Of a DNA stretch of 64,000 nt, positions 1 through 64,000 are shown piece by piece. The translations under genes were made by a program, and so were the position numbers. Numbering within the stretch: the stretch's first letter is position 1; every line of letters starts with the position of its first letter. This DNA is from Gemmatimonadaceae bacterium (GTDB lineage: Bacteria; Gemmatimonadota; Gemmatimonadetes; Gemmatimonadales; Gemmatimonadaceae): contig DATLUQ010000058.1 in NCBI GenBank assembly GCA_035533015.1, forward strand, positions 1-64,000, in the 5' to 3' direction. The notes under the pieces were generated by a model. It had not been told where the DNA came from, did not search any database, and saw nothing but the letters and a program-made list of their open reading frames with translations.

Positions 1-390
<390 letters not shown>

Positions 391-686
391 GTTCGAAATA
401 GCTCCTCGAAAACGCTGCCCACGCTGTCGCGCAGACAGCGTGTCCGAATCACAGAATGTTCAGTTTGAACTCTCCCCGGTGCCCCTGAACGGGACCGGCT
501 CAATGAGTTCGCCTCGCACATCCATCTTCCCAATTCAATTATCAATCAGCTTGTTTGCCGCCAGTTGGCGACAGCCTCCAATTATAACCAGACTACCCAG
601 CGTCCGTCAAGCGTTGGAAACAACTTTTCCTGCTGTCTGCCAACCGCCAATCGAGGCCTTCCTCCGCCCTCAATCCGCCGGTCTCA
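391..686 (-). other. 16S rRNA leader and promoter region, no gene
   Basis: This stretch of about 300 nt between tRNA-Lys and 16S holds no convincing protein gene. It contains the rRNA promoter at 581-610 and a leader of roughly 185 nt. A 7-bp inverted repeat (ACGCTGT at 421-427 and ACAGCGT at 435-441) could form a small hairpin about 30 nt before mature 16S, possibly for processing or antitermination. I see no clear boxA. Confidence 0.6.
581..610 (-). promoter_or_regulatory. Sigma-70-type promoter for the rRNA operon
   Basis: On the minus strand a -35 box TTGACG (610-605) and a perfect -10 box TATAAT (586-581) are separated by 18 nt. An A/T-richer segment lies just upstream and could act as an UP element. 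Transcription would start near 574, about 185 nt before 16S. Confidence 0.85.
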
Positions 687-759
687 TGCGCCGTGTAGGA
701 ATCGAACCTACAACCTAGTGATTAAGAGTCACTTGCTCTGCCAATTGAGCTAACGGCGC
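687..759 (-). tRNA. tRNA-Lys (anticodon CTT)
   Basis: A 73-nt cloverleaf on the minus strand. The acceptor stem GCGCCGT pairs with ACGGCGC, the anticodon loop contains CTT, and the T arm has TTCGATT. CCA is not encoded. It lies upstream of, and in the same direction as, the 16S gene, with the rRNA promoter in between. Confidence 0.95.
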
Positions 760-937
760 GTCGTTGCTTCGTCTGGCCCCATGGCGCGCCCAACGGGACG
801 ATCCCGCAACATCGCTCAGAAATTTCGTGCCCCTCACCCCCGCTCAACGCCCCCTCGACCCAACAAAACGCGATCCGCACGAGAGCCGTCGTCACGCACC
901 ACCCGCCCTCACGGTACCCGTCGCCGAACCGGACCCG

Positions 938-1444
938 TCACAGCTTGGAGAGAACTTGCAGCGCGAGAGTCTTCTCCATGGCCTCCACCTTGTTCGTCGG
1001 AAAGTCGCCGTACATCGCGACCTTGAACGCAACACTCCCCTTCGCCACGTTGAGCGCCGTGTAGCTGCTTGCCATGACGGTGTAATAGGCATCGTCCCCG
1101 ATGCCGCTGGCCGCCGTCACGGAACTCTTCACCTTCAACCTAGGCATCATCTGGTCCATCGTCCGCTTCGCGACCGCATACCGCGGCCCCAGCTGGAAGC
1201 TGAGGGTCAGGTATTGGACGCGTCTCGCGGAATCGCCCGGCAAGGCCCACGTGCACGTCTTCACGTACTCTGGAGTCGTGTGCGTACCAGCCCCCACGGC
1301 GACGCCGAGGACGCTGGTCAACTGTGCTTGCGTGAGAAACAGACAGGCATCGTCAGGCGGCGCGGCGCTCACGGATGCCGCCGTGGCAGCACCGAAAACG
1401 AAAATCGCGCCTGCGAGTGCTGGGAGGCTGGGTCCAAGACGCAT
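938..1444 (-). CDS. Small secreted protein of unknown function
   Basis: This 168-residue protein starts at ATG 1444, preceded by a strong ribosome binding site (AAGGAGG, 8 nt spacing). An N-terminal signal peptide of about 27 residues (hydrophobic core, cleavage near SVSA/APPDD) points to export. The mature part begins around a cysteine in DACLFLTQAQL and has a second in KTCTWALPG, a pattern seen in small exported proteins of the DUF3558 kind (CxLLT...LG...C). That family link is a guess. It sits alone between tRNA-Arg and tRNA-Lys on the same strand. Confidence 0.75.
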   Translation of the reverse strand: MRLGPSLPALAGAIFVFGAATAASVSAAPPDDACLFLTQAQLTSVLGVAVGAGTHTTPEYVKTCTWALPGDSARRVQYLTLSFQLGPRYAVAKRTMDQMMPRLKVKSSVTAASGIGDDAYYTVMASSYTALNVAKGSVAFKVAMYGDFPTNKVEAMEKTLALQVLSKL

Positions 1445-1585
1445 GTCGAAAGCCTCCTTCGCAGGGTGGGGTGCCGATCTCACTCCCGAGTGTTCGCGAA
1501 CCACTGCCAAACATGAACGGGAACTGCCGCATTCTCACATCAAGAAATCACGTCTACCGTAACCGAAAACAGACCGCGCAAAGCA

Positions 1586-1662
1586 TGGTGCGCCAGGAGG
1601 GAATCGAACCCCCGACCTACAGCTTAGAAGGCTGTTGCTCTATCCAACTGAGCTACTGGCGC
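1586..1662 (-). tRNA. tRNA-Arg (anticodon TCT)
   Basis: The acceptor stem GCGCCAG pairs with CTGGCGC. The anticodon arm ACAGC-CTTCTAA-GCTGT carries TCT, and the T loop is TTCGATT. The CCA end is encoded, giving 77 nt. It lies 40 nt downstream of tRNA-Pro and may share a transcript with it and rdgB. Confidence 0.95.
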
Positions 1663-1702
1663 TTCGTCCGCAAGGAGGACCATCTGCGACGCCTTCCCTA
1701 GG

Positions 1703-1776
1703 TCGGGGCGCCCGGATTTGAACCGGGGACCTCCTGCTCCCAAAGCAGGCGCGATACCAGGCTACGCTACGCCCCG
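1703..1776 (-). tRNA. tRNA-Pro (anticodon TGG)
   Basis: The acceptor stem CGGGGCG pairs with CGCCCCG. The anticodon arm CCTGC-TTTGGGA-GCAGG carries TGG, and the T arm is CCGGG-TTCAAAT-CCGGG. It begins only 35 nt after the rdgB stop on the same strand, so it may be processed from the end of the ybgC-rdgB transcript. Confidence 0.95.
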
Positions 1777-1811
1777 CGAGCCCATAATTCTAGACGCGCC
1801 GCCAACCCCAG

Positions 1812-2435
1812 TCAACCGCGTTCCGCGAGCGAGAGCAACAACTGCGCGATCGCCCGGCCGCGATGACTCACTGCCGCCTTCTCCTCGCGCGACACTAATG
1901 AAAACGCCCGACCCAGTTCGGCGCTGATGAAGTACGGATCGTAGCCGAACCCAGCGTCGCCGCCGGCGCGCCGTTCGCCGATCACCCCAAGCGTTTCGCC
2001 GCGCGCCACCACCTCGCGAACTCCATCCCAGAACACCGCCACGCACACGTACTGCGCCCGACGATCCGTCGCTCCACGCAGCCGTGCCAACAGTAACGCG
2101 TTGTTCGCCTCGTCGAGAGCACGGCCGCTCAGGTCGTCCCGGCCGCTCCACCGCTTGCTCCGCACCCCCGGTTCCCCTCCCAGCACCGCCACTTCGAGTC
2201 CCGAATCCTCCGCCACGACGGCCATGCCGCCGCTCCTAGCCCAGAAATAGCGCGCTTTGGCCCGCGCGTTCTCCTCGAACGTGTCGAACACTTCGAGGCC
2301 CGCTTCGTCGGGTGAGTGGGCCACTCCTGCCTCGGCCAGATCGCGCACCGTCCAGCCGGCCGCCGCGAACATCGGCCGCAATTCGCGCAGCTTTCCCTCA
2401 CTCCGCGTGGCCAATAGCACCACGCGTGGCGTCAC
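1812..2435 (-). CDS. rdgB: XTP/dITP diphosphatase (RdgB/HAM1 family)
   Basis: This 207-residue protein hydrolyses deaminated purine triphosphates (dITP, XTP, ITP) to monophosphates and keeps them out of nucleic acids. Family motifs include the N-terminal ATRSEGKLREL, the substrate loop VAEDSGLEVAVLGGEPGV, the GFGYDPYF block and a C-terminal SHRGRA. The GTG start at 2435 overlaps the rph stop in GTGA, and the protein begins [10 protein letters not shown] as expected. An rph-rdgB pair is common in bacteria. It is the last protein gene of a seven-gene minus-strand chain and is followed by tRNA-Pro. Confidence 0.95.
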   Translation of the reverse strand: MTPRVVLLATRSEGKLRELRPMFAAAGWTVRDLAEAGVAHSPDEAGLEVFDTFEENARAKARYFWARSGGMAVVAEDSGLEVAVLGGEPGVRSKRWSGRDDLSGRALDEANNALLLARLRGATDRRAQYVCVAVFWDGVREVVARGETLGVIGERRAGGDAGFGYDPYFISAELGRAFSLVSREEKAAVSHRGRAIAQLLLSLAERG

Positions 2436-3160
2436 GCGCCCAGGGCCCGTCGCTGCGCTGCGTCGAGCTTGCGAATGCCCTGTTCGGCGAGCGCCAGCAT
2501 CTGGTCGAGTTGTCGCCGGTCGAACGTGCGTTTCTCGCCCGTGCCCTGCACCTCCACGAACTCGCCGGCGCTGCTCATGACGACGTTCATGTCCACTTCG
2601 GCCGCCACGTCCTCCCGGTACTCGAGATCGAGCCGCGCCGCACCGCCCACCACCCCGACGCTCACGGCGGCCACACGGCGCCGCACGGGGGATTCCGCGA
2701 GCTTGTCCGTGGCCACCATCCAGGCGAACGCATCGGTAACGGCGACGCACGCACCGGTAATCGCCGCCGTGCGCGTGCCGCCGTCGGCCTGCAGCACGTC
2801 GCAGTCCACGTGCACCGTGTACTCGCCGAACACGAACCCGTCGAGCATCGCACGCACGCTGCGTCCGATGAGGCGCTGGATCTCCTGCGTCCGACCGCCG
2901 AGTTGCGACCGCTCGCGTGGGCTGCGGGTGTGGGTGGCGCGCGGCAACATGGCGTATTCGGCGGTGATCCAACCGAGGCCGCTACCCCTGCGCCAGGCCG
3001 GCACGCCCGGTTCGACCGAGGCCGTGCACAGGACGCGCGTGCCACCGAACGCGGCCAGGCACGAGCCCTCGGCGTACGCCGACGCCTGCCGCTCGAGCGA
3101 CACCGGGCGCATCTCGTCGTCGGCGCGCCCATGGCGCGAGGGCGCTGTGTGATCAGCCAC
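2432..3160 (-). CDS. rph: Ribonuclease PH
   Basis: A 242-residue phosphorolytic 3'-5' exoribonuclease that trims tRNA precursors. The N-terminal [16 protein letters not shown] matches the family's RxDGRxxDxxRP block, and [18 protein letters not shown] carries the catalytic Asp and phosphate-binding residues. I chose GTG 3160 because it keeps the family N-terminus and overlaps the rfaE2 stop by 8 nt. A later ATG inside EMRPV would remove the RHGR block. The downstream tRNA-Pro and tRNA-Arg are natural substrates, though the adjacency may be accidental. Confidence 0.95.
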
Positions 3161-3632
3161 GCATTTTCTCGATGAGGGAAGTGGTAGAGTGACCCGGCGT
3201 GAGCGGGATAACCACGACGTCGCCGCCGCGCGCGCGTACGTCGGGCGCGCCGACGATGGTCGCTTCGGTATAATCACCGCCCTTGACGAGGACGTCGGGT
3301 TCGAGCGCGCGAATGAGCTCGAGCGGCGTATCCTCCGTGAACACCACGACCGCGTCGACGGGCGCGAGCGCCGCGAGGACGTACGCGCGCTCGGCCTGGC
3401 CACGCACCGGGCGCCCGGGCCCTTTCAGCCTACGCACCGACGCGTCGGCGTTGAGGCCCACGACCAGCGCATCGCCCTGGCGGCGTGCGCCCAGCAGGAG
3501 GTCGACGTGGCCGGGATGCAAGAGGTCGAACACCCCGTTGGTGAAGACGACGCGTCCCGGCACGGAGCGCCGCCACGCCCGCGCCCCCTCCCACGACATG
3601 ATGCGCGCGGCGGGCGGCGATGCGTCGCTCAA
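3153..3632 (-). CDS. rfaE2: D-glycero-beta-D-manno-heptose 1-phosphate adenylyltransferase
   Basis: A 159-residue stand-alone nucleotidyltransferase equal to the C-terminal half of HldE. It activates heptose 1-phosphate to ADP-heptose for the LPS inner core. The N-terminal [19 protein letters not shown] carries the HxGH adenylyltransferase motif (His39-His42). There is no kinase domain, so that step (HldA/RfaE1 type) must be encoded elsewhere. The start is TTG 3632, overlapping the upstream stop in TTGA. Its place beside lptE fits an LPS theme. Confidence 0.93.
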
Positions 3633-3988
3633 TACGTATCCTCGGCGTGGGGATGGAAGGAGAAGGCGCGCACGGTGAGCGGCAGTTCGATGAGCTCGGT
3701 GTAATCCGCAAAGATCTTGATCGTCCGATCGCGAGGGTCGCGCTCGATCGAGATGTTCTTGGCGTCCTCGGGCAGATCAAGCGAGTCGGCCTGGAGCCAG
3801 AGGTGGGCGAGGATGAGCGAGTCGGGACGGACACTGTTGAAGCGGAGTTCCTGCTTCATGGCGTCCTCGTATTGGTAGAACTGCCAATACGCCTCCCCGA
3901 TATTGAGGCCGAAGTAGATGCCGGCCGCCAAGAGGAGCAGCATGAACAGGCAGCCCAGCGAGCTACGCCCCGCGCGGGCGTTCACCAT
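3629..3988 (-). CDS. Small single-pass membrane protein, DUF4845-like
   Basis: A 119-residue protein with a short basic N-terminus, one membrane segment (about residues 12-32, [18 protein letters not shown]) and a 75-residue soluble tail. The layout resembles DUF4845 envelope proteins, but I see no diagnostic motif and no known reaction. The ATG at 3988 overlaps the end of lptE by 7 nt, and its stop overlaps the rfaE2 start. A role in the envelope is an inference from the neighbours. Confidence 0.7.
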
Positions 3989-4488
3989 TGCGATTGCGCC
4001 CCTTCGACGATCGCGTCGACGAGGTGTTGGATGGCTTCCTTGCGCCCATCCGCTTCGGCGCGCTCGGCGTACTCGCCCGACGCGCTCAACCCCTTCTGGC
4101 TCCACAGCGTCTTACCAGTCTTCTGGTCGACGATCTGGATGTCGAGCGTGATCTGCAGCTTGCGCCGGGCGGAGACCGCCTGGTTGGGATTCGCGCTGAA
4201 CGACACCGGCACGTCGGCCTGGTAGTCGGTGATCGTGCCGCTGACGACGGCGTCGGCGCGGGCCTCCGGCGCCTCGCGCACGCCCAGCCGTTTGCCAAGC
4301 TGTGCGCGCATCGCGTCGAATAGCTCGCGCTGCACATCGGGAGATGCAGTGCTGTTGTCCAGGGGAAGCACGGCCATCGTTTTGATTGCCGGAGGGAAAG
4401 TCCCTTGCGAGAAACCGTAATGCACCCCGCACGCGCCGAGCACGACGAGAGGAAGCAAAAGGTTAAGGAAACGTCCACAACGTGGCAT
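3982..4488 (-). CDS. lptE: LptE-like LPS-assembly lipoprotein
   Basis: A 168-residue lipoprotein with signal peptide and lipobox LGAC (Cys about residue 20), followed by GVHYGFSQGTFPPAIKTMAV. This matches the LptE start pattern (C-G-Y-x-F-x-G-x-LP-x-I-KT-x-AV). LptE plugs the LptD barrel that inserts LPS in the outer membrane. The start is ATG 4488; an in-frame ATG 18 nt upstream is also possible. The gene overlaps the preceding lipoprotein gene by 26 nt. lptD is not in the window. Confidence 0.85.
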   Translation of the reverse strand: MPRCGRFLNLLLPLVVLGACGVHYGFSQGTFPPAIKTMAVLPLDNSTASPDVQRELFDAMRAQLGKRLGVREAPEARADAVVSGTITDYQADVPVSFSANPNQAVSARRKLQITLDIQIVDQKTGKTLWSQKGLSASGEYAERAEADGRKEAIQHLVDAIVEGAQSQW

Positions 4489-5116
4489 CGAATGGTCCGG
4501 TGTCATCCGACGTAATGATGACGAGATCGAAGGTGCGGCGGTCACTTTCATTATGATAGCGGATATGCCCGTCGGATGTCCGCGTGACCCATTCTCGTAC
4601 CCGCCCGCCGTCCACGCGTTCGAGGCGGCGAAGCTGGCCCTGGTCAAACGTGACCCGCCACTGGACCGGGTGGCCGAGATCGGCAGTGAGGGTGGTGCCC
4701 CGAATCCGCGCATCGGTATCGGGGACGGTCGGCAGGGCGAGCCGCCCCAACGCGGCCCAGAGGAGTGGTGCTGGCGGCATGAAGGGAGCGGCGCCCGGAC
4801 CACCCGGCGGCAACCGGAGTTGGTCGCCGATGAGGACGGCGGCGCCGCTCCCCATGCCGTCCGCGAGGAAGAAGTCGAGCCGTGCGCTGTCGGGCGGGGC
4901 CAGCCGCGCTGCACCCTCGCCACGCGCCACGATGTTGGCGTCGGTCATCTCCCATCGGAATACGACCTTGCGGTGGCGAGGGCCCAGCGTAGTGGCGGGA
5001 AAGCGCGCCGGCGCCGGGACCCCGGCGAGTGGCGCGAGCCGGGGGGCACAACCAGCGACGGCGAGGAGCGCCGCCGCGTGGACCGACCGGCTACAGCGCC
5101 GACTGCAGATGCGCAC
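4463..5116 (-). CDS. Predicted outer-membrane lipoprotein, LolB/DUF4292-like
   Basis: A 217-residue protein with signal peptide and lipobox VAGC (Cys about residue 23). The rest is predicted beta-rich and looks like the LolB/DUF4292 type of envelope lipoprotein, for example RHRKVVFRWEMTDANIVARG near residues 46-65. No catalytic motif is visible. The GTG start at 5116 overlaps the ybgC stop by 26 nt, and its end overlaps lptE, so a role in lipid or LPS handling at the outer membrane is plausible but inferred. Confidence 0.7.
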   Translation of the reverse strand: MRICSRRCSRSVHAAALLAVAGCAPRLAPLAGVPAPARFPATTLGPRHRKVVFRWEMTDANIVARGEGAARLAPPDSARLDFFLADGMGSGAAVLIGDQLRLPPGGPGAAPFMPPAPLLWAALGRLALPTVPDTDARIRGTTLTADLGHPVQWRVTFDQGQLRRLERVDGGRVREWVTRTSDGHIRYHNESDRRTFDLVIITSDDTGPFDATLWTFP

Positions 5117-5498
5117 GGAATTCGGGCGGGAGCGCCGAGGGACGCCCCGCGCGGTCGAGCGAAACGAGTGAGATCCGCGCGGACACCAGGCGGGCTCCGG
5201 TGTCCGCGTTCGCGATCTGATAGTCGAAGCTGATCGCTCGCGACCGCACTTCGGCGAGGCGCGTCTCGATGCGAATACGCTCGTCGTAGCGGGCGGAACC
5301 GTGATACCGCACCGTCGCTTCGGAGACGGCCAGTGAGACGCCGCGGCGCTCCAGCTCCGCGTAGCTCACCCCGAAGTGCCGGATGAAATCGGTGCGTCCG
5401 ATCTCGCACCAGACCAAGTAGTTGGCGTGGTAGACGACGCCCATCTGGTCGGTCTCGGCGTAGCGCACGCGCAACTCGCTGACCTGGACGTGGCTCAT
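5091..5498 (-). CDS. ybgC: Acyl-CoA thioesterase, YbgC/4HBT hotdog family
   Basis: A 135-residue hotdog-fold thioesterase. The motif RYAETDQMGVVYHANYLVW (residues 12-30) holds the catalytic Asp17 and the conserved Tyr-His-x-Asn-Tyr of the YbgC/FadM group. Start ATG 5498 gives the usual length. YbgC proteins act on acyl-CoA or acyl-ACP and often sit near envelope genes. Here it leads a seven-gene overlapping chain and has its own promoter (5552-5579), divergent from lpxH. Confidence 0.9.
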   Translation of the reverse strand: MSHVQVSELRVRYAETDQMGVVYHANYLVWCEIGRTDFIRHFGVSYAELERRGVSLAVSEATVRYHGSARYDERIRIETRLAEVRSRAISFDYQIANADTGARLVSARISLVSLDRAGRPSALPPEFRAHLQSAL

Positions 5499-5551
5499 GC
5501 GCGGCAACCGCTTCGTGTGGGTCCGGTGCGAGCGAGGATCATCTGGCGCGA

Positions 5552-5579
5552 ACAATAGAGCGCGGGTCGGGTTTGTAAA
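5552..5579 (-). promoter_or_regulatory. Promoter for the ybgC-rdgB chain
   Basis: The -35 box TTTACA (5579-5574) and -10 box TATTGT (5557-5552) are separated by 16 nt on the minus strand. The predicted start near 5545 leaves a leader of about 45 nt before ybgC. The -35 box lies on the same bases as the -35 box of the opposite promoter. Confidence 0.65.
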
Positions 5580-5601
5580 GACACGACCGCGGCGCTAGAA
5601 T
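5573..5601 (+). promoter_or_regulatory. Promoter for lpxH-type gene, leader nearly absent
   Basis: The -35 box TTGTAA (5573-5578) and -10 box TAGAAT (5596-5601) are separated by 17 nt. Transcription should start near 5607-5609, at the GTG start codon itself, so the message may be leaderless. Confidence 0.7.
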
Positions 5602-5607
5602 CAGCGC

Positions 5608-6387
5608 GTGCTTCCCTCGCCCTGCTACGTGTTCTCGGACACGCACCTCGGATTTGCGCCGGCCTCGGTGGAGGGTTCGCTGCGCGCGTTCCTGCGCGGG
5701 CTGCCCGGCCGGGCCGGATCGCTGGTGATCAACGGCGATCTCTTCGAGTTCTGGTTCGAGTGGAAGCGGGTGATGCCGCGCGCGGCGTTCCGGGTGTTGG
5801 CGGCGCTGGCCGATCTGCGCGACGCCGGGATCCCGGTGCTGATGATCGCCGGCAATCACGACTGTTGGGGGGGGGAGATTCTTCGCGAAGACGTCGGCAT
5901 CGATTTCCAGCTCGGGCCCTGGCGGGGCGAGTTGGCTGGGTGGCCGGCATACATCGAGCACGGCGACGGCCTGCGAGATCGCGAAGACCGCCGATACCGG
6001 GCCCTGCGTACCGTTCTGCGCAATCCGCTCGCGATCCGTGCCTTTCGCTGGATCCATCCCGACTGGGCCACGGCCCTGGCCGGCGGCAGTTCGCATGCCA
6101 GCCGGTCCTATGCCGCGCGCGACGGGGGCCGCGGGTTGCGCGCGGTGGCGCTGCGGCGATTCGCGCAGGAGCCCGGGGTGGAGCTGGTAGTGTACGGCCA
6201 TTCGCACGTGGCGACGCTCGAGCGGGTGCCGTCGGGCGGGGTGTACGCAAACGCCGGATCGTGGTTGGATGCGCCGACCTTCCTGCGGGTGACGCCCGAA
6301 CGCGTGGAACTGCGCCGATGGGACGGGTCAGCCGAGGGGGTGGCTCTCCACATCGTCGATCGCGCGGCCCAGGAAACGCTGCCCTAG
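5608..6387 (+). CDS. lpxH: UDP-2,3-diacylglucosamine hydrolase family (LpxH-type)
   Basis: A 259-residue calcineurin-like metallophosphoesterase. Metal-binding motifs appear in order: SDTHLGF (Asp11, His13), NGDLFEFW (Asp44), AGNHD (83-85) and a C-terminal YGHSHVA. The HGDGL block and the following basic helical insert match the LpxH branch, which cleaves UDP-2,3-diacylglucosamine to lipid X in lipid A synthesis. The start is GTG 5608. Its 3' end overlaps the opposite-strand murI by 60 bp. A related phosphoesterase activity cannot be excluded. Confidence 0.85.
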   Translation: MLPSPCYVFSDTHLGFAPASVEGSLRAFLRGLPGRAGSLVINGDLFEFWFEWKRVMPRAAFRVLAALADLRDAGIPVLMIAGNHDCWGGEILREDVGIDFQLGPWRGELAGWPAYIEHGDGLRDREDRRYRALRTVLRNPLAIRAFRWIHPDWATALAGGSSHASRSYAARDGGRGLRAVALRRFAQEPGVELVVYGHSHVATLERVPSGGVYANAGSWLDAPTFLRVTPERVELRRWDGSAEGVALHIVDRAAQETLP

Positions 6388-7131
6388 CGCGAGGAAGCGG
6401 GACGGGTCGTCGGAGCACACGAACTGGTACGACGGCACGGCGTCGGCGGGCGCGGCGAGTTCGCGCTCCGCCAGCACATGCGCCGTCTCGGCGGCCGTCT
6501 CCCGCGCGCTGTCGATGAGTCGCACGCCGGGGCCGAGCACATCGTGGAGCAGCGGTTTGAGCAACGGGTAGTGCGTACAGCCGAGGACGAGCGTGTCGAC
6601 CTGCGCGCGCATGATCGGCTCGAGGTATTCGCGCGCAATGAGACGGGTGGCGTCGCGCTCGGTCCATCCCTCCTCGACGAGGGGCACGAACAGTGGGCAC
6701 GCCTGGGCTACGATCCGGGCGTCAGCGCGGAGCGCGTGGATGGCGCGTTCATACGCACCGGACCGCACCGTCCCGAGCGTGCCGATGACGCCGATGGCAC
6801 CGGTGTGCGTGGCAGCGACGGCCGCGCGCGCTCCGGGCTCCACCACTCCGATCACGGGCAGCCGGCGCTCGGCGCGGAGCATGGGAAGGGCATGAGCGGT
6901 GGCGGTGTTGCAGGCCACGACGATCGCTTTCACACCGCGCGTTTCGAGAAAGTCGGTGATTTCGCGGCTGTAGCGCTGGACCGTCTCGGGGCCCTTGTTG
7001 CCGTACGGGACGCGCGCCGTGTCGCCGAAGTACACGATGCTCTCGTGCGGCAGCTGTCGCATCAGTTCGTGCACCACGGTGAGGCCGCCGATGCCGGAAT
7101 CGAACACGCCGATGGGCGCGGTCTGGCTCAT
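6328..7131 (-). CDS. murI: Glutamate racemase
   Basis: A 267-residue cofactor-independent racemase supplying D-glutamate for peptidoglycan. The N-terminal GVFDSGIGGLTVV is the family signature. The two catalytic cysteines are Cys74 in VVACNTATAHALP and Cys185 in LVLGCTHYPLL. The ATG at 7131 overlaps the upstream stop in ATGA. The last 60 bp overlap the convergent lpxH gene. Confidence 0.97.
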   Translation of the reverse strand: MSQTAPIGVFDSGIGGLTVVHELMRQLPHESIVYFGDTARVPYGNKGPETVQRYSREITDFLETRGVKAIVVACNTATAHALPMLRAERRLPVIGVVEPGARAAVAATHTGAIGVIGTLGTVRSGAYERAIHALRADARIVAQACPLFVPLVEEGWTERDATRLIAREYLEPIMRAQVDTLVLGCTHYPLLKPLLHDVLGPGVRLIDSARETAAETAHVLAERELAAPADAVPSYQFVCSDDPSRFLALGQRFLGRAIDDVESHPLG

Positions 7132-7754
7132 GGAACGCGGACGCGTACGCCGAGGTTGGCACCGCCGCCGGGCACAGCCTGCACGGTGAGTTCGGCGGGC
7201 ACGTCCCAGAGATTGGCGGCGACGTAGGCGTCGATGCCGGCGAAGAGGTGGTTGGCGATGATCGCCGCCACCCAGTCTTCGACGTGCGCGCGCCGGCTGC
7301 GGACGAGGGTGGAATCGTACGGCGACCGCGCGAAGACGGGGCCGGTCTGCCCGGTGGCCGGATCCCACCACGTCTCGACGGTGCTGTCCGCGCCGGCGTT
7401 GCGGGCCTGACGCAGGTCGAACTGGGCCTGGTGCAGCATGGTCACCGCCAGCGCCTCGAAGGCTAGGAACAGGGCGGCCGCCTTGGGCCGGCCGAGCACC
7501 GTTTGCGCGTATCCGGGGAACAGGAACGAGTAGGCGAACGACCGGCCGGGCGAGAGTGGCGGGGGCAGTTCGGGCTGGGGCCCCCGCGTCGTATCCGTGC
7601 TGTGATTCGTGTCGAGTACCGTGCGGGGGATGACGATCGGCGCGCGGGCCGTGTCCGGCTTCTGGGCGCCCGCCGTCGCGGCGCCGGCGGCGACCATCGC
7701 CACGGCCACACCCGAGACCCACCGGGATCGCGCGAGGTATGTGTATATACTCAT
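7128..7754 (-). CDS. Exported/membrane protein, DUF5683-like
   Basis: A 208-residue protein with a signal peptide (about residues 1-30, cleavage near TAGA/QKPD). A proline-rich linker follows, then a hydrophobic region starting SFLFPGYAQTVLGRPKAA and a second helix pair around EDWVAAIIANHLFAGIDAY. This matches the layout of DUF5683 proteins of Bacteroidota and Gemmatimonadota (PGxGQ...G...K; IxNH...DAYV), whose function is unknown. It lies 20 nt after tRNA-Sec and ends in an ATGA overlap with murI. Confidence 0.7.
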   Translation of the reverse strand: MSIYTYLARSRWVSGVAVAMVAAGAATAGAQKPDTARAPIVIPRTVLDTNHSTDTTRGPQPELPPPLSPGRSFAYSFLFPGYAQTVLGRPKAAALFLAFEALAVTMLHQAQFDLRQARNAGADSTVETWWDPATGQTGPVFARSPYDSTLVRSRRAHVEDWVAAIIANHLFAGIDAYVAANLWDVPAELTVQAVPGGGANLGVRVRVP

Positions 7755-7774
7755 GATCGCCTGCCGGCGCGCGG

Positions 7775-7871
7775 TGGCGGGAGTGCATGGGAATCGAACC
7801 CACCCAACCCGACGTCGTCAGGTCGCAACAGTTTTGAAGACTGCGGAAGCCACCAGGCCCCCTCCACTCCC
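7775..7871 (-). tRNA. selC: Selenocysteine tRNA (anticodon TCA)
   Basis: A 97-nt tRNA with encoded CCA on the minus strand. Hallmarks are the long acceptor stem (GGGAGTG with CACTCCC), a 6-bp D stem with a 4-nt TGGT loop, anticodon arm GCAGT-CTTCAAA-ACTGT with UCA anticodon, a long variable arm, and T arm GTGGG-TTCGATT-CCCAT. It reads UGA as selenocysteine. The 5' end is only 4 nt after the selD stop, so the two are almost certainly co-transcribed. The eighth acceptor pair is a G-G mismatch as I align it. Confidence 0.95.
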
Positions 7872-7875
7872 CCGG

Positions 7876-8919
7876 TCACGCGAGCACGAGCGGGCGGGCC
7901 CCCGCGGTCCGCACTTCACCGATCTCCACGGCGCCGGGCACGCGCGAAACATACTCGGCGACGCGATCCGGTGGAACGGCGACGAGGAGCCCGCCGGATG
8001 TCTGCGGATCGAGGGCAATGGCACGCAGCGCATCGCCCGCGCCATTCCATTCGACCTTATCGTGGAGAAACGCAAGATTGCGCTCGGCGCCGCCGGTGCG
8101 CACACCGCGCGTCCACGCGGCGACGGCGCCGGGAAGCGTGGGTACGGCGGCCATGTGGATGACCAGTGTGACGCCACTGGCGCGCGCGATGTGCGACGCG
8201 TGCCCGAGCAGCGCGAAGCCGGTGACGTCGGTGGCGCAACGCACACCCACGGCGAGCGCCGCGCGGCTGGCCTCGGCGTTGAGCGCCCGCATGGAATCAT
8301 GGAGCGCCTCGGCCTCGTGGTCGCTCAGCTCGCCCTGCTTCTCGGCGGTGGCGAGGAGTCCGGTGCCGATGGCCTTGGTGAGGACCAGGCGGTCGCCCGG
8401 ACGCGCCGCCGCGTTGGTGAGGAGCCGGTCGGGGTGCACGCGGCCGGTGACCGCCACGCCGAACTTCAGCTCCTCGTCGATGATCGTGTGGCCGCCCACG
8501 ACGAAGGCGCCCGCTTCATGCACCTTGTCCTGCCCACCCCGCAGAATGCTGCCCAGCACCTCGAGGGCGAGTTTACCGGCCGGGAACCCGACAATGTTGA
8601 GCGCGGTGAGCGGCTCGCCACCCATCGCATACACGTCGGAAAGCGCGTTGGCGGCGGCAATCTGGCCGAACAGATACGGGTCGTCGACGATCGGCGCGAA
8701 GAAGTCGACGGTCTGCACCAGGGCGAGGTCGGGGGCGAGGACGAACACGCCGGCGTCGTCGAACGTTTCACGTCCCACCAACAGCCGGGGATCGCTCTGG
8801 TGCGGAACGTCTTTGAGCGCCTCCGACAGGTCGCCCAGGCCGAGCTTGGCCGCACAGCCGGCGCAGCGGGCGAACCCAGTGAGCCGCAGCAGTTCGGCGT
8901 GGGTTGTGGACGTGGTCAT
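7876..8919 (-). CDS. selD: Selenide, water dikinase
   Basis: A 347-residue enzyme making selenophosphate from selenide and ATP, the Se donor for selenocysteine tRNA. The N-terminal loop RCAGCAAKLG has Cys22 and Lys25 at the positions of E. coli Cys17 and Lys20, so this is the Cys form, not a selenoprotein. The following GLGDLSEALK and the central FFAPIVDDPYLFGQIAAANA (Asp of the ATP/metal site) are typical. ATG 8919 overlaps the ridA stop in ATGA. selA and selB are not in the window. Confidence 0.97.
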   Translation of the reverse strand: MTTSTTHAELLRLTGFARCAGCAAKLGLGDLSEALKDVPHQSDPRLLVGRETFDDAGVFVLAPDLALVQTVDFFAPIVDDPYLFGQIAAANALSDVYAMGGEPLTALNIVGFPAGKLALEVLGSILRGGQDKVHEAGAFVVGGHTIIDEELKFGVAVTGRVHPDRLLTNAAARPGDRLVLTKAIGTGLLATAEKQGELSDHEAEALHDSMRALNAEASRAALAVGVRCATDVTGFALLGHASHIARASGVTLVIHMAAVPTLPGAVAAWTRGVRTGGAERNLAFLHDKVEWNGAGDALRAIALDPQTSGGLLVAVPPDRVAEYVSRVPGAVEIGEVRTAGARPLVLA

Positions 8920-9296
8920 CGCACGGCGACGATCGCCTCGATCTCGACGAGCACGTTCCGCGGGAGCGCGGAGACCTGGACTGTCGAGCGAGCCGGCCGC
9001 GCCTCGCCGAGGGCGCGGGCGTAGGCGTCGTTCACGAGGGGAAAGTCGCTCATGTCGTGGAGGAATACCGTAGTCTTCACGACATCGTTCCACGTCGCGC
9101 CGGCGGCGGTAAGAATGGCCTGCAGGTTGGCGAGGACGCGCTCCGTCTGCGCGACGACGTCACCGGCCACGACCTGTCCGGTGGCCGGATCGATGGCGAT
9201 CTGGCCGGCGGTAAACAGGAACCCGTTGTGGGTCACACCCTGGGAGTACGGGCCAATGGCCGCCGGGGCCTTGTCCGTGTGCAGCGTGGTCGGCAT
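8916..9296 (-). CDS. ridA: RidA family enamine/imine deaminase
   Basis: A 126-residue protein of the YjgF/YER057c/UK114 family, which hydrolyses reactive 2-aminoacrylate-type intermediates from PLP enzymes. Family marks are the N-terminal APAAIGPYSQGV, GFLFTAGQIAIDPATG and the conserved Arg in the C-terminal ARPARSTVQVSALP. ATG 9296 is chosen because the family begins just before this block. The stop overlaps the selD start. A functional link to selenium metabolism is not evident. Confidence 0.93.
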   Translation of the reverse strand: MPTTLHTDKAPAAIGPYSQGVTHNGFLFTAGQIAIDPATGQVVAGDVVAQTERVLANLQAILTAAGATWNDVVKTTVFLHDMSDFPLVNDAYARALGEARPARSTVQVSALPRNVLVEIEAIVAVR

Positions 9297-9372
9297 GCGA
9301 GGGATCTCCGAACGGTCGGCCGGCACGGGGCCGGCGAATGGGTCGAGACGAGGACGAACGCCGGGAACCTAC

Positions 9373-10161
9373 TCAGGCGATACCCGGAATCGCCAGGCCG
9401 AACAGTCGCGCCGCGTTGCGCGTGACGACCGTTCCGAGCCCAGCCGCAGCCGTGCCGCGCGCCTGCGCCACGTGGGCAAGCGTGAGGCTGACCCAGGCCG
9501 GTTCGTTGCGCTTGCCGCGATGGGGGACGGGGGCGAGGTACGGGGCGTCGGATTCGACGAGCAAGCGATCGTCGGGGACGAGTCGGATAAGGGCGTCGTC
9601 GTCCCACTTCTTGAAGGTCACGACGCCACTAAACGAGACGTACCAACCCACGGCGAGCGCCGTCTCGGCCAATCGGGGCGATCCGGTGAAACAGTGGAGG
9701 ACGCCTCGCACGCCCCCTGCCCCCGCCTCCTCGACCATGGCGCGCGTGTCGTCCTCGGCCTCCCGCGTGTGTACGACGACGGGCCTGCCGAGGTCGCGGG
9801 CGAGCGCGAGCTGGGCGCCGAAAGCGCGGCGCTGCTCGTCGCGCGGCGAGTGGTCGTAGTGGTAGTCGAGGCCGCACTCGCCGATGGCGACGGCGCCCAG
9901 TTGGCATTCCCGGGCGATCTGCATCGGATCGCGGATTGGATCGAAGCCGGCGGCATCGTGCGGGTGCACGCCGGCCGTGAACCACACGAACCCGGGATGA
10001 TCAGCGGCCACGGCGCGGGCGCGCTCCGCGGCCGCCAGCGATTCGCCGATGCAGATCACGGCACGTGCCCCGGCCTGGCGGGCACGGTCGATGACGGTCG
10101 AGCGATCGCCGTCGAATGCCGGATCGCCCAGATGGGCGTGGCTGTCGATGAAGTCGGCCAT
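9373..10161 (-). CDS. tatD: TatD family metal-dependent deoxyribonuclease
   Basis: A 262-residue TIM-barrel hydrolase. Metal ligands appear as DSHAHLGD (His8, His10), GECGLDYHYD, VVHTREAEDD, HCFTGS and ESDAPYLAP, all TatD motifs. These enzymes act as 3'-5' exonucleases or DNA repair nucleases. Start ATG 10161 lies 44 nt after secF, on the same strand. Confidence 0.95.
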   Translation of the reverse strand: MADFIDSHAHLGDPAFDGDRSTVIDRARQAGARAVICIGESLAAAERARAVAADHPGFVWFTAGVHPHDAAGFDPIRDPMQIARECQLGAVAIGECGLDYHYDHSPRDEQRRAFGAQLALARDLGRPVVVHTREAEDDTRAMVEEAGAGGVRGVLHCFTGSPRLAETALAVGWYVSFSGVVTFKKWDDDALIRLVPDDRLLVESDAPYLAPVPHRGKRNEPAWVSLTLAHVAQARGTAAAGLGTVVTRNAARLFGLAIPGIA

Positions 10162-10205
10162 ACCATGGCGAACCGCCGCGGCCGGCGCGGCGGTTCGGGG
10201 CGACG

Positions 10206-11177
10206 TCAGGAGTTGGCGCGCCGCGTGCGGGCAGCGGCCGCGGCGGCTCCACCCCGGCCCTCGACCGTCCGGGGCCACTTGGCCTCGATCCAGAGCAGCA
10301 GCGCGCCGGCCACGTAAATGGAGCTGAACGTTCCAGTGAAGATGCCGAACGCCATCAACCACGAGAACGGCCGGATGACCTCGCCCGCGAAGAAGAGCAG
10401 CGCGAGCGTGGCGGTCAGTGTCGTGACGTGGGTGAGCACCGAACGCGGCAGCGTCTCGTTGATGGCACGGTTCATCGTATCGCGCAACGGTTCCTTGCGC
10501 TGCTTGCGCAGGTCCTCGCGGACGCGGTCGAAGATGATGATCGTGTCGTTCAGCGAGTACCCGATCACGGTGAGGATTGCGGCGACCACGGTGAGCGAGA
10601 TCTCCAGCCGCAGCATGGCCAGAAAGGCCAGCGTCGTGAAGATGTCGTGCGCCGTGGCGACCACGGCCGCGACGCCGAATCGCCATTCAAAGCGGATGGC
10701 GAGGTAGATCAGGGTGACGAGAAAGGAAATCGCCACCGCGATCATCGCGTTGCGCCGCAGCTCGGCGCCTACCTGGGGTCCGATGTACTGCGACTGCACC
10801 ACGCGCACCTGCGAGGTATCGCCGAACTGGGTGTGCAGCGCGGCCTCGATCTGCTTGGCCGTGCTGTCGGTGGAACCGAGCGCGGCGTTGCCGACCTTGG
10901 GCTGGGCGCTGATCGTGAACATGGTCGGCGAGCCGAACTGCTGGATGGTGGATCCGCTGAAGCCGGCGCCGTCGACCGTGGAGCGAATGACGTCAGGATT
11001 GGGCGCCTTGGCGAATTCCACCTGCATGGTCGTGCCGCCGGTGAACTCGATGCCGTAGTGCGCACCGCGGATGGCAAGCGACGTGAGCCCGACGAGGATG
11101 AACGCGATGGTGATCGCGGCGGCATGCCGCCAGTACTTGATGAAGTCGTAGCTGGTGCCGTGGAGAATGCGCAGCAT
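10206..11177 (-). CDS. secF: Protein-export membrane protein SecF
   Basis: A 323-residue membrane protein with six predicted helices and a periplasmic domain after the first. HYGIEFTGGT near residue 40 and NDTIIIFDRVRE in the C-terminal half are SecF signatures. With SecD it couples the proton gradient to late steps of protein export. The ATG follows the secD stop with no intervening base. A basic Ala-rich tail ends the protein. Confidence 0.97.
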   Translation of the reverse strand: MLRILHGTSYDFIKYWRHAAAITIAFILVGLTSLAIRGAHYGIEFTGGTTMQVEFAKAPNPDVIRSTVDGAGFSGSTIQQFGSPTMFTISAQPKVGNAALGSTDSTAKQIEAALHTQFGDTSQVRVVQSQYIGPQVGAELRRNAMIAVAISFLVTLIYLAIRFEWRFGVAAVVATAHDIFTTLAFLAMLRLEISLTVVAAILTVIGYSLNDTIIIFDRVREDLRKQRKEPLRDTMNRAINETLPRSVLTHVTTLTATLALLFFAGEVIRPFSWLMAFGIFTGTFSSIYVAGALLLWIEAKWPRTVEGRGGAAAAAARTRRANS

Positions 11178-12872
11178 TTAGATGCTCAACGTCTGGGCGC
11201 CGCGCGAGCGGCTCAGCCACAGGAGGAAAAGGGTTCGCACGACGAAGATGGCGGCGACCATGGACGCCGCCACGCCCGCGATGAGCGTCACGGCGAAGCC
11301 GCGCACCGGGCCGCTGCCCCACTGATAGAGGACGGACGCGGTGAGTATGGTCGAGATGTTGGAGTCGACGATGGCGGGCATGGCGTGCCGGAAGCCTTCG
11401 TCGATGGCAGTGCGGACGGTCTTCCCCCGGTCCAACTCCTCTCGGATGCGCTCGAATACCAGCACGTTGGCGTCGACGGCGATGCCGATGGACAGCACCA
11501 TGCCGGCGAGGCCCGGCATCGTGAGCACGGCATCAAAACCGGCCAGCGCGGCGAGGGTATAGAGCACGTAGACGGACAGGCCGCATACGGCCAGAAAGCC
11601 CGCGAAGCGGTAGTAGATCGTCATGATGAGCACGATCAGGATGAGCGCGATCATTCCGGCCCGGAACCCCTTGTTGATGGAGTCCTGGCCAAGCCCCGGG
11701 CCGATAACGACGGCCTCAGCGACCTTGAGCGGCACGGGAAGCGCGCCGGCCCGCAGCACGAGCGCCAGGTCCTGCGCTGCGGCGAGGTCCTTGCCGCCCA
11801 GGGTGATCTGGCCTCGCGTCCCGATGGCGCTCTGGATGACCGGCGGCTGGCCCATGACGCGGCCGTCGAGCACGATGGCCATGTAGTCACCCACATGGCG
11901 CCCGGTCTCGATGCGGAAGCGGCGGCCGCCCGCATTGTCGAGCGTGAACTCCACCACGGTACCATCGGTGGGGCTCTGGGACGGCCGTGCATCGGTGATG
12001 TCCGTACCCGTGGTGATCGCCTTGTCGTCGGTCACGTACAGTCCGCGGTACCATTCGGCGCCGTACTGCGTGGAGTCGGTGCCCCAGATGATACGCTTGC
12101 CTGGAGGGATCGCGGCCTTGATGGCCGGCATCTGCAGGTAAGCGTCGATCTCCGGCACCTTGCTGAACGGCACGAAATACTGACCGGGCATGCCGCCGGG
12201 AGAGATGGCGTTGGAGAACGCACCGCCGGTCTTGGCGCCGAGCGAGTCGACGGTTGTCGTATCGGCTGGTTTCGCGGCGACGCCCTTGCCCTTGGCCATG
12301 GCCGTGTCCCCACCCGTGAGCAGCGTCTGCAGGCCGGCGGCCCCGGAGGCGGGTTGCTGCACCGCTGGTTGGCCGGGCGCGGTCTTGGCCACCGCGGCGC
12401 CCGCGTCCCTGATGATCTGGTCGAAGCGCGGCGCCACCTTCTGCAGTGCCTGCGTCTTATCGGTGATCAGGAACTCGAGGAACGCTTGGTCCTTGACCAG
12501 CTTCTCGGCACGAGATGGATCGTCGTAGCCGGGGATCTCGACGATGATGCGGTCGTTGCCGGCCTTCTGGACCACGGATTCGGAGACGCCGAAGCCTTCG
12601 ATACGCGTCCGTACGGTCTTCAGTGCGCGGTCGATGGCATCGGGGATCTTGTCGGGTGCGATGGACTGCTTGGACGTGTCGACTTCGAGCGTCAGGTGGA
12701 TGCCCCCCTGCAGATCGAGCCCGCGGCGGAGGGGGATGTGGCGTTCGGTCGTGTCGTGCAGCATGCCGTCGGAACCGCGGTACTTCACCACCTGGTCGCG
12801 CGGGATGAGAAACCAGATGGACACAAGGATCGAGGCGGCAATTGTCAGCAGGCGATACTTCAGGTTCGACAT
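11178..12872 (-). CDS. secD: Protein translocase subunit SecD
   Basis: A 564-residue membrane protein. It has an N-terminal helix (about 5-22), then LRRGLDLQGGIHLTLEV, the large periplasmic P1 region, and a C-terminal five-helix block with VDANVLVFERIREEL. The P1 region carries an insertion of about 70 residues rich in Ala, Gly, Pro and Thr (roughly residues 160-230) with no recognised domain. It precedes secF directly and follows ribF by 24 nt, so it probably belongs to the long rimP transcript. Confidence 0.96.
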   Translation of the reverse strand: MSNLKYRLLTIAASILVSIWFLIPRDQVVKYRGSDGMLHDTTERHIPLRRGLDLQGGIHLTLEVDTSKQSIAPDKIPDAIDRALKTVRTRIEGFGVSESVVQKAGNDRIIVEIPGYDDPSRAEKLVKDQAFLEFLITDKTQALQKVAPRFDQIIRDAGAAVAKTAPGQPAVQQPASGAAGLQTLLTGGDTAMAKGKGVAAKPADTTTVDSLGAKTGGAFSNAISPGGMPGQYFVPFSKVPEIDAYLQMPAIKAAIPPGKRIIWGTDSTQYGAEWYRGLYVTDDKAITTGTDITDARPSQSPTDGTVVEFTLDNAGGRRFRIETGRHVGDYMAIVLDGRVMGQPPVIQSAIGTRGQITLGGKDLAAAQDLALVLRAGALPVPLKVAEAVVIGPGLGQDSINKGFRAGMIALILIVLIMTIYYRFAGFLAVCGLSVYVLYTLAALAGFDAVLTMPGLAGMVLSIGIAVDANVLVFERIREELDRGKTVRTAIDEGFRHAMPAIVDSNISTILTASVLYQWGSGPVRGFAVTLIAGVAASMVAAIFVVRTLFLLWLSRSRGAQTLSI

Positions 12873-12896
12873 GCGACGGAGGTGGGAGAAAGGGAT

Positions 12897-13856
12897 TTAT
12901 CCGGAACCTATAAGGGTATCGGGCGAGAGGACTTCCGTCAACGCGCGCCGCGCGTTCTCGGCGTCGGATTTCAACTGTGCGGCCAGCGCATCGGGACCAC
13001 TGAATTTCATCGTGTCCCGCAGGCGCGCGACGAATTCCACGGCAACTGGCCGGTCGTGCCAGTCGCCGCCGGCGTCGAACAGGTGCACCTCGAGCGCGAC
13101 GGTATCGTCCCCGAACGTGGGCCGCGGCCCGAGATTCATCATGCCGCCAAACGTCCCGGCGGCGCTGACCACGCGCGCGGCGTAGACTCCCACGGGCGGC
13201 AGAAGCTTGCGGGAGGACGGCAGTGCGAGGTTGATGGTCGGGAAGCCGAGCAGCCGCCCCCGGCCGTGGCCGCCGGTGACGCGACCCACCGCTTCGTAGC
13301 GTCGGCCCAGTCCGCGCGCGGCGCGCACCAGGTCGCCCGAAGCCACGGCGTCGCGGATCACGCTCGAGGACAGGCGGTCGCCCGAGGGAAGCGCGAGCGC
13401 CTCGACGACCTCGAAAGCGAATCCGGCGCGGCGAGCGATGGCGCGGACGAGCGCCGGATCGCCCTCACGCCCTCGACCGAAGTGGTGATCGTGGCCCAGC
13501 AGGAGGGCGCGCATGCCGTACCGGCTGACGAGCAGATCACGGATGAAGGCCTCCGCACTGAGCGCGCGGAAGGCGGGGGTGAATGGGATCTGGGCCACGT
13601 AGTCCACGCCGCACGCCGCCAGCGCGAGGAGCTTCTCCAGGCGGACCGTGAGGCGCAGCGGGGCGTCGGATGGCCGGATGACTTCCAGAGGATGCGGCTC
13701 GAAGGTGACGACCAGTGTCGGGAGGCCGAGCGCCGCGCCCCGCTCCCGGAGGCGGGCCAGCACGTATTGATGGCCTCGGTGCACCCCGTCGAAGGTGCCG
13801 ACCGTGACGACCGTACCCGACAGCTGTGGGGGGACGAGTGAATGGGGCTCAGTCAT
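12897..13856 (-). CDS. ribF: Bifunctional riboflavin kinase / FMN adenylyltransferase
   Basis: A 319-residue enzyme converting riboflavin to FMN and then FAD. The N-terminal adenylyltransferase domain shows VTVGTFDGVHRGHQYVL (HxGH-like). GHDHHFGRGREGD lies near residue 120. The C-terminal flavokinase domain has GRLLGFPTINL and a later NLGPRPTFGD. ATG 13856 overlaps the truB stop by 8 nt. The rbfA-truB-ribF order is the classical nusA-infB operon arrangement. Confidence 0.97.
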   Translation of the reverse strand: MTEPHSLVPPQLSGTVVTVGTFDGVHRGHQYVLARLRERGAALGLPTLVVTFEPHPLEVIRPSDAPLRLTVRLEKLLALAACGVDYVAQIPFTPAFRALSAEAFIRDLLVSRYGMRALLLGHDHHFGRGREGDPALVRAIARRAGFAFEVVEALALPSGDRLSSSVIRDAVASGDLVRAARGLGRRYEAVGRVTGGHGRGRLLGFPTINLALPSSRKLLPPVGVYAARVVSAAGTFGGMMNLGPRPTFGDDTVALEVHLFDAGGDWHDRPVAVEFVARLRDTMKFSGPDALAAQLKSDAENARRALTEVLSPDTLIGSG

Positions 13857-14709
13857 CGCCGATCACGACCTTGGGCTGCCAGGCGTCGCCGTGCCGCTCC
13901 GCCACGGCGAGCAATGCGCCATCGACCGTGAGGGCGGCCCACTCGCCGGGGATGCGCGCCGGCACGGGACGGCCGTGAGCCACGAGCCGTCCTTCTTCCG
14001 CGTCCAGGGGCTGCGCTGGGAAGTGGGCCACCGCGTCGAGGAGAGGCCGGAGGGGCGCTTCTCCGCGCTGGACGGCGTCGATCGTTTGAGCGTCGGCCAC
14101 GTCGAACCGGCCGGCGCGCGTGCGGCGCAGTGCGGTGAGGTGCGCCGCGCTCCCCACGGCTTCGCCCAGGTCGCGGGCGAGGGCGCGCACGTAGGTACCG
14201 CCGCCGCAGATCACGGTGACGTCGAGTTCAGCGTCCCGCCGCTCGCGCACCGTCCACGCATGCACGCGCACCGTCACCGGGGCGAGGTCGAGCGGGCGGC
14301 CGCGTCGAGCGGCGGCGTAGGCGCGCACGCCCTCGACCTGCTTGGCCGAGTAAGCGGGCGGGCGTTGCTCGAGGTCGCCCACCATGGTGGCGAGTGCCGC
14401 GTCCACGGCGGCAGGCGCCGGAAGGGCCGATTCGCGCATGACCCGGCCGGTGGAATCGTCGGTATCGGTGGCGGCGCCGAAGCGGATGGTGGCGTCGTAG
14501 ACCTTGGGCTCAGCGTCGAGATACGGGATGAGCCGCGTCCCCCGCCCGACGAGCAGGACGAGCAGGCCGGTGGCGAACGGGTCGAGCGTGCCGGCGTGGC
14601 CGACGCGCGACGGGCCGACGGCCCGTCGCGCCACCGACACGACATCGTGTGACGTCATGCCCGCGGGTTTGTCGACGAGCAGGAGGCCGTCAGTCGTCCT
14701 GGGCCCCAT
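13849..14709 (-). CDS. truB: tRNA pseudouridine-55 synthase
   Basis: A 286-residue enzyme making pseudouridine 55 in the T loop of elongator tRNAs. The N-terminal GLLLVDKPAGMTSHDVV and the catalytic block VGHAGTLDPFATGLL (Asp43) are unmistakable. A C-terminal domain follows. ATG 14709 overlaps the end of rbfA by 20 nt. Confidence 0.97.
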   Translation of the reverse strand: MGPRTTDGLLLVDKPAGMTSHDVVSVARRAVGPSRVGHAGTLDPFATGLLVLLVGRGTRLIPYLDAEPKVYDATIRFGAATDTDDSTGRVMRESALPAPAAVDAALATMVGDLEQRPPAYSAKQVEGVRAYAAARRGRPLDLAPVTVRVHAWTVRERRDAELDVTVICGGGTYVRALARDLGEAVGSAAHLTALRRTRAGRFDVADAQTIDAVQRGEAPLRPLLDAVAHFPAQPLDAEEGRLVAHGRPVPARIPGEWAALTVDGALLAVAERHGDAWQPKVVIGDD

Positions 14710-15070
14710 CCACCGGCTTTCCCTCGCGCACCTGGGCGAGCAGCGACTCGATGCGGGCCGCGCGGGCGATGGTCTCGTCGAGCCGGAAGGTGATCTCGGG
14801 GGCGAGGCGGAGGTGCAGCGACCGTCCGACGTGCGAGCGAAGGTGCGGGGCCAGACTGGCCAGCCCCTGCGTCGTCGCGGCGCGTTCGCTCTCCGTTCCC
14901 ATGACGCTCACGAAGACCCGGGCGTGGCGCAGGTCGCGCGTGACGTCCACGCCTGTAACGGTCACGAGCCCCACGATGCGGGGGTCCTTGACCCCCTCAG
15001 CGAGGAACGTCGCCACCACTTCGCGAATGCCTTCGGCGACGCGGTCCGCTCGTCGATTGTCTGCTGCCAT
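14690..15070 (-). CDS. rbfA: Ribosome-binding factor A
   Basis: A 126-residue KH-fold protein needed for 16S 5' end maturation and 30S assembly. RADRVAEGIREVVATFLAEGVKDPRI and the following VTVTGVDVTRDLRHARVFVSV are conserved in the family. It lies 51 nt after infB and overlaps truB. Confidence 0.96.
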   Translation of the reverse strand: MAADNRRADRVAEGIREVVATFLAEGVKDPRIVGLVTVTGVDVTRDLRHARVFVSVMGTESERAATTQGLASLAPHLRSHVGRSLHLRLAPEITFRLDETIARAARIESLLAQVREGKPVDGAQDD

Positions 15071-15121
15071 GGAAACCCGTACTCCGGCCCCCCACGCGGC
15101 GGTGCCGCGCCGGAGGCGTGC

Positions 15122-17905
15122 TTAAGTGGCCGGCGCGGACCCGAGGGAACGCGCGATTTCCTCGGTCCGGTAGCACTCGATCACGTCGCCTACCTTGAGG
15201 TCGTTGAAGTTCTCGACGCCGATGCCGCACTCGAAGCCGTCCTTCACTTCGCGCACGTCGTCCTTGAACCGGCGGAGTGACCCGATGGCGCCGTCGTAGA
15301 TTTCGACGCCGTCGCGGATCACGCGCACGCGGCCCTGGCGATTGATCACGCCGCTGCGCACGTAGCAGCCGGCAATGGTGCCGATGCGCGACACCTTGAA
15401 CACCTGTCGCACCTCGGCCTCGCCGAAGATGACTTCGCGCTCTTCGGGCCGGAGCATGCCTTCGAGTGCGGCGCGCACGTCGGCCACCGCCTCGTAGATG
15501 ATCCGGTAAAGCTTGATGTCCACCCCCTCACGTTCCGCGGCCGTGCGGGCGTTGTTGTCGGGGCGAACGTGGAAGCCGATGATCACGGCCCCCGAGGCCT
15601 TGGCGAGCAGGATATCGCTCTCCGAGATGGCGCCGACGCCGCGATGCACGACCTCGACCTGGACCTCGGCGGTGGACAGTTGCTGGAGCGCGTCGGCCAG
15701 CGCTTCGGCCGGGCCGCCCTGATCTGCCTTGATGAGGATGCGCAGCGTGCGACGCTCGCCGCTGGCGGCGTGCTCGATGAAGTCCTCGAGCGATACGCCG
15801 CGCGACGTGCGCCGGCTCTTCGCCTCGCGGTCGAGGCGCTGGCGCCGTTGGGCGATCTCGCGCGCCGCGGCGGCGTCGTCGACGACCAGCAACTGGTCGC
15901 CCGCCATGGGCACCCCTTCCACCCCGAGCACCTGGACCGGGATGGCCGGGCCGGCGTCCTTGACCGGATTGCCGCGTTCGTCGAGCAGGGCGCGCACGCG
16001 GCCCGAGTGCATGCCGCAGATGAAGTCCTCTCCGACGTGCAGCGTCCCGTTCTGGATGAGCACGGTGGCCACGGGGCCCTTGCCGGCATCGAGCTGGGCC
16101 TCGATCACGGAGCCTGTGGCCGGCCGGTTGGGATTGGCCTTGAGGTCGAGGATTTCCGACTGGAGCAGAATCTGATCGAGAAGGGTGTCGATGTTCGTGC
16201 CCTTCTTGGCGGAGATCTCGCTGGACAGTGTCTGCCCACCGAACTCTTCGAGCACCACCCCGTGTTGCAGCAGGTCCTGCTTGACCTTGATCGGGTTGGC
16301 CTGCGGCAGATCGATCTTGTTGATCGCCACGATCATCGGCACGCCGGCGTTGCGGGCGTGCGAGATCGCCTCGATGGTCTGCGGCATCACCGCGTCGTCG
16401 GCAGCCACGACGAGCACGACGATGTCGGTGACCTGAGCGCCGCGGGCGCGCATCGCGGTGAACGCCTCGTGGCCCGGGGTGTCGAGAAACGTGATGGACT
16501 TGCCCTTGGGCAGCGTGACGTGGTAGGCGCCGATATGCTGCGTGATGCCGCCCGATTCGCCGGCCACGACGTTGGCGTGGCGGATGAAGTCGAGCAGCGA
16601 CGTCTTGCCGTGGTCGACGTGGCCCATGATGGTGACCACGGGCGGCCTCGACACGAGGTCCGCGGGCTGGTCTTCCTGCACCGCCATGACGTCCTCGGCC
16701 TGGTACGCATCCTCTCGAACCGCCTGGAATCCGAATTCGCCCGCAATCAACTCGATCTGGTCAAAGTCGAGCCGCTGATTGATGGTGATCATCAACCCGA
16801 GGTTCTTGAACGCGAACGCGACGATCTCGGTGGCGGGCACCTTGAGGATCTGGGCGAGTTCACTCACCGTGATGAACTCGTTGACCCGCACCAGGCGCTT
16901 CTCGCGCTCCGCCTCGGCCACGCGAGCCGCCTCGACTTCCTCGCGGTGGCCGCGGCGGGAGTCGCTGGCACTACGGCGCGAGGGCGCCCCGCGCATGGCC
17001 GCCATCGTCTTGGAGATATTCGCGTCCACCGCGCCCTGGTCGACCTGGCCGCGGCGGCCCTTCTTGCGGCGGCCGCGCTCGGCCGGGGCGCCGGGCTTCT
17101 GACCTCCGCCCTTCTCGTCGCGGCGCGGGGGCGCGGCACCGCCGCCGCCCGGTGCGGCGGAGGCAACGGGGCGCGGGGGCATGAACGGCGAACTGCTCGC
17201 CACGGGACGCGGACGAGGCGCACCCGGCGTGACAGGCCGCGGGCGGGGGCGTTCGCGCGCCGCCGGTGCACCCGCTTCGGCGTGCGAGGAGACCGACCTC
17301 GGCTCCGCAGCCATGGTCGTCGCTTCCTCGGCACTGACCTGCTCCGCTTCTTCTGCTTCCGAGGCAGCGAGTTCGGCTGCGGCTGCCTCAGCTGCGGCCT
17401 CTTCGGCGGCCCTGGCCGCTTCGGCAGCGGCTTCGGCGGCTATCGCCGCGGCTTCAGCGGCAGCGCGCCTCTCCTCCTCCACCCTCTCGGCGGCTTCGGT
17501 TGCCGCCGCCGCGGCGGCGACGTCGGCGGCTTTGCGGCGACGACGCACCGGGGCCGCTGACGCCGTCGGCGTCTCGGCCGCCTCCGCCGCAGGCGGGGCT
17601 TCGGCAGCGGCCTTCGCTGCCTTCTTGGCGCGGGGACTCTTGGGCTTCACGGCTTCGGCGGGTTCCGCCGGCTGAGCCGCGGCCGAGCGGCGGCGGCGCG
17701 GCGAAGCGGCCGCGGTATCCTTCTCCTGCTCCGCGCGAGCACGCTTTTCGCGCTCCCACCGTGCCCGAAGGCGTGCCACCTGATCGTCGGTGAGCACACT
17801 CAGATGGCTGCGTACGGGAACGTCCATCTGCCGAAGCAATCCGATCACTTCGTCAGCAGAGACCCCGAATTCCCCAGCCATGTCGTGTACGCGAAGCTTG
17901 CTCAA
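15122..17905 (-). CDS. infB: Translation initiation factor IF-2
   Basis: A 927-residue GTPase that brings initiator tRNA to the 30S subunit. An IF2_N domain occupies the first 50 residues. A low-complexity Ala/Glu- and Arg/Pro/Gly-rich linker follows to about residue 310, then a second IF2_N-type segment and the G domain from about 427 with [16 protein letters not shown] and NKID. C-terminal beta-barrel and initiator-tRNA domains complete it. The start is TTG 17905, preceded by a strong AGGAGG ribosome binding site. Confidence 0.98.
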
Positions 17906-17914
17906 ACGATCCTC

Positions 17915-18247
17915 CTAAGTGGGCCCGACCGCGCCCGTTTCCACCACGCCGAGAATTCCCTTGGCGAGCGACCGGTCGACGATGCCGATCGCAGCCGTCT
18001 GTACACGTCCTGCGGCGGTGCCGAGTTCGGCAGCCGCCAAGCCTTCGATGGTCGGGATATGCCGCGCCCGCATCAACGGGAGCAGCTTATCCAAACTATT
18101 TTCCGCCGCGTCGCTCGCCACGAGCACGAGCACGAGCGTGCCTTTCTTGGCCGCGGCGCGCACCTGCTCCACGCCCACGGTGGCGTTCCGCGCCCGCACC
18201 CCGAGACCGACGAGGCCCAGCACGCGGCGCGCCTGGTCGCGTGTCAC
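17915..18247 (-). CDS. ylxQ: L7Ae/L30e-type RNA-binding protein YlxQ
   Basis: A 110-residue protein of the L7Ae/L30e fold. RRVLGLVGLGVRARNATVG and VLVASDAAENSLDKL resemble bacterial YlxQ proteins, which bind RNA kink-turns and lie between nusA and infB. The GTG at 18247 overlaps the nusA stop in GTGA. The ylxR gene usually found between nusA and ylxQ is absent here. Confidence 0.85.
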   Translation of the reverse strand: MTRDQARRVLGLVGLGVRARNATVGVEQVRAAAKKGTLVLVLVASDAAENSLDKLLPLMRARHIPTIEGLAAAELGTAAGRVQTAAIGIVDRSLAKGILGVVETGAVGPT

Positions 18248-19629
18248 GCCGCCGCGCCACCCCCGTCCGAGGGGGGCGGGTCCGTCTGGAGCTCGGCGGG
18301 CTCGCGGTTTGCCGCCGACGCCGCCTCCTCGTTCGCGCCTTCTTCGGTGAGTTCCGCCAGGATCGCCATCAGCCGGTCAGCATCGTCGAGCGTGATGCCG
18401 GGCAGCTTCAGGAAATCGTCGCGTTCGAGGTCGATGATGTCGTTGAGCGTACGATAGCCCCCCTCTTCGAGGATCGCGACCGTCGCCGGCGGCATGCCCC
18501 CGATCTCGGAGAGTGGCACGTCGGCGGCATCGCCCTCTTCTTCCGGCAATGGAGCGAAGATCGCGCCCTCGCCGCCGCGTTCCAGCCACTCACGGCTCGA
18601 GTAGAGGTCGATCTTCCACCCGGTCAGTTCCGAGGCAAGGCGGACGTTCTGGCCGTTGCGGCCGATGGCCAGCGAGAGCTGGTCCTCGTCCACCACTGCC
18701 TGGATGGTCTTGGTCACCGGATCGCTGAACACGCGGGCCACACGGGCCGGCGCGAGAGCCAACTTGGCGAACCGTTCCGGGTCGGGCGACCAGGGTACGA
18801 TGTCGATGCGCTCGCCCCCCAATTCATTGACCACGGCCTGCACTCGCGAGCCCTTGAGCCCCACGCACGCGCCTACCGGGTCGATGGCGTCGTCGCGCGA
18901 GAAGACCGCGATCTTCGTGCGACTGCCCACCTCGCGGGCTGACGCCTTGATCTCGACGATCCCCTGCTGCATCTCCGGCACCTCGAGCTTGAACAGCGCC
19001 TTGACGAAGAGCGGGTCGCCGCGGGTCAGGATGAGCCGCGGCCCCTTGGGCGTCTCCTCGACCTTCTTGAGGACCGCGCGGACGGGTTCACCCTGGTGGA
19101 AATGTTCGCGGTGGTTCTGCTCGCGATAGGGCACGATCGCCTCGGCCTCACGGAACTTGTTCAGCATGATCACAAGCTTGCCGCGCTCGATCTGCTGCAC
19201 CTCGCCCGAGAGGAGTTCCCCGACACGCGAACTGAATTCGTCGCGGATGCGGGTGCGCTCGCCTTCACGCACGCGCTGGATGATACGCTGCTTGGCGGCC
19301 TGGACCGCGGCGCGGCCGAACACGGTGAAATCCACCGGCTCCTCGAGCACATCGCCGGCGTCGAACTCCTCGTCGTACAGGCGCGCGTCCTCGACGGAGA
19401 TCTCGCGGCTGGGGTCCTCGACGACGTCGACGACCGTCTTCAGGAGGACGATCTTGATGTCCCCCTTGGCGTCGTCGATGGTGACTTCGGCCTGCACGTT
19501 GGCGCCGTACTTCTTGGCGAGCGCCGCCATGATGCCATCCTGCAGGAGCCCGTAGAGTTCCGCGCGATCGAGTTGCTTGGTGTTCGACACCTCGCGAAAT
19601 GCGGCCAAGATATCTGCTGAGCTTACCAT
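18244..19629 (-). CDS. nusA: Transcription termination/antitermination factor NusA
   Basis: A 461-residue protein with the N-terminal RNA polymerase-binding domain, then S1, KH1 and KH2 RNA-binding domains. The KH region includes DPVGACVGLKGSRVQAV and AIGRNGQNVRLA. A C-terminal helix-hairpin-helix-like repeat (GGMPPATVAILEEGGYRTL) is followed by a short acidic tail. It modulates pausing, intrinsic termination and rRNA antitermination. Start ATG 19629. Confidence 0.97.
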   Translation of the reverse strand: MVSSADILAAFREVSNTKQLDRAELYGLLQDGIMAALAKKYGANVQAEVTIDDAKGDIKIVLLKTVVDVVEDPSREISVEDARLYDEEFDAGDVLEEPVDFTVFGRAAVQAAKQRIIQRVREGERTRIRDEFSSRVGELLSGEVQQIERGKLVIMLNKFREAEAIVPYREQNHREHFHQGEPVRAVLKKVEETPKGPRLILTRGDPLFVKALFKLEVPEMQQGIVEIKASAREVGSRTKIAVFSRDDAIDPVGACVGLKGSRVQAVVNELGGERIDIVPWSPDPERFAKLALAPARVARVFSDPVTKTIQAVVDEDQLSLAIGRNGQNVRLASELTGWKIDLYSSREWLERGGEGAIFAPLPEEEGDAADVPLSEIGGMPPATVAILEEGGYRTLNDIIDLERDDFLKLPGITLDDADRLMAILAELTEEGANEEAASAANREPAELQTDPPPSDGGGAAA

Positions 19630-19722
19630 CCAAGCATCCTCGTCAGGAGCCGGTGTCTACCACCGACCCGCGTTCATGATCCCGCCTACTCGCGGGCCCC
19701 GCGTCTGTGCGTCTCGATTCTC

Positions 19723-20190
19723 TTACACGCGGAACGCCAGCCGCGCTTCTTTCACCTCGGCGAGCGGCACGTGCCGGCGCTCGCCCGATTCCAGTTCAAG
19801 TTCCACCGCTTCCGCCCCGTCCGCCCCTTCGACCGCAATGATTGCCGCTTCGAATCGCCCGCCGTGCACCGGACTGAGTACGTTCGCCCACCGCCCCACG
19901 AATCGGCGCCAATCCGCCGCGGTTCGCAGCGGCCGTTCTCCTGGAGACGACAGCTGCAACACGTACCGGTCCGACACCAACCCGCCTGCGTCGAGCCGCG
20001 CTTCGATGGCCCGCGACGCCCGCGCACAGTCCTCCACCGTCACCTTCGCGCCATCGCGACGATCAATCCGAACTTCGATCAGAGGACGCGACTTGGTCCC
20101 CCCGCGACGGAGTTCGACGAGGTCGAACTCAAGCGCGCTAAGCTCTTGTTTGACAACGTGTTCCAGCTCGTCGTTCACGTTTCTTGGCAA
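19723..20190 (-). CDS. rimP: Ribosome maturation factor RimP
   Basis: A 155-residue 30S maturation factor. The central DRYVLQLSSPGERPLRTAAD fits the conserved xxYxLEVSSPGxxRPL block. The start is TTG 20190 (LPRNVNDELE), with AAGG just upstream. It heads the nusA-infB operon. A complete intrinsic-terminator-like hairpin ends 16 nt before the start codon, with a promoter above it, so expression may be attenuated. Confidence 0.95.
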   Translation of the reverse strand: MPRNVNDELEHVVKQELSALEFDLVELRRGGTKSRPLIEVRIDRRDGAKVTVEDCARASRAIEARLDAGGLVSDRYVLQLSSPGERPLRTAADWRRFVGRWANVLSPVHGGRFEAAIIAVEGADGAEAVELELESGERRHVPLAEVKEARLAFRV

Positions 20191-20205
20191 CTGCCTTTAC
20201 GGGAC

Positions 20206-20234
20206 AAAAAAATGTGGGGAACCTCCCCCACATT
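20206..20234 (-). terminator. Intrinsic terminator, possible attenuator ahead of rimP
   Basis: On the minus strand AATGTGGGG (20234-20226), a 6-nt loop and CCCCACATT (20219-20211) form a perfect 9-bp stem, followed by a run of T (20210-20206). It would end murA-pgeF transcripts. A predicted promoter at 20265-20293 lies upstream, so the hairpin would also sit in the rimP leader. Confidence 0.85.
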
Positions 20235-20264
20235 ACCGCGCGGCGTCCACCGCACGTGGATTGC

Positions 20265-20293
20265 AACCTACTGGGTCCGCCCTAGTGAGTCAA
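20265..20293 (-). promoter_or_regulatory. Promoter for the rimP-nusA-infB operon
   Basis: The -35 box TTGACT (20293-20288) overlaps the pgeF stop codon, and the -10 box TAGGTT (20270-20265) follows after 17 nt. Start is expected near 20258, about 24 nt before the terminator-like hairpin. The same -10 sequence and spacing occur before rpsT. Confidence 0.65.
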
Positions 20294-21015
20294 GCGAAGC
20301 CGCTGACCTGCGGCGCCATGAGAGAAATCTGACGGCCGGTGTCACCGGCCCGGTGCGAGAAGAACCGTCCGTTGTGGCAGCGGGTGCACCAGGGGCTCGT
20401 CGAAATGCTTCGGACACCACACGATGCCGCGTGCGTGGCGATGAGTGCGCGAAGGTCCACGGGCGTGGGGCGGTCCACGCGGTGGCCGGTCAACCGCTCA
20501 TGGACGTCGGGGCTCACTTCGTAACAGCCGCCACAGATGGCCGGACCGAGGTGCATGACCAGTTCATCGGCCGGGCACCCCATGGTGCCGAGCGCGAGGA
20601 TGCCCGCCTCGACGATTCGCGCCTCCGTCCCCCGCCAGCCGGAATGCAGCAGCGCCATGGCGCCCGACCGGTGCGCGAGGAACACCGGGACGCAATCGGC
20701 CACCGTGACAGCGACGGCGGTTGCCGGGGCCGCCGGGCAGGCGTGGCCGTCCGCCCCCGGGGCGCGCAGCCACCCCCGCCAGCGGCCCTCGTGCGTGATC
20801 ACCTCGCGTCCATGGACCTGCGTGGCGGTGGCCAGGCGCGGCACGCCGCGCGCTTCCAATTCCGTGGTGACGACCTGCCACCGCGCCATCACCTGACGAA
20901 CGGGCTCTTCGGTGCCGGTGCCAAGGCTGCCGAAGGCGCGCGTGGTCGTGTACGCCAGGAAGCCGAGCGCGGCAAGCTCCGGAACGACTTCGACGTCCGG
21001 CGGCACCGCGCTCAC
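20290..21015 (-). CDS. pgeF: Peptidoglycan editing factor PgeF (laccase-domain family)
   Basis: A 241-residue YfiH-type protein. ATQVHGREVI, VTVADCVPVFL and LLHSGWRGTEARIV supply the zinc-site His/Cys residues of the family, and FFSHRAGDTGRQ near the C-terminus is also typical. PgeF removes muropeptides with serine misincorporated in place of alanine. GTG 21015 overlaps the murA stop in GTGA, which fits a peptidoglycan role. Older annotations call this polyphenol oxidase. Confidence 0.92.
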   Translation of the reverse strand: MSAVPPDVEVVPELAALGFLAYTTTRAFGSLGTGTEEPVRQVMARWQVVTTELEARGVPRLATATQVHGREVITHEGRWRGWLRAPGADGHACPAAPATAVAVTVADCVPVFLAHRSGAMALLHSGWRGTEARIVEAGILALGTMGCPADELVMHLGPAICGGCYEVSPDVHERLTGHRVDRPTPVDLRALIATHAASCGVRSISTSPWCTRCHNGRFFSHRAGDTGRQISLMAPQVSGFA

Positions 21016-22307
21016 GCGCCGCGGACCTCCACGCGTTCGATCTGGGCGCCCAACGCGCGGAGCCGCTCGTCGATGCGTTGGTACCCGCGCTCGATCTGCT
21101 GCACGTTGTGGATGGTGCTCGTGCCCGGCGCAGCGAGGGCGGCGAGCAGCATGGCCATGCCGGCGCGGATGTCGGGGGAATCAACGTTGCCCGCGTGGAG
21201 TGGCGACGGCCCGATGACGAGCGCCCGGTGCGGGTCACAGAGGACGATGCGGGCGCCCATGCTCACCAGTTTGTCCACGAAGAACAGACGCGATTCGAAC
21301 ATCTTCTCGTGCATGAGGATCACGCCCTGACACTGCGTGGCGGTGACGATGGCGATCGACATGAGATCGGCCGGGAAGGAGGGCCAGGGCTGGTCCTCCA
21401 GCTTGGGGACGTGCCCGCCAAGGTCCGACTGGATGATCCGTGGCTGGTTGGCCGGCACGACGAGATCGGCCCCATCGACCTCACAGATGATGCCCAAGCG
21501 TTCGAAGCCCATGCGGGTGGATCGCAGGTGTTCCACTCCGGCGTGTTCGATGCGGAGCGCCGAGTTGGTGACGGCGGCCAGACCGATGAACGACCCGACC
21601 TCGATGTGGTCCGGGCCGACGGCATGGGAGGCAGCGCCAAACGCCGTCGCGCCCTCGATGGTCAGGGTGTTGGTACCGATACCGTCGATCGTGGCACCGA
21701 GGGCGACCAGAAAGCGCGCCAGGTCCTGCACGTGGGGCTCGCTGGCCGCATTGCGGAGCACGGTGGTTCCGCGAGCGGCGGCGGCCGCCATGAGGGCGTT
21801 CTCGGTCGCGGTGACGCTGGGCTCGTCGAGGAACACGTCGGCCCCGGTGAACCCCTTGGTGCGCAGCTCGTAGCGGTCGGAGAGGGTGAACTCGGCACCC
21901 AACTCGCGGAGCACGTGAAAATGAGTATCGAGCCGCCGACGACCGATGATATCGCCGCCGGGTGGCGGCAGGGTGACCGCTCCGCTGCGCACGAGCAGCG
22001 GCGCTGCGAGGAGGATGGACGCCCGGATGCGCGCACAGAGCACCGGATCGAGCCGCGCCGCGTGTACCGTCCTGGCGTGAACCGCGAGGGTGTTGGGTTC
22101 GATCCACTCGGCGGATGCTCCGACGGAGCGCACGAGTTCGACCAGCGTTTCCACATCGCGAATGCGAGGCACATTCGTGAGCGTCACCGGCTGGTCGGTG
22201 AGCAGGGCCGCGGCCACGATGGGGAGCGCCGCGTTCTTGTTGCCCGCGGGGCGGATGGTACCGGAGAGTGGATGCCCCCCGTGTACGATGAACTGCAGAG
22301 CGCTCAT
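21012..22307 (-). CDS. murA: UDP-N-acetylglucosamine 1-carboxyvinyltransferase (Asp variant)
   Basis: A 431-residue enolpyruvyl transferase catalysing the first committed step of peptidoglycan synthesis. AGNKNAALPIVAAALL (Lys24 = E. coli Lys22), the DQPWPSFPADL block and DIRAGMAML match the family. The catalytic loop reads LPPPGGDIIGRRRLD, so residue 119 is Asp (codon at 21954-21952) where most MurA enzymes have the fosfomycin-reactive Cys115. This predicts fosfomycin insensitivity, as known for Asp-type MurA of mycobacteria and chlamydiae. Start ATG 22307. Confidence 0.96.
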   Translation of the reverse strand: MSALQFIVHGGHPLSGTIRPAGNKNAALPIVAAALLTDQPVTLTNVPRIRDVETLVELVRSVGASAEWIEPNTLAVHARTVHAARLDPVLCARIRASILLAAPLLVRSGAVTLPPPGGDIIGRRRLDTHFHVLRELGAEFTLSDRYELRTKGFTGADVFLDEPSVTATENALMAAAAARGTTVLRNAASEPHVQDLARFLVALGATIDGIGTNTLTIEGATAFGAASHAVGPDHIEVGSFIGLAAVTNSALRIEHAGVEHLRSTRMGFERLGIICEVDGADLVVPANQPRIIQSDLGGHVPKLEDQPWPSFPADLMSIAIVTATQCQGVILMHEKMFESRLFFVDKLVSMGARIVLCDPHRALVIGPSPLHAGNVDSPDIRAGMAMLLAALAAPGTSTIHNVQQIERGYQRIDERLRALGAQIERVEVRGA

Positions 22308-22360
22308 GGAGCGGCCAGGACCGTGACAGAAAGGGTAAGCGGGACACTGCGCGATGGCGA

Positions 22361-22390
22361 AGAATGACCGGGGCATCGTCGGCGAGTCAA
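22361..22390 (-). promoter_or_regulatory. Weak candidate promoter for murA
   Basis: A good -35 box TTGACT (22390-22385) is followed after 17-18 nt by a poor -10 (TCATTC or CATTCT). It is the only promoter-like element I see between murA and the divergent plus-strand gene. Confidence 0.35.
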
Positions 22391-22404
22391 GCGCGCCCGA
22401 TCGC

Positions 22405-22434
22405 TTGACACCGGTGCGTGTGTCTGGGTACCCT
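22405..22434 (+). promoter_or_regulatory. Promoter for the DUF948-like gene
   Basis: A perfect -35 box TTGACA (22405-22410) and -10 box TACCCT (22429-22434) lie 18 nt apart. The expected start near 22441 leaves under 10 nt before the first ATG. Confidence 0.65.
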
Positions 22435-22448
22435 CTTGATACCCACCC

Positions 22449-23117
22449 ATGATGCCGGTTCTGATGGTGCGCGCGAGCGCGTGGATGCTGCAGGCGGTCA
22501 CGACGCTGCCCGACACGGTCGTGGCTCGGCAGATCGTGGAGCGCGGTTGGTTCGACCAACTGACTCACGTGGCCAGCGGCGTGCTGACGCTGCTCCTTCT
22601 CTTGCTCGTCCTCCTGGTATTCCCGGCGGTGTGGTATCTCAGCCGCCGGTTCCGGCAACTCACGGCGGTGCTCGACGGATTGCGGCACGACTTCGCGCCG
22701 GTGATCGAGCGTACGCGGGGCGTGATGCAGAATGCCGAGGAGATCTCGATCACGGTCCGCGACGACGTGGAGCGCCTGAGCGAGACGGTCGAACGGTTCG
22801 ACGCGCAGTTGCGCGAGATCGCCGACATCACCGGCGAGCGGGTCCGTGACTTCGACGCGCTGCTGGGCGCGGTGCAGGAAGAGGCGGAAGATCTGTTTCT
22901 CACCACCGCGTCGGCGGCGCGGGGCATCCGGGCCGGCGTCCGGGCGCTGCGGGGACACCGGGCACGACGGGCGCGACGGGCCGAGCTCGAGGCGGACCTG
23001 GACGACGACTCGGCCGAGCGCGGGACCGAGGCGCGGCCGGAGGGCGAGACGACGGAGCCCGAGCCGCCGCGCGACCGCACGCCGCGGCTGCGGCGGCACC
23101 GGCGCCAGGGCACATGA
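22449..23117 (+). CDS. Membrane-anchored coiled-coil protein, DUF948-like
   Basis: A 222-residue protein. A hydrophobic helix at about 43-65 (GVLTLLLLLLVLLVFPAVWY) is followed by an amphipathic region with heptad character (residues 70-150) and a highly charged Arg/Glu-rich tail. This is the layout of DUF948-type general stress membrane proteins; the function is unknown. Several in-frame ATGs (22449, 22452, 22464, 22485) make the exact start uncertain. The stop overlaps the next gene in ATGA. Confidence 0.75.
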   Translation: MMPVLMVRASAWMLQAVTTLPDTVVARQIVERGWFDQLTHVASGVLTLLLLLLVLLVFPAVWYLSRRFRQLTAVLDGLRHDFAPVIERTRGVMQNAEEISITVRDDVERLSETVERFDAQLREIADITGERVRDFDALLGAVQEEAEDLFLTTASAARGIRAGVRALRGHRARRARRAELEADLDDDSAERGTEARPEGETTEPEPPRDRTPRLRRHRRQGT

Positions 23118-24012
23118 CGCTGGGCCGGGCCGCGGCGATGGCCACCATCGCCGCGTTCTTGCTGGTCGCCTGGCCGCACACCGCCTTTGCCTGGACCCCG
23201 GGCACCCACGTCTTCCTGGGCGACGCCGTCCTGCGCTCGCTCCAGCTGCTCCCGGGCAGCGTGGCCGACCTGCTCCGCGGCTTTCCATATGATTTTTTAT
23301 ATGGGTCGATCGCCGCCGACACGAGCATCGCCAAGAAGTACGCCCCGGCCGGCCGGCACTGCCATTCGTGGGAAGTGGGCTTCGACATTCACGAGGCGGC
23401 GCGCGACGAGCCGCTCCGGGCCTTCGCCCTTGGATATCTCGCCCATCTCGCCGCGGACGCCGTCGCCCACAACTATTTCGTGCCGATGCAGCTCACGGTG
23501 ACGTCCTCCACATCGTCGATCGGCCACAGCTATTGGGAGAGCCGCTTCGAGACCCACCTGGGGGAACGCTACAGCCGGCGGGCGCGCGATCTGATATTGC
23601 TCGACCATTCGACATCCGACGCCCTGCTCGACGGGATCCTGAGCCCGACCCTGTTCAGCACGCCGACCAACCGGCGCATCTTTCGCGGGATGGTGCACGT
23701 GGCCGATTCGGAGTCGTGGCAGCGCATCTTCCAACTGATGGCCGAGAACAGCCGCTGGGACCTGCGCGATGCCGAGGTGGGCGGCTACATGGAACGGTCG
23801 TTCGACTTCATCGTGGATTTGATGCGGCGGCTGGACCACTCCGAGCCATACCGCCACGACCCGTCAGGCGAGGAGCGACTGCGCCGTGCCAAGCGCGTAC
23901 GGCGCCAGGCGCTCCGCGACGGCGGGGAGGACGCGGTGCGCGAGCAGGCGCACCAGCACTTCGGACTTCCGGCCCCGGGCCTGGACTACGCCAAAGGGCT
24001 GCCGGTGCCGGT

Positions 24013-25457
<1,445 letters not shown>

Positions 25458-25461
<4 letters not shown>

Positions 25462-26837
25462 CGGTGGGCCTCGGCGCCGAGGGCGCGCTCGAGCGCGTAG
25501 GCGGCCGCGAACATGCGCGCCTCTTCGAAATGCGGTGCGATCAGCTGGCCGCCCACCGGCAGGCGGTCGACGCGTCCGATGGGCTGCGACATCGCCGGCA
25601 CTCCAGCCAGGTTGGCCGTCGCGGTGAAGATGTCGTTGAGATACATCTCGTACGGATCGGTCGTGGCGCCGATCGGGAACGCCGGGTTCGGCGTGGTGGG
25701 TGTGAACAGCAGGTGCACGCCGCTCGCGAATGCGCGCGCGAAGTCCTGGGTGATGAGCTGCCGGACTTGTTGCGCCTTGCGGTAGTACGCCTCGTAGTAG
25801 CCCGCCGACAGCACGTACGTGCCGAGCATGATGCGGCGGGTCACTTCGGTGCCGAACCCCTGGGAACGGGTGGCCTCGTACATGCCGCGCAGACCATCGC
25901 CTTCGAGCCGCAGTCCATACCGCACGCCGTCGAACCGCGCGAGGTTGGACGACGCTTCGGCCGGCGCCACGATGTAGTAGACGGGGATGGCGAGAGCCGT
26001 ATGGGGCAGCGACACGTCGCGTATCTGGGCGCCCTGGCCGCGGAGCAGCTCCAGCGCGCGGGCGCACCGCTCGCGCACGCGTGGCTCGAGGTCGTCGGGG
26101 AAATACTCGCGCGGCTTTCCGATCACCACGCCCTTGAGCGACGCGCCGGCCGCGGCGCGATAGTCAGGCACGGGATGGTCCACCGAGGTGGCGTCGCGTG
26201 GATCGCGACCGGCGATCACGCCCAGCGCCAGCGCGGCATCGTCCACCGACGCCCCGAACACCCCGACCTGGTCGAGCGACGAGGCGAACGCGACCAGTCC
26301 ATAGCGGCTCACGCGCCCGTAGGTGGGCTTCACGCCGACCACGCCGCAGAGTGCGGCGGGTTGCCGCACCGATCCGCCGGTCTCCGATCCGAGGCTGATG
26401 CGCACGATGCCGGCGGCCACCGCGGCCGCGGATCCGCCCGACGAGCCGCCGGGTACGCGGTCGGGCGCCACCGGGTTGCGGGTGGGGCCGTACGCGCTGT
26501 GCTCGGTGGACGACCCCATGGCGAACTCGTCCATATTCGTCTTTCCAAATACGACGCCGCCGGCGGCACGGAGCCGTGTGACCACGCTGGCCTCGTACGG
26601 GCTGACGTAGCCGCGCAGGATGCGCGACCCGCAGGTCGTCGGGAGCGTGGTCGTGGCGATGTTGTCCTTCACGGCCACCGGGAGCGCGGCCAAGGGTCCG
26701 TCGGGGGCGGCGTTGGCCTGGGCAGAGGCGTCGGCATCGTCCCGCCACGCGAAGATGTTGAGGCCGTCCTTCCCCGCCCCGACCTCGTCGGCACGGCGTA
26801 TGGCGGCGGCCACCGCCTCGCGCGCCGCCGCGCTCAC
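25458..26837 (-). CDS. gatA: Asp-tRNA(Asn)/Glu-tRNA(Gln) amidotransferase subunit A
   Basis: A 459-residue amidase-signature enzyme supplying ammonia from glutamine. The Ser-cisSer-Lys triad is visible as PVAVKDNI (Lys), [12 protein letters not shown] and the Gly/Ser-rich [14 protein letters not shown] 26837 overlaps the gatC stop in GTGA. It works with GatB and GatC to make Asn-tRNA and/or Gln-tRNA; no asnS or glnS is in the window to tell which. Confidence 0.98.
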
Positions 26838-27139
26838 GACTCCTCTCCAGTCTCATGCGTCGCGAGGCGCGGCACGAGCAGCAGTCCGTCGCGCACCGAC
26901 GGGGAGAAGGCGTCGGGGCCCCGAACCAGCGCGTCGGGCGGGCCGGCATCCGCGCGAAGCGGCATGCCGGTGGCCGATTCGCCGGCCGCCGCCACGGCGG
27001 AGGTATCGACCCGGGCGAGCACGTCCATATGCCCGAGGATGGTATTCAACTCGGCGGTCAGCGCCTGCGCGCGCTGGTCGGTGAGCCCCAGCCGGGCCAG
27101 CGCCGCGATGTGTCGTACGTCGTCGAGCGAGACGGCCAC
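26834..27139 (-). CDS. gatC: Asp-tRNA(Asn)/Glu-tRNA(Gln) amidotransferase subunit C
   Basis: A 101-residue tether subunit. The N-terminal [19 protein letters not shown] and the following [15 protein letters not shown] are family-typical. GTG 27139 shares one base with the pcrA stop (TAGTG). Confidence 0.95.
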
Positions 27140-29463
27140 TAGTCGATTCCGCGTTCGAGATTCGCCTGCGCGACGACGAGCGTCTTACGGCCCACCGCGT
27201 CGTCGTCGAAATCCACCCGCACCTTGGTCTGCGCGCCAGCACCGGTGATCTCGGCGATGGTGCCGGAGCCGAACTTCCGGTGCTTGACCCGCGCTCCCAC
27301 GGCGATGGTCGCCGCGTCCTGCGATTCGTCTTCGACGGCCACCCCGCCGATGGGCCGGCCGGGGCGGCGGGCCGCCGCCGAACTCGAAGGGAAAATATCG
27401 TCGTCGAAGATCTGCGACGAGCCTCCCCCCCATCCACCACTGCGACGGGTGTCGGCGCGTCCGGCGAATCCCGCCATCGCACCGCGCCCGCTGCTCCGTA
27501 CGCGGATGGTGTCCTGCCGGTCGAGCATGCCGTCGGGCACCGCGGCGAGGAAGCTCGACGGCCGCGACGGGAGGAACTCGCCGTTGCGGCGGCGCGACTC
27601 GGCGTGCAGCAGGTACAGGCGACGCTCGGCGCGTGTGATCCCCACGTAGAACAGGCGCCGCTCCTCCTCGAGCATTTTCGGATCGTCGTAGGCCCGGGCG
27701 AGCGGAAAGAGACCGTCTTCGAGGCCGGCGATGAACACCACGGGAAACTCGAGCCCCTTGGCGTTGTGCAGCGTCATCAGCGTCACGGCGTCGGCGTCGG
27801 CGGCCAGCTTGTCGACGTCGGCCACGAGGCTGGCGCGCTGGAGAAAGACATCGAGCGGACTGAGGCCAACCTCGCCCTCGACGTCGGCCACCGTTTCCGA
27901 GGCGCCGGCGATGAGTTCACGCACATTGTCGAGGCGGTCGCGCGCCATCTCCTCACCCTCCGCGCCCAGGTACTCGGTGTACCGGATCTCGGCGACGAGC
28001 GCACTGAGCAACTCGTCCACGGCCGACTCGCGTGCCCGGTCGCGGAACCGGGCGGTGAGCGCGCAGAAGTCGGCGAGTGCGGTGCGCGTTGCGGGGCGGA
28101 CGCCATCCAGGCAGTCGTCGCGCGTCGCAGCGTCGAACAGCGGGATCCCCGCGGCCCTCGCGCGCTCGGCGAGCAGGTCCACGGTGGCATCCCCAACGCC
28201 GCGGCGGGGGACGGCGATCGCGCGGCGGAACGCCTCGTCGTCGGAGGGGTTCGCGATGAGCTTGAGGTACCCCATGAGGTCGCGGATCTCGCGGCGGTCG
28301 TAGAACCGAACGGCGCCGACCAGGCGGTACGGCATGGCGTGACGGCGCAGCGCCTCTTCCAGGGCGCGGCTCTGGGCGTTGGTCCGGTACAGCACGGCGA
28401 AGTCGCGGAGCTGCCACCCGTCGGCCGTGCGCTGACGGCGCAGTTCCTCGACCAGCCAATCGGCCTCGTCGCGCTCGTCGAGGGCGCGCACCGCGGTCAC
28501 TCGATCGCCGCCGCTGCGCGTGGCGCGCAGGGTCTTGCCCATGCGATCGGTGTTGACGGAGATGACGGCGTTGGCCAGTGCGAGAATGGGCGGCGTGGAG
28601 CGGTAGTTCTCCTCCAGGCGCACGACGTGAGCGTTGGGAAAGTCCTTCTCGAAGTCGAGGATGTTGCGGATGTCGGCACCGCGCCAGCCGTAGATGGACT
28701 GGTCGTCGTCGCCGACCACGCACACGTTGCCGTGCCCGGCGCCGAGCAACTGCACGAGCCGGTACTGCGCGCGGTTGGTGTCCTGGTACTCATCCACGAG
28801 CAGGTGGTGGAAGCGCGCGCGAAAGCGGTCGAGTTCGTCGGGGTGCTGTTCCAGGATCCGGACGGGAAGCAGCAGCAGGTCGTCGAAGTCGGCCGCGTTG
28901 GCCCGGCGCAGCGTGGGCTCGTAGTCGGCGTACACCGCGGCCACGGCCTGGGCGAACGGGTCGCGGGCCAGCGATGCGAATTCTTCGGGGGTGACGAGGG
29001 CATTCTTGGCGTCGGAGATGGCGCCACGCACGGCGCGTACCGCGTACTGCTTGGGCGAGACGCGGTGGCGCTCCATGAGGCGCTTCACCACCGCCTCGAC
29101 ATCGTTCTCGTCATAGATGGTGTACGCGGGAGCACGGCCCACGAGGTGCGCGGTAGCGCGCAGGAGCCGTGCGCCGACACTGTGGAAGGTGCCGGCCCAC
29201 ATCCCTGCCGGCTCGTGCTCGAGCAGCCCGGCAATGCGGTCACGCATCTCGCCGGCGGCCTTGTTCGTGAACGTGACGGCGAGGATCCGCGACGGGCGCA
29301 CCCCGTGCTCCAGGATCAGGCGCGCGATGCGCCGGGTGAGCACGCGCGTCTTGCCGGAGCCGGCGCCAGCGAGCACGAGCAGAGGGCCTTCGTGATGGAG
29401 CACCGCTTCGCGCTGCGCGGGATTGAGCCCGTCGAGCAGCGCATCTTGTGAGGAGCGCGACAT
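27139..29463 (-). CDS. pcrA: ATP-dependent DNA helicase, PcrA/UvrD family
   Basis: A 774-residue superfamily 1A 3'-5' helicase for nucleotide excision repair and removal of nucleoprotein blocks. Motifs in order are GLNPAQREAV (Q motif), LAGAGSGKT, DEYQDTN, GDDDQSIYGWRGA, EENYRSTPP, TLHNAKGLEFP and VGITRAERRLYL. The C-terminal tail (VKHRKFGSGTIAEI) is the Tudor-like RNA polymerase-binding domain of PcrA, which favours pcrA over uvrD. ATG 29463 overlaps the kinase stop in TGATG. Confidence 0.96.
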   Translation of the reverse strand: MSRSSQDALLDGLNPAQREAVLHHEGPLLVLAGAGSGKTRVLTRRIARLILEHGVRPSRILAVTFTNKAAGEMRDRIAGLLEHEPAGMWAGTFHSVGARLLRATAHLVGRAPAYTIYDENDVEAVVKRLMERHRVSPKQYAVRAVRGAISDAKNALVTPEEFASLARDPFAQAVAAVYADYEPTLRRANAADFDDLLLLPVRILEQHPDELDRFRARFHHLLVDEYQDTNRAQYRLVQLLGAGHGNVCVVGDDDQSIYGWRGADIRNILDFEKDFPNAHVVRLEENYRSTPPILALANAVISVNTDRMGKTLRATRSGGDRVTAVRALDERDEADWLVEELRRQRTADGWQLRDFAVLYRTNAQSRALEEALRRHAMPYRLVGAVRFYDRREIRDLMGYLKLIANPSDDEAFRRAIAVPRRGVGDATVDLLAERARAAGIPLFDAATRDDCLDGVRPATRTALADFCALTARFRDRARESAVDELLSALVAEIRYTEYLGAEGEEMARDRLDNVRELIAGASETVADVEGEVGLSPLDVFLQRASLVADVDKLAADADAVTLMTLHNAKGLEFPVVFIAGLEDGLFPLARAYDDPKMLEEERRLFYVGITRAERRLYLLHAESRRRNGEFLPSRPSSFLAAVPDGMLDRQDTIRVRSSGRGAMAGFAGRADTRRSGGWGGGSSQIFDDDIFPSSSAAARRPGRPIGGVAVEDESQDAATIAVGARVKHRKFGSGTIAEITGAGAQTKVRVDFDDDAVGRKTLVVAQANLERGID

Positions 29464-30626
29464 CAATGAAGTATAACGTCGAACGTCGCACCCCGGTCGG
29501 TGGGCACGAGCACCAAACGCCCTCCGTGGTTCTCCTCGACGATGCGTTTGGCGAGCGACAGCCCGATCCCCCATCCGGCCTGCTTCGTGGAGAAGCCGGG
29601 TTCGAACACGCGGTCGCGCAGTTCGCGGGGAATGCCGGGGCCTTCGTCGGCCACCCGGATGCGGTAGCCCCGTTCGGGAAGCCGGGCTGCGGAGAGCGCG
29701 ATCCGGCCACCCCGCCCTGCCATGGCATCGAGCGCGTTCTTGACCAGCACCTCGACCGCCCATTCGAGCAGCACGGCGTCGCCGGACACGGTCAGCGCGC
29801 CGTCGGGATGCTCGACGTCGATGACGATGGTGTTGGCGAGGGTCGGCACGCGCGCCCGGAAGTAGTTCGCCACGCGATCGACGAGCGCCGTGAGATCCAC
29901 CGGATCGCGCTTGGGCTCCCGTCCGATGCGTTCAAAGCGATGCGCCACGCGATCCAGCCGGTCCACGTCGGCGCGCATGTGGCGCGCCATGGCCTGCGCC
30001 GCCGGGTCGTGCTCGCCGCGTTCGTCGAGCAGTTCGATCCATCCGGCGATGCTGGACAGCGGGGTGCCGAGCTGGTGCGCCGACTCGCGCGCCATGCCGG
30101 CCCACAGGTGCTCGCGCGCCGCGTCGCTGCGCGTGCGGATGATGAAGAACCCGGCGAGCAGCAGCAGCAGGGCGGTGATCGCCTGGAGCGGGGGAATGAT
30201 CCGCAGCCAGTACACGAGGGGCGTGTTGCCGTAGTGCACCTGCAGCAGCGCGTCCACCACTGGCGGGTTCTGCCGATCGAGGACGAGCACGTAGCGGCGG
30301 ATCCCCGGGTTGTCGTTGCCCAAGGAATCGTGCGGGTCGAACGGCAGGTTGGCATGGAAGAGCGGCACGCCGGTGCCTTCGGTGACGATGAGCGGGACGC
30401 CCTGTTCGCGGATGTCGCGCGAGATGTCGAGCAGCGCCTGAAGCGCGGCGCCTTCGGTGGTATCGCCGAGGGCGCGGTAGACCCGGGCATACATGGTGCT
30501 CGACCGTGCCGCCGCGACGCGCAGCGAGTTCACCACGTGTTGCGTGTAGAACACGTATGAGCCGAGCAGGAGGACGATCAGCGTGGCAACGAGCACTTCG
30601 GGCGCGCCGCGACGCATGCGGATCAC
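29463..30626 (-). CDS. Membrane sensor histidine kinase
   Basis: A 387-residue kinase. Helices at about 11-28 and 147-163 flank an extracytoplasmic sensor of roughly 115 residues with no recognised fold. The phosphoacceptor helix is ARESAHQLGTPLSSIAGW (His184). The ATPase domain shows VKNALDAMAG (N box), VADEGPGIP (G1) and GWGIGLSLAKRIVEE (G2). No response regulator is adjacent, so the partner is elsewhere. I chose GTG 30626 because it overlaps the serS stop in GTGA; ATG 30617 is possible. Confidence 0.9.
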   Translation of the reverse strand: MIRMRRGAPEVLVATLIVLLLGSYVFYTQHVVNSLRVAAARSSTMYARVYRALGDTTEGAALQALLDISRDIREQGVPLIVTEGTGVPLFHANLPFDPHDSLGNDNPGIRRYVLVLDRQNPPVVDALLQVHYGNTPLVYWLRIIPPLQAITALLLLLAGFFIIRTRSDAAREHLWAGMARESAHQLGTPLSSIAGWIELLDERGEHDPAAQAMARHMRADVDRLDRVAHRFERIGREPKRDPVDLTALVDRVANYFRARVPTLANTIVIDVEHPDGALTVSGDAVLLEWAVEVLVKNALDAMAGRGGRIALSAARLPERGYRIRVADEGPGIPRELRDRVFEPGFSTKQAGWGIGLSLAKRIVEENHGGRLVLVPTDRGATFDVILH

Positions 30627-31897
30627 GCGAGCCGATCCAACCCTAGGTACGGCTGCAGCGCCACCGGAATCGCGACCGATCCATCGGGCTGCTGGTGATG
30701 CTCGAGGAGGCACGCGATGGTGCGCGGGAAGGCGAGCCCCGAGCCATTGAGCGTGTGGACGAACCTCGGCTTCTCGCCCGGCGCCGGCCGGTAGCGGATG
30801 TTGGCCCGCCGCGCCTGGAAGTCGGTGAACGTGCTGCACGACGATACTTCGAGCCACGCGCCCACTCCCGGCGCCCACGCTTCGAGGTCGTACGTCTTGG
30901 CCGACGAGAAGCCGGTGTCTCCGGCGGCCAGCAGCTTGCGGCGATACGGGATCTCCAGTCGTTCGAGCATCGTCTCGGCATGCCGGGTGAGCACCTCGAG
31001 CTGGCGCTCGGAGTCGTCGTCGGCGGAGTAGCGCACCAGTTCGACCTTGTCGAACTCATGGGTCCGCAGGATGCCCCGCGTATCCTTCCCGGCCGATCCC
31101 GCCTCGCGACGGTAGCATCGCGAATAGGCCACGAACGCCATCGGCAGTTGGGCGCCGTCCAGGATCTCGTCGCGGTAGAGATTGGTGACCGGGACCTCGG
31201 CGGTGGGGATCAGAAAGAGGTCGTCGCCCCGGGTGCCGTAGGCATCGTCCTCGAACTTGGGAAGCTGGCCGGTGCCGGTCATCGTCGAGCGGGTGACGAG
31301 CTGCGGCGGCCAGATTTCCTCGTACCCATGCTCGCGTGAGTGGACGTCCATGAACATCGAGAGCAGCGAGCGCACGAGGCGCGATCCGCGGCCGCGATAG
31401 ACGACGAACCCGGAGCCGCTGATCTTCGCCGCGCGTTCCTGATCGAGCATCCCGAGGTTCGCCATGATCTCCCAGTGCGGCCGGACGCCCGTCGGCGCTC
31501 GCGGCGTGCCCCACGCCTTCACGATGACGTTGTGGGCCTCCCCACCCTCGGGCACGTCGGGGAGTGTGACGTTGGGGATCTCGAGCAGCACCTGATGGAG
31601 CGCCACTTCGATCTCGGCGAGGCTGGCCTCCTCGGCGGCGATGGCAGCGCCCAGCGCTCTCCCCTCCGCGATCAGATCGCCGGCGGCTTCCTTGGCGCGT
31701 TTGCGGCGGGCCACTTCCTGGGAAGCGGCATTGCGCGCCGCCTTCTTCTCTTCTACCGCGGTGATGAGCGCGCGGCGGTCCTTGTCGAGCGCTTCACCCC
31801 GCGCGATGACGGGCAGAAGCGCGTCGGCCGCTCCTCGCCGGCGCGCCGCGTTGCGCAGCACGTCGATCCGTTCGCGCAGCATACGGGGGTCGTGCAT
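30623..31897 (-). CDS. serS: Seryl-tRNA synthetase
   Basis: A 424-residue class II synthetase. An N-terminal antiparallel coiled coil (about 30-100) binds the long variable arm of tRNA-Ser. Motif 2 is visible as GSAGKDTRGILRTHEF, and motif 3 lies in the GSGLAFPRTIACLLEHHQ segment. ATG 31897. It is followed by the sensor kinase, pcrA and gatCAB. Two serine tRNA genes lie near 61 kb. Confidence 0.97.
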   Translation of the reverse strand: MHDPRMLRERIDVLRNAARRRGAADALLPVIARGEALDKDRRALITAVEEKKAARNAASQEVARRKRAKEAAGDLIAEGRALGAAIAAEEASLAEIEVALHQVLLEIPNVTLPDVPEGGEAHNVIVKAWGTPRAPTGVRPHWEIMANLGMLDQERAAKISGSGFVVYRGRGSRLVRSLLSMFMDVHSREHGYEEIWPPQLVTRSTMTGTGQLPKFEDDAYGTRGDDLFLIPTAEVPVTNLYRDEILDGAQLPMAFVAYSRCYRREAGSAGKDTRGILRTHEFDKVELVRYSADDDSERQLEVLTRHAETMLERLEIPYRRKLLAAGDTGFSSAKTYDLEAWAPGVGAWLEVSSCSTFTDFQARRANIRYRPAPGEKPRFVHTLNGSGLAFPRTIACLLEHHQQPDGSVAIPVALQPYLGLDRLA

Positions 31898-31900
31898 GGC

Positions 31901-32473
31901 TCACTTGGTCGGCAGGCCGGACGTGAGGGTCACGTACCCGCAGTTGGGATCCGAGGCGAAACGCACGTACAGCGCCCGGTGCACCGGATCAATGCTGTCG
32001 ACGACGAACTTGCCGTAGTACGAAGAACCGAGCGAGTAGGCGGTGCACGTAGTCGTGTCGTATACGTTGAAGCCGATCGTCGTCCCCACCGGAACGACGA
32101 GCGTGGAATCGACGACGTAGCCGGACTTGGCGGCCTGGGTGTAGTCGTCGAAGTTCGCGTTGATCTTCTGGAGGCCGACCGCGACCGTCGTGACGAGTGA
32201 GTCGGCCACCCGGCGCGCCGGATACACGACGACGCGACCCTGGGAATCGATGTCCAGCGCGACGTTGAACGCGAAACTCGCGCTGACGACCACCGGCGAG
32301 CCCGTGAGGAAATCGAGCCCCGCCGGCGTGGACGGCGCCGCGCCGTTGAGCGCGTATACGATCGGAGAAGTGATCGTGACCGGGAACTGGGCCTTGGGAG
32401 CGCTGAGCGCTCCGCAACCCGTACCCAACACGACCAACGCCGCGCTGAAGATGGTTGGGATTCGTGGCATCAT
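31901..32473 (-). CDS. Putative lipoprotein of unknown function
   Basis: A 190-residue exported protein. The N-terminus is a signal peptide ending at an imperfect lipobox (VVLGTGCG, Cys about 20). The mature part is rich in Val, Thr, Ser and Asp and predicted beta. Two further cysteines (TTTCTAYS and DPNCGY) may form a disulfide. No known family recognised. It heads the serS operon behind a clear promoter and ends 3 nt before serS. ATG 32470 is an alternative start. Confidence 0.7.
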   Translation of the reverse strand: MMPRIPTIFSAALVVLGTGCGALSAPKAQFPVTITSPIVYALNGAAPSTPAGLDFLTGSPVVVSASFAFNVALDIDSQGRVVVYPARRVADSLVTTVAVGLQKINANFDDYTQAAKSGYVVDSTLVVPVGTTIGFNVYDTTTCTAYSLGSSYYGKFVVDSIDPVHRALYVRFASDPNCGYVTLTSGLPTK

Positions 32474-32514
32474 GGCGGGCCGGGTCCATCGGCCGAGTGG
32501 GAGCGTAATGGCGA

Positions 32515-32543
32515 AGGATACCGGATGCGCCGAGCGACTTCAA
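32515..32543 (-). promoter_or_regulatory. Promoter for lipoprotein-serS-kinase-pcrA-gatCAB operon
   Basis: The -35 box TTGAAG (32543-32538) and -10 box TATCCT (32520-32515) are separated by 17 nt on the minus strand. The start near 32508 leaves a leader of about 35 nt. Confidence 0.7.
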
Positions 32544-32557
32544 GCGATTGCCGTCGC

Positions 32558-32586
32558 TTGACTTCGCTTTGGGCGATCTCTAGCTT
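32558..32586 (+). promoter_or_regulatory. Promoter for the roadblock-regulator-manC cluster
   Basis: The -35 box TTGACT (32558-32563) and -10 box TAGCTT (32581-32586) are separated by 17 nt. It lies back to back with the minus-strand promoter at 32515-32543. The start near 32593 is followed by an AAGGAG ribosome binding site. Confidence 0.65.
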
Positions 32587-32611
32587 CGCCAACACTTTCC
32601 AAGGAGCGGGA

Positions 32612-32965
32612 ATGGCGAGCATTCGTGACCTCGTCGCCGCCATCCGGCAGCGCGATGGGGTGGAGGCCGCGGTCGTCCTCGGCCGCGACGGACTGTTGAT
32701 AGACAGCCAGGTGGTCGCCGGCCTCGATCCGGAGGATCTGGCGGCGCGCATCCCGCCCATCATCGCCTCGTCCGACGACCTCGGCGCGGCCAGCGGACGC
32801 GGCGAATTGGTGACGGCCGTGCTCGAGCACCGCGACGGACTGGCTCTCGTGTCCGCCCTGACCAGCGAGGCCGTGCTGTTCGTGCTGCTCGCGCCGGGAG
32901 CGAACGTCGGCCAACTGCTGTACGAATTGCGCCGAAATCGAGAGCACATCGCCGCACTCGTTTGA
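32612..32965 (+). CDS. Roadblock/LC7 domain protein (MglB-like)
   Basis: A 117-residue protein consisting of one roadblock/LC7 domain. The N-terminal helix IRDLVAAIRQRDGVEAAVVL, the strand GRDGLLIDSQ and the C-terminal helix NVGQLLYELRRNREHI are characteristic. Such proteins regulate small Ras-like GTPases, as MglB does MglA, but no GTPase gene is adjacent. ATG 32612 has AAGGAG 6 nt upstream. It is transcribed with a response regulator and sugar-nucleotide genes. Confidence 0.85.
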   Translation: MASIRDLVAAIRQRDGVEAAVVLGRDGLLIDSQVVAGLDPEDLAARIPPIIASSDDLGAASGRGELVTAVLEHRDGLALVSALTSEAVLFVLLAPGANVGQLLYELRRNREHIAALV

Positions 32966-32968
32966 CCT

Positions 32969-33385
32969 GTGTCGTCCCCGCGCGCGGAATGCCATGTGCT
33001 CGTCGCCGACGACGAACCGCACATCGGTCGGATCATCAAGATGAAGCTGGAGCAGGGCCCGTTCCGGGTCTCCCTCGCATATGACGGCCGGGAAGCGCTC
33101 GCCCTGTTGGAACAGTCGCCCGACATCGGTCTCGTGCTGCTGGACGTGATGATGCCGTACCAGAGCGGGCTGGATGTGCTGGCGATCATGCGCGCCGACC
33201 CGCGGTGGCGCGACGTGCCGTGCATCATGCTCACGGCAGCCGGCGAGGCCGAGTACCAGCGGCGCGCGATGGCCACGGGGGCCAGCGAATTCCTCACCAA
33301 GCCGTTCAGCCCCAAGCGCCTGTATGCGCGCGCCGCGGAACTGGTCGGGCTCTCATCCGATGGCATGGGAGCGGACATCGCATGA
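32969..33385 (+). CDS. Response regulator, receiver domain only
   Basis: A 138-residue CheY-like receiver with no output domain. The acidic pair is in VLVADDEPHIG, the phosphoacceptor Asp59 in LVLLDVMMP, the conserved Thr89 in IMLTAAG and Lys111 in FLTKPF. It starts at GTG 32969, 3 nt after the roadblock stop, and its stop overlaps the manC start in ATGA. It likely signals by protein contact, perhaps through the roadblock partner (inference). Confidence 0.93.
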   Translation: MSSPRAECHVLVADDEPHIGRIIKMKLEQGPFRVSLAYDGREALALLEQSPDIGLVLLDVMMPYQSGLDVLAIMRADPRWRDVPCIMLTAAGEAEYQRRAMATGASEFLTKPFSPKRLYARAAELVGLSSDGMGADIA

Positions 33386-34416
33386 CTCGATGGGTGGTGG
33401 TCCTGGCGGGAGGCGTGGGATCGCGGTTCTGGCCGGTCAGCACGCCCGAGCGGCCCAAGCAGCTCCTGCCGCTGGTGAGCGAGCAGCCCCTGCTCCGGGA
33501 CGCGCTCGACCGGGTGCGCCCGTTGGCAGACGGTGGGCACACGCTGATACTCACCAACGCGTCGCTCGTTCCCGCCATCGCGGCGCTGGCCCCCGAGATC
33601 CCGCCGGCCAACCTGGTGGCCGAACCGCGGCCGGCGGGCACCGCCGCGGCGCTGGCCTGGGCGGCGCACCGCATCGCAACCGCCGACGGTCCCGAGGCGA
33701 CCATGATCTCGGTGCACGCCGACTGGGCGGTGGGCGACGCCGATGGCTTTCGCCGCGCCCTGACCCGCGCCGCAGACGCTGCCGAGCGCCACACCAGCTT
33801 GGTGACCGTGGGCATCGTGCCCTCCCGTCCCGATCCGGGATTCGGCTACATCCAGCCGGCTGACGAAGTGGCGCCCGGTGTGTGGCGGGTGGCGCGGTTC
33901 GTAGAGAAGCCCGACGCGGCGCGGGCCGCGGAAATGTGCGTGCAGGGCTACCTCTGGAATTCCGGGATCTTCGTGTGGCGCGTGGGCGACTATCTGGAAG
34001 AACTGGCGGCGCATACGCCGGAGGTGGCGCCTGCGCTGGCGGCCCACGGCAACGACCTGGGGGCGTTCTTCGCGCACGTCACGCCGATTTCGGTTGACGT
34101 TGGCGTGATGGAGCGGAGCGCGCGCGTGCTGGTAATGCCCGGCGACTTCGGCTGGGACGACATTGGCGTGTGGGGGGCGCTGCTCCGGGTTCGCCGACGC
34201 GACGCCCAGGGCAACGCGATGTCCGGCGACGCCTACGCCGTCGAGGCCCGCAACAACGTGGTGCACGCCGAACATGGCACCGTCGTGCTGTATGGCGTGC
34301 ATGACCTCGTGGTGGTCACGCGCGACGGCCTGACCGTGATCACGACGGTGGAGAAGTCGCACGCGCTCAAAGCACTGCTGGCGCAACTCCCGGCGCCGGT
34401 GCGAGACCAGCGATGA
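33382..34416 (+). CDS. manC: Mannose-1-phosphate guanylyltransferase
   Basis: A 344-residue nucleotidyltransferase making GDP-mannose from GTP and mannose 1-phosphate. VLAGGVGSRFWPVSTPERPKQLLPL is the pyrophosphorylase signature, and RFVEKPDAARA and WNSGIFVWR follow as expected. There is no phosphomannose isomerase domain. ATG 33382 and the stop both sit in ATGA overlaps, linking it to the response regulator and the GlmU-like gene. GDP-mannose would feed polysaccharide or glycan synthesis. Confidence 0.93.
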   Translation: MTRWVVVLAGGVGSRFWPVSTPERPKQLLPLVSEQPLLRDALDRVRPLADGGHTLILTNASLVPAIAALAPEIPPANLVAEPRPAGTAAALAWAAHRIATADGPEATMISVHADWAVGDADGFRRALTRAADAAERHTSLVTVGIVPSRPDPGFGYIQPADEVAPGVWRVARFVEKPDAARAAEMCVQGYLWNSGIFVWRVGDYLEELAAHTPEVAPALAAHGNDLGAFFAHVTPISVDVGVMERSARVLVMPGDFGWDDIGVWGALLRVRRRDAQGNAMSGDAYAVEARNNVVHAEHGTVVLYGVHDLVVVTRDGLTVITTVEKSHALKALLAQLPAPVRDQR

Positions 34417-35612
34417 CCGAGCTTTACCTGTACGACGACGCGCAGGCACGGGCGTTCCAGCCGTTCTCGCTAATGAGGCCGACAGGCGAGCTGCGGGCCG
34501 GCGCCCTGCTGCTGCGCGAGCGATGGGAGTGGACGCTGGACCGGCCGGCGGCCGGCCAGGTGAGCGCCGCGGTGCTGCGCGACTTCGCGGAGGCGGGGGC
34601 GCCGCGCGCGGCCTCCGGCCCGCTCCCGGCGGGCGCCATCCTCGCCAATACGCGCTGCGCCGTGGCGCTCGTGGCGGCGCCAGACGCCGACGTGTGGCGG
34701 TGCAACGGCCGCGTGGCCGCCGTGCGGCTCCGCGCGCCGCTGGCGCTGGGCGATCTGCGGAACGGCCAGTGCGCGCTCGAGGAACTGGTGGCACCGGGAG
34801 CGCGGAGCGCGGAAATCGTGGGGCGGTGGATCGACGCGGTGTGGGACTTCATCGGCGATCTGCCCGCGCAGTTGACCGAGGACATCGCCCATCTGCGCGC
34901 CGGGGCGGCGCCGCTGGCCGCGGACCAGGGCGCGCGCACGGGGCACCACCTGGTGCTGGTGGAGCGGGACGCCGTGGTGGAGCCGATGGTGTTCTTCGAC
35001 GTGACGGCTGGCCCGGTGTTGGTGCGGGAGGGGGCCACCGTGCAGGCGTTCACGCGCCTCGTGGGGCCGTGCGTGGTGGGCCGACACTCGGTGGTGTCCG
35101 CCGGCCGCGTCGCCGCGAGTTCGATCGGCGAGGCATGCAAGGTCCACGGCGAACTGAGCACGTCGATCTTGCTCGGCCACAGCAACAAGGGACACGAGGG
35201 CTTCGTGGGACACTCGTACCTGGGACGGTGGGTGAACCTTGGTGCCGGCACCACGACGAGCAATTTAAAGAACACATATGGACCCGTATCGCTGTGGACG
35301 CCGGAAGGGATGCGCGACACCGGACTGCAGTTCCTGGGGGCGATGCTCGGCGACCACGCGAAGACCGGGATCGGCGTGCGGCTCACCACGGGGACGGTGG
35401 TGGGCGCCGGCGCGAACGTATTCGGTGGGTCGGTGATGCCCAAGGTGGTGCCGCCGTTCGCGTGGGGTGACGCCCCGCCCTTCGGCACGCACGAGTTCGA
35501 CCGGTTCCTGATGACCGCGGAACGGATGATGCAGCGGCGCGGAGTGTCATTGACCGAGGCCGCCCGTGCGCAGCTGCGCGCGGCATACGCCGCGCGCTGG
35601 ACGGTGGAGTAG
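34413..35612 (+). CDS. GlmU-like sugar nucleotidyltransferase/acyltransferase
   Basis: A 399-residue protein. The N-terminal half opens LYLYDDAQARAFQPFSLMRP, as in the alternative Bacteroidota GlmU family (TIGR03991). The C-terminal half (about 205-360) is a left-handed beta helix of hexapeptide repeats, including NLGAGTTTSNLKNTYG and GHSYLGRWVNLG. It may carry out the GlmU steps to UDP-GlcNAc or a related sugar. No classical glmU is in the window, so substitution is possible but unproven. It overlaps manC in ATGA. Confidence 0.8.
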   Translation: MTELYLYDDAQARAFQPFSLMRPTGELRAGALLLRERWEWTLDRPAAGQVSAAVLRDFAEAGAPRAASGPLPAGAILANTRCAVALVAAPDADVWRCNGRVAAVRLRAPLALGDLRNGQCALEELVAPGARSAEIVGRWIDAVWDFIGDLPAQLTEDIAHLRAGAAPLAADQGARTGHHLVLVERDAVVEPMVFFDVTAGPVLVREGATVQAFTRLVGPCVVGRHSVVSAGRVAASSIGEACKVHGELSTSILLGHSNKGHEGFVGHSYLGRWVNLGAGTTTSNLKNTYGPVSLWTPEGMRDTGLQFLGAMLGDHAKTGIGVRLTTGTVVGAGANVFGGSVMPKVVPPFAWGDAPPFGTHEFDRFLMTAERMMQRRGVSLTEAARAQLRAAYAARWTVE

Positions 35613-35613
35613 C

Positions 35614-36429
35614 ATGCGCCTCTGGGTGCTGGGCAGCGGGAGCGCCGGCAACGCCGTGCTGATCGAGGCGGCCGAGGGCCGCATCCTGATCGACGCGGGG
35701 TTCGGCGTGCGCACGCTGGCGGCTCGGCTCACCGCGGTGGGAGTGGCGCCGGAATCGATCGAAGCATGCGTCATCACACACGAGCACACGGACCATCTGA
35801 AGGGTGCGGCGGCCGCGGTCCGCCGCTGGGGATGGACGCTGCACGCCAGCCGTGGCACCGTGGCGAGCGCCGCCGAGTTGGCGGGGACGCGCGTGCAGGT
35901 GTTCGACGCCGGCGCGGCACTCGCCTTCTCGACGATGGACGTGGCCACGACGCGCACCCCGCACGATGCGGCCGAGCCGGTCGGGGTGGTGGTGACGGCG
36001 CGAGGCAGCGGCGCGCGGGCCACGGTCTGCACCGACATCGGACACGTGAGCGACGGCGTGCGAGCGCTGTGCCGCGACGTGGATATCCTGGTGCTCGAGT
36101 CGAACCACGACGAGGGGATGCTGCGCGCCGGCCCCTACCCGGCCGTGGTGCAGGCTCGTATCGCCGGCGACCACGGGCATCTGGCCAACCGCCACGCCGC
36201 CGCCCTCATTCGCGACAGCGTCACGCGGCGGGCGCGCCACGTCGTGCTCGCGCATCTGAGCCAGAACTGCAATGCACCGGAGGTGGCGCGAGCGGCCACG
36301 GAGCGCGAGCTCAAGCGCACGGTGTATCGCGGAGAGGTGGTCACGGCGCGCCAGAGCGAAATCGTGGGGCCGTTCGACGCGGCGGGCGGCGGTCGCGACA
36401 CCTCGCGGCAGTACTCGCTCACGCTGTAG
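35614..36429 (+). CDS. MBL-fold metallo-hydrolase, YycJ/WalJ-like
   Basis: A 271-residue metallo-beta-lactamase-fold hydrolase. The metal motif is THEHTDHLKG (His56, His58, Asp60, His61), later ligands include the Asp in TVCTDIGHVSD, and the C-terminal HVVLAHLSQNCN is typical of the YycJ branch, reported as exonucleases. ATG 35614 is 1 nt after the GlmU-like stop. The connection to the sugar genes is unclear. Confidence 0.85.
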   Translation: MRLWVLGSGSAGNAVLIEAAEGRILIDAGFGVRTLAARLTAVGVAPESIEACVITHEHTDHLKGAAAAVRRWGWTLHASRGTVASAAELAGTRVQVFDAGAALAFSTMDVATTRTPHDAAEPVGVVVTARGSGARATVCTDIGHVSDGVRALCRDVDILVLESNHDEGMLRAGPYPAVVQARIAGDHGHLANRHAAALIRDSVTRRARHVVLAHLSQNCNAPEVARAATERELKRTVYRGEVVTARQSEIVGPFDAAGGGRDTSRQYSLTL

Positions 36430-36465
36430 CCGGCCCCGTTTCGCCCCTCGCTCCCACAACGTGAA

Positions 36466-36499
36466 GCGGGGCGGCGCCGCTGTCGCAGCCCCGCCCCGC
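36466..36499. terminator. GC-rich hairpin between convergent genes
   Basis: GCGGGGC (36466-36472) can pair with GCCCCGC at 36488-36494 or 36493-36499. There is no T run on either side, so it is only a possible terminator for the MBL gene and groEL, whose 3' ends face each other here. Confidence 0.4.
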
Positions 36500-36543
36500 C
36501 CGTGCAATGCTCAGCTGGCCGCTGCCAGCCGACCGTTGCCGTT

Positions 36544-38190
<1,647 letters not shown>

Positions 38191-38224
38191 CTACGAGGAA
38201 ATGGTTGATGTGTGGGAACGGGAC

Positions 38225-38533
38225 TCAGCCGACGACCGCGAGTACGTCCGACTCGCGGAGAATGAGCACCTGCTCGCCATCGACCGTGACTTCAGTGCCG
38301 CTGTATTTGCCGTACAGAACCTTGTCGCCGACCTTCACCTCCATCGGCACACGCTTGTCCTTCTCGAAGCGGCCGGGGCCGACGGCGACGATCTCGCCCT
38401 GCTGCGGCTTCTCCTTCGCGGTATCCGGGATGTACAGCCCGCCGCGCATCTGCTCGGCCTCTTCCATCGGCTTGATCACGACCCGATCGGCCAACGGCGC
38501 GACCTTGACACTCGAAGCGCTCTTGGTTGCCAT
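38225..38533 (-). CDS. groES: 10 kDa co-chaperonin GroES
   Basis: A 102-residue GroEL lid. [19 protein letters not shown], the mobile loop [18 protein letters not shown] and [16 protein letters not shown] are conserved. ATG 38533 has GGAGG 10 nt upstream. Expression should be repressed by HrcA at the CIRCE site about 65 nt upstream; hrcA is not in the window. Confidence 0.98.
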
Positions 38534-38598
38534 GGGTACTTCGCCTCCGACTGATGCTGGTGAGGTTGAATGGATTGAACAGGGACCACGAACCACCG

Positions 38599-38625
38599 TT
38601 AGCACTCGCATCTGCTGAGTGCTAA
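38599..38625 (-). promoter_or_regulatory. CIRCE operator (HrcA binding site)
   Basis: A perfect inverted repeat, TTAGCACTC at 38599-38607 and GAGTGCTAA at 38617-38625, with a 9-nt spacer. This is the exact CIRCE consensus. It lies at or just after the predicted groES transcription start, so HrcA binding would block transcription until heat shock. Confidence 0.98.
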
Positions 38626-38634
38626 TCAGCCTCA

Positions 38635-38663
38635 AACGTATCCCGCTTGCAGACTGGACGCAA
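38635..38663 (-). promoter_or_regulatory. groES-groEL promoter
   Basis: The -35 box TTGCGT (38663-38658) and -10 box TACGTT (38640-38635) are separated by 17 nt on the minus strand. The start is near 38628, immediately next to CIRCE. Confidence 0.75.
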
Positions 38664-38842
38664 GGCCGACCAGGCGCCGCAATCCGCATGGTATCCTATT
38701 CGCCATTAGCGACTTACGTGCCATCAGGAGCGCGCCAAAATGACGCCGATGTTCCGCCAGACTGGCCATCGACCTGCCACTGCATCAACCTCCGTATCCA
38801 AGGTCGACACTGCTGCCGCACACGGCCACACGGCATCGCACC

Positions 38843-38862
38843 TCGACCCCGCCGTGGGTCGA
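38843..38862 (-). terminator. Hairpin after coaX, weak terminator candidate
   Basis: TCGACCC and GGGTCGA (38843-38849 and 38856-38862) form a 7-bp stem with a 6-nt loop, starting 3 nt after the coaX stop. There is no T run. The rest of 38700-38842 holds nothing I can assign. Confidence 0.35.
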
Positions 38863-38865
38863 CGG

Positions 38866-39642
38866 CTACCCAGTGAGCAGTTGGAACGCGAGATCGAGGC
38901 CGACGAGCGTGAGGTAAGGGTCGATGAGGTCGATTGAGCGGCAGAGGTCGCGGAATGCCTCGGCGAGTCCGCCAGTGGCGATCACGATCGGCGTCTCCGT
39001 TCCGGGCCATTCGGCCTTGATGCGGGCCACGAGGCCATCGATCGCGTCGGCCGCCCCGAACATCACGCCGGCCCGGATGTTGGTTTCGGTTCGTGTGCCG
39101 ATCGCCCGCTCGGGAGCCACCAGTTCGGTGGCGGGCAGCTTGGAGGTACGCCTGAACAGCGTTTCGGCGGAGGTCCGCACCCCCGGCGCGATGATCCCGC
39201 CGAAGAACACGCCGGCGCGGGTCACGCAGTCGTAGGTCGTGGCCGTTCCAAGATCCACCACGATCGCGTCGCGCTTGTGGATCTGGCTCGCGGCGAGCGT
39301 GTTGATGATGCGGTCGGCGCCCACGCTCGACGGTTCGTCGACCGCCAGGCGGACGGGGAGTTTCGACGCCGGATCGATGACCACCACCCGTGCGCGCGAC
39401 ACCCAGCGTTCGCACGCCTCCTGAAGCGGGAACGTGATGGGCGGGACGACCGACGCGATGGCCACCCCCGTCACGGCGTTGTGATCGAATCCGTGCCCTG
39501 CAAGCAGCGCCAGCAGGAGCACGCCGATCTCGTCCGAGGTGCGCGCCGGATCGGACGTGATGCGCCAATGTCCGAGCAACGTGCCGGCATCGAAGAGGCC
39601 GACGGTGGTTTCGGTGTTGCCCACGTCGAACACGAGATTCAC
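38866..39642 (-). CDS. coaX: Type III pantothenate kinase
   Basis: A 258-residue ASKHA-fold kinase for the first step of coenzyme A synthesis. VFDVGNTETTVGLF holds the catalytic Asp6 and phosphate loop. GADRIINTLAA and VVDLGTATTYDCV are the other CoaX signatures. GTG 39642 overlaps the birA stop in GTGA, a pairing common in bacteria. Confidence 0.96.
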   Translation of the reverse strand: MNLVFDVGNTETTVGLFDAGTLLGHWRITSDPARTSDEIGVLLLALLAGHGFDHNAVTGVAIASVVPPITFPLQEACERWVSRARVVVIDPASKLPVRLAVDEPSSVGADRIINTLAASQIHKRDAIVVDLGTATTYDCVTRAGVFFGGIIAPGVRTSAETLFRRTSKLPATELVAPERAIGTRTETNIRAGVMFGAADAIDGLVARIKAEWPGTETPIVIATGGLAEAFRDLCRSIDLIDPYLTLVGLDLAFQLLTG

Positions 39643-40436
39643 ACGTCCTCCTGAAGCACGAGGGAGCCGGCGCGCGCGTACCGGGAACCAGCGTCGGTTT
39701 CGACGACGAGCGCGCCGGACGCATCGATGCCGGCCACGACGCCCTCCAGGGGTTCGCGGCAGCGGCGGCCGCGGGCGACGTCGCGCGCCGCGTATTCGGC
39801 GAGTTCACTGGCGCGGAGCGGCCCCGTCTCGGCGGCCGCCGCGCGCAGCGCGGGCACCAACGCCGCCAGCGCGTCGAGCCGAACGGCGTCGCCGCGAAGT
39901 GTCGCCGCCATGGGCATCCCGGCGGGCCGGCGCACGTTGAGACCGAATCCGATGGCAATCCAATCAACAGCGCCTTCGCGCCACCGCGCCTCGACGAGAA
40001 CGCCGGCGAGCTTGCCGCCGTCGACGTAGAGGTCGTTGGGCCACTTGAGCCCGACGGCCCCGGGCGCGAACGGATCGAGGACGCGCGCGGCGTGCAGTCC
40101 CAATCGCAGCGACAGCACGTCGACGGCCGCCGGATCCCGCGGGCGTTCGACCAGCGTGAGCCAGATCCCGGCGGCGGCCCCGGAAGCCCACGCCCTGCCC
40201 TGGCGTCCTCGGCCCGCGGTCTGCGCGTCGGCGAGCACCAGTGTTCCGGCGGGCGCGCCGGCCGCGGCGCGGGCGTGCGCCGCGTCGAGCGTGGACCCGA
40301 TCGTATCGAACACGACGACGTCCGGCACGTCGAGCCACGCGGCCAACTCGGCGGCCGTGCGCCCGTCGTAACGCGTCACGGCGGGGACGCCCGCCGGCGC
40401 GGGGCTAGCCGAGCGCGTCGTCGTAGAAACGCTCAT
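39639..40436 (-). CDS. birA: Biotin-[acetyl-CoA carboxylase] ligase
   Basis: A 265-residue biotin-protein ligase without an N-terminal DNA-binding domain, so not a repressor. AGRGRQGRAW is the biotinyl-AMP loop. LKWPNDLYVDGGKLAGVLVE and the small C-terminal barrel follow. ATG 40436 overlaps the bshA end by 32 nt; the family N-terminus would also allow GTG 40379 inside. Confidence 0.94.
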   Translation of the reverse strand: MSVSTTTRSASPAPAGVPAVTRYDGRTAAELAAWLDVPDVVVFDTIGSTLDAAHARAAAGAPAGTLVLADAQTAGRGRQGRAWASGAAAGIWLTLVERPRDPAAVDVLSLRLGLHAARVLDPFAPGAVGLKWPNDLYVDGGKLAGVLVEARWREGAVDWIAIGFGLNVRRPAGMPMAATLRGDAVRLDALAALVPALRAAAAETGPLRASELAEYAARDVARGRRCREPLEGVVAGIDASGALVVETDAGSRYARAGSLVLQEDV

Positions 40437-41529
40437 AATGCGCCACGACGTCGTTGAGCGAGAAGCGCTCGCGGGCGTCGGCCGCGGCGGCCCGGCTCAT
40501 CGCGTGCCACCGGTCGCGGTCGCGCAGGATGTCGAGGGCAGCGGTGGCCATCGCCTCCACATCACCCACATCGCAGAGCGCGCCGGTGACGCCGCTCTGC
40601 ACGACCTCGGGGAGTCCGCCGACGTTGGCCCCGATCACGGGCGTTCCGGTGGCCAGCGCCTCGAGCGCGCTGAGCCCGAACGATTCGCGGTCGGTGGGGA
40701 TGAGGTACAGGTCGGCGGACGCGAGCAGCGGCGCCACGGATTCGATCTTGCCCAGAAACATCACCTGGTCCTGGACGCCGAGGCGGTTCGCTTCGCGCTC
40801 CGCGACGATGCGGTCGGGGCCATCCCCGACCATGACCAGCAGGCACGGCCACTCCGCGTTCACGCGCGCGAACACGCGGACCACGTCGGCCACGCGCTTG
40901 ACCGGGCGGAAGTTCGAGATGTGCATGAGCACGGGGCGCCCGTCGCCGAACGCGCCGCGGGACCCGGGATAGCGCGCCCGGTCGTACACGGCGGGATCGA
41001 CGAAATTGGGAATCACCTCGATGCGGCACCCCGTGCATCCGAACGCGCTCACCGTCTCGTCCCGCAGGAAGTGCGAAACCGCGGTGAGGCCGTCGGACTT
41101 CTCAATGGAGAACTTGGTGATCGCGTGGAAGGACGGATCCTGGCCAACGATGGTGATGTCGGTGCCGTGGAGCGTGGTCAGCACCTTGATGTCCGGGCGT
41201 GCGTCGCCGAGCATCTCGCGGGCGATCCACGCGCTCGTCGCGTGCGGGATCGCGTAATGGCAGTGGAGCAGATCGAGCCGGTGCGCCAGCACCACCTCGT
41301 GCATCCGGACGGCGAGCGCCAGATCGTACGGCGGATACTCGAACAGCGGGTACCGGCCCACGTCCACTTCGTGGAAGAACACGCGCGGCAGGAACGCCGG
41401 CAGCCGGAACGGCTGCCGGTACGTGATGAAGTGGATCTCGTGGCCGCGGTGAGCGAGGGCGATGCCGAGTTCCGTGGCCATCGCGCCCGACCCCCCGTAC
41501 GTGGGATAACAGGTGATGCCGATCTTCAC
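40405..41529 (-). CDS. bshA: N-acetyl-glucosaminyl L-malate synthase BshA
   Basis: A 374-residue GT-B glycosyltransferase joining GlcNAc from UDP-GlcNAc to L-malate, the first step of bacillithiol. VKIGITCYPTYGGSGAMATE and the later TTLHGTDITIVG and ALATGTPVIGANVGGLPEV match the BshA branch of GT4. The start is GTG 41529, with AGGAGG 9 nt upstream inside the end of miaA. bshB and bshC are not in the window, so the pathway is inferred from this step alone. Another GT4 transferase is a less likely reading. Confidence 0.85.
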   Translation of the reverse strand: MKIGITCYPTYGGSGAMATELGIALAHRGHEIHFITYRQPFRLPAFLPRVFFHEVDVGRYPLFEYPPYDLALAVRMHEVVLAHRLDLLHCHYAIPHATSAWIAREMLGDARPDIKVLTTLHGTDITIVGQDPSFHAITKFSIEKSDGLTAVSHFLRDETVSAFGCTGCRIEVIPNFVDPAVYDRARYPGSRGAFGDGRPVLMHISNFRPVKRVADVVRVFARVNAEWPCLLVMVGDGPDRIVAEREANRLGVQDQVMFLGKIESVAPLLASADLYLIPTDRESFGLSALEALATGTPVIGANVGGLPEVVQSGVTGALCDVGDVEAMATAALDILRDRDRWHAMSRAAAADARERFSLNDVVAHYERFYDDALG

Positions 41530-41533
41530 CGCG

Positions 41534-42451
41534 TCATACCTCCTCATCGCCCAGCCACCACCGCTCGGCGATCTCGCGCCAGTCGGCGCCGCCGGGATCG
41601 AGGGTGGTGACCGACTCGCCCGTCAATTGATGGCGAAACCAGGTGCGCTGCCGTTTCGCGTACTGCCGCGTCTCCGTGATCACGAGTTCGCGTGCGTGCG
41701 CGAGCGATTCCGTTCCCGCCGCCAGCGACCGCATCACGCGGTAGCCGGTGGCGTTCCATGCCGCCGCCCCGGCCGGCACGCGGGCCGCCAGGCCCCGGAC
41801 CTCGTCCAGCCAACCACCGGCGAGCATCGCATCGACGCGTGCCGCGACCCGGCCGGCGAGCACCGGGCCCGGGTCCACGAGAAGATAACGCGCCCGCCAC
41901 CGCGGCGGGCGGGCCAGCTCGCGATGGAGGTCACTCACGCGCCGGCCGGTGAGCAGTGCCACCTCGATGGCGCGCAACAGCTGGGTCCGGCCGAGATGGG
42001 CGCGCGAGGGGTCGAGCCGCTCGCACCACCGGCGGAGTTCGGCCAGCGGCACCTCGGCGAGTGCGGTGGCGAGAGCCGTGCGTCGGGCCCCATCCAGCTC
42101 CGGCGCCTCGAACAGTGGGCCGAACAGAGCCCGCAGATAGAAGCCCGTGCCGCCCACCACGAGCGGTACCCGCCCGCCGCCCGCGATCTCGGCCAGCCAC
42201 CGTTCGGCGTCGGCGGCCCACGCCGCCGCCGAATAGCGCGTCGTCGGGTCGAGGATGTCGACGCCGAGGTGCGGCACACGGGCTCGCTCATCGGCGGTCG
42301 GTTTCGCGGTGCCGACGTCGAACCCCACGTAGAGCTGACGCGAATCAGCACTGATGATCGACCCGCCGTGCCGCTCGGCAAGCCAGAGAGCGACGGCCGA
42401 CTTGCCAGCAGCGGTCGGACCGGCGATCACCCGCAGCCTACTTTCGCCCAA
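41534..42451 (-). CDS. miaA: tRNA dimethylallyltransferase
   Basis: A 305-residue enzyme adding the dimethylallyl group to A37 of tRNAs reading U-starting codons. VIAGPTAAGKSAVA is the P-loop, SADSRQLYVGFDVGTAKPT carries the catalytic Asp and Thr, and a C-terminal RQYAKRQRTWFR block binds tRNA. I give TTG 42451, overlapping mutL; GTG 42430 just before the P-loop is a real alternative. The mutL-miaA pair is common. Confidence 0.95.
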   Translation of the reverse strand: MGESRLRVIAGPTAAGKSAVALWLAERHGGSIISADSRQLYVGFDVGTAKPTADERARVPHLGVDILDPTTRYSAAAWAADAERWLAEIAGGGRVPLVVGGTGFYLRALFGPLFEAPELDGARRTALATALAEVPLAELRRWCERLDPSRAHLGRTQLLRAIEVALLTGRRVSDLHRELARPPRWRARYLLVDPGPVLAGRVAARVDAMLAGGWLDEVRGLAARVPAGAAAWNATGYRVMRSLAAGTESLAHARELVITETRQYAKRQRTWFRHQLTGESVTTLDPGGADWREIAERWWLGDEEV

Positions 42452-44231
42452 ACCGCCGCTCGAGTTCGTCCCACGACAGTTGGACCACGGTGGACCGCCC
42501 GTGGACGTCGTGCGCCGGGAGCGTCGTCCGGCGCAAATCGGCGAACAGGGCCCGCATCTCGGCCGGCGACAGCGGGTCTCCGCCCTTGATCGCGCCCTTG
42601 CACGCCACCGTTGCCGCGAGCCGCTCGTGCCGCTGCGCTACGGCGGCGAAACGGTCGCCGGTGAGCGCGTCGAGGGTCTCGCGCAAGCACCGCTCGGCCT
42701 CGAACCGGGGATGCGGCATCGGCACGCTGCGCACGATAAGCGTATGACCGCCGAACCCCTCGACCTCGAACCCGAGCTGCTCGAACAGCGCGCGGTTTTC
42801 CTCGAATGCTTCGGCCTCGGCGGGACCCAGATGGAGCGTGAGCGGAAAGAGGAGGCGTTGCGCCGGTGCCTCGCCGCGCGTGAGCGCGGTCATGAACCGC
42901 TCGTACAGCACGCGCTCGTGCGCCGAGTGCTGGTCGATCAGCACCACGCCTCCCTCGCTCTCAAACAGGAGGTAGGTGTGGCGGAGTTGGAGGAGCGGCG
43001 GAATGGCCGGATCCGCGCCGATCTCGGACTCCCCATGAGCAGCTGCATGGGCAAGCGGGTGAGCCGGTCCAGTTGTCACACGGTCGGGCTCGGCGAACAG
43101 CCCCTCGCCGGGCGCGCTCCCGCCCCGCAACGCCTCGACGTCCACCGGTGCGCCGTCGAATCGCGGGGCGGCCGGAAAGGGAATCGGCGGCCGACCGATC
43201 GCCGCGCCGGCCCCGAGCGTGCCGAGCGCGCGTCGCACCGCCTCCTCCACGGTGCGCTCGAGGTTCCAGCGGTCGCGGAACCGCACTTCGGCCTTGGCGG
43301 GATGCACGTTCACATCCACGGCGTCGGCCGCCACGTCGACATCGAGAAAGAGCGTGGGGCGCACGCCGGCCGGTATGGTCGACTTGTACGCGGCCTCGGC
43401 GGCGCGCACGATGCCGGTGTCGCGCACGGCGCGGCCATTCACGGACACGTATACCCGGCGGCCGGCGGTGCCCACGTCGGCCGGGCGTTCGACGAGCCCC
43501 GACACGCGGGTCGCGCCGCGGACGTCGTCCACGTCGAGAAAGCGCTCGGCATAGTGCCCACCCCACAGCGCGGCGAGCCGGGCACGGACCGACGAGGCCG
43601 GCGGCAGTGCGAGGACCTGCTTGCCGTCGTGGGTGAGGGTGAGGCGCACGTCCCGACGCGTGAGCGCGATACTGGTGGCCACGTCGACGATGGCGCGCCA
43701 CTCCGAACGCGCCCCGCGCATGAACTTGAGCCGCGCGGGCGCGTTGTAGAACAGATGGGCGACCGACACCGTGGTGCCCCGCCGGCGTGCCGCTTCGCCC
43801 GTCTCCTGCAACGCACCCGCCGCGGCCCGCACCCGCGTGCCGGCGCCATCCACCGGGGCCGTCTCGATCTCGAGCTGCGAAACCGAGCAGATGGCCGGCA
43901 GCGCCTCGCCGCGAAAGCCGAAGCTCGCCACGCCGACGAGGTCGCCAGCGGCGCGGATCTTCGAGGTGGCATGGCGCGACAGCGCCAGCACGGCGTCCTC
44001 GCGCCCCATGCCGACCCCGTTGTCGCTCACCCGGATCCGCTGACGCCCTCCATCCTCCACCTCGACATCGATGGTCGAGGCCCCGGCGTCGAGGGCGTTC
44101 TCGATCAACTCCTTGACCACCGAGGCGGGGCGCTCGACGACCTCGCCCGCGGCGATCTGATCGGCGACCGCGCTGGGCAGCACCGCGATGCGCGGAGCCC
44201 CGGGGGCGCTGGATTCTGTTGAGGCGGACAT
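42438..44231 (-). CDS. mutL: DNA mismatch repair protein MutL
   Basis: A 597-residue GHKL ATPase. IAAGEVVERPASVVKELIEN, SDNGVGM and FGFRGEALPAICSV are the ATP-binding motifs. After a proline-rich linker the C-terminal domain has DQHSAHERVLYERF, close to the DQHA(X)2E(X)4E endonuclease motif, so this is probably a nicking MutL. mutS is not in the window. ATG 44231; 33 nt after the batDE gene. Confidence 0.96.
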   Translation of the reverse strand: MSASTESSAPGAPRIAVLPSAVADQIAAGEVVERPASVVKELIENALDAGASTIDVEVEDGGRQRIRVSDNGVGMGREDAVLALSRHATSKIRAAGDLVGVASFGFRGEALPAICSVSQLEIETAPVDGAGTRVRAAAGALQETGEAARRRGTTVSVAHLFYNAPARLKFMRGARSEWRAIVDVATSIALTRRDVRLTLTHDGKQVLALPPASSVRARLAALWGGHYAERFLDVDDVRGATRVSGLVERPADVGTAGRRVYVSVNGRAVRDTGIVRAAEAAYKSTIPAGVRPTLFLDVDVAADAVDVNVHPAKAEVRFRDRWNLERTVEEAVRRALGTLGAGAAIGRPPIPFPAAPRFDGAPVDVEALRGGSAPGEGLFAEPDRVTTGPAHPLAHAAAHGESEIGADPAIPPLLQLRHTYLLFESEGGVVLIDQHSAHERVLYERFMTALTRGEAPAQRLLFPLTLHLGPAEAEAFEENRALFEQLGFEVEGFGGHTLIVRSVPMPHPRFEAERCLRETLDALTGDRFAAVAQRHERLAATVACKGAIKGGDPLSPAEMRALFADLRRTTLPAHDVHGRSTVVQLSWDELERRFGRK

Positions 44232-44264
44232 CGCGTGGAAGCTACCGAGACGCGGAGCCGCCGG

Positions 44265-46664
44265 TCAATCGAGCGACGGCGGCAGCGGCGCGTCGAGTGC
44301 CACGAGTTGCTGCGCGGGCAACCACCCCTGACGACCGCCGTCCAGTTCGACCCTCGACCACGCCCCCTGCTGGCTCAACACGCGCACCGTCTCGCCGGTC
44401 ACCACCTCCGCGCCGCGATCGGCGCCGAGCGCCGGATCGTTGCTGAGCATCGTGTCGGCGCGTACCACGGCGAGACCGTGCGCATCGAGACGGCCGGCGA
44501 CGGCGATCGCGCACAACCCCAGCACCGCGGCGGCGCTGGCGAGCGGCACGGACAGGCTCCCGAGCCCCGGGTAGCGCCGGCGGAGCGTGGGATGCCAGGC
44601 GGCGCAGGCCACCAACCAACAGCCGGCGAGGAATACCAGGACCGCATTGAGCGGAACTGGCGGCACGTAGCCCGGGGACAGGATCGTCACGCCGTGCACG
44701 AGGGCCAGCCGATCGCGTGCATCGGACGCCAGTGGCTCGAGGTCCAACGCCCTCCGCCACCCGACCACGGCGCGCACGGTATCTCGCGCCGCCCAGGCCG
44801 CGGTGCCGAGGTTCGCCCATGCGTCGGCGGCCCGGGGCTGCGAGGCCACGACACGGGCGAATGCGTTGCGTGCGGCCCCGAAGTCCCGGTGCCCGTAGGC
44901 CGTCACGCCGGACTGGAAGTCCTGTACCGCGCGATTACGCTGCAGCGCGTGCAGGGAGCCGCCGATTCCGACTGCCAGGAGCACCATCAGCACGCCGGAA
45001 CGGAAGGGCAGTTCGTGGCGCGGCAGCGCGCCCGCGTCGATGCGCCTGACGAGTTCCAGAGCGCGGTCGGCGGCATCGGCGGCCAGCGTGCCGCCCGCCG
45101 AGAAGGCGGCGGCGTCGAGTTCGCGGAGCAGTGCTTCGGCCGCATCAGCCGCATCGGTGGGGGCGCCCGAGCGGCGGAGCGCCCGTCGCAGCGCGCCGGC
45201 GCTCGTGAACGTCTCGGCATCGAGCCCCAGACGGTCGGCCAGCGCGGCCACGAAGGCGTGGCGCAGGGAGCGGCTGTCATTCGCCGCGGCCGATGCGTGC
45301 GCCACCTGTTCGAGGCGCGCGTGTGCAGATACGGCGCGCCGCTTGCTCCACCGGCGACGGTTGCGCCACCGCGCGCCGAGCGCCGGCATAGGGGCCAGCG
45401 CAAGTGCCCACCAGAAGAGCGGGTGCGACGACAACGGCGCGCCGATCGGGCCGCGATACACCGTGCGCAGGGACAGCGTGTCCTCGGCGCGCGTCGTGTC
45501 GAGCGCCGCCAGTGTGCCCGATCGGACCCGGACCGTGGCGGCTGGCGACGTCGCCGTGGCGTACCGGCGGGTCTCGGGATCGAAATAGCGGTAATGCACC
45601 GGCGGCAGATCGAGTTCGCCCGCCACGCGGGGCGTCAGGATCCAGTCGAATTCCTTGCTACCCCCGATGAGCCGGCCCGTCGAATCCACGTGCACGCGCT
45701 CATCCGCAGGGACCAGCGCGACGCCCGGTATGTCGAGGTGCGGCCGGGGCATCAGCTTGATGTTCCCGGTGCCGGACACCCGCAGCGTCACGGTGAGCGG
45801 ATCGCCGACGCGCGCCGAAGGTGCCTGGACGCGCACGCCGAGCTGCAGACGGCCCACGGCGCCGTCAAAGTCGGCCGGCCGCCCCGCTGCCGGCGGATCG
45901 ATGGCCACGACCACCGCGCTGTCGGTCTGCAGCTCGTGCGACTCCTCGCGACTGAAGAAGCTGGCGCCCACGGGGAGCGAGTAGGTGAGTTGAGCGGGCG
46001 GGACGACGATCCGCCCAGGCTGTAATGGAAAGAGCGCGCGCCGGTACACCAACGCGTCGAAGCAGCGCGACGCGGTGAGCGACGTGCGCTGCGATCCGCC
46101 ACCGGGCAAATCGTACGCGAGCACCCCCTGCATGTCGGGCGGATAGAATGTGGGGTTTCGTCGCAGGCGGTTGCGCATGGCGGCGTTGAGAAACACCGCG
46201 ACGGTATAGTCGGCCTGCTGCCCGACGTACACGGTATCCGGCTCGGTGGCGCCGGGCCCGAGCTGGTCGCCGGACTCGATGCGGGCGCGCGTGAGCACCG
46301 CTGGTTCTCCGCCGCCGGTCCCGGACGGTGTGACGACGATGCGCAGCGGCGTGGTGCGAGCCGACGTCGAGCCCAATCGCACTTCGAACGACGGAATGAT
46401 GAACGTCCCCGGATCGGCGGCGACCAACGTGTACCGGTACTCCACCATCACCGAGGGGACCGCGCGCGAATCGCGTTCGCCCTGCGGCATCTCGGCCGAC
46501 CGCATCACGTCGAACGGCGCGAACGACGGTGCAATGAGCCGAGGGAGCGCCGCGCCCGGCGCCGAGACTGCGACGGTCAGTTCCAGCGGTTCGCAGGCGC
46601 CGATGGTATCGGCAGCGTGGGCCACGATGGCTAGTTGGGCGGCGGCGAGAAGGATGCCGATCAT
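44265..46664 (-). CDS. batD: BatD-BatE fusion protein
   Basis: A 799-residue envelope protein. A signal peptide (first 17 residues) precedes the beta-rich BatD region (about 20-410), ending in a membrane segment near 420-440. A cytosolic stretch and another helix pair follow, then TPR-like repeats (AFARVVASQPRAADAWANLG), two more helices and a C-terminal SH3-like domain (VRVLSQQGAWSRVELDGG). The TPR-SH3 half is what is usually separate BatE. ATG 46664 is preferred over TTG 46673. It overlaps nothing but follows batBC directly. Confidence 0.85.
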   Translation of the reverse strand: MIGILLAAAQLAIVAHAADTIGACEPLELTVAVSAPGAALPRLIAPSFAPFDVMRSAEMPQGERDSRAVPSVMVEYRYTLVAADPGTFIIPSFEVRLGSTSARTTPLRIVVTPSGTGGGEPAVLTRARIESGDQLGPGATEPDTVYVGQQADYTVAVFLNAAMRNRLRRNPTFYPPDMQGVLAYDLPGGGSQRTSLTASRCFDALVYRRALFPLQPGRIVVPPAQLTYSLPVGASFFSREESHELQTDSAVVVAIDPPAAGRPADFDGAVGRLQLGVRVQAPSARVGDPLTVTLRVSGTGNIKLMPRPHLDIPGVALVPADERVHVDSTGRLIGGSKEFDWILTPRVAGELDLPPVHYRYFDPETRRYATATSPAATVRVRSGTLAALDTTRAEDTLSLRTVYRGPIGAPLSSHPLFWWALALAPMPALGARWRNRRRWSKRRAVSAHARLEQVAHASAAANDSRSLRHAFVAALADRLGLDAETFTSAGALRRALRRSGAPTDAADAAEALLRELDAAAFSAGGTLAADAADRALELVRRIDAGALPRHELPFRSGVLMVLLAVGIGGSLHALQRNRAVQDFQSGVTAYGHRDFGAARNAFARVVASQPRAADAWANLGTAAWAARDTVRAVVGWRRALDLEPLASDARDRLALVHGVTILSPGYVPPVPLNAVLVFLAGCWLVACAAWHPTLRRRYPGLGSLSVPLASAAAVLGLCAIAVAGRLDAHGLAVVRADTMLSNDPALGADRGAEVVTGETVRVLSQQGAWSRVELDGGRQGWLPAQQLVALDAPLPPSLD

Positions 46665-46666
46665 CG

Positions 46667-48343
46667 CTACCAATCCTTGCCGTTCGGGGGCATGGAAGCC
46701 CGCAACTTCCGCTGCTGTTTGGATTCCACATCGCGCTCCTCACGGGCCGCGCTGGCGAGGAGCTGTTCGGCCTGGTTCAGCCCCAGCCCACCGCTCGGCG
46801 TGGGCGATTGGGCCTCGGGGGCGGGCGATGGATTGGTGTTGTTCTGGCCCCCTCCCCCGCCCCCGCCGCCCTCCTTCTTGGCGTGCAGCGCGAGTTCGTA
46901 ATTCCACTTTGCGTCAAGGTCGTCGTGACGCATCAGGAGCGCCTTCTTGTACGCGGCCAGCGCCGCATCGAGATCATCGGTCCCACTGCCGGAGGGGGCC
47001 GCGAGTCCGCGGCGCAGGTGCGCCAGCCCGAAGTTGAACAGCGCACGATATCGGAGCTCGGCGTCCGGCAGGTCCATCACGCGCTCCAATGCGTCGGCCG
47101 CTTCCTGGAGAGAGTCGACGGCCAGATACGCCGTGCCGAAGTCGTATATCGTGCGGGGCCGCAGGTCGCCCTGCTCGATGGCGCTGCGGTAGAGCGCCAC
47201 CGCCTGCGGATACTGAGCGGCGCGGTACGCGTGGGCCGCCGCAGCCGACTGGCGCGTGCCAGCGCACCCGGCCAGGAACGACACGAGCACGAGGGCGGCC
47301 ACCGTGGCGGCCGTCGACCCGCCGACCACCGGCCGGCGGTACGCCGGCCGGTCGGCCAGCACGGTGTCGAGCAGCAGCAGGAGAACCGCCGGCAGCAGGA
47401 ACAGCTGGAAGCGGGGCGTACGGGTTTCGCCCGCATCGAGGGCATGGGCCCGGGTGCGCAGCGTGGACAGCGCTTGCCGGATACGCGCCGCCTTGTCGGT
47501 GACGGCCGCGTCGATGAAGGTGCCGTGCGCGGCCGCCGCAGCCGCGCGCAGCATGTCGGGCACGTAATGCGTGACCACAATCTGGCCATTCTGGTCGCGC
47601 TTGGGCGCCGTGGAGCCGTCGGGGGACTGCACGGGGATGGTCGAGCCCTGCGTGGTGCCGAATCCGACCGTCACCAGGCTGATGCCCTTCTCGCCGGCCC
47701 GGCGCGCTTCCGCCACGACGTCGGCTTCGGGCTCGAAGGCCTCGCCGTCGCTCATCAACACGAGGGCGCGGTCGGCGCCCCCGGTATCCAGCGAGAGCAG
47801 ATCCGTGCCCTGGCGGATGGCGCTCGAGAGCGAGGTACCCTGCTGTCCGACGACCGACGGATCGAGGTTGTCGAGGAACAGGTCGAGCGCGCTCTCGTCC
47901 ACGGTGAGCGGCGACAGCACGTAGCTGCGCCCGGCGAACACGATGAGCCCCACGCGATCGCCGGGCGACAGGGCGCGGAGCCGGCGTACCTCCTCCTTCA
48001 TGCGCTCCAGCCGGCTGGGCTTGACGTCGGTGGCGTCCATGGAGTTCGAGACGTCGAGCGCCAGGACCATATCGATCCCACGGGCCCGATCCACGGCGTG
48101 CTCGGTGCCCCACCGAGGCCCGGCGAGCGCGACGCCGGCCAGCGCACACGCGCCGGCCAGGCGTGCCGTTCGCCAGCCCGTGCCGCGTGCCGGGTCCCCT
48201 GGCATGAGGCGCGACACCACCGCCAGGTCGCCGAACCGGGTCAGGCGCGCCCGGCGGCGGCGGTCGGCGCGCACGAGCTCCACGGCCACGAGGGCCGGGA
48301 GCACGAGCGCGAGCAGCAACAGCCAGGGATAATCGACGGTCAC
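46667..48343 (-). CDS. batB: BatB-BatC fusion protein (VWA plus TPR)
   Basis: A 558-residue protein. Two N-terminal helices lead to a von Willebrand factor A domain with MIDAS motif LALDVSNSMDATD and a membrane helix after it. Then VSFLAGCAGTRQ looks like the retained lipoprotein signal of a BatC, followed by TPR repeats and a Gly/Asn/Pro-rich tail. So BatB and BatC, usually separate, are one chain. GTG 48343 overlaps the batA stop in GTGA. Role: part of the Bat aerotolerance/envelope complex, mechanism unknown. Confidence 0.87.
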   Translation of the reverse strand: MTVDYPWLLLLALVLPALVAVELVRADRRRRARLTRFGDLAVVSRLMPGDPARGTGWRTARLAGACALAGVALAGPRWGTEHAVDRARGIDMVLALDVSNSMDATDVKPSRLERMKEEVRRLRALSPGDRVGLIVFAGRSYVLSPLTVDESALDLFLDNLDPSVVGQQGTSLSSAIRQGTDLLSLDTGGADRALVLMSDGEAFEPEADVVAEARRAGEKGISLVTVGFGTTQGSTIPVQSPDGSTAPKRDQNGQIVVTHYVPDMLRAAAAAAHGTFIDAAVTDKAARIRQALSTLRTRAHALDAGETRTPRFQLFLLPAVLLLLLDTVLADRPAYRRPVVGGSTAATVAALVLVSFLAGCAGTRQSAAAAHAYRAAQYPQAVALYRSAIEQGDLRPRTIYDFGTAYLAVDSLQEAADALERVMDLPDAELRYRALFNFGLAHLRRGLAAPSGSGTDDLDAALAAYKKALLMRHDDLDAKWNYELALHAKKEGGGGGGGGQNNTNPSPAPEAQSPTPSGGLGLNQAEQLLASAAREERDVESKQQRKLRASMPPNGKDW

Positions 48344-49329
48344 GGCAGTGGCGCCTTCCACGCGGCCAGACCCAACTCGAGGAGCAAGCTCAGGAGAGCC
48401 AGCCCCAACGGCCACCGATACAGCTCCGTGAACTGCACGTACGTCTTGGTCTGCACGGGCACGCGCTCCATCTCGTCGATCTGCTGATAGATGCGGCGCA
48501 GCGCCGCCGCGTCGCGGGCGCGAAAGTACTTTCCGCCGGTGATGTTGGCGACGTCGGTGAGCAGGGCTTCATCGATCTCCACCGGCCGATTCTCGTAGCG
48601 CAGCCCGAAGAGCCCGCGCCCCACCGGCACCGGCGCCATTCCCTCGGTGCCTACGCCAATGGTGTAGATCTTGATCCCGAACGCAGCCGCGGCGCGTGCG
48701 GCCGTGCGCGGATCGATCGAGCCGCGATTGTTCACGCCGTCGGTGAGCAGGATCATGACGCGCGACCGGCCCGGCGCTTCACGCAGCCGGTTGGCGGCCG
48801 TGGCGATCGCCGTACCGATGGCTGTGCCGTCCTCGAGCTGGCCCGCCTGGAGGTTGTCCACCGCCGCGTTCACCACCTCGTAATCGGTGGTGAGCGGGAC
48901 CTGCGTGAGTGCTTCCGCCGCGAACGCGACGATGCCGATCCGGTCGCTCGTGCGCTCGGCGATGAACTGCTTGACCGTCCGCTTGGCGACCTCCAGCCGA
49001 TTGTCGGGCTGGAAGTCCTGCGACAGCATGGAACTCGACAGGTCGATGGCGATGACGATGTTGATCCCCTCGCTGGTCACGTTTTCTGCCCGAGCGCCGG
49101 CACGGGGCCGGGCCAGCGCCAATACCGCCAGCAGGAGCATGAGGTTGCGCAACCCGACGAGCAACCGCGTCCAGCGGCGGTGGCGGCCGGCCACCGCCGC
49201 CAGCACGCCCACCCGTGAGAAGACTATCCCACTTTGCTTATGGTGCCGGCGCCACCACCACCAGGCCGGCAGGGCCACGAGCAGGAGGAGGGCCAGCGGC
49301 GTCGCCAGTTCGATGTGCCACGCGGGCAT
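48340..49329 (-). CDS. batA: BatA-type VWA membrane protein
   Basis: A 329-residue protein. Helices near residues 9-25 and 55-75 precede the VWA domain with an intact MIDAS (VIAIDLSSSMLSQDF), and a last helix at the C-terminus follows. This is the BatA layout. ATG 49329 overlaps the upstream stop in TGATG. It presumably pairs with BatB in the membrane. Confidence 0.92.
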   Translation of the reverse strand: MPAWHIELATPLALLLLVALPAWWWWRRHHKQSGIVFSRVGVLAAVAGRHRRWTRLLVGLRNLMLLLAVLALARPRAGARAENVTSEGINIVIAIDLSSSMLSQDFQPDNRLEVAKRTVKQFIAERTSDRIGIVAFAAEALTQVPLTTDYEVVNAAVDNLQAGQLEDGTAIGTAIATAANRLREAPGRSRVMILLTDGVNNRGSIDPRTAARAAAAFGIKIYTIGVGTEGMAPVPVGRGLFGLRYENRPVEIDEALLTDVANITGGKYFRARDAAALRRIYQQIDEMERVPVQTKTYVQFTELYRWPLGLALLSLLLELGLAAWKAPLP

Positions 49330-50243
49330 CAGGCAGCCTCCGTCGCGGGAGGCGGGGTGGATGCCACGTGTTCGTGGGCCACGATCGCCCGCGCTTCCTC
49401 GCCCAGCGCCAGCGCCTGATCGGTGGTGAGCGTGCGCCGGGCGAACTTCACCAGATCGGCTTCTCGCAGGAGGCGGGCCAGTCGGTCGGCGGGCACCGTG
49501 GTCGCGTCGCGGAGCTCGGGCAGCAGTTCGTCGGTGGTGAGCGAGAGCTGGGCCAGCGGGAATCGCGACGCGAGGTAGTCGCGCAGCACCTCGACCATGA
49601 GCGTCACGTAGCGGCCCCGCTCTCCGGCCTCGACGAGCGCCAGGGCGGCGACCCGGGAGAACTCCCGCTGGGCGCGCTCGAACGGCGGCACGATGCTGGG
49701 GCCAGCGGCGACGGTCCGGCGGTGGCGCCGGCTGAGCCAGATCAGGAACGCGATCAGCGCCACCACCGCCAGGATCCACCACGGAATGGGCCATCCGACG
49801 AGCAGATCGCGGGCGGGTCTCGGCACGCGCTGCGCCGAGTCGGCGGGCAGCACGCTCCGCACGAACACCGTGGGTCCGACGAGCGAGAGGCCTTCCACCG
49901 CGTTGCCCGACCGAACCATCACGTCGGAAAGCGCGATCGGGAGCGTGCCCACGTCCCACGCAGCCAGCCGGTAAGTGGCCGTCCGCACCACCGCCTCGGA
50001 GTCCCGCTCGTCGCGCAACACCTTGAGATCGAGCGCCTGGACCGTGGCTGCGGAGTCGGGGCCGTCGGGAAACGCGATGGCGGCTCCGAGCGGCGCCTGC
50101 ACCCGCACCTCGACGGTGAATGGCTGGCCGACGGTGACCGTGTCCGGGTGCACGGTCACGGCCGCGGCCGCCGCGATGGGCGTCTGTCCCCCCGCGGCGA
50201 GCAGTGGCAGGCCCAGCAGCAGCACGATCGCCGGGGCGCGCAC
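49329..50243 (-). CDS. DUF4381-like Bat operon protein
   Basis: A 304-residue protein with a signal peptide, a beta-rich domain (about 30-145) like the start of BatD, one membrane helix near 155-172 (WWILAVVALIAFLIWL) and a helical cytosolic domain. Such proteins sit between the DUF58 and batA genes in many Bat operons. GTG 50243 begins 1 nt after the DUF58 stop. Function unknown. Confidence 0.8.
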   Translation of the reverse strand: MRAPAIVLLLGLPLLAAGGQTPIAAAAAVTVHPDTVTVGQPFTVEVRVQAPLGAAIAFPDGPDSAATVQALDLKVLRDERDSEAVVRTATYRLAAWDVGTLPIALSDVMVRSGNAVEGLSLVGPTVFVRSVLPADSAQRVPRPARDLLVGWPIPWWILAVVALIAFLIWLSRRHRRTVAAGPSIVPPFERAQREFSRVAALALVEAGERGRYVTLMVEVLRDYLASRFPLAQLSLTTDELLPELRDATTVPADRLARLLREADLVKFARRTLTTDQALALGEEARAIVAHEHVASTPPPATEAA

Positions 50244-50244
50244 G

Positions 50245-51156
50245 CTACCGCCTCCGGGCGCGCGTCTCGCGCGCCCGGAAGAACTTGAGCAACGGCTCGA
50301 TGATGGGGGACTCGGTGTGGATGGGCACCTCGTCGATGGCCAGCCGCCGGAGGAGCCGCCGCCGCCGTTCGCGCTCGGCGCGCACCTGGTCCCCGTAGGC
50401 GGCGCGAAGCGCCGGGTCGCTCGTGTTCACATCGATCGTCTCCCCCGTTTCGGGATCGACCAGCCGGGCGAGTCCGACGTCGGGCAGCACCACCTCGGCA
50501 GGATCCTCGACCGTCACGGCCACCACGTCGTGGCGCTGGGCGAGCAGCTTGAGCGGCCGCTCGACGTCGGCGCCGAGGAAGTCGGACACGACGAACACCA
50601 CCGCGGTGTGGGCCAGCATCTTGGTGAGATAGTCCAGGGCCCCCGAGAGATCGGTGCCGCGCCCCACGGGCTGGAACACGAGCAGGTCGCGGAGCACGCG
50701 CAGGGCGTGGCGGCGGCCCTTGCGGGGCGGCACGACGTGCTCCACGCGATCGGTAAAGAACAGCGTGCCCACACGGTCGTTGTTGCGGATGGCCGACATG
50801 GCGAGCACCGCCGCCAACTCCACCGCCACCTCGCTCTTGAACCGGCGGCGCGTGCCGAACCGCTCCGACCCCGACAGGTCGACGGCGAGCATGACGGTCA
50901 ACTCGCGCTCTTCGATATAGCGTTTTACATATGGGCGCCGCATGCGCGCGGTCACGTTCCAATCGATGTTCCGCACCTCGTCGCCGGCTTGGTATTCGCG
51001 CACTTCGGAGAATTCCATGCCCTGCCCCTTGAACACCGACCGGTATTCCCCTGCGAACAGGGAGTTGACCAGGCCTCGCGTGCGCAACTCGATCAGCCGG
51101 ACCTGTCGCAGCACGTCCGGCGGAACGAGCGCCGTGCGCGGGCCGACGGTGGTCAC
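50245..51156 (-). CDS. DUF58 domain protein
   Basis: A 303-residue cytosolic protein. GMEFSEVREYQAGDEVRNID is the DUF58 signature, and VMLAVDLSGSERFG gives a degenerate MIDAS-like motif in a VWA-type fold. DUF58 proteins are encoded next to MoxR ATPases and VWA membrane proteins. GTG 51156 overlaps the moxR stop in GTGA. Confidence 0.92.
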   Translation of the reverse strand: MTTVGPRTALVPPDVLRQVRLIELRTRGLVNSLFAGEYRSVFKGQGMEFSEVREYQAGDEVRNIDWNVTARMRRPYVKRYIEERELTVMLAVDLSGSERFGTRRRFKSEVAVELAAVLAMSAIRNNDRVGTLFFTDRVEHVVPPRKGRRHALRVLRDLLVFQPVGRGTDLSGALDYLTKMLAHTAVVFVVSDFLGADVERPLKLLAQRHDVVAVTVEDPAEVVLPDVGLARLVDPETGETIDVNTSDPALRAAYGDQVRAERERRRRLLRRLAIDEVPIHTESPIIEPLLKFFRARETRARRR

Positions 51157-52127
51157 GGACTCTCGATGGCGGCGAGCACCCGGCGAACGATCTCGTCGGG
51201 CGTGATCTCTTCGGCTTCGGCCTCGTACGTGGTGAGCACCCGGTGGCGGAGCACGTCGGGGCCGATCGCCTTCACGTCGTCGGGCGTGACGAATGCCCGT
51301 CCGCGCAGGAAGGCGTGGGCCCGCGACGCCTGGGCGAGCGCGATCGTGGCGCGGGGGCTGGCCCCGAACTCGATCAGCGGCGCGAGGTCGGGCAACCCCG
51401 CCGCGGCCGGCTCGCGCGTCGCGTGTACGATGTCCACGATGTAGTCCACGATGCGGTCGTCCATGTAGAGTTCGGCGATCCGCCGCCGGGCCTCGAGAAT
51501 CGCCTGCGGGCTGGCCACCTGCTCCACGGCAATCGGCACGCCGCCGGCCATGCGGCGCATGATCTCCTTCTCCTCGTCGCGGCTCGGATAGCCCACCCGC
51601 AGCTTGAGCATGAACCGGTCCACCTGTGCCTCGGGCAGCGGGTACGTGCCCTCCTGCTCGATGGGATTCTGCGTGGCCAGCACGAGGAACGGCTCGTCGA
51701 GCGTGTACGTGGTGCCGCCGATCGTCACCTGCTTTTCCTGCATCGCTTCGAGCAGCGCGGCCTGCACCTTGGCCGGGGCGCGGTTGATCTCGTCGGCCAG
51801 AATGATGTTGGCAAAGATCGGCCCCTTCTTGACCACGAACTGCCCGGACCCCTGCTCGTAGACCTGGGTGCCGAGGACGTCGGCGGGAAGCAGGTCGGGG
51901 GTGAACTGGATGCGCTGGAACGTGGTGGCGATCGTCTCGGCGAGCGTCCGGACGGTGAGCGTCTTGGCCAGCCCGGGCACCCCTTCGAGCAGCACATGCC
52001 CGCCCGTGAGCAGGCTGATCAGGAGCCGTTCCACCATGTAGTCCTGACCAACGACGCGACGCGCGACCTGCGCCGTGACCTCGTGGACGAGGCGCGAGTC
52101 CGCCGACGATGTGTGCTGTGATTCCAC
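51153..52127 (-). CDS. moxR: MoxR-family AAA+ ATPase
   Basis: A 324-residue AAA+ ATPase. EGVPGLAKTLTVRTLAE is Walker A, IILADEINRAPAKVQAALLE Walker B, and ATQNPIEQEGTYPLPEAQ sensor 1 with the following arginine finger. MoxR proteins act as chaperones for VWA-protein partners, here DUF58 and BatA/B. I chose GTG 52127, which has GGAG 5 nt upstream; a longer form from 52238 would run into rluB and lacks family similarity. Confidence 0.94.
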   Translation of the reverse strand: MESQHTSSADSRLVHEVTAQVARRVVGQDYMVERLLISLLTGGHVLLEGVPGLAKTLTVRTLAETIATTFQRIQFTPDLLPADVLGTQVYEQGSGQFVVKKGPIFANIILADEINRAPAKVQAALLEAMQEKQVTIGGTTYTLDEPFLVLATQNPIEQEGTYPLPEAQVDRFMLKLRVGYPSRDEEKEIMRRMAGGVPIAVEQVASPQAILEARRRIAELYMDDRIVDYIVDIVHATREPAAAGLPDLAPLIEFGASPRATIALAQASRAHAFLRGRAFVTPDDVKAIGPDVLRHRVLTTYEAEAEEITPDEIVRRVLAAIESP

Positions 52128-52206
52128 GACCGCTCCAGCGAGGGTTGAAGGTTGGCGCACGAAGGCAGCGTGATGTACCCCGCCCCCGAGCGGCGGTTCG
52201 CCTGCC

Positions 52207-52935
52207 TCAGCCTGGGCTGCCTGACGCGCAGGCGTCAATGGCGCTCACTTCCGCAGGAGTGAGCGCGCGGGCCTGCCCGCTGGGCAGAGTGCCCAGCGCG
52301 ATCGGGCCGTACCGGATTCGCACCAGGCGCTCCACGGTGAGCCCGAGGGCCTGGCAGAGGCGGCGCACCTCGTGTTTTCGCCCTTCCGCAATCGTGACCT
52401 CGAACTCCCATTGCCCGGAGGATAACCGCCGCACCGCCACGTCGCGTAGGCGCACCGGACCGTCTTCCAGTTCAACCCCCTGCCGCGCCGCCCGCGCCGC
52501 GGCGGGGGCGTCACCTCTCACCGTGGCCACGTACGTGCGCTCGATCTCACGGCTTGGATGCGTGAGCGCGTGCGCGGCCGCTCCATCCGTGGTCATGAGG
52601 AGCGCGCCTTCCGTGAGGTAGTCGAGCCGACCCACGTACACGAGCCCGGGCACGGCGGTCACGAGGTCGAAGACCGTGCGGCGGCCCGCCGGGTCGGATC
52701 GCGTCGTCATGACCCCGGCGGGCTTGTGGAGGAGGATCCACGTCGTGGCCGGCGGCGCGGAGACGGGGCGTCCGTCGACGAGGATCCGGTCGTGCTCGGC
52801 ATCCACGCTCTGCCCGATGCGCGCCACGTCGCCGTTGACGGTCACCCGCCCGGCAGCGATCAACTCTTCCGCGCGCCGTCGCGACGCGACCCCCGCGCGC
52901 GCCAGCGCGCGTTGGATGCGCATCGGGACGCTCAT
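52207..52935 (-). CDS. rluB: 23S rRNA pseudouridine synthase RluB/RsuA family
   Basis: A 242-residue pseudouridine synthase. An N-terminal S4 domain (RIQRALARAGVASRRRAEEL) is followed by the catalytic VGRLDYLTEGALLMTTDG (Asp in GRLD). Position after scpA-scpB is that of rluB, which makes pseudouridine 2605 in 23S rRNA. ATG 52935 overlaps the scpB stop in ATGA. Confidence 0.94.
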   Translation of the reverse strand: MSVPMRIQRALARAGVASRRRAEELIAAGRVTVNGDVARIGQSVDAEHDRILVDGRPVSAPPATTWILLHKPAGVMTTRSDPAGRRTVFDLVTAVPGLVYVGRLDYLTEGALLMTTDGAAAHALTHPSREIERTYVATVRGDAPAAARAARQGVELEDGPVRLRDVAVRRLSSGQWEFEVTIAEGRKHEVRRLCQALGLTVERLVRIRYGPIALGTLPSGQARALTPAEVSAIDACASGSPG

Positions 52936-53477
52936 TCCACGGGCGTCGGCTCGCCCCGCAGGGCGATGGCCAACTCGTCGGCCCGCGGCAGTTCCTGGAG
53001 GTGCCGGAGCGCGAAGTGCTCCAGAAAGAGCGGGGTCGTGCCGTACAGCAGGGGGCGGCCCAGCGCCTCCGCGCGCCCGACGACGTCCACCAGCCCGCGC
53101 TCGTGCAGCGACTTGAGCACCCCGCCCACGTTCACGCCGCGAATCTGCTCGATTTCGGCCCGGCCGATCGGCTGCCGGTATGCGACGATGGCCAGCGTCT
53201 CGAGCGCGGCCGAGGACAGCCGCTGCGGACGCGCCGCGAGCTGGGCGCGCTCGATGGCCTCCGTGTATTCGGCGCGGGTGAGGATCTGCCAACCTCCGCC
53301 GAGTTCAAGCAGTTCGACGCCGTGGCCGTCCACGTTGTAATGCTCACGCAGTTCCTCGAGCGCGGCCGTGATGGCCGCCAGCGGAGCTTCGCGGTCCAAC
53401 CCGGCCAGTTCGGCGAGCGCGATCGGGCGGGCGCTGGCGAACAGCGCGGCTTCAAGCAGCTTCGCCAGCGGCGTCAC
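52932..53477 (-). CDS. scpB: Segregation and condensation protein B
   Basis: A 181-residue winged-helix protein that joins SMC and ScpA in the bacterial condensin. LAKLLEAALFASARPIAL opens the first winged helix, and LETLAIVAYRQPIGRAEIEQ is the strongest family block. GTG 53477 overlaps the scpA end by 26 nt. smc is not in the window. Confidence 0.95.
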   Translation of the reverse strand: MTPLAKLLEAALFASARPIALAELAGLDREAPLAAITAALEELREHYNVDGHGVELLELGGGWQILTRAEYTEAIERAQLAARPQRLSSAALETLAIVAYRQPIGRAEIEQIRGVNVGGVLKSLHERGLVDVVGRAEALGRPLLYGTTPLFLEHFALRHLQELPRADELAIALRGEPTPVE

Positions 53478-54198
53478 GCTCGATCTCCACGTTTGCGAAT
53501 GGTTGCGGTTGATGCACGCGCAGTTCGCCCACCTTGGCCAGTTCGAGCAGGCCGAGGAGGGTCGACAGCACGAACGACGGCGCGGCGTCCCGTGTCACGA
53601 TCTCCGTCCACCGAATGCGCGCCCGCAAACCGAGCAGCGCCCGGATCACGGCAACGGCGCCCGGCACGTCGAGCGGGCGCGAGACGACGTCGTGGATGGC
53701 GGGCCGCCGGGCCGCGCGCAGCACGCGGTCCACGGCGGCGAGCAGTTCGCTGAGCGACATGGCGAGTGGCGCAGGTGGGGGCGGCGCGTCCGGCGGCGTG
53801 AACGCACGAGCGAACTGATTGCGGCGCTCCTCACCGCGGCGCTCGAGCAGGTCGACCACTTCCCGCATCTGCTGGTATTCGAGCAGGCGGCGCACCAACT
53901 CGGCGCGCGGGTCCTCCCAGGTTTCGGCGTCGCTCCGGGGCAGGAGCATCTGGGCTTTGATGCGCAGCAGCCGCGCCGCCATCTCGAGATAATCGGCGGC
54001 GTCGTTGAGGTCGAGCGTCCGGATGCGGAGCAGGAACTGCTCGGCGATGCGCGCGATCGGAATGTCGTAGATATCCACCTGCTCCTCGCGAATCAATGAG
54101 AGGAGCAGGTCGAGCGGGCCCGAGAACGAGGTGAGCTCCACGACGAACGCCGGGTCGCCCCGGTCGCCATCGAGGTGCAGCTGGTCGGAGTGCGTCAC
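53452..54198 (-). CDS. scpA: Segregation and condensation protein A (kleisin)
   Basis: A 248-residue kleisin. FSGPLDLLLSLIREEQVDIYD is the N-terminal SMC-neck-binding signature, and AADYLEMAARLLRIKAQMLLP follows. The C-terminal winged helix binds the SMC head. GTG 54198 overlaps the M50 protease stop in GTGA. Confidence 0.95.
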   Translation of the reverse strand: MTHSDQLHLDGDRGDPAFVVELTSFSGPLDLLLSLIREEQVDIYDIPIARIAEQFLLRIRTLDLNDAADYLEMAARLLRIKAQMLLPRSDAETWEDPRAELVRRLLEYQQMREVVDLLERRGEERRNQFARAFTPPDAPPPPAPLAMSLSELLAAVDRVLRAARRPAIHDVVSRPLDVPGAVAVIRALLGLRARIRWTEIVTRDAAPSFVLSTLLGLLELAKVGELRVHQPQPFANVEIERDAAGEAA

Positions 54199-54890
54199 GG
54201 CGCCCACTGTTGCGCCTTGGTCATCACGAACGGATTCACGGCCTGCATGAGCAAATCCGTGGCGTGGACGGCCGGCTGCATCCACGCCATGAGCAGCGGG
54301 CCGCCGAAGTAGAGCAGCACCACGAGCACGATGATGCCGTACCGCGACAACGCCTCGTACCGTACGGCCCACGACACCGGGAGCAGGTACTTCATCACGT
54401 GCGAGCCGTCGAGCGGCGGGATCGGAATGAGGTTGAAAGCGATGAGGATGAGGTTGAGCCAGATCCCGTAGCTCAGCATCACCTGCAGAATGGCCACCGT
54501 GGTCTGGGCCGGCGTGATCAGCCGGCCGATGAGGCCAAGCAGCACGATCGCCAGCGCGCATCCGATCGCGAGGGCCAGGTTGGCCGTGACACCGGCCAGC
54601 GACACGATGATATCACCGCGTTTGAAGTTCCGGTAATTTCGCGGATTCACCGGCACCGGCTTCGCCCCGCCCAGAACCATCTGGCCATGCGTCGCGATGA
54701 GCAACACGGCGGGCAGCAGCAGCGTCATGAAAGGGTCGATGTGCTTGACCGGATTCCAGGTCAGGCGCCCGAGCTGATAGGCGGTGGGATCCCCCTGGCG
54801 CAGCGCGGCGTAGCCGTGCGCGTACTCGTGCGCGATCACGGAAAACAGCAGGACCGGCGCGACGAAGAGGATGGTCTGGAATGTATTCAA
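54195..54890 (-). CDS. Site-2-protease-like M50 metallopeptidase
   Basis: A 231-residue membrane protein. The first helix carries HEYAH (His21-His25), and NLIPIPPLDGSHVM later supplies the third ligand. This is the minimal rhomboid-sized M50B form often next to scpA. I chose TTG 54890, the family start (NTFQTILF), because longer forms would begin upstream of the promoter at 54945-54973. Its substrate is unknown. Confidence 0.87.
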   Translation of the reverse strand: MNTFQTILFVAPVLLFSVIAHEYAHGYAALRQGDPTAYQLGRLTWNPVKHIDPFMTLLLPAVLLIATHGQMVLGGAKPVPVNPRNYRNFKRGDIIVSLAGVTANLALAIGCALAIVLLGLIGRLITPAQTTVAILQVMLSYGIWLNLILIAFNLIPIPPLDGSHVMKYLLPVSWAVRYEALSRYGIIVLVVLLYFGGPLLMAWMQPAVHATDLLMQAVNPFVMTKAQQWAP

Positions 54891-54944
54891 CGGTGGGGTG
54901 GAAGCGCGGGGCGAGGCGGCGGCTTGGACAGGGCCGACGCGGGT

Positions 54945-54973
54945 AAGGTAGTGGGCCTGGCAAAGGGTGTCAA
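54945..54973 (-). promoter_or_regulatory. Promoter for M50 protease-scpA-scpB-rluB
   Basis: A perfect -35 box TTGACA (54973-54968) and -10 box TACCTT (54950-54945) are separated by 17 nt on the minus strand. The start near 54938 leaves a leader of about 48 nt to TTG 54890. Confidence 0.8.
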
Positions 54974-55011
54974 AGTGCTGTGATATCACGACATCGGCGT
55001 CATCCACGCGC

Positions 55012-55040
55012 TTGACATCCCCCAGGGGCCCGCCTAGGTT
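55012..55040 (+). promoter_or_regulatory. rpsT promoter
   Basis: The -35 box TTGACA (55012-55017) and -10 box TAGGTT (55035-55040) are separated by 17 nt. The start near 55047 gives a 44-nt leader with GGAG shortly before the GTG start. Confidence 0.8.
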
Positions 55041-55090
55041 GCTGCGTTCGCGCCACCGCGCGAAATCACAGGCAAATCTCGGAGAATTTC

Positions 55091-55324
55091 GTGCCAAAAA
55101 TCGCATCCGCGAAAAAGAACATGCGGAAGTCCAGGGCCGCCACAGTGCGCAACCGCGCGCAGCGCGCGACGCTCAGGACCGCGCTGAAGAAGGCCAAGGC
55201 ACCCGGCGCGTCGCAGGCTGACAAGATCACGGCTGCGAAGTTGGCCGACCGGGCCGCCCGAAAGGGGTTGCTCCATCGGAACGCTGCAGGGCGCCACAAG
55301 AGCCAGATCGCGCGCGCCAAGTAA
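55091..55324 (+). CDS. rpsT: 30S ribosomal protein bS20
   Basis: A 77-residue, very basic primary 16S-binding protein. PKIASAKKNMRKSRAATVRN and the later KGLLHRNAAGRHKSQIARA match bS20. The start is GTG 55091 with GGAG 7 nt upstream. It is a single-gene transcript, with its own promoter and terminator, on the strand opposite to its neighbours. Confidence 0.96.
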   Translation: MPKIASAKKNMRKSRAATVRNRAQRATLRTALKKAKAPGASQADKITAAKLADRAARKGLLHRNAAGRHKSQIARAK

Positions 55325-55350
55325 ACGGCGCCGCTCCCGTTTCGCGCGAA

Positions 55351-55378
55351 GGGCCGCGACGACGTCGCGGCCCTTTTT
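55351..55378 (+). terminator. Intrinsic terminator of rpsT
   Basis: GGGCCGCGAC (55351-55360) and GTCGCGGCCC (55364-55373) form a perfect 10-bp stem with a 3-nt loop, followed by TTTTT. It starts 27 nt after the rpsT stop. The minus-strand reading lacks a good T run. Confidence 0.95.
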
Positions 55379-55404
55379 CGCACCCAGTCGTCTCACGGGC
55401 TCCG

Positions 55405-56409
55405 TCACAGCGCGGCCAATTCGGCCCCGCATCGCTCGCAGTACCACTCCGTGGGATAGTTCATCGCTCCACATTCAGCGCACTTGAGCGTTTTGGGCTG
55501 TTCCACTGCGCCCGAGGGACGGAGGACGATCGGCTGGTTGCCGGTGACGTTTGCGGCATACGGCCGTTCGCCACGCCGGTCGGGTTCGGCAGCCTTGCCT
55601 ACCAGCCCCAACGTCGGGTCGGCCGCGTCAGCGGAGCGGATGAAGCCCCCATCCTGAGGCGCCCGAGGGATCCCCGAGGCAAGCGATTCGGCCAGCGTAT
55701 CGCTCTGGTCCTGCGTGATCTGCGGCCCGGTCGGATTGGCCGGCTTGGGCGACGATTTCACCGGCGTCTGCGACGAGCGCGGCGACACGACCGACTTGAG
55801 GAAGGCGAGTTCGTCGAACGAGGCCTGCTCGGGCGTCCGGTTCGCAGCCGCGGACGGCGGCCCCGCGTGCGCTTCAGTTTCGAGCGGCCGGCCGGCAGGC
55901 GCCGGATGGGGCTGAGCCGGCGGCTCCGGCCGCCGCGGGGCGGGCTCAGGTTCGGCGGCCGCCGGCGATGCACCCATCGCCGCACCCAACAATTCGTGGA
56001 CGCGATTCAGGTCGGCGCCGGCCACGGCCTGCTCGGCCGCGATCGCCGCGAGGGCGTCGTCGGCTTCCTTTGCCGTGGCGTCCCATTCGTCGGGCGACAG
56101 TTCACCCACGTGGGCACGCAGTTCGGCCTCGGCCCGGGCATCGCGCCGCGCGTTCTCCCGCTCGGCCAGTTCGGCGAGCTGTGTGGTGTAACGTTCCGCC
56201 TGCGCCTCCAACTCGGCGGCGTGCGTCTTGAGCTCGTCCACCACGCCGGCCAGCCGGGTCTCGTAGTCGTGCCGCACGCGATCGTAGACGTTGGGCGGCG
56301 TCGTGTCGCGTCGCGACTCGAGCGTGGCGAGCCAAGTCTCGAACTTGGCCCGCTCCTCCATGAGCGCCGTCACGATGTCGAGCGAAGAATTGGGAAGCTT
56401 CTTGGTCAT
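55405..56409 (-). CDS. Coiled-coil protein with C-terminal zinc ribbon
   Basis: A 334-residue protein of unknown function. Residues 10-145 are helical and highly charged with coiled-coil character. A long Pro/Ala/Glu linker follows, and the last 30 residues form a zinc ribbon with two CxxC pairs (CAECG and CERCG). No signal peptide. ATG 56409 overlaps the aldolase stop in ATGA. It could be a scaffold; nothing specific to pyrimidine synthesis is visible. Confidence 0.8.
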   Translation of the reverse strand: MTKKLPNSSLDIVTALMEERAKFETWLATLESRRDTTPPNVYDRVRHDYETRLAGVVDELKTHAAELEAQAERYTTQLAELAERENARRDARAEAELRAHVGELSPDEWDATAKEADDALAAIAAEQAVAGADLNRVHELLGAAMGASPAAAEPEPAPRRPEPPAQPHPAPAGRPLETEAHAGPPSAAANRTPEQASFDELAFLKSVVSPRSSQTPVKSSPKPANPTGPQITQDQSDTLAESLASGIPRAPQDGGFIRSADAADPTLGLVGKAAEPDRRGERPYAANVTGNQPIVLRPSGAVEQPKTLKCAECGAMNYPTEWYCERCGAELAAL

Positions 56410-57053
56410 TCGGTGTCCCGCGCGGCTTTGGCGGCGGCGCGCAGTTCGGCTGCATGCGCGTCGCTCAACGTGCGGATCCGCCCCACCTGGCGCGCAGCGA
56501 GCAGGATGCGCGCCGCGTGCTCCAGGCTTTCCATGCGCTGGTGCGCAATGGTGAGGGTTGGACCGACGGTGGTTGCGCCGTGATTGGCCATGATAAACGC
56601 GTCGTGATGCGGTAGGAAGGGTTCGAACAGGTCGGCGAGCTGCTCGCCGCCCGGTGTGGCGTACGGAATGAGAGGCACTCCGCCCATCTGGAGCACGACC
56701 TCGGGAAGCACGGGCGCCATGAAATCCTCGCCCGCCACCCCGAAAGCCGTCGCCGTTGGTGGATGCGCGTGGACCACAGCACGCACGTCGGACCGCAGGC
56801 GGTAGATGCGCATATGCATCCTTATCTCTGACGACGCAGGATGGTTCCCGGAAACGAGATGCCCGTCGGGGTCCACCACCACCAGGTCCTCGGCCCGTAG
56901 CTCCGCCTTGGACATCCCGGCCGGGGTGACCAGTAGGTTCCCATTGTCCAACCGGACGGAGACGTTGCCGTCCGGGCCCGCGATCAGCCCGCGGGCGTCC
57001 AGCCGACGGCAGACGCGGACGACCTCAGCGCGAAGCGCGGGCTCGCCGGCCAC
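56406..57053 (-). CDS. Class II aldolase/adducin family protein
   Basis: A 215-residue protein like L-fuculose/L-ribulose-phosphate aldolases. GPDGNVSVRL (substrate loop), the catalytic Glu in SSEIRMHMRIY, the zinc ligands in VVHAHPPTATAF and a later His in IMANHGATTVG are present. The sugar-phosphate substrate cannot be told; methylthioribulose-phosphate dehydratase-like activity is also possible. GTG 57053 lies 3 nt after pyrC, so it is co-transcribed with pyrimidine genes. Confidence 0.87.
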   Translation of the reverse strand: MAGEPALRAEVVRVCRRLDARGLIAGPDGNVSVRLDNGNLLVTPAGMSKAELRAEDLVVVDPDGHLVSGNHPASSEIRMHMRIYRLRSDVRAVVHAHPPTATAFGVAGEDFMAPVLPEVVLQMGGVPLIPYATPGGEQLADLFEPFLPHHDAFIMANHGATTVGPTLTIAHQRMESLEHAARILLAARQVGRIRTLSDAHAAELRAAAKAARDTE

Positions 57054-57056
57054 CCT

Positions 57057-58349
57057 TCACCCCGCAATCCGGTGAATCACGCGCCCGTCGACCAGCGTGT
57101 AGTGGACCCGGCCGGTGAGGGTCATACCGGCATACGGCGAGTTCCTCCCTTTGGACCGGAACTTGGCCGGGTCGACCGTCCACTCCGCCACGGGATCGAA
57201 CACCGTGACGTCGGCCGGGCTGCCGCGGCGGAGCGTGCCACCCGGCAGGTGGAAGATGCGCGCCGGTGCCACGGCCATCCGGTCGATGAGCAGGGGCACG
57301 TCGATGATGCCGGGCTTCACCAGCCAAGTGACGTTGACGGCGAACGCCGTCTCCAACCCGACGATACCGTTGGGGGCATCGGCGAACTCACGTTCCTTCT
57401 CGTCGTAGTGGTGGGGGGCGTGGTCGGTCGCGATGACGTCGATCGTGCCATCGCGCACCGCGTCGCGTAGCGCCTCGACGTCGTCGGCCGTGCGCAGCGG
57501 CGGATTCATCTTGGCATTCGTGTTGTACGCCCCGACGGCCTCCTCGGTGAGCGAGATGTGGTGCGGGCACACCTCGGCCGTGACGTTGATGTGGCGCTCC
57601 TTCCCCCACCGGATGAGGTCCACCGACCCGCGGGTGCTCATGTGGCACAGATGGATATGGCCGCCGGTGCGGCGGGCCAGCAGAATGTCGCGGATGGCCA
57701 TGATTTCCTCGGCCTCCGAAGGGATGCCCTTGAGCCCGAGCTTCGCGCTCATGAGTCCTTCGTTCATCGCGCCGCCCTGGGCGAGCGTCGGCTCCTCGCA
57801 GTGGTCAGCCACCGGGATGCCGAAGTTGCGGGCGTACTCGAGCGCGGTGCGCATCAGGTGCGCGCTCACCACGGGTTTGCCGTCGTCGCTCACCGCCACC
57901 GCGCCGGCGCCCACCATCTCTCCGAACTCGGCGAGCGAGATCCCCTTCTGGCCCACCGAGATGGCGCCGATCGGGTAGACGCGGGCCGCGTCGGCCCGCT
58001 GGGACTGGCGAACGATGAACCCGACCGCCGCCTGGTTATCGGTCACCGGATCGGTGTTGGGCATGGCGCAGACGGCGGTGAATCCGCCGACGGCCGCCGC
58101 CCGGGCGCCAGTGGTGATCGTCTCCACGTCCTCGCGGCCCGGCTCGCGCAGGTGGCAGTGCACGTCGATGAATCCAGGAGCGACGACCAGTCCAGCGCAG
58201 TCCACGATCTCCGCCGAGGGGGCGCCCTCGGCCACCCTCGGCCCAACCTCGGCGATGGTGCCGTCGGCGATCAGCACATCGGCCGTGGCGTCGAGCCGCT
58301 GCGACGGATCCACCACGCGGCCACCGCGCAGCAATATCAGTTTACTCAT
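57057..58349 (-). CDS. pyrC: Dihydroorotase
   Basis: A 430-residue class I dihydroorotase closing carbamoyl-aspartate to dihydroorotate. [15 protein letters not shown] supplies zinc ligands His64 and His66, further ligands appear in VADHCEEP and HIHLCHMST, and [11 protein letters not shown] holds the catalytic Asp. ATG 58349 overlaps the pyrB stop in ATGA. In this class it often associates with aspartate carbamoyltransferase. Confidence 0.97.
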
Positions 58350-59308
58350 CGGCCGCCCCCGTGCTTGGCGGCTTCGGCCAGCTCCGGGCGACCGCCCGAC
58401 AGCAGGTAGAGCACGGCCATGCGGACGGCCACGCCGTTGGTCACCTGATTGAGAATCACGCTGAACGGCCCGTCCGCCACGTCGGAGTCGATCTCGACGC
58501 CGCGGTTCATGGGGCCGGGGTGGAGGATGAGGATGTCGCGGCCCGCACGCTCCAGCCGCTCGCGCGACACGCCGAACACGCGATTGTACTCGCGCAGCGA
58601 GGGGATGTACCCCGCCGTCATGCGCTCGAGCTGCAAGCGAAGGATGTTGAGCGCGTCGGCCCAGCCGATGGCGTCCTCGATGTGATCGAAGATCGTCACG
58701 CCCATTTCGTCGATCGCGTTGGGCAGCAGCGACCGCGGGCCGCACACTGCCACTTGGGCGCCCATCTTCGTGAGCCCCCAGATGTTCGACCGCGCGACCC
58801 GCGAGTGCAGGACGTCGCCGCAAATGCAGACCTTGAGCCCCTCGAGCTTCTTGAAGTGGTCGCGGAGGGTGAGCAGGTCGAGCAGCCCCTGCGTGGGGTG
58901 CTCATGCGTACCGTCGCCGGCATTGATCACGTTGGACTCGATGCGGTCGGCCAGGAACTGGGCGGCCCCAGAAGCCCCGTGGCGGATGACCACCATGTCG
59001 ATGCGCATCGCCTCGAGGTTCCGCGCCGTGTCGACCAGCGTCTCCCCCTTGGAGACGCTCGATCCCGAGGCCGCCACGTTCACCGTATCGGCCGACAACC
59101 GCTTCTCCGCGAATTCAAACGACACGCGCGTACGGGTGGAGGCTTCGAAAAACAGATTGACGATCGTGGCGCCGCGCAGCGTGGGCACTTTCTTGATCGC
59201 ACGCTCACTGATCTCCTTGAACGGTTCGGCCGTGTCGAGGATCAATGCGATTTGTTCGCCGGTGAGCGGCTCGAGCCCGAGAAGGTCCTTCCCGAGCGGC
59301 CCGGTCAT
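58346..59308 (-). CDS. pyrB: Aspartate carbamoyltransferase catalytic subunit
   Basis: A 320-residue transferase, the first committed step of UMP synthesis. [18 protein letters not shown] is the carbamoyl-phosphate site, [12 protein letters not shown] the aspartate side, and [13 protein letters not shown] the C-terminal signature. No regulatory pyrI follows. ATG 59308 overlaps the pyrR stop in ATGA. Confidence 0.97.
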
Positions 59309-59856
59309 GTGCCGGCTTCCGGCCGGATCTGCACGACGGCATCGCGGCCATCGAGTTCGGTCACCATCACGTCAATGCGCCCGCCGGGCGCGACGTCGAG
59401 CGTCTTCCCGACGACATCGGCGTGGATCGGCAGCTCGCGGCCGCCCCGGTCGATGAGCACCGCAAGGGCGATGCGCTTGGGCCGCCCGAAGTCGGCCAAC
59501 TCGTCGAGCGCCGCGCGCACCGTGCGCCCGGTGTACAGCACATCGTCCACGATCACCACGTGTTTGCCATCGATGTCCCACGGAATGTCGGTCGGCCCGA
59601 CCACGGGTCGGGGCCCCACCGTCTGCAGGTCGTCGCGGTACAGCGTGATGTCGAGCGCGCCCTGCGGGACCGTGACGTGCTCGCGTTCGGCGATCATCGA
59701 TACGATTCGCGCCGCGAGTTGAACTCCGCGGCGCTGAATACCAACGATGAGCAGATCGTCCGTGCCATCGTTCAACTCGACGATTTCGTCGGCCATTCGA
59801 CGGAGGGTTCGTTGGAGCGATCGCGCGTCGAGAATGGTGAGAGGGGAGGCGGGCAT
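59305..59856 (-). CDS. pyrR: Bifunctional PyrR regulator/uracil phosphoribosyltransferase
   Basis: A 183-residue PRTase-fold protein. [20 protein letters not shown] is the PRPP-binding loop, and [16 protein letters not shown] and [13 protein letters not shown] are PyrR blocks. It binds pyr mRNA in response to UMP in Gram-positive bacteria and has weak uracil PRTase activity. I see no clear attenuator before it. ATG 59856 is chosen; GTG 59862 is possible. It heads pyrR-pyrB-pyrC. Confidence 0.94.
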
Positions 59857-59932
59857 CGCCACCCAATATGGCGAATCGCCGCGAGAAAATGAAGCGCGGG
59901 GGAACATCAAGGGGCCGGACAGGGTTGTTCTG

Positions 59933-59961
59933 TTGGCACCACTCACTCAGCTTTCTATACA
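59933..59961 (+). promoter_or_regulatory. Promoter-like element overlapping the DUF3108 start
   Basis: TTGGCA (59933-59938) and TATACA (59956-59961) are 17 nt apart, a good sigma-70 match. The -10 box includes the A of the proposed ATG 59961, so a transcript from here would start inside the gene. Either the element is fortuitous or the true start is further downstream. Confidence 0.4.
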
Positions 59962-60773
59962 TGCGCTGCCGTTACTTGCCGTTCTTCGTCTTCGCCCTGA
60001 CCGTGCCCGCGGTGATGCAGGCCCAGGCCGCCGGTCCACCCGTCCACGCCGATTCGACCGGCCCGGGGGCGCCCCAACATTGGCCCTTCTCCGTCGGGGA
60101 GAAGATGATTTTTCAGGGCAAGTTCGGGTTCCTGCCCGTAGGCCGGGCCGAGGTCGTGCTCGAGGACCGCGACACGGTGCGCGGCCACGAAACCTACCGG
60201 GTGCGGTTCTCCGTCAACGGCGGCCCGTCGTGGTTCGGAGTGCACGACAACTATACCAGTTGGTTCGATGATCAGACGCTGGTTTCGTATCGCTACCACC
60301 AGGACATCCACGAAGGGCGATACAAGCGCAACACGATGTACGACATCTTCCCAAGTCAGGGAGTCTATACCAAGAACGGCACGGACACGAGCATCACCGT
60401 CCCGGCTCCCCTCGACGACCAATCGTTCATCTACTTCGTGCGCACTCTGCCCCTCGCGGTTGGCCAGCACTACGAGTGGAACCGGTACTTCGTGGCCGAC
60501 AAGAATCCGGTGATCGTGGATGTCGAACGGCGAGAGGAAGTCGAAGTGCCGGCAGGCAAGTTCATGTGCCTGGTGCTCAAGCCCACCATCAAGACTTCGG
60601 CGCTGTTCAGTCAAGGCGGCCACGCGGAGATCTGGATCAGCGACGACGACCGCCGGCTGATCGTGCAGATGAAGTCGGGTCTTCCTTTCGGATCGCTCAA
60701 CCTCTACCTGCAGAGCTTCACCGAGGGCACCGGAAAGCCGACCACCACGGACCCCGGCAAAGCCAAGCCGTAA
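59961..60773 (+). CDS. Secreted DUF3108-like protein
   Basis: A 270-residue exported protein. The N-terminal MRCRYLPFFVFALTV is a signal peptide with cleavage near QAQA/AGPP. PFSVGEKMIFQGKFGFLPVG and the following GHETYRVRFSV match the DUF3108 pattern (beta-rich, LolA-like in shape); KTSALFSQGGHAEIWISDD near the end is also typical. Function unknown. Start ATG 59961 conflicts with a promoter-like -10 box; TTG 59976 is an alternative but loses the basic residues. Confidence 0.8.
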   Translation: MRCRYLPFFVFALTVPAVMQAQAAGPPVHADSTGPGAPQHWPFSVGEKMIFQGKFGFLPVGRAEVVLEDRDTVRGHETYRVRFSVNGGPSWFGVHDNYTSWFDDQTLVSYRYHQDIHEGRYKRNTMYDIFPSQGVYTKNGTDTSITVPAPLDDQSFIYFVRTLPLAVGQHYEWNRYFVADKNPVIVDVERREEVEVPAGKFMCLVLKPTIKTSALFSQGGHAEIWISDDDRRLIVQMKSGLPFGSLNLYLQSFTEGTGKPTTTDPGKAKP

Positions 60774-60805
60774 CTCCGCGGCTCACCTGTTCCGGGCGAA
60801 GCCTA

Positions 60806-60893
60806 CGGATGGGGTGGGATTCGAACCCACGGTACGCTTTTGACGTACACACACTTTCCAGGCGTGCGCCTTAAACCACTCGGCCACCCATCC
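60806..60893 (-). tRNA. tRNA-Ser (anticodon GGA)
   Basis: An 88-nt class II tRNA. The acceptor stem GGATGGG pairs with CCCATCC, the anticodon loop CTGGAAA carries GGA, a long variable arm and T arm GTGGG-TTCGAAT-CCCAC follow. CCA is not encoded. It lies 58 nt downstream of tRNA-Ser(CGA). Confidence 0.95.
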
Positions 60894-60951
60894 AGGAAAC
60901 GGCGCGCCGGCAGACCTGGGACTGCGGCAGCGCGCCGAGTATTTCGAGCAG

Positions 60952-61038
60952 CGGACAGGGTGAGATTCGAACTCACGATACCGTTGCCGGTATGCCGGTT
61001 TTCGAGACCGGTGCCTTCAGCCACTCGGCCACCTGTCC
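60952..61038 (-). tRNA. tRNA-Ser (anticodon CGA)
   Basis: An 87-nt class II tRNA. The acceptor stem GGACAGG pairs with CCTGTCC, and the anticodon arm CCGGT-CTCGAAA-ACCGG carries CGA, with a long variable arm. CCA is not encoded. It starts 58 nt after the tadA stop on the same strand. Confidence 0.95.
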
Positions 61039-61096
61039 AAGAGCCTCGAAAAGTAGACCGCAAGTCGCGATGTGTCAACGCGATGCGCCGCGGAAT

Positions 61097-61600
61097 CTAC
61101 GGCGAGGAGGATCCATCACGCCGGGCCGCGAAGAACTCCCTGAGCATCGCGCCGCACGCGAATTCCTCCACCCCGGCGCGCACCGCCACATGATGGTTCA
61201 GCTTGGGATGCCGTACGAGGTCGCCCACAGACCCCACCATGCCGGCTTTCTCATCCCACGCTCCGAACACCAGCCGATCGATGCGCGCCAGCACGAGCGC
61301 ACCGGCGCACATCGCGCACGGCTCGAGTGTGACGTACAGGGTACAGTCGATCAGCCGCCAGTCGCCGAGGGCCTGGGCGGCCTGGCGAATGGCAAGCACC
61401 TCGGCATGCGCCGTCGGATCCTGATCGCGCACCGTGCGATTGCCGGCGCGCGCCACAACCACGCCGCGGCGCACGATCACCGCCCCGACGGGAACGTCGC
61501 CCGCTTCGGCGGCCGCCCGCGCCTCGGCCACCGCCTCGTTCATCCAGGATTCGTCCGCTCCCGGCGCGGGGCCGGGCACGCGAGGCGCGTCCGAGTTCAC
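61097..61600 (-). CDS. tadA: tRNA-specific adenosine deaminase
   Basis: A 167-residue zinc deaminase converting A34 to inosine in tRNA-Arg(ACG). [15 protein letters not shown] holds the zinc His65 and proton-shuttle Glu67. [12 protein letters not shown] gives zinc Cys95 and Cys98. GTG 61600 overlaps the clpB stop in GTGA; the first 18 residues are a poorly conserved extension, so ATG at residue 20 could also serve. Confidence 0.95.
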
Positions 61601-64000
61601 GCGGTCGCGGCGGCCGCGACGACCGGGTGACCGCGCTCGAACGCGATACCGCCGTCGGCTCCCAGCGTGACTACAACCAGATCACCCTCCGCGAACTTGT
61701 CTTCGAGCACGGCCATGGCCAGGGGATTCTGCACCAGGCGCTGGATGGCGCGCTTGAGGGGGCGCGCACCGAAGGCCGGGTCGTACCCCTCTTCGGCCAG
61801 CAGGCGCTTGGCCTCGGGCGTCACTTCCAGTGTGAGTTTGCGATCGGCGAGGAGCTTTTCGAGGTGGGCCAACTGCAGGTCGACGATGCGCACGATCTGC
61901 TCGCGGCCCAGCGGCCGGAACACGACCACATCGTCCACGCGGTTGAGAAACTCGGGGCGGAAGTGCTGCCGTAGCGCCTGGGTCACCTCGCGCTCGGTCT
62001 CCGCCCAGTCACCGCCGGTGTGCTCCAGGATGTAATGGCTGCCGATGTTGGACGTCATGATGATCACGGAGTTGCGGAAGTCCACCGTGCGACCCTGCGA
62101 ATCGGTGAGCCGCCCATCATCGAGGATCTGCAGCAGGATGTTGAAGACGTCGGGATGCGCCTTCTCGATCTCGTCGAACAGGATCACCGAATACGGGCGG
62201 CGGCGTACGGCTTCGGTGAGCTGGCCGCCCTCCTCGTACCCCACGTACCCCGGCGGCGCCCCGATGAGCCGCGCCACGGCGTGCTTCTCCATGTACTCGG
62301 ACATATCGATGCGCACCATCGCGCGCTCGTCGTCGAACAGGAACTCGGCCAGTGCGCGGGCGGTTTCCGTCTTGCCCACGCCGGTGGGACCGAGGAAGAT
62401 GAACGAGCCGATGGGCCGGTTGGGGTCCTGCAGGCCCGCGCGCGAGCGCCGCACCGCATTGGCCACAGCCTGCACGGCTTCGTCCTGCCCCACGACGCGC
62501 TCGGCCAGTTCGTGGTCGAGCTTGGTGAGGCGTTCACGTTCGCTCTCGAGCATGCGCGAAACCGGGATTCCGGTCCAGCGCGCCACGACTTCGGCGATAT
62601 CGTCGGCCGTCACCTCTTCCTTGAGAAACTGCGGGCGCCCGCCCTGGCTGGCGAGCTTGCCCTCGGCGTCCTTCATGTTGCGTTCGAGTTCGGGAATGCG
62701 GCCGTACGTCAGCTCCGCGGCTTTCGTGAGATCGCCGGCGCGCGTGGCCTGCTCGGCGGCCGTGCGCGTCTGTTCGATCTCCTGCTTGATCTTTCCCACG
62801 TTGCCGAGCGTCGCCTTCTCCTGCTGCCACTGGGCCTTCATGCCCGAACTCTTCTCCTGTAGATCGGCCAGCTCCCGCTCGATCGCCTCGCGGCGCTCGA
62901 CGGACGCCTTGTCTTTCTCCTTCTTGAGCGCGGTCCGCTCGATCTGGAGCTGCACGATGCGCCGCTCGACCTCATCGATTTCCTGGGGCATCGAGTCGAT
63001 CTCGATGCGCAGGCGCGACGCGGCCTCGTCCACGAGGTCGATGGCCTTGTCGGGGAGAAAGCGGTCGCCGATGTAGCGATGGGAGAGCGTGGCGGCGGCG
63101 ATGACCGCGCCATCGGTGATGCGTACGCCGTGGTGCGCCTCGTAGCGCTCCTTGAGCCCACGCAGGATGGCGATCGTGTTCTCGACACTCGGTTCGCCCA
63201 CGTACACCGGCTGGAAGCGCCGTTCGAGCGCCGCATCCTTTTCCACGTGCTGGCGGTATTCGTCGAGCGTCGTCGCGCCCACCACGCGCAGTTCGCCGCG
63301 GGCGAGCATGGGTTTGAGCATGTTGCCGGCGTCCATCGAGCCCTCGGCTTTGCCGGCCCCGACGAGGTTGTGTAGCTCGTCGATGAACACGACGAACTGC
63401 CCTTCGCTCTCCGTGAGTTCCTTGAGCACGGCTTTGAGCCGCTCTTCGAATTCACCGCGGAACTTGGCGCCGGCGATGAGCGCGCCGAGGTCCAGCGCCA
63501 CGAGCCGCTTGTTCTTGAGTCCCTCGGGCACGTCGCCGTTCACGATCCGTTGCGCCAGGCCTTCGACGATCGCCGTCTTGCCCACGCCCGGTTCGCCGAT
63601 CAGCACGGGGTTGTTCTTGGTGCGGCGCGACAGGACCTGGATGACGCGGCGGATCTCCTCGTCGCGGCCAATGACCGGATCGAGCTTGCCGCGACGCGCC
63701 GCGTCGGTAAGATCGCGTGTGTAGCGCTGCAACGCCTGATACTGGTTCTCCGGACTCTGGTCGGTCACGCGGTGCGTGCCGCGCACCGCGGCCAGCGCCG
63801 CGAGCAGTGCGGCTCGCGTGGCACCGGCGGCATTGAGAATGCGCTTGCTCTCGGTACTCTTGGCGTCGGAGAGCGCCACCAGCAGATGCTCGGTGGACAC
63901 GTATTCGTCGCCGAGCGCCTTGGCTTCGTCCTCCGCCTTGTCGAACACGCTGCTCAACTCGCGCGACACGTTGGGCTGCGCGTCGCTCTGCTTGGGCAGG
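61597..64000 (-). CDS. clpB: ATP-dependent disaggregase ClpB, N-terminus outside window
   Basis: About 800 residues of the AAA+ disaggregase are present; the reading frame is open to the window edge, and the first N-domain repeat is missing. Second N-repeat [16 protein letters not shown], first ATPase [16 protein letters not shown], the coiled-coil middle domain (about 30% into the gene after it), and second ATPase [15 protein letters not shown] are all visible. ClpB rescues aggregated proteins with DnaK. A GTG at 63969 is internal, not the start. tadA follows in a GTGA overlap. Confidence 0.96.

Follow-up and report, generated by a model that had tools for sequence, protein, structure and literature searches.

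An orphan roadblock protein and a lone receiver domain at the front of conserved sugar-nucleotide genes in Gemmatimonadota

Genes for an orphan roadblock/LC7 protein and a single-domain receiver stand at the front of a compact set of sugar-nucleotide genes in a member of the Gemmatimonadaceae, and comparison with related genomes indicates that this arrangement is old and conserved. The roles that we assign there to the roadblock protein and the receiver are proposals. The host group comprises widespread, mostly uncultured soil bacteria. The window that we analyzed is a stretch of 64,000 nucleotides from a genome of 3.03 Mb in 66 contigs. At positions 32612-36429 on the plus strand, five co-directional genes encode the roadblock protein, the lone receiver, a ManC-type guanylyltransferase, an alternative GlmU and an MBL hydrolase. 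On their divergent side the order is lipoprotein, serS, kinase and uvrD, and groEL converges on the five genes from the far side, at 36544. The features of the locus are as follows.

29463-30620, minus strand: sensor histidine kinase, candidate partner of the receiver (HATPase_c 67.4 bits; HisKA 23.9 bits, just below the cut-off of 26.9)
30623-31897, minus strand: serS, conserved neighbor (PF02403 and PF00587)
31901-32473, minus strand: lipoprotein-like gene, 190 aa, conserved neighbor (Cys20 invariant in 49/49 aligned)
32540-32561, no strand assigned: operator-like interrupted palindrome TCAA-N14-TTGA that shares bases with the -35 box (read from the sequence; compared among kin)
32558-32586, plus strand: conserved promoter TTGACT, 17 nt, TAGCTT (-35 box 32558-32563, -10 box 32581-32586; identified by conservation among loci)
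32612-32965, plus strand: orphan roadblock/LC7 protein, 117 aa (ATG start; PF03259, Robl_LC7, 32.5 bits, above the Pfam cut-off of 23; model; orthologues)
32969-33385, plus strand: single-domain receiver, 138 aa (GTG start; PF00072 89.1 bits)
33382-34416, plus strand: ManC-type mannose-1-phosphate guanylyltransferase without isomerase domain, 344 aa (ATG start; PF00483 114.3 bits, above cut-off)
34413-35612, plus strand: alternative GlmU, 399 aa (ATG start; TIGR03991 311.3 bits, cut-off 225.3)
35614-36429, plus strand: MBL-fold hydrolase, 271 aa (ATG start; PF12706 65.3 bits)

Gene layout, enzymes and upstream region

An earlier, sequence-only reading of this DNA had reported five genes joined by gaps of 1 to 4 nt or ATGA overlaps, and that grouping is confirmed, with a profile match for every gene. 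The receiver gene begins 3 nt after the roadblock gene, manC and the alternative glmU gene each overlap their predecessor by 4 nt (ATGA), and the MBL gene follows after 1 nt. Among related loci, the ATGA overlap is found at 66/107 receiver-manC joints and at 89/129 joints between manC and the alternative glmU gene. The same reading had placed all five genes behind one promoter. A single transcript is probable, and the claim is backed by a conserved promoter upstream of the roadblock gene: the pattern TTGAC, 17-19 nt, TAnnnT sits 35-90 nt 5' of that gene in 105/126 loci, and occurs in 0.1% of 6300 single-base shuffles of those upstream stretches. Across the 105 promoter-bearing loci the -35 stretch is GCTTGACTTC. 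A simple consensus promoter scan did not call the window's conserved promoter.

The right arm of the TCAA-N14-TTGA palindrome is the -35 box itself. We found TCAA-N14-TTGAC in 43/125 roadblock loci, and the palindrome arms covary in some relatives. A wider regulon built on the palindrome was rejected, as CAAGC-N10-GCTTGAC gave five matches at three places in the genome against four matches for a control pattern.

Judging by its length and profile coverage, the ManC-type protein is monofunctional: against the bifunctional GMP-PMI profile TIGR01479 it scores 239.8 bits (cut-off 372.95) and covers only positions 4-347 of 467, leaving no isomerase domain. The alternative GlmU is present in 115/119 genomes of the class; one genome with no match in that search is G075. 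A profile search of the source genome for canonical GlmU gave six matches, none of them reaching the cut-off, and UDP-GlcNAc is therefore likely to come mainly from the alternative GlmU. A second enzyme for this product may exist, since the top-scoring of the six (92.9 bits) is a hexapeptide-repeat nucleotidyltransferase. In seven loci, two of which share one roadblock gene, manC is followed by the MBL gene with no alternative glmU gene between them. The MBL hydrolase was found in 118/146 loci read, a set in which some contigs stop short. Fusion proteins of operon members were sought and rejected: no open frame joins two of 14 profiles above 30 bits.

Conservation and independent turnover of the two signaling genes

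By protein search, 46/119 genomes of the class have the roadblock, and a profile search across the phylum matched 180/298 genomes, weak paralogue matches included. Eleven second matches away from the locus (E 9e-7 to 4e-4), together with weak matches in genomes that lack the roadblock, were taken as paralogues. Among named loci, the roadblock is nearest to those of two Gemmatimonadota MAGs, REEB322 and REEB316, at 94-95% identity. Gene order was read in 146 loci, comprising the window, 45 further roadblock loci, 20 loci from roadblock-less genomes and 80 named loci, most of the last titled Gemmatimonadota or groups within Gemmatimonadota. These loci are not all from different genomes; because six roadblock genes are represented twice, the 126 roadblock loci hold 120 distinct genes. 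Two of the loci (L077, L079) were missed by tblastn and found by profile, and the order counts leave out two loci that hold other roadblock proteins (L080, L081). Two rows taken from the wrong strand (L171, L172) were discarded.

The same five-gene order recurs in many of these loci and is not unique to the source genome, the outcome that the sequence-only reading had named as refuting its interpretation. The gene 3' of the roadblock gene is the receiver gene in 102 of the 126 loci and manC in 22, with a contig end in the remaining two. A receiver or manC thus adjoins the roadblock in 124/124 continuing contigs, from which we conclude that the order is old, and chance grouping was rejected on the same count. 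Upstream, the divergent lipoprotein is the roadblock's neighbor in 123/123 loci with sequence there, and a contig end falls in three. The commonest order, seen in 63/146 loci, places kinase-serS-lipoprotein divergent from roadblock-receiver-manC-alternative GlmU-MBL. Two loci (L173, L174) are rearranged, with manC and the alternative glmU gene followed by lipoprotein, serS, kinase and uvrD on one strand.

The sequence-only reading had treated the roadblock and the receiver as one unit, and here the comparison went against it. A tally of the 119 class genomes gave 26 with both genes, 20 with the roadblock only, 17 with the receiver only and 56 with neither. In a 66-locus tree built on serS+manC, we counted six changes for the roadblock and seven for the receiver. 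An obligate pair was rejected: averaged over random sets of six independent pairs, the receiver went the same way as the roadblock in 0.0, the opposite way in 0.3 and showed no difference in 5.7, a result that is weak given so few pairs. The two genes are therefore separate accessory slots. The enzymes persist without either of them, as the alternative GlmU is encoded in 55/56 genomes that lack both, and in the 11 such loci that were read, manC is present in 11 and the MBL gene in nine.

This turnover bears on two alternatives. The first is that co-expression is all there is, with the roadblock and receiver serving other pathways and heading a housekeeping operon linked to growth, functionally unconnected to ManC or GlmU. 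It would account for two genes that appear and disappear independently beside enzymes that persist, for a region that is stable in general, with uvrD, the kinase gene and serS on the other side, and for the lack of fusions. However, a functionless tie is expected to break more often than the unbroken adjacency of the roadblock to manC or the receiver implies, and the 42 best receiver matches among the 119 genomes all lie at the manC/alternative GlmU locus. We consider this alternative plausible but doubtful.

The second, put forward by the sequence-only reading, is direct allosteric control, in which the roadblock, the phosphorylated receiver or both control sugar-nucleotide supply by binding ManC or the alternative GlmU. 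In its favor, the frequent overlap of the receiver and manC genes would suit a stoichiometric complex, and the receiver stays at the locus in the 17 genomes that have it without a roadblock. The near-universal presence of the alternative GlmU in genomes that lack both signaling genes argues against such control, as do the absence of fusions among the 14 profiles and the lack of any precedent in the literature that we found. Direct control appears improbable. Taken as a whole, the interpretation offered by the sequence-only reading is supported in part.

The roadblock protein, the receiver and their candidate partners

The predicted single-chain model of the roadblock protein (pLDDT 95.4) has the roadblock fold along its whole length. 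In structure comparison, the model scored Z 18.6 against 9jue, an Asgard roadblock, 15-17 against MglB entries (6hjm 17.0) and 11.6 against MglC (7ct3). By sequence, the roadblock lies nearest to two solved chains, 7f8m from an Asgard roadblock (E 3e-16) and 3leq, which is CvnB5 (E 1.8e-15), and the same search returned MglC at E 2.8e-5 and MglB at E 3.5e-5. With numbering from the first position of the profile, the last residue falls at 116-120 in 125/125 complete copies, leaving no C-terminal extension. Residues kept among these copies include D26 in the first hairpin (123/125), R107 (117/125) and R110 (122/125). The two binding faces reported for MglC are F25/D26/I28 and K104/R106/R110 (PMC10329633); the window protein has R25/D26/L28 and R107/R108/R110 at these places, compared by residue number only. 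A D-G in the first hairpin may be general to roadblocks.

Aligned through the genome's own MglB, the roadblock carries Ala45 in place of MglB Ser57 in 125/125 copies. Ser57 is one of two residues reported as shown to interact with MglA (PMC7949163). The genome also encodes an MglB-like protein that keeps this serine and adjoins MglA, in a recR/dnaX neighborhood (L080), and the window roadblock is therefore an orphan roadblock, not the MglB of the genome. It resembles MglC or CvnB more closely than it does a GAP of the MglB type. A role as an additional GAP acting on an MglA-type GTPase would fit a fold near that of MglB and the presence of MglA in every roadblock genome, yet the invariant alanine, the missing C-terminal extension and the Ser-keeping MglB-like protein already encoded beside MglA make that role very improbable.

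The sequence-only reading had also remarked that no GTPase or kinase stands beside the two signaling genes. As to the GTPase this holds, because the four genes on either side of the roadblock gene (receiver, manC, alternative glmU and MBL; lipoprotein, serS, kinase and uvrD) include no mglA or other GTPase gene; as to the kinase it is not exact, since a sensor kinase gene lies 2.0 kb away. An MglA-type GTPase elsewhere, which that reading had suggested looking for, was sought, and two were found on other contigs of the source genome, the second of which stands with roadblock proteins (L081). MglA-type GTPases occur in 46/46 genomes with the roadblock and in 26/73 without it (Fisher p 2e-14, kinship ignored). 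Kinship may explain much of this co-occurrence; one to two of six independent pairs agree and none contradict, too few pairs for significance. The genome has three PilT-family ATPases above cut-off, and an MglA/pilus circuit is accordingly possible.

The receiver has the CheY-like acidic pair, phospho-Asp, Thr/Ser and Lys, with D14, D15, D59, T89 and K111 invariant in 14/14 aligned sequences. In these 14 receivers no more than about 30 residues follow the domain, and the disordered region and Glu-rich helix of RomR are absent. The receiver is found at the manC/alternative GlmU locus in 43/119 genomes of the class; the 42 best matches score 139-222 bits, and the match at the locus of genome G027 scores 125.6 bits. 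Relocation of the receiver in genomes whose locus lacks it was rejected, as the other best matches score at most 131 bits and, among the matches listed, fall in ORFs of at least 235 aa, which suggests that these off-locus matches are ordinary response regulators. Where the receiver occurs without the roadblock, manC adjoins it in the nine of these loci that were read. In one receiver-only genome (G050), the receiver gene lies 14 nt before the alternative glmU gene, with no room for manC.

The sensor kinase gene of the divergent block is present in 123/146 loci read. Its distribution is not tied to that of the receiver: nine receiver-bearing loci that extend as far as uvrD lack the kinase gene, and 29 loci with no receiver carry it. 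We regard this kinase as, at most, a candidate partner of the receiver. Foldseek returned no match to the neighboring lipoprotein with E under 0.001; a second structure aligner matched it to HmuY-type entries.

A proposed circuit and its relation to known systems

We propose that an operon for envelope precursors (manC, alternative glmU and MBL), old within the Gemmatimonadota, carries two promoter-proximal accessory slots. The first would hold the orphan roadblock, most likely a small, homodimeric adaptor like MglC and not a GAP; one of the two MglA-type GTPases from other contigs would provide its GTPase partner. The second would hold the CheY-like receiver, most likely phosphorylated by a histidine kinase, either that of the divergent block or another, and most likely acting by binding a protein. 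Co-transcription would then supply both adaptors in proportion to the enzymes of GDP-mannose and UDP-GlcNAc supply, and the surface/polarity circuit would thereby be tied to envelope-polysaccharide supply, presumably in that direction.

Although the roadblock resembles MglC in its length, and perhaps in its two charged faces, no RomR tail is present on the receiver; we therefore rank adaptors with co-expression first, co-expression alone second and direct control third. Our best reading, held tentatively and at somewhat less than an even chance, is that the two proteins serve as adaptors in a circuit of MglA and two-component signaling and are expressed together with the envelope-precursor enzymes. 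A small-GTPase circuit wired to sugar-nucleotide supply, in which the roadblock and receiver, at a fixed ratio to ManC and the probable main GlmU, would couple the amount of envelope-polysaccharide precursor to the state of MglA and to a two-component signal, seems rather unlikely. The fixed, class-wide address beside genes for GDP-mannose and UDP-GlcNAc provides a testable hypothesis for one orphan roadblock family, namely that G-protein or two-component signals are tied to envelope-precursor supply, and the independent loss of roadblock and receiver offers natural controls.

Literature searches pairing roadblock with mannose-1-phosphate guanylyltransferase found nothing, in a scope that largely excluded subscription papers. 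Judged by titles and the starts of abstracts, those with GDP-mannose returned only other subjects. A search on roadblock domain, exopolysaccharide and response regulator returned, by title, Myxococcus work or reviews and no such grouping, and the listings for roadblock with Gemmatimonad gave no description of a roadblock-receiver-sugar-nucleotide grouping.

Among known systems, the RomR/MglC/MglB complex of Myxococcus xanthus offers a parallel for our best reading. MglC is described as a short roadblock protein without N- or C-terminal extensions and without GAP activity of its own, which bridges a receiver-domain protein and MglA/MglB (PMC10329633, PMC7949163, PMC12719032). The window roadblock is likewise short (117 aa) and free of both extensions. 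It differs in being encoded with sugar-nucleotide genes, often without a receiver, and its sequence similarity to MglC is weak. RomR is reported to consist of a receiver, a disordered region and a Glu-rich helix (PMC10329633), and because the window receiver does not have this tail, the parallel is a loose one; by analogy, the pair may work like a RomR-MglC module. MglB, the GAP of MglA, shares its fold with the window roadblock, which differs in having no GTPase gene within four genes, no C-terminal extension and alanine for Ser57.

Orphans are common in the MglB family. A 2014 survey classed 328/749 members as such, with genes not within four genes of mglA and none then experimentally characterized (PMC4316618). 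The window roadblock fits that description and differs in its sugar-nucleotide context, which the available part of the survey does not name. Conservons, the CvnA-B-C-D gene sets of actinobacterial G-protein systems (PMC13343842), resemble the window block in a CvnB-type roadblock (3leq, cvnB5) and a nearby histidine kinase gene; unlike them, the window block has no CvnC-type or GTPase gene, and its kinase is encoded on the opposite strand with two genes between. The receiver shares phospho-acceptor and switch residues with other CheY-like single-domain receivers and differs from them in its fixed position at the manC/alternative GlmU locus across the class where present. Finally, Ragulator roadblock scaffolds link Rag GTPases to nutrient state, and the rather unlikely small-GTPase circuit wired to sugar-nucleotide supply would be loosely alike.

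Loci lacking the alternative glmU or, apparently, manC

Seven loci carry manC followed directly by the MBL hydrolase gene, with the alternative glmU absent (L040, L120, L126, L129, L134, L144 and L157), a count in which L040 and L126 represent the same roadblock gene. In genome G075, the source of L040, no match to the alternative GlmU was found anywhere. In a locus of genome G050 (G050:C1:735495-737064), the receiver gene lies 14 nt ahead of the alternative glmU, apparently with no manC between them.

Roadblock genes at other loci

A second group encoding an MglA-type GTPase was found in locus L081, elsewhere in the window's own genome.

L081 6450-8756: second MglA-type GTPase group

It comprises the GTPase, a roadblock protein, a TPR-roadblock protein and a weaker roadblock match under the cut-off, and adjoins a protein with a DnaA-ATPase domain. 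The gemmatimonad-type roadblock of the sugar-nucleotide operon occurs on contigs L139, L145 and L153, titled Planctomycetota, Candidatus Kuenenia and Kofleriaceae, which are probably mislabelled or contaminated MAGs.

The promoter and the divergent lipoprotein-like gene

32540-32561: interrupted palindrome overlapping the -35 box
31901-32473, minus strand: lipoprotein-like gene, divergent from the roadblock operon

The palindrome arms co-vary among some relatives, and the element is a possible repressor or activator site. The divergent gene is present in 143 of the 146 loci compared for gene order. Separately, a selenocysteine tRNA is predicted in the window (7775-7871, minus strand).

No Pfam family was assigned to the window's lipoprotein-like protein. 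Across 49 aligned proteins, Cys20, Asp74, Cys143, Lys155 and Cys178 are invariant, and the majority consensus contains neither His nor Met. Its predicted model is confident (pLDDT 89.8); a Foldseek search with it gave no match at E < 0.001. In a structure ranking, the model aligned with five HmuY-type entries (two HmuY, one HmuY analogue, PinO and BfrB) at Z 9.2-10.9, the next entry scoring Z 4.2. The predicted fold thus resembles that of HmuY-type haem-binding lipoproteins.
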